Position numbers and translations under genes: made by a program. Below are positions 1 to 13,593 of a stretch of DNA of 13,593 nt, one piece after another. The stretch comes from JBFJWU01 sp041623475 [NCBI: bacterium] (GTDB lineage Bacteria > J088), in contig JBFJWU010000053.1 of assembly GCA_041623475.1 (NCBI GenBank), positions 1 to 13,593 of the forward strand, given 5' to 3'. Below the pieces are notes generated by a model. The model saw only the letters and a program-made list of their open reading frames with translations. It was not told the DNA's origin and ran no database searches. Within the stretch, counting starts at the first letter, position 1. Each line of letters begins with the position of its first letter.

Positions 1-110
1 CGCGTGGGACGTCCATCGTCAGGCGCAGGCCGGACAGGCCCGCCGAGGCACCCAGCGAGGCACCCTGGCTGTCGAGCGCGGCGGCGAAGGCATCGCCGTC
101 GCGTCGGGAG
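1..110. other. GC-rich segment that does not belong to the adjoining nuoL; possible chimeric contig end
   Basis: This segment is 84/110 G+C, against 64/110 for the next 110 bases. In the nuoL frame it is open but reads as Ala/Ser/Pro/Arg-rich sequence with no hydrophobic helix, where NuoL should have membrane segments and a Trp just before the conserved Glu-Gly-Val-Gly. The reverse strand (110 to 1) has an open frame without stops whose composition is more protein-like (Asp-Gly-Asp-Ala-Phe, then Leu-Asp-Ser-Gln-Gly, then Leu-Arg-Leu-Thr-Met-Asp-Val). I do not recognise it. The simplest reading is a misassembly or foreign DNA joined at about base 110; a real rearrangement that cut nuoL is the alternative. 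Confidence 0.6.
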
Positions 111-1637
111 GAGGGGGTCGGTCTGTGCAGCTACCTGCTGATCGGCTTCTGGTTTACCGAAGAGGCGAACGCCAAGGCCGGGCGCAAGGCATTTATCGTT
201 AACCGAATCGGAGACTTTGGTTTCCTGCTGGGAATGTTCCTGATTTACTGGGCCGTTGGCACACTGGATTTCGGAATCCTCGAAGGTGAGTTGCTTGGCG
301 AGGGCAAATTTATTGCCTCGGGTGTCGCTGCCGCAGCGACACTCCTGCTGTTTATCGGGGCAACCGGTAAGAGCGCCCAGATTCCCCTGTATGTCTGGTT
401 GCCGGACGCGATGGCGGGTCCGACACCGGTCAGTGCCCTGATTCACGCGGCAACGATGGTCACGGCGGGCATCTATATGATCTGCCGACTCAATTACCTG
501 TTTGTCCTGGCGCCTTCGACGATGGCCCTGATTGCCGGGGTCGGCGCAGCGACGGCGCTGGTGGCGGCAACGATCGCCGTTGTCCAGACGGATATCAAGA
601 AAGTCCTGGCCTATTCAACGGTCAGCCAGTTGGGTTTTATGTTCATGGGGGTCGGTGTCGGGTCTTTCTTTGCCGGAATGTTTCACCTGCTGACCCACGC
701 ATTTTTCAAGGCACTGTTGTTCCTGGGATCCGGCTCTGTCATCCACGGTATGGAACATGCCCACGCAGCTGATGATCCCCAGGACATTCGCACCATGGGT
801 GGATTGGCCAAGTATATGCCGATTACCGCGTGGACCTTTGTTATTGGTACCGCCGCAATCACCGGAGTACCGCTGCTGTCCGGATTCTTTTCCAAGGATG
901 AAATACTCTGGCGAACGCTGGCGACGGATTTCCGTAATCCAACGGTCTGGCTGGTGGGTACCATTGCCGCGGCCTTTACGGCGTTTTACATGACGCGGGT
1001 GACAATCCTCACCTTTTTTGGAACCTATCGGGGCCGACCGGATGCCGCGCTGAAGATCCACGATCCGGGCTGGCGGATGTCCCTGCCGTTGATTGTCCTG
1101 GCAGGACTGTCTGCAGGTGCAGGTTACCTGGGATTGCCCCATATTAATCCCTTCCACTGGCCCAACTTGCTGGGTGATTTCCTGGAGCCCGTATTCAGGG
1201 GGGCGAGGGTCGCGTCCGTCGACTACGTCCCGTTTATGGGCATCAGGCTGGGTGAGGCCGGCGCAATGGGGCTGTCGACGCTGGTGGCGTTTGGCGGCAT
1301 TGGCCTGGCGTTTTACATGTACCTGGTGCGTGACGACCTGCCCGGAAAACTGGCACGCGGGCTGCGCCCATTCCACGGGTTGGTGGCCAACAAATACTTT
1401 GTCGACGAGATCTACGACCTGTTCATTGTGCGGCCGCTCAACGGTATCAGTCGGCTGGTGATGTTTGAACTGGCCGACCGGCGGATTATTGACCTGGCGG
1501 TTGAGGGATCGGCCCGGTTCGTTCGCGGTGTCGGCTCGATCGCCCGGCTCTCGCAAACCGGCAACCTCGGGACTTATATCGTTTATCTGGTCGCCGGCAG
1601 CATTGCTGTGTTGATCATGCTCGGCGGGCAGGGCTAG
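111..1637 (+). CDS. nuoL: NADH-quinone oxidoreductase subunit L (NuoL), 5' end missing
   Basis: This is the largest antiporter-like membrane subunit of respiratory complex I, at the distal end of the membrane arm, where it takes part in proton pumping. Recognisable homology starts at 111 with Glu-Gly-Val-Gly-Leu-Cys-Ser-Tyr; the first Glu corresponds to the conserved TM5 glutamate (E144 in E. coli). Further on are Gly-Lys-Ser-Ala-Gln (Lys at 369, equivalent to K229), the Ala-Gly-Pro-Thr-Pro-Val-Ser and His-Ala-Ala-Thr-Met motifs, and Phe-Ser-Lys-Asp-Glu of TM12 (Lys at 894). The C-terminus holds the lateral amphipathic helix region and a final membrane helix after Gln-Thr-Gly-Asn-Leu. About 509 codons remain of a usual 610-660, so roughly 140 N-terminal residues are missing. 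The Met at 234 is internal and is not the real start. The frame stays open upstream to the window edge but is not NuoL there. nuoM follows after 4 nt. Confidence 0.95.
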   Translation, partial: EGVGLCSYLLIGFWFTEEANAKAGRKAFIVNRIGDFGFLLGMFLIYWAVGTLDFGILEGELLGEGKFIASGVAAAATLLLFIGATGKSAQIPLYVWLPDAMAGPTPVSALIHAATMVTAGIYMICRLNYLFVLAPSTMALIAGVGAATALVAATIAVVQTDIKKVLAYSTVSQLGFMFMGVGVGSFFAGMFHLLTHAFFKALLFLGSGSVIHGMEHAHAADDPQDIRTMGGLAKYMPITAWTFVIGTAAITGVPLLSGFFSKDEILWRTLATDFRNPTVWLVGTIAAAFTAFYMTRVTILTFFGTYRGRPDAALKIHDPGWRMSLPLIVLAGLSAGAGYLGLPHINPFHWPNLLGDFLEPVFRGARVASVDYVPFMGIRLGEAGAMGLSTLVAFGGIGLAFYMYLVRDDLPGKLARGLRPFHGLVANKYFVDEIYDLFIVRPLNGISRLVMFELADRRIIDLAVEGSARFVRGVGSIARLSQTGNLGTYIVYLVAGSIAVLIMLGGQG

Positions 1638-1641
1638 GGCG

Positions 1642-3252
1642 ATGAGCGGCTCAATCCTGACAACGCTTGTTATCCTGCCGCTGGTCGCCGCCTTGATTGC
1701 GGCGCTGATGCCCGGGCGCGAAGAACGGGTCCTCAAGGGACTGGGCGTCGTTTCAACGCTCATCATCTTCCTGGTCAGTTGCGCCATCTACCCGATGTTC
1801 AAAGTCGGTCGCGGCGCGATCCAGATGCGCGAGTACGCGGCCTGGTTGCCGGAGTATGGCATTAACTGGAGCCTGGGGCTGGACGGAATCAGCCTGTTCC
1901 TTGTCCTGCTGACCACCTTCCTGATGCCCCTGATCATGCTGGGTTCGTGGAACAGCATCAAGGACAACGTCAAGGGTTTCGTGGTCGCCATGCTGGTCCT
2001 CGAATCGGCGGTCATCGGTACTTTTGTCAGCCTGAACCTGTTCTTCTTTTTCGTATTCTGGGAAGCCATGTTGATCCCGATGGTCCTCATCATCGGTGTT
2101 TGGGGCTCCGGCAGCCGGATCAAAAGTGCAATCAAGTTCTTTCTTTATACGGCCGTCGGCTCGCTGCTGATGCTGGTCGCGATCCTTGTCCTGTACCGGG
2201 AGTCATACGACCAGTTGGGCGGGCTCAGCCTGAACTACAGCGACCTGCTGCGGTTGCAGTTGCCGCTAGAAGCCCAGATTCCGATGTTTGCCGCGTTTGC
2301 GTTGGCCTTCTGTATCAAGGTTCCACTGTTTCCGTTGCATACCTGGTTGCCCGATGCCCATACGGATGCCCCGACGCCCGGTTCGGTCATCCTTGCCGGC
2401 GTCCTGCTGAAGCTGGGAACGTACGGCCTTATTCGCTTTGCGATCCCGCTGTTTCCAGATGCGGCCATTCAATTGGCGCCGACATTGATCGGCCTGTCTG
2501 TCGCCGGGATAATTTTCGGTGCCCTGGTTGCGTGGGTGCAGAAAGATATCAAGAAACTGATCGCATATTCATCTGTGTCCCATATGGGCTTTGTCGTCCT
2601 GGGGCTGTTTGTCTTGAACAATACAGCCGCCACGGGTGCAGTTCTGCAGATGCTCAGCCACGGGATCAGTACAGGTGCCTTGTTCCTGCTGGTCGGCATC
2701 ATCTATGAGCGCCGCCATACCCGAGAGCTGGATCAGTATGGTGGCCTGGCGGCGGTCATGCCGCGGTACGCGGTCGTGTTCCTGATTGCGACGCTCAGTT
2801 CGATCGGGCTGCCAGGATTGAATGGCTTCGTCGGCGAGTTTATGATCCTGCTGGGCAGTTTCCAGTCAGGGATGGATACCTGGGTCCAGTCCCGGAATCC
2901 CGTGGTGCTGTACAGTGCCGTCGCGGCGGCAAGCGGGGTTATCCTGGGGGCCATTTACATGTTGACGTTGTACCTGAAAATGTTTTTCGGTCAGGTTACC
3001 CGGGACGAAAATCGTAACCTGCCGGACCTGACCGTCCGTGAGTCCCTGGTTCTGGCACCATTGGTTTTTGCGATGTTTGCAGTTGGTATCTATCCGGATC
3101 CGCTGCTCAAACGGATTTCGCCCAGCGTTGAAGTCATTTATTCGCGCCGGGTCAATCCGGAACAACCGGTCAGGGCACCGGCCGAAGCAAAACTGGACCG
3201 CGCCGGCAAGGTCGTTGCCAGCCGGGCAGGTGAAGGGTCAGGCCAGCCATGA
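1642..3252 (+). CDS. nuoM: NADH-quinone oxidoreductase subunit M (NuoM)
   Basis: This is the second antiporter-like, proton-translocating subunit of the complex I membrane arm, located in the cytoplasmic membrane. All the key residues of the family are visible: Glu141 in Phe-Trp-Glu-Ala-Met (TM5), Lys226 in Ile-Lys-Val-Pro-Leu-Phe-Pro-Leu-His-Thr-Trp (TM7), Lys257 in Leu-Leu-Lys-Leu-Gly (TM8) and Glu399 in Gly-Phe-Val-Gly-Glu-Phe (TM12). They match E. coli E144, K234, K265 and E407. The Lys-Asp-Ile-Lys-Lys-Leu-Ile-Ala-Tyr-Ser block at about 301-310 is also typical. At 536 residues it is somewhat longer than the usual 490-510. The excess is a charged, Ala/Pro-rich tail after about residue 503, which is not part of the transporter fold. 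The start is 4 nt after the nuoL stop with only a weak ribosome site, suggesting translational coupling. Its stop overlaps the nuoN start. Confidence 0.97.
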   Translation: MSGSILTTLVILPLVAALIAALMPGREERVLKGLGVVSTLIIFLVSCAIYPMFKVGRGAIQMREYAAWLPEYGINWSLGLDGISLFLVLLTTFLMPLIMLGSWNSIKDNVKGFVVAMLVLESAVIGTFVSLNLFFFFVFWEAMLIPMVLIIGVWGSGSRIKSAIKFFLYTAVGSLLMLVAILVLYRESYDQLGGLSLNYSDLLRLQLPLEAQIPMFAAFALAFCIKVPLFPLHTWLPDAHTDAPTPGSVILAGVLLKLGTYGLIRFAIPLFPDAAIQLAPTLIGLSVAGIIFGALVAWVQKDIKKLIAYSSVSHMGFVVLGLFVLNNTAATGAVLQMLSHGISTGALFLLVGIIYERRHTRELDQYGGLAAVMPRYAVVFLIATLSSIGLPGLNGFVGEFMILLGSFQSGMDTWVQSRNPVVLYSAVAAASGVILGAIYMLTLYLKMFFGQVTRDENRNLPDLTVRESLVLAPLVFAMFAVGIYPDPLLKRISPSVEVIYSRRVNPEQPVRAPAEAKLDRAGKVVASRAGEGSGQP

Positions 3253-4703
3253 ACCTGGACGCTATTACTGAAACCCTGCGCCTGGCGGTCGTCCTGCCGG
3301 AAATTATCCTGGTCGCAACGATCCTGATGGTGCTGATGATTGACGCGTTCAGCGACAACGACGATGCGACCGGAATGGTCTGGCTGTCGATCATTGGCAC
3401 GGCCGCAGCCGGCATTGCTGCCGCCGGGATACCGGTGGACGGCAATGCCTGGTTTACAGGGCTTGTCGTGGCCGACAAGCTGCGCCGGTTCTTTATGGTT
3501 GTCCTGGCGATTGCGGCTGTCACTGGCCTGATGATGTCCCGCGATTACCTGAGCCGTTTTACGTTGCCGGACGGCGAGTACCTGGTGCTGTACCTGTCGA
3601 GCCTGCTGGGAATGTTCATCATGGTGACTACGACCCACCTGGGCTTGATGTTCCTTGGCTTGGAAATGATGAGCATGCCGCTGTACGCTCTGACCGCATT
3701 TCGCACAAACGACCTGCGGTCCGGCGAAGGCGCCCTGAAATACTTTTTCCTGGGCAGTGCGGCGGGCGCAATGTTCCTGCTGGGCTCGGCGTTTATCTAT
3801 GGACAGTTCGGATCTTTAGACATCGTCCAGGCGTTTGCAGCCTGGGAGCCGGGTACCGGTCCTGAAGCCACAGTCGGCCTGGCCTTGCTGCTGACCGCCG
3901 TCGGCTTCAAGCTGGCGTGGGTGCCGTTCCACCCCTGGAGCCCTGACGCATACGAAGGTGCGCCGGCTCCTGTGACGGCATTCATGAGCACCGCGGTCAA
4001 GGTTGCCGTTGTTGGTGCCGGTATTCGAATTGCGATGGCAGCCGGTGACCTGATGATTGAGTTCCAGTCGGCCCTGGAAGCTATTGCCATTATCACAATG
4101 GTTGCCGGAAACCTGATCGCCCTGACCCAGGACAACATCAAACGTATGCTGGCCTACAGCTCCATTGCCCACGCCGGTTACCTGGCGATCGCATTTATGG
4201 TTTCGACACCTGGCGTTTTTGCGGCTGCCTCGTACTACGTTCTTGTCTACGCATTGATGAACATCGGTGCCTTCGGCGTCCTGATCGGGCTGTCCCGTGA
4301 CGGGGTCGAACTGGAGTCATTTGAGGATCTTCGTGGCCTTGGTCGTCGTCGGGGCGGAGCTGCGGTATTGCTGGCCCTGTTCTTTGCCAGCCTGTCCGGG
4401 ATCCCCCCGCTGGCTGGCTTTACGGCGAAATTGTTCCTGTTCGGCGAGGCCGTTCGCGCGGGCGCCACAGAGCTTGTTGTCGTCGCGGTCCTGGCCAGCG
4501 CGGTTGGTGCCTATTATTATCTGCGTCCATTGGTACTGATGTTCCTGGAAGACGGGGAAGACCGGGCTGCGGACACGACATCCCCCCTGGTGACCGCAGT
4601 CAGCATGGCCCTGGCGGCAATCCTACTGGTGCTCGGCCTGTTGCCCGGCTGGGTCATGGACCTGGCCCACGGCGCGGCCAGCCAGTTACTCGCCGGTGGA
4701 TGA
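3249..4703 (+). CDS. nuoN: NADH-quinone oxidoreductase subunit N (NuoN)
   Basis: This is the third antiporter-like subunit of complex I, closest of the three to the quinone-binding end of the membrane arm. Conserved charged residues are all present: Glu139 in Gly-Leu-Glu-Met-Met-Ser, Lys164 in Gly-Ala-Leu-Lys-Tyr-Phe, Lys221 in Phe-Lys-Leu-Ala-Trp-Val-Pro-Phe-His-Pro-Trp, Lys251 in Ala-Val-Lys-Val-Ala, and Lys394 in Phe-Thr-Ala-Lys-Leu. The TM12 lysine, rather than glutamate, is typical of NuoN. Length (484) is normal. The ATG overlaps the nuoM TGA as ATGA, a classic coupled arrangement, which fixes the start. It is the last nuo gene here, matching the usual L-M-N order at the 3' end of nuo operons. 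Confidence 0.97.
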   Translation: MNLDAITETLRLAVVLPEIILVATILMVLMIDAFSDNDDATGMVWLSIIGTAAAGIAAAGIPVDGNAWFTGLVVADKLRRFFMVVLAIAAVTGLMMSRDYLSRFTLPDGEYLVLYLSSLLGMFIMVTTTHLGLMFLGLEMMSMPLYALTAFRTNDLRSGEGALKYFFLGSAAGAMFLLGSAFIYGQFGSLDIVQAFAAWEPGTGPEATVGLALLLTAVGFKLAWVPFHPWSPDAYEGAPAPVTAFMSTAVKVAVVGAGIRIAMAAGDLMIEFQSALEAIAIITMVAGNLIALTQDNIKRMLAYSSIAHAGYLAIAFMVSTPGVFAAASYYVLVYALMNIGAFGVLIGLSRDGVELESFEDLRGLGRRRGGAAVLLALFFASLSGIPPLAGFTAKLFLFGEAVRAGATELVVVAVLASAVGAYYYLRPLVLMFLEDGEDRAADTTSPLVTAVSMALAAILLVLGLLPGWVMDLAHGAASQLLAGG

Positions 4704-4822
4704 CGTTCCGGATCTGAAGGCGGCAACCGCAGATCCAGATGGACCTATGGTGAGCCGCCGCATCGCCCGGACCCTTAAGCGCGCGGATGCAGTCCTGATC
4801 CCTGGGTGCGCACCTTCCTGAC
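4704..4822 (+). other. nuoN-CNNM intergenic gap with imperfect hairpin
   Basis: An inverted repeat lies 6 nt after the nuoN stop. GGATCTG at 4710-4716 pairs perfectly with CAGATCC at 4730-4736, and between them CGG (4721-4723) can pair with CCG (4727-4729) around a CAA loop, leaving AAGG bulged. No T-run follows, so it is not a standard intrinsic terminator; it may stabilise the 3' end of the nuo transcript or be a weak terminator. I see no convincing promoter or gene in the rest. Confidence 0.4.
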
Positions 4823-6109
4823 ATGATCTGGTTCATCGCTCTGTTGATATTCCTGAACGGTTACTTTGTCGCGGCCGAGTTTGCATTGGTCCGGCTGCAG
4901 GCGGACCCGGCTCACAGTTTCACCCGGTCCGAGTCATTGCGCGCACGGATCGTGCGACGGATGTTACGAAACCTTGATGCCTACCTCAGTACGGCGCAGC
5001 TGGGCATAACCTTTACCAGTATCGCCCTGGGGTCAATCGGCGAGCCCTATGTGAGCGGCATCCTGGAACAGCTTTTCGCTGACTATTTCCCGTCCATTGA
5101 TCGCCTGGGTCCCGGCGTCAGTTTCGGCCTGGCGCTGTCGTTTATCACAATGGTCCAGATCATCATTGGCGAACAGGGTCCCAAAAGTTATGGAATTCGT
5201 TCGTACGAGCGGGTTGTCGGCATGACCGCGATTCCGATGGAAGTCATCTATCGAGTGTTCTTCCCGATTATCACCCTGATCAACTTTGGCAGTCTGGTCG
5301 TGGTTCGTCTGCTGGGTGGTTCCGTCGACAATGAAGGTCACAGTGTGTCTGAAGAACAGCTTCGGGTCCTGTTGCTGCAGGGCAGGCATTTCGGATCAAT
5401 CTCGGAACGGGAGCAGCGAATTATGGTCAACGCCATGAAGCTGGAGCACACCGAAGCAAAAGAGATCATGGTGCCCCGTCCCGACGTGTTTACAGTCCAG
5501 GCAGAAACCACGATTGCTGAAGCACGTCCCGTCGTGCTGGAAACCGGTCATTCCCGGATTCCTGTCGTGGACCCCGACCTGGATCATTGCGTTGGGTTAT
5601 TGTTCGCCAAAGATCTGCTGACACCCGACATCGACGAATCCCAGCCGGTTGGCAATATTGTTCGCCAGCCAATGTATGTCCCGGATTCGATCAGTGCCGA
5701 GAAGCTGTTGTACATGTTCCAGACCCGCAGGGCCCATATGGCCATTACCGTGGACGAGTTTGGCGGGTCCAGCGGTATCGCGACACTCGAGGACATTATC
5801 GAAGAACTGGTTGGTGAAATTCATGACGAGTTTGACCCGGTTCCATCCCAGTTGCTTCGGCCGCTTGGCGAGAACCGCTGGCGCGCCAGTGGGATGTTGA
5901 AAATCGACGACCTGGAGGAAACGCTGAAAGTGGACCTGGAGACCGACCAGGACACACTGAGCGGCTGGATCACCAGCGTCAAGGACGGTTTTGCCCGCCG
6001 TGGCGATTTTGTCGCCCACAGCGGATTCGAATTTGTCGTCGAATCGGTCGAACGCCACCGTATCGCCAGCGTCCTGATTCGTGAGGCACCTGTTTCCGAC
6101 AACGACTAG
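4823..6109 (+). CDS. CNNM/CorC-family membrane protein with CBS pair (putative Mg2+/Co2+ transporter or efflux protein)
   Basis: This is a cytoplasmic-membrane protein of the family long labelled 'hemolysin (TlyC-like)' and now linked to divalent-cation (Mg2+) transport; E. coli relatives are CorB/YfjD and YtfL. Residues 1-~175 form the DUF21/CNNM transmembrane domain, with Leu-Asn-Gly-Tyr-Phe-Val-Ala-Ala-Glu-Phe (11-20), Gln-Leu-Gly-Ile-Thr (59-63) and Gly-Pro-Lys (119-121). Two CBS domains cover about 207-335. They include Met-Val-Pro-Arg (216-219), His-Ser-Arg-Ile-Pro-Val-Val (243-249) and the family signature from Asp311-Glu-Phe-Gly-Gly through Glu323-Asp-Ile-Ile-Glu-Glu to Asp335-Glu-Phe-Asp. 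A CorC_HlyC domain follows at about 345-422. The length (428) is normal. The start is the only in-frame ATG after an upstream stop at 4796 and directly precedes the first helix; no clear Shine-Dalgarno is seen. Substrate and direction cannot be read from the sequence. Confidence 0.9.
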   Translation: MIWFIALLIFLNGYFVAAEFALVRLQADPAHSFTRSESLRARIVRRMLRNLDAYLSTAQLGITFTSIALGSIGEPYVSGILEQLFADYFPSIDRLGPGVSFGLALSFITMVQIIIGEQGPKSYGIRSYERVVGMTAIPMEVIYRVFFPIITLINFGSLVVVRLLGGSVDNEGHSVSEEQLRVLLLQGRHFGSISEREQRIMVNAMKLEHTEAKEIMVPRPDVFTVQAETTIAEARPVVLETGHSRIPVVDPDLDHCVGLLFAKDLLTPDIDESQPVGNIVRQPMYVPDSISAEKLLYMFQTRRAHMAITVDEFGGSSGIATLEDIIEELVGEIHDEFDPVPSQLLRPLGENRWRASGMLKIDDLEETLKVDLETDQDTLSGWITSVKDGFARRGDFVAHSGFEFVVESVERHRIASVLIREAPVSDND

Positions 6110-6164
6110 TTTGCCGTGCTGGCAGCATACGCCCCGGACTTGATACACTAAGTGCAGTAATCGA

Positions 6165-6186
6165 ACGCCCGTTCTATCTTGGGCGT
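6165..6186 (+). terminator. Possible weak terminator hairpin downstream of the CNNM gene
   Basis: ACGCCC (6165-6170) and GGGCGT (6181-6186) form a perfect 6-bp GC-rich stem around a 10-nt loop, followed by a short T-rich stretch (TTGTTTT at about 6191-6197). It lies between the CNNM stop (6107-6109) and the desaturase start. The loop is large and the T-run starts a few bases late, so efficiency would be modest. It could instead be a 5' leader hairpin of the desaturase message. Confidence 0.3.
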
Positions 6187-6212
6187 ACAGTTGTTTTCCC
6201 AATTGCGGAATC

Positions 6213-6225
6213 GAGGAATATTTTG
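6213..6225 (+). promoter_or_regulatory. Shine-Dalgarno and TTG start of the desaturase
   Basis: GAGGA at 6213-6217 sits 5 nt before TTG at 6223. No ATG or GTG in the frame lies at a comparable distance, and the first ATG downstream (6343) would remove the first membrane helix, so the ribosome site decides for the TTG start. Confidence 0.75.
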
Positions 6226-7425
6226 ACCACTTCAGCTGCGTCGTTGCCGCACCACAAGCACGACGATATTGTTTATCCCGGGACCATTCCTTTTATCCTG
6301 ATTCATCTTTCTGTCTTTGCCGCGTTCTGGACCGGTGTCAACATGGTTGACATCTGGATCTGCCTGGCGCTGTACTGGATCCGGATCTGGGGCATTACGG
6401 CCGGGTACCATCGTTACTTTTCCCATCGAACCTACAAAACCAGCCGCTGGTTCCAGTTTGTCCTGGCGTTTGTCGGCGGTGCGTCAGCCCAGAAAGGGGC
6501 AATCTGGTGGGCCTCGATCCACAGGCGACACCACAAGTACTCGGATACGGCCTACGATGTCCATTCGCCGCGGCAGCATGGATTCCTGTATGCCCACGTC
6601 GGCTGGATTTTCGCCGAGCGCAATGACAGTGATGAGCTGGACTTGTCCAATGTCGGTGACCTGACCCAGTACCCCGAACTCATGTTCCTCAACAAGTACC
6701 AGCACCTGCCCGCGATTCTTGTGGGGACAGCTGTCTGGTTTTTCGCGGGTTGGTCCGGTCTGGTAATCGGGTTCCTGCTGAGCACCGTCCTGACGTGGCA
6801 CGGCACGTTTTTCATCAATTCAATGGCTCATGTCCACGGCAACCAGCGTTACGTCACTGGTGACGACTCCCGAAATAACTGGTGGCTGGCGTTGATTACC
6901 CTGGGCGAGGGATGGCATAACAACCACCATTATTACCAGTCGTGCGCCCGCCAGGGGTTCCGCTGGTGGGAAATCGACGTGTCCTATTACTCGATCAAGC
7001 TGCTCCAGTGGATGGGGATCGTCTGGGAGGTCAAAGAACCCAGCGCCGAGGTTATCGCGGGCGACCGCCGCCTGCCGGGGCCAATCAGCGCCCGTGCCAA
7101 GGAAATCTACGCCGCGATGGCCGAGTCCGTGGACGGATTTGCCGACAAGGGGCGTGGTGTCCTTGATACAGCAGGATCCCGCTGGGACCATTTCACGGAA
7201 ACCGGCAAGGTTGCTGTACGGGAAGCAATGATCCAGGTGTCCCAACGCTTCGACGAAGTCAGCGAGGGGGTCTCGGAAAAGGTTGAGCCTGTCAGAGTCG
7301 CTGCTCGCGAGGCAATGGCGCAGGCCTCCGAAGCTGCTGGACACGCCCGCAACCAGGCTCGGGAAGTCCTGGAAACGACTGCCGAAGCACTGGATCCGAA
7401 CAAAGCAGCCTACGACGTCGACTGA
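6223..7425 (+). CDS. SCD-type acyl-CoA/acyl-lipid desaturase (probable delta-9) with helical C-terminal extension
   Basis: This is a membrane di-iron fatty acyl desaturase of the stearoyl-CoA desaturase type, which introduces a cis double bond (usually delta-9) using O2 and electrons from a redox partner. The metal ligands are visible: HRYFSH (63-68), HRRHH (100-104), HNNHH (232-236), plus Asn199 and His203 in Asn-Ser-Met-Ala-His, the extra ligand region of this family. Hydrophobic segments lie at about 22-60, 76-94 and 162-200. The core ends near residue 275. Residues ~280-400 form an extra hydrophilic, predicted helical tail rich in Ala, Glu and Arg, with a 12-residue near-repeat (330-341 and 359-370). 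The TTG start is supported by GAGGA 5 nt upstream. No electron-transfer partner such as a ferredoxin reductase or cytochrome b5 is adjacent. Regiospecificity and substrate form are inferred from the family only. Confidence 0.93.
   Translation: MTTSAASLPHHKHDDIVYPGTIPFILIHLSVFAAFWTGVNMVDIWICLALYWIRIWGITAGYHRYFSHRTYKTSRWFQFVLAFVGGASAQKGAIWWASIHRRHHKYSDTAYDVHSPRQHGFLYAHVGWIFAERNDSDELDLSNVGDLTQYPELMFLNKYQHLPAILVGTAVWFFAGWSGLVIGFLLSTVLTWHGTFFINSMAHVHGNQRYVTGDDSRNNWWLALITLGEGWHNNHHYYQSCARQGFRWWEIDVSYYSIKLLQWMGIVWEVKEPSAEVIAGDRRLPGPISARAKEIYAAMAESVDGFADKGRGVLDTAGSRWDHFTETGKVAVREAMIQVSQRFDEVSEGVSEKVEPVRVAAREAMAQASEAAGHARNQAREVLETTAEALDPNKAAYDVD
7210..7332 (+). repeat. Near-repeat of a 12-residue helical segment in the desaturase tail
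   Basis: Residues 330-341 (Val-Ala-Val-Arg-Glu-Ala-Met-Ile-Gln-Val-Ser-Gln) and 359-370 (Val-Ala-Ala-Arg-Glu-Ala-Met-Ala-Gln-Ala-Ser-Glu) share the pattern V-A-x-R-E-A-M-x-Q-x-S, 29 residues apart. The surrounding sequence has the composition of amphipathic helices, as in phasin-like or apolipoprotein-like tails. This is a protein-level repeat; the codons have diverged. Confidence 0.6.
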
Positions 7426-7530
7426 CCTGTTCGCCAGGCTGATGTTGCTGTCGTGACTACGATCTACCATCAAAAACGGCACCGTCCGTAGCGACTGAAC
7501 ACATTCGGGGATTCTGTATTCGGCCAAACC
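7426..7530. other. Non-coding gap downstream of the desaturase
   Basis: Between the desaturase stop and the promoter of the giant Ig-repeat gene I find no convincing gene and no strong terminator. The best inverted repeat is only ACGG/CCGT around positions 7476-7490, too short to call. Confidence 0.4.
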
Positions 7531-7560
7531 TTGATTCCGGGATGGCAGAACCGATATAAT
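7531..7560 (+). promoter_or_regulatory. Sigma70-type promoter of the giant Ig-repeat gene
   Basis: TTGATT (7531-7536) and a perfect TATAAT (7555-7560) are separated by 18 nt. Transcription would start at about 7566-7568, giving a 5' leader of about 35 nt before the ATG at 7602. A dedicated promoter here implies a transcription unit separate from the desaturase. Confidence 0.75.
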
Positions 7561-7589
7561 CCGGTTTAAATCCACCTTTTATATCACCC

Positions 7590-7604
7590 GGAGCAAAAAC
7601 AATG
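7590..7604 (+). promoter_or_regulatory. Shine-Dalgarno of the giant Ig-repeat gene
   Basis: GGAG at 7590-7593 is followed by an A-rich 8-nt spacer and ATG at 7602. This start places a basic n-region and hydrophobic core directly at the N-terminus, as expected for an exported protein. Confidence 0.75.
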
Positions 7605-10600
7605 CGTGTTCGTTTGGCCTTGACCGGCTTTCTTACCCTGTCGACCGCCGTCGCTTGCGGCGACTCGCGTGAGTTTACTGTTGGTGTTACACGTCCCTTG
7701 CAGGTAATCAGCATCAGTCCTTCGGGCGATTTTCCTGCTGGTGGTGCCGACAATGTCGCCCGTGACGCGCTGGTCGCGGTCGTCTTTTCCGACAACGTGG
7801 TTGAATCGACAGTTACCGGCGGTGGCATCACACTGCTCAATGGTTCCGATACGGTAGAGTCGGTCATTACTTACGATGCCGAGTCATTCACGGCAACGTT
7901 GGCACCTGCCAGTCCACTGACGTTTTCAACCGTTTATCACATTGTTGTCGACCGCACCGTCATTCGGGTGGATGATGAAGCTGTCCTGGCACAGGAAATT
8001 GACCAGTATTTCAAAACCGAAGATCCGCCTTCCCTGGCGATCTCATCAGTCTTGCCTGGCCACGGTTCAACCAGTACCGGATTAATCGTCGACAGCGACG
8101 GAAACACACAGTCGTTGGGGAACCGCGTCGCCCTGCCTGTCACTGCGACATTCAGTGAAGGCCTCAATTCGGGCAGCATTAATGAAGCAACCTTTTCGCT
8201 GGTCCGGGTCACGGATCAATCAGTCCTGCCTGCGACAATCACGCTGTCGTCCAGCGACGCTGCTTTCGCGAACGAATTCGGCGAACCACTGAGGACGAAC
8301 GACATCGCGACCCTTGTCAGCGACGAATTGTTGCATCTGAGTACAGAATATGAATTGCAGGTTTCCAGTGGCGTGGACTTACTGCGCAGCGCCCGTGCGA
8401 CGACCGAAGGCGGATGGATCGAGCCAGGATTTCAGGCGTTTACCCTGCGGACACCAGACCCGAATCCACTAAGCCTGCTGGCTGCGTTGCCGGGTGCTGG
8501 CAGTCGGGGAATCGGAAATGTCGTCTATTTTGACGGCGTCTCATCTGTCGCAGCGGGCGAAGCGTCCATCTTTGGAAACAGGGTCAGTCGTGAGGTCACA
8601 ATTGTCTTCAGCGAATCCGTGTCAATCCAGTCTTTTGCAGCCAATGTCCAGATCCTTGAGGCCGATAATGACGGCGTTGCCGGTGCCTTAACGGTTTCTG
8701 GTTCCTGGGTGGCGACGGCATCGGATGGCAGCACATTACCCTGGCGTCGAACAGATACCTGGACCTTTTCGCCCAGCGAACCTTGGAACCTGTCTGCAAA
8801 CTACGTCCTACGAATCGGTGCCGACCTCGAGTCCTGGCGCGCGACGGCAACCGGCGGGCGAATCGGAATTAACCTCGACCTGGACTGGGAATCTCGCCAT
8901 CCGCGCGATTTCGTTGTAACCAACGTCTGGCCCAGCGACGGATCGACAAATGTCGGAACACTCCGTTATTACGACAGCACTACCGCAATCGCCGTGGCGC
9001 CGGTAACGAGTTACGTCCTGACGCAATTCGGAAATTATGCGACCGCACCGGTTGTGGTTCGATTCAGTGAATCCGTCGATCGGCAATCAGCAATTGATGG
9101 CATTACCGTCTTTCCCGCAGACGAATTCGGAAACGCGACAACCATCACGCCAATTAACACGATCCTGGTCTTTTCGGGGTCCGGCTCCCAGGCGTGGTCA
9201 GCCACGGACGTTGTTACGATTGTGCCCGATCACAATGCAGATGGAATCGAGGACTTTTGGGAATTAAGTGGTGACTACCTTGTGGTGATCGATGGTTCCG
9301 TAAAAAGCTATCGTGCGACCAGCGAAGACCTGGGCGGTATCCTGGCCGGAGAATTGAATAACGACACAACCATTCATTTTGAAATCGCCCATCCGGCCGG
9401 CCTGCTTGTAAACAGCAACGTTCCATCAACAGACGGGACCAATGTTGGTATTTTGACTCCGGACCTCTTTGGAAATTCGGCCACCTTTGAAACCGTCATC
9501 AAATTTTCGGAACGATTGTCGGCAACCAGTCTGCCGGCGATTCGCATTCTGGATGTCACAAGCGGCACGGACCTGACCTCGGGATTTACTGTTTCGTTCG
9601 AAAACAGCGGCATCGATCCCTGGCTTAACGATGACATCATACGAATCGCAAATTCAGGTTCCCTGATGGATATTGACCTGTCGCGAAACGTGCGGGTCCA
9701 CGTTCCGGATTCTGTCAAATCCTACCGGGCCACATCGGAATCGGGATGGCTGCCATCGGATCTGGTTGTCGACTGGGACGTTGCCGACCCCCTGCCCCTG
9801 TTTCTGGACCGGACAAGCCCTGGCGACCAGGTTGAACTTTCTGATGCGGAATTGAACGACTGGTCTATCGCTGGATACAGTTCGGTATCACCAGGTGACG
9901 GGGTCAGTGGATTCACGATCGATCTGGTGTTCAGCGAGCCCGTTGATCCGGCCAGTCTGGCAGCGAACCTGGTTGTTTACGAAAACGGCCTTTTGCCCGT
10001 CGCCGGAGCAATATCGTACAGCGGCGGAAATACGACAGCTACGTTTACGTCCGCCTCGGTTTTAGGGCTTTCAAGTTCATACTCGGTTGAATTGACAGGT
10101 GGAAATCTACTGATGCCGTTCGCAGGTGTCGCATCGGTGCGTGGCGTTAATGTCCAGGACTGGTATGACCCCGCCGACGACTACGGCGGTTACCTTGACG
10201 GGGACCACAACGTTATTTTCTCAACTCCGGATCCGGCCGATATCATCCTGTCCGGGATTACCCCGCCGGTTGATGTCACCGGTTACACCGACAATATTAC
10301 CCGCGGGGTTTCAATTTCCGTACAGTTCAGCGAACCGTTGTCATCTTCAGTGGTTTCATCACCGGGGTCCTACGTTCGATTGGTTAATACGGACGATGCC
10401 AGCGTCGTCGCCGCAACGTACACGATGGCTTCTTCGAACCGGCGAATTGTGATTGATCCGGTTGCCGAACTAGACTTTTCGACGGTCTATCGACTCGATC
10501 TGGAAACTGGTGGTCCAATTCGCAGCTGGCGTGCCAATGCATCGGGCGGCGATTACGACGGCAGCAATGCGTTCTACTTCAAGACGTTGGATCCAGCTGT

Positions 10601-13547
10601 GTTGACGATCTGGGCGACGAGTCCCAGCGATACGGAGGACGGGTTCGGGATTTCGGTGTCTGATGTGGGCATTACCGGTCAATTGCAGATCGTCTTTAAC
10701 GAGCCGATCGTACGATCAACCTTTGAATCGTCATTTCAAATGGAATCATGCGGGGCCAGCTCTGCTGGTTGCGAACTTGACGATCCGGCGGCACCTAGCG
10801 ACCCGGTTACGGGCCTTGCGTTCAGCTATGCGTTTTCTGACCAGAAAGTCAATATTGATGCAGGCGTATTGAATTACAACACCTACTATCAATTCAAGGT
10901 AACCGGGGGATCGACGGGTGTCCTGAGCGTATCTGCGGCGACAAATTGCAGCAGTAGTTGTGAAGACGGATTTCTGCCGACGGATTACCTGGTGTTGTTC
11001 CGGACGCGTGAGGCACCCCCCCTGGATGTCGATTCGGTGACTCCGGTCGAAGGTTCAACCGGGAATCCAATAGACACGCCGGTCATCGTCCAGTTCTCTG
11101 CAGACGTGTCCGTAGGGACATTGACAGGAAGCTCATTCTTCGTCACCGATGTCAGTAACAATCAACTCGTGCACCGGTTCGGTGACGCGACAACCGATGC
11201 TTTTTACAGTTCCGGCTTCACGGCGCAGATGGTTCTGCCGACCAACGCACTACAATTTGACACCCAGTACGATATCGTCGCCCTGTCGTCGATCCGCAGC
11301 ACCGACGGCAGGTTCCTGGCCACGGACCGGCGAATGACATTCCGTACCAAACTGGCATCTTTGCTAAGCCGGACGGACCCCGATGATGGCGAAAAGAATG
11401 TCGAGGTTACTTTGCAAAACCGGCCGGAAAACGCCGGCAGTATCACGGTTGTTTTTGACCAGGCTGTAACCCTCGAGTCGGTTGCGACCTTGGACAGTGC
11501 CTTGCAGGTAACTTACGAAACCGCGCGCGGTGTGGTCAAGTTAACCGGGGAATTTGTAACCACCGCCACCGAATGGCAGTTCATACCTGACTCGTTCTGT
11601 ACACCCGCGACGACACCCCTTGAGTTGAATGCGACTTACTATGCCCGCCTGGACAATACAGTCTGGGCCGCCGATGGCAGCGCCCAACTGGGCAGCGTTT
11701 TCAATTGGACGTTCGATACCAGTTCAGATCCGAAACTGGCTGCGATCGAGGCGACCAGCGGGGTCCCCGGATTGCCGGACCTGGAGATCGATCTGGTGAA
11801 CGATACCGACTCACAGAACGGTGAAGGTGCGGATGATGTTCCGATCGGCAGTTGGATCGAAATCAGTTTCTCGAGGGCTATGGATGGCGCAACAATCGAC
11901 TGGACCGTGCCTGCAGATCCTGACAACGATACGTTAAGGGTCGTTCGCTACGACGGCTCTTATATGGATCTGTTCAACGTTACGGTTAACAGCGACGATA
12001 TTCGCTTTCAGGTCGAGGACCCGGACTATGCTGACATCCTGGCCGGCGGCAACATGGCGTTCAGCACAACGTATACGATCGAGCTTGACGAAATCATTGC
12101 TGATACAAGCGGTAATCCGCTGGACGGGGATTACGAGTTGACATTCAAAACGAGTGTTGCTCCGCGGGCCTGGTTGTTGCCGGCTGCGGGTGACGGCAAC
12201 AACAAAGACCAGAAATACGCTCCGTCTATTACATTCAGTACGGAAATGGTTGCCACGTCGATCGATGATTCAAACCTGTACCTTTGCGAAGGGTCGGGAA
12301 CCTGCACGACATTTGTTCCGTCGCTGCTTGATTTTGGTGAAGACCTGTTCAGCGCAGCGTTGATTCCAACGCCGATCATGGCTGCATCGACCGGTCACAC
12401 GTTCTTTTTGGTTGTTGGCGCTGACGGTCCGCGAGACCGGCGGGGCAATCCGGTCCCCGGGGCGCCCGTTGGCACCAACTATACAAAACAATTCGGTTCA
12501 ACAGCAAACGACAATGGCACGACAACACTATCGTGGACCGCACGGTACCCGGCGTCCGGCGGGTCGGCGGCTGGTGGCGGACCAATATCGCTGGTCTTGA
12601 CGGAAAGCAACACAATTGCCGATGTTATGGCGACCAGGGTCGACCAGAGTTCGTTCTGGGTTTTCTATGATGCCGGTCATGCCTTGCCGGTGACCGGCCG
12701 GGTCTATTATGACCAGGTCACTGGCGCGGCCGTCTTTGTGCCCGCTGATGGTGTCTATTTCAATGCCGGGCAAACCTACTTTGTCGAAAATAACAGTTCC
12801 CTGGCTTCGTCGATTCGAAATGAATGTACGAACTGCGCGGATTACACGTTTGTAGGCGAATCAGTCGCGCCGACTGTTGCGGGCATTGCCCCCGCGGGTG
12901 CGGCGGAGCCGGCAACAACAAACATTGTTGTCACATTCAGCGAACCGGTTCGGCCGGCGTCATTATCGGCAGGTGTTACAGTCGAGGACAGCGGCTCAAA
13001 TGCTGTTGCGGGTTCATGGCGTACCTTGGGCAGGCGAGCAATCTTTGACCCGGATGATCCAGTGCGTGGTGGCGAAACCTATACTGTATCGGTCCTGGCG
13101 ACGGTTGTTGACCTGGCAGGAAATGCGTCAGGGACTTCCAGCCAGTCGTTTACTATAGAGTCGGGGGCGCCATCCGTGGTCAGTATTGATCCGGCTGATG
13201 CGTCAGGTTATGCGACGACATTCAGCACGGTAACCGTGACATTTGATGAGGATGTTTCACCAGGCAGTGTCACCGCAAGCCTGCCAGGTGTGTCGGCAAC
13301 GATTCCTGGTTCTGTTCGGTTGACGCTGAATGGCGTTGTCGATCCACTGGACCCGTTGGATGTCACCAATATGGCCGCCGAGGTTTCAACCTGTACATAC
13401 GTTCGGGACAACGTCGTTGAAATCGTTCCGTTGCAGGGCCTGGCCGATGCAACGACCTATGCGCTGGGTATTTCCAGTTGGGTTACAGACCTTGGTGGTA
13501 CAGCGCTGGGTGTGCCGTCGTCAACCAGTTTTACAACTGTACCGTGA
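7602..13547 (+). CDS. Giant exported protein of ~15 Ig-like (SbsA/Big_5-like) repeats, probable lipoprotein
   Basis: A 1981-residue surface or periplasmic protein of unknown function. Residues 1-18 are a signal sequence (Arg2, Arg4, then a hydrophobic stretch) ending Ala-Val-Ala before Cys19. This is an acceptable though not ideal lipobox, because position -3 is Ala rather than Leu. Gly20 at +2 and no inner-membrane-retention Asp would favour the outer membrane. From about residue 33 the protein is a chain of Ig-like units of 100-160 residues. Each has a strand of the form V-x-F-S/D-E-x-V/L (for example 335-340, 487-492, 634-639, 776-781, 908-913, 1778-1783). Each ends in F-x-T-x-x-P or a close variant (137-142, 993-998, 1976-1981). 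Units 2-7 share S-[WYA]-R-A-[TN]; later units have D-x-x-G-N (1836-1841). Cysteines other than Cys19 occur only after residue 1049, mostly in close pairs. There is no enzymatic domain and no LPXTG, PEP-CTERM or RTX signal. Likely structural or adhesive, by analogy only. Confidence 0.85.
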   Translation: MRVRLALTGFLTLSTAVACGDSREFTVGVTRPLQVISISPSGDFPAGGADNVARDALVAVVFSDNVVESTVTGGGITLLNGSDTVESVITYDAESFTATLAPASPLTFSTVYHIVVDRTVIRVDDEAVLAQEIDQYFKTEDPPSLAISSVLPGHGSTSTGLIVDSDGNTQSLGNRVALPVTATFSEGLNSGSINEATFSLVRVTDQSVLPATITLSSSDAAFANEFGEPLRTNDIATLVSDELLHLSTEYELQVSSGVDLLRSARATTEGGWIEPGFQAFTLRTPDPNPLSLLAALPGAGSRGIGNVVYFDGVSSVAAGEASIFGNRVSREVTIVFSESVSIQSFAANVQILEADNDGVAGALTVSGSWVATASDGSTLPWRRTDTWTFSPSEPWNLSANYVLRIGADLESWRATATGGRIGINLDLDWESRHPRDFVVTNVWPSDGSTNVGTLRYYDSTTAIAVAPVTSYVLTQFGNYATAPVVVRFSESVDRQSAIDGITVFPADEFGNATTITPINTILVFSGSGSQAWSATDVVTIVPDHNADGIEDFWELSGDYLVVIDGSVKSYRATSEDLGGILAGELNNDTTIHFEIAHPAGLLVNSNVPSTDGTNVGILTPDLFGNSATFETVIKFSERLSATSLPAIRILDVTSGTDLTSGFTVSFENSGIDPWLNDDIIRIANSGSLMDIDLSRNVRVHVPDSVKSYRATSESGWLPSDLVVDWDVADPLPLFLDRTSPGDQVELSDAELNDWSIAGYSSVSPGDGVSGFTIDLVFSEPVDPASLAANLVVYENGLLPVAGAISYSGGNTTATFTSASVLGLSSSYSVELTGGNLLMPFAGVASVRGVNVQDWYDPADDYGGYLDGDHNVIFSTPDPADIILSGITPPVDVTGYTDNITRGVSISVQFSEPLSSSVVSSPGSYVRLVNTDDASVVAATYTMASSNRRIVIDPVAELDFSTVYRLDLETGGPIRSWRANASGGDYDGSNAFYFKTLDPAVLTIWATSPSDTEDGFGISVSDVGITGQLQIVFNEPIVRSTFESSFQMESCGASSAGCELDDPAAPSDPVTGLAFSYAFSDQKVNIDAGVLNYNTYYQFKVTGGSTGVLSVSAATNCSSSCEDGFLPTDYLVLFRTREAPPLDVDSVTPVEGSTGNPIDTPVIVQFSADVSVGTLTGSSFFVTDVSNNQLVHRFGDATTDAFYSSGFTAQMVLPTNALQFDTQYDIVALSSIRSTDGRFLATDRRMTFRTKLASLLSRTDPDDGEKNVEVTLQNRPENAGSITVVFDQAVTLESVATLDSALQVTYETARGVVKLTGEFVTTATEWQFIPDSFCTPATTPLELNATYYARLDNTVWAADGSAQLGSVFNWTFDTSSDPKLAAIEATSGVPGLPDLEIDLVNDTDSQNGEGADDVPIGSWIEISFSRAMDGATIDWTVPADPDNDTLRVVRYDGSYMDLFNVTVNSDDIRFQVEDPDYADILAGGNMAFSTTYTIELDEIIADTSGNPLDGDYELTFKTSVAPRAWLLPAAGDGNNKDQKYAPSITFSTEMVATSIDDSNLYLCEGSGTCTTFVPSLLDFGEDLFSAALIPTPIMAASTGHTFFLVVGADGPRDRRGNPVPGAPVGTNYTKQFGSTANDNGTTTLSWTARYPASGGSAAGGGPISLVLTESNTIADVMATRVDQSSFWVFYDAGHALPVTGRVYYDQVTGAAVFVPADGVYFNAGQTYFVENNSSLASSIRNECTNCADYTFVGESVAPTVAGIAPAGAAEPATTNIVVTFSEPVRPASLSAGVTVEDSGSNAVAGSWRTLGRRAIFDPDDPVRGGETYTVSVLATVVDLAGNASGTSSQSFTIESGAPSVVSIDPADASGYATTFSTVTVTFDEDVSPGSVTASLPGVSATIPGSVRLTLNGVVDPLDPLDVTNMAAEVSTCTYVRDNVVEIVPLQGLADATTYALGISSWVTDLGGTALGVPSSTSFTTVP
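7698..13544 (+). repeat. Tandem array of about 15 divergent Ig-like units
   Basis: Approximate unit limits in residues are 33-142, 143-287, 288-434, 435-598, 599-730, 731-878, 879-998, 999-1139, 1140-1249, 1250-1377, 1378-1521, 1522-1640, 1641-1751, 1752-1856 and 1857-1981. Limits were set from the closing F-x-T-x-x-P-like strand and the early V-x-F-S-E strand. The unit at 1641-1751 is the least typical and begins with a Gly/Ala/Ser-rich linker (1651-1660). The array runs to the last residue, so the protein ends on a complete unit. Divergence at the DNA level is high, so the array is old. Confidence 0.7.
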
Positions 13548-13593
13548 TGCAGATCCGGGTCAGGCCCGTACTGCTGGCGGGAGCCACCGCGGC
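13547..13593 (+). CDS. Start of a downstream exported protein, cut by the window edge
   Basis: ATG at 13547 overlaps the TGA (13545-13547) of the giant Ig-repeat gene as TGATG, a common signature of translational coupling; a GTG at 13544 is in the same frame. The 15 readable residues have two Arg near the N-terminus followed by a Leu/Ala/Gly hydrophobic run, like the beginning of a Sec signal peptide. There is no independent Shine-Dalgarno, which fits reinitiation after the upstream gene. Product unknown; only the export signal and the coupling can be inferred. Confidence 0.6.
   Translation, partial: MQIRVRPVLLAGATA

What the first reader, a model, noticed from the sequence alone, without database searches (positions are those of the whole stretch)
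8388..10554. Repeat-specific S-[WY]-R-A-[TN]-x-x-G-G motif in units 2-7 of the giant Ig protein
The arginine recurs at residues 265, 413, 571, 709, 847 and 977, each in the penultimate loop of its unit and mostly followed by Gly-Gly or an Asp/Gly-rich stretch. Ordinary Big_5-like units have a D-x-x-G-N turn there, as the C-terminal units of this same protein do. Six conserved Arg/aromatic loops spaced 130-158 residues apart could form a regular ligand-binding or self-association surface. I do not know a named family defined by this motif.
Basis: partly seen in the sequence, partly recalled or inferred. Interest (0 to 1): 0.6.

Follow-up and report, generated by a model that had tools for sequence, protein, structure and literature searches.

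The report
Bacterial Ig repeats with arginine loops
A long, probably lipid-anchored bacterial protein is built of about 15 common immunoglobulin-like repeats, and in six neighbouring repeats the usual aspartate turn is replaced by a longer loop with an arginine in it; this looks like an uncommon version of a known building block, and its job is not shown.

Summary
Arginines 265, 413, 571, 709, 847 and 977 are there, one per unit, in the loop before the last strand. S-x-R-[AG] is in 6 of 6 units, S-[WY]-R-A-[TN] in 4 of 6, the full motif in 2 of 6 (units 3 and 7). It exceeds chance (0 of 5000 shuffles, post hoc pattern). The protein is a 1981-residue predicted lipoprotein of about 15 tandem Big_5-type units. 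The motif replaces the ordinary Big_5 F-G turn (G-V-K-D-x-A-G-N): of 109 foreign domains with that column filled, 97 have Asp and none has S-x-R-[AG] in the loop. Units 2-5 share further landmarks and each scores under Pfam's cut-off alone, as do units 8, 12 and 13 without the motif. No motif-bearing relative turned up in the collections sampled. Best reading: a divergent Big_5 subtype in the anchor-side half of a repeat stalk, the loop serving fold or junction stability where ordinary units use an Asp turn. Ligand binding or self-association has no evidence; the model is weak (pLDDT 60.6) and gave no coordinates to test one face. New variant of a known kind; modest interest.

The parts
7602..13547 (+). 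CDS of the repeat protein P0001, 1981 aa, about 15 Big_5-type units
   Evidence: translation; Pfam Big_5 E 1.8e-79, 8 stretches; 15 stretches by iterated profile
7602..7661 (+). signal-like sequence with lipobox-like T-A-V-A-C (Cys 19); lipoprotein predicted by eye from a recalled pattern, no predictor run
   Evidence: sequence; a relative with an I-I-G-C box and the same EFTVGV-x-RPL start is in L089
8028..10595 (+). units 2-7 (residues 143-998), the motif-bearing units; boundaries set by hand
8388..8417 (+). unit 2 loop SARATTEGGW, Arg265
8832..8858 (+). unit 3 loop SWRATATGG, Arg413 (exact motif)
9306..9338 (+). unit 4 loop SYRATSEDLGG, Arg571 (two extra residues before GG)
9720..9749 (+). 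unit 5 loop SYRATSESGW, Arg709
10134..10190 (+). unit 6 loop SVRGVNVQDWYDPADDYGG, Arg847 (divergent, long insert)
10524..10550 (+). unit 7 loop SWRANASGG, Arg977 (exact motif)
8115..8123 (+). unit 2 landmark LGN (FGN at 8571-8579, 9027-9035, 9468-9476 in units 3-5) before strand B
   Evidence: [FL]GN[RYS] occurs 4 times, once in each of units 2-5; shuffle mean 0.15
8286..8303 (+). unit 2 landmark PLRTND (PWRRTD 8739-8756, AWSATD 9192-9209, PWLNDD 9618-9635 in units 3-5), an insert before strand E
   Evidence: the pattern alone is not beyond chance ([PA][WL]...D: 5 found, one of them in unit 15, shuffle mean 2.13), its shared place in the alignment is the point
10926..10973 (+). unit 8 loop SVSAATNCSSSCEDGF: long F-G loop of a similar kind without the Arg, with a C-x-x-x-C pair
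13110..13124 (+). unit 14 ordinary Big_5 turn DLAGN (contrast)

Best explanation
P0001 is a predicted lipoprotein whose body is a chain of about 15 Big_5-type immunoglobulin-like units. Units 2-7 (and, without the Arg, perhaps unit 8) are a divergent subtype in which the short F-G turn G-V-K-D-x-A-G-N is replaced by a longer loop of the form V-K-S-[aromatic]-R-A-T-x-x-G-G. Shown: the equivalence of the loops, the missing Asp, the extra length, the shared landmarks of units 2-5, and the keeping of S, R and G at protein level while codons differ. Inferred: in tandem Ig units the F-G loop sits at the pole facing the preceding unit (general knowledge), so the Arg/aromatic loop most likely packs within its own pole (with the insert before strand E in units 2-5) and against the preceding linker, and so steadies the fold and the unit-unit junction in the anchor-side half of the stalk. 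It would do by side-chain packing what an Asp turn, with bound calcium in some bacterial Ig domains, does in ordinary units. Units 11, 12, 14 and 15 keep the Asp turn.
For: Big_5 identity of the protein and of 8 of 15 units one by one (1, 6, 7, 9, 10, 11, 14, 15). The motif aligns with the F-G turn. At the turn's Asp column 97 of 109 foreign domains have D and 7 N; none of these 109 has S-x-R-[AG] in the loop, and none of 114 C-terminal segments has S[WYVAFIL]R[AG][TNVS]; P0001 has Ser there in units 3-9, Asp in 11, 12, 14, 15. Model of units 4-5: Arg571 and Arg709 (model residues 136, 274) each lie near the start of an 8-10 residue coil between strand F (123-128, 262-266) and strand G (154-159, 286-290). 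Units 2-5 share [FL]GN[RYS] and an insert before strand E. Ser codons are AGC/TCC/AGC/TCC/TCG/AGC and Arg codons CGT/CGC/CGT/CGG/CGT/CGT; pairwise identity is 3-7 of 8 in motif columns (picked partly for conservation) against 19-29% elsewhere, so this is not a fresh DNA duplication. Literature: the beta6-beta7 loop of the LdtMt2 Big_5 domain held density read as Ca2+ near Asp232 in a crystal grown in 50 mM calcium chloride (PMC3605043, section 3.4 read); in SiiE the type I Ca2+ site lies in the domain interface, and the mutant that removes one changes one Asp in unit 51 and two in unit 52 (PMC5466336, passages only).
Against: No coordinates and a weak model, so contact with the preceding unit is not shown. 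In a strict calcium-site swap the B-C loop Asp should be lost in motif units and kept elsewhere; it is D or N in units 2, 4, 6 and 11 and neither in the other 11, so it does not track the motif. The linker acid that an Arg could pair with is present before units 2, 3, 6, 7 but is His before units 4 and 5. Units 1, 9 and 10 lack the Asp in that column but have one within a few residues, so the Asp loss depends on the alignment there. Units 8, 12 and 13 also fail Pfam's cut-off without the motif. No relative was found in which the loop could be tested for conservation.
Confidence: 0.45

Rival explanations
1. One reading: the exposed Arg/aromatic loops form a regularly spaced binding surface for a ligand (for example a sugar or acidic polymer) or for self-association between chains.
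For: Loops are equivalent in all six units by alignment and are coil in the model for units 4 and 5; Arg plus Trp/Tyr is a common make-up of binding loops (general knowledge); windows over the motif are as conserved as the fold's core.
Against: The aromatic is absent in units 2 (Ala) and 6 (Val), and unit lengths run from 121 to 162, which makes a strict one-face array unlikely; the units lie in the half nearer the predicted lipid anchor; no partner or relative found.
Confidence: 0.2
2. Plain inheritance: an ancestral duplicated unit carried this loop, and units 2-7 kept it without a particular function.
For: Units 2-5 are 22-33% identical to each other and share other landmarks; unit 8 looks like a decayed copy of the long loop.
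Against: At 19-29% identity elsewhere S, R and a G are still kept in 6 of 6 while codons differ, which calls for selection; but the motif columns were picked partly for conservation.
Confidence: 0.25

Closest known systems
Big_5, Pfam PF13205 (bacterial Ig-like domain)
   Same: Whole protein E 1.8e-79; 8 of 15 units pass the cut-off singly; the early Pro, the F-S-E core and the closing F-x-T are shared by most units.
   Different: Units 2, 3, 4 singly score 20.1, 19.7, 11.9 bits and unit 5 has no match, against the cut-off 23.6; F-G turn longer, Asp missing, Arg added; inserts before strands B and E in units 2-5.
Big_5 domains of LdtMt2 (M. tuberculosis L,D-transpeptidase 2)
   Same: Ig fold; the model of units 4-5 aligns to the domain pair 4hu2 at Z 8.8, but with rmsd 14.0.
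   Different: There the loop between the last two strands has Asp232, Gly234, Gly236 and held density read as Ca2+ in one crystal form (PMC3605043); here no Asp in that column. No catalytic domain here.
N-terminal domain of alpha-amylase AmyB (3bc9)
   Same: Best structural match of unit 5: Z 10.8, rmsd 2.1 over 98 residues, 18% identity.
   Different: One domain on an enzyme; whether it has such a loop was not looked at.
SiiE, giant BIg-repeat adhesin of Salmonella
   Same: Long chain of bacterial Ig units; simulations in the paper support stiffening by sites at the junctions (PMC5466336, abstract start and passages).
   Different: Secreted by a type 1 system and stiffened by Ca2+ at Asp sites; P0001 is a predicted lipoprotein and its motif units lack the F-G Asp. 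Not compared by sequence here.

Membership tests
Big_5 (PF13205) | profile score above the curated cut-off (23.6 bits), whole protein | tested here: met
   263.7 bits, E 1.8e-79
Big_5 (PF13205) | profile score above the cut-off for the motif units one by one | tested here: inconclusive
   units 6 and 7 pass (30.9, 35.6 bits); units 2, 3, 4 score 20.1, 19.7, 11.9 and unit 5 has no match
Big_5 (PF13205) | F-G turn D-x-x-G-N (a common feature seen here, not a formal criterion) | tested here: not met
   units 3-7 have Ser in the Asp column; unit 2 is cut short in that alignment and reads Leu; 97 of 109 foreign domains have Asp
Bacterial lipoprotein | N-terminal signal with lipobox and Cys | tested here: inconclusive
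   sequence T-A-V-A-C by eye against a recalled pattern; no predictor was run
SiiE-type Ca2+-clamped BIg stalk | Asp ligands at the unit junction | tested here: inconclusive
   F-G column is not Asp in units 1-10, B-C Asp/Asn is scattered; that these columns match SiiE's sites is an inference, no alignment with SiiE was made

The most novel reading that the evidence does not exclude
Units 2-7 are the first seen members of a distinct Ig-repeat class in which the Asp/calcium-type turn at unit junctions has been swapped for an Arg/aromatic clamp or binding loop, giving a regularly spaced array along a lipid-anchored stalk in an uncultured deep bacterial lineage.
Probability: 0.15. Interest if true: 0.5.

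Novelty: new variant of a known kind. Interest (0 to 1): 0.3.

Why it matters
If the loop really replaces an Asp or calcium turn at unit junctions, it would show a second way for long bacterial Ig stalks to be stiff, one that does not need calcium. It would also mark a Big_5 subtype that the present Pfam profile under-calls (units 2-5 fall below the cut-off one by one).

Tried and rejected
Relatives. The genome-contig scan with P0001 gave none (28 candidate stretches). The second and last scan went to NuoN to place the organism (236 relatives, best 80 kept, at most 43% identity). The NuoN tree and the quick NuoM tree put the window on a long branch of unsure place, nearest to delta-proteobacteria-like rows by path, and in the NuoM tree beside an Acidobacteriota row, which the program itself flags as a possible long-branch join; the lineage is not settled. 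P0001: 3 of 25 handle genomes with a match, 11 of 198 of one phylum; (8 of 148 each) returned the same eight genomes and add little; searched the same 2 genomes. First 156 residues: 29 of 395. Units 2-7 profile A1: 7 of 150, 8 of 345, 3 of 48. The samples overlap. Only the best matches were given as loci; the Big_5 domains in the loci fetched were pooled. No positive control was run for how well A1 would find a motif unit elsewhere.

Motif-loop profile A4 in 16 genomes with a loose limit (9 of 16 with a match at E up to 10): the best match (E 0.00125, L156, whole protein in L171) proved to be T-S-W-R-G-T-N-E-G-G in a stretch that I take, from recall, for a FISUMP-type domain and not an Ig unit: rejected. 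The other matches are at E 0.117 or worse; I looked for S-x-R-[AG] in the forward frames of four of their loci (L158, L160, L161, L168) and saw nothing Ig-like.

Plasmids and phages by tblastn: no match. Viral contigs: 5 stretches, none a relative. PDB sequences: P0001 itself one weak match, E 0.16; profile of units 2-7 two phage chains at E 0.41 and 0.6; profile of all 15 units two TssM sequences at E 0.00017 and 0.0002 and one at 0.049. PHROGs: best E 0.048. Foldseek: listed rows are generic Ig chains, query TM 0.20-0.27.

The calcium-site swap in its strict form (B-C and F-G Asp lost together) was tested and not supported. A second structure job (15 units, unit 3 first) was interrupted and could not be repeated. 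Literature searches were made; the motif's letters were not searched for. Seen: PMC3605043 passages and section 3.4, PMC5466336 and PMC7821625 passages; the rest as search listings.

Full report
What is there. The window carries on the + strand the end of a NuoL-like gene (proton antiporter family by Pfam; called nuoL from its place before nuoM), nuoM and nuoN (NCBIfam), a CNNM/CorC-type protein and a fatty acid desaturase (Pfam), then one long gene at 7602-13547 for a 1981-residue protein, P0001. No whole genome is held for the window. P0001 starts with a signal-like sequence ending T-A-V-A-C, which fits a lipobox from recall, and is otherwise a chain of about 15 immunoglobulin-like units of 100-162 residues (boundaries set by hand; 15 stretches by iterated profile). 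Pfam calls it Big_5 with E 1.8e-79 and eight stretches.

The observation. Each is in a different unit, units 2 to 7, 21-30 residues before the unit's end. The motif as written is exact only in units 3 and 7; four of six have S-[WY]-R-A-[TN]; six of six have S-x-R-[AG]. Unit 6 is a poor fit. In 5000 shuffles of the protein the pattern S[WYVA]R[AG][TNV] was found at most twice, against six observed; the looser S-x-R-[AG] reaches six in 0.32% of shuffles. The patterns were chosen after seeing the data, but that the hits fall in one loop of six consecutive units is not part of the pattern. In the alignment of units 2-7 windows over the motif are the most conserved of eight columns, level with the F-S-E core; Ser and Arg codons differ between units.

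What the loop is. Iterated profile alignment with foreign units puts the motif on the turn between the last two strands, where ordinary Big_5 units read G-V-K-D-x-A-G-N. Of 114 unique foreign domains from the loci fetched, 109 have the turn's Asp column filled: 97 Asp, 7 Asn, 3 Ser, 1 Thr, 1 Arg; none of the 109 has S-x-R-[AG] in the loop, and none of 114 C-terminal segments has S[WYVAFIL]R[AG][TNVS]. Nearly all these domains came from loci picked for likeness to P0001 or to units 2-7, from few phyla, and overlapping loci may give near-copies, so this is not a census. In P0001 that column is Arg in unit 1, Ser in units 3-9, Ala in 10, Asp in 11, 12, 14 and 15 (unit 2 is cut short in that alignment and reads Leu, unit 13 has a gap). 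Units 1, 9 and 10 have an Asp within a few residues, so the alignment matters there. Unit 8 has a long loop of a similar kind with a Cys pair and no Arg.

A subtype. Units 2-5 also share [FL]GN[RYS] before strand B (four hits, one in each; shuffle mean 0.15) and an insert [PA][WL]xx[TND]D before strand E (that pattern alone is not beyond chance). Taken singly against Pfam, units 2, 3 and 4 score 20.1, 19.7 and 11.9 bits under the cut-off of 23.6 and unit 5 has no match, while 6 and 7 pass; the match ends before the Arg in units 2, 3, 4 and 6 and runs through the loop in unit 7. Units 8, 12 and 13, which lack the Arg motif, fail the cut-off too.

Structure. The model of units 4 and 5 has mean pLDDT 60.6 and pTM 0.51. 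Both arginines come near the start of a coil of 8-10 residues between strands F and G, in blocks of pLDDT 68 and 60. Unit 5 matches the N-terminal part of amylase AmyB (3bc9) at Z 10.8, rmsd 2.1 over 98 residues; matches that span both units mostly have rmsd about 13-14, so the angle between units should not be trusted.

Relatives. No motif-bearing relative was found, with the limits told under Tried and rejected. The organism could not be placed.

How it may work. In an Ig unit the F-G loop is at the pole facing the preceding unit (general knowledge). In the LdtMt2 Big_5 domain the loop between the last two strands held density read as Ca2+ near Asp232 in one crystal form (PMC3605043, section 3.4). 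In SiiE an interface Ca2+ site, removed by Asp-to-Ser changes, stiffens the chain (PMC5466336, passages). I infer that in units 2-7 the Asp turn has been given up for a longer Arg/aromatic loop that packs locally and at the junction. Against it: the B-C loop Asp does not track the motif, and the acid in the preceding linker is His before units 4 and 5. A ligand or self-association surface, and plain inheritance from one ancestral unit, remain open.

Verdict. A real, repeat-specific variant of a known domain family, with unknown job; not a new kind of system. Interest 0.3.

Noticed in passing
window 10926-10973: Unit 8's F-G loop has C-x-x-x-C (residues 1116 and 1120) where units 2-7 have the Arg loop; perhaps a disulfide-stapled version of the same long loop.
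   Followed up: partly
window 6223-7425: The desaturase has a C-terminal tail that weakly matches the apolipoprotein A1/A4/E family (E 0.0045, 17.2 bits against a cut-off of 90), an odd addition for a desaturase.
   Followed up: no
L089 / L172 (G056): A protein start with 43% identity to P0001's N-terminus, including E-F-T-V-G-V-x-R-P-L, runs into a 100-N gap within its first unit; suggests a small family of such lipoproteins.
   Followed up: partly
window 7531-7560: Sigma-70-like promoter match TTGATT-18-TATAAT just upstream of the P0001 start (10 of 12; shuffle mean 0.2).
   Followed up: no
window 1642-4703: NuoN has at most 43% identity to any row found and NuoM at most 56% over nearly its whole length, 60% over one partial stretch, so the organism is a deep, unplaced lineage.
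   Followed up: partly
L171 669-7595: A 2309-residue protein of another genome holds T-S-W-R-G-T-N-E-G-G in a non-Ig stretch, with repeated Y-Y-A-[AS]-G-W units and a stretch that looks like a sulfatase-modifying-factor domain (family names from recall).
   Followed up: no
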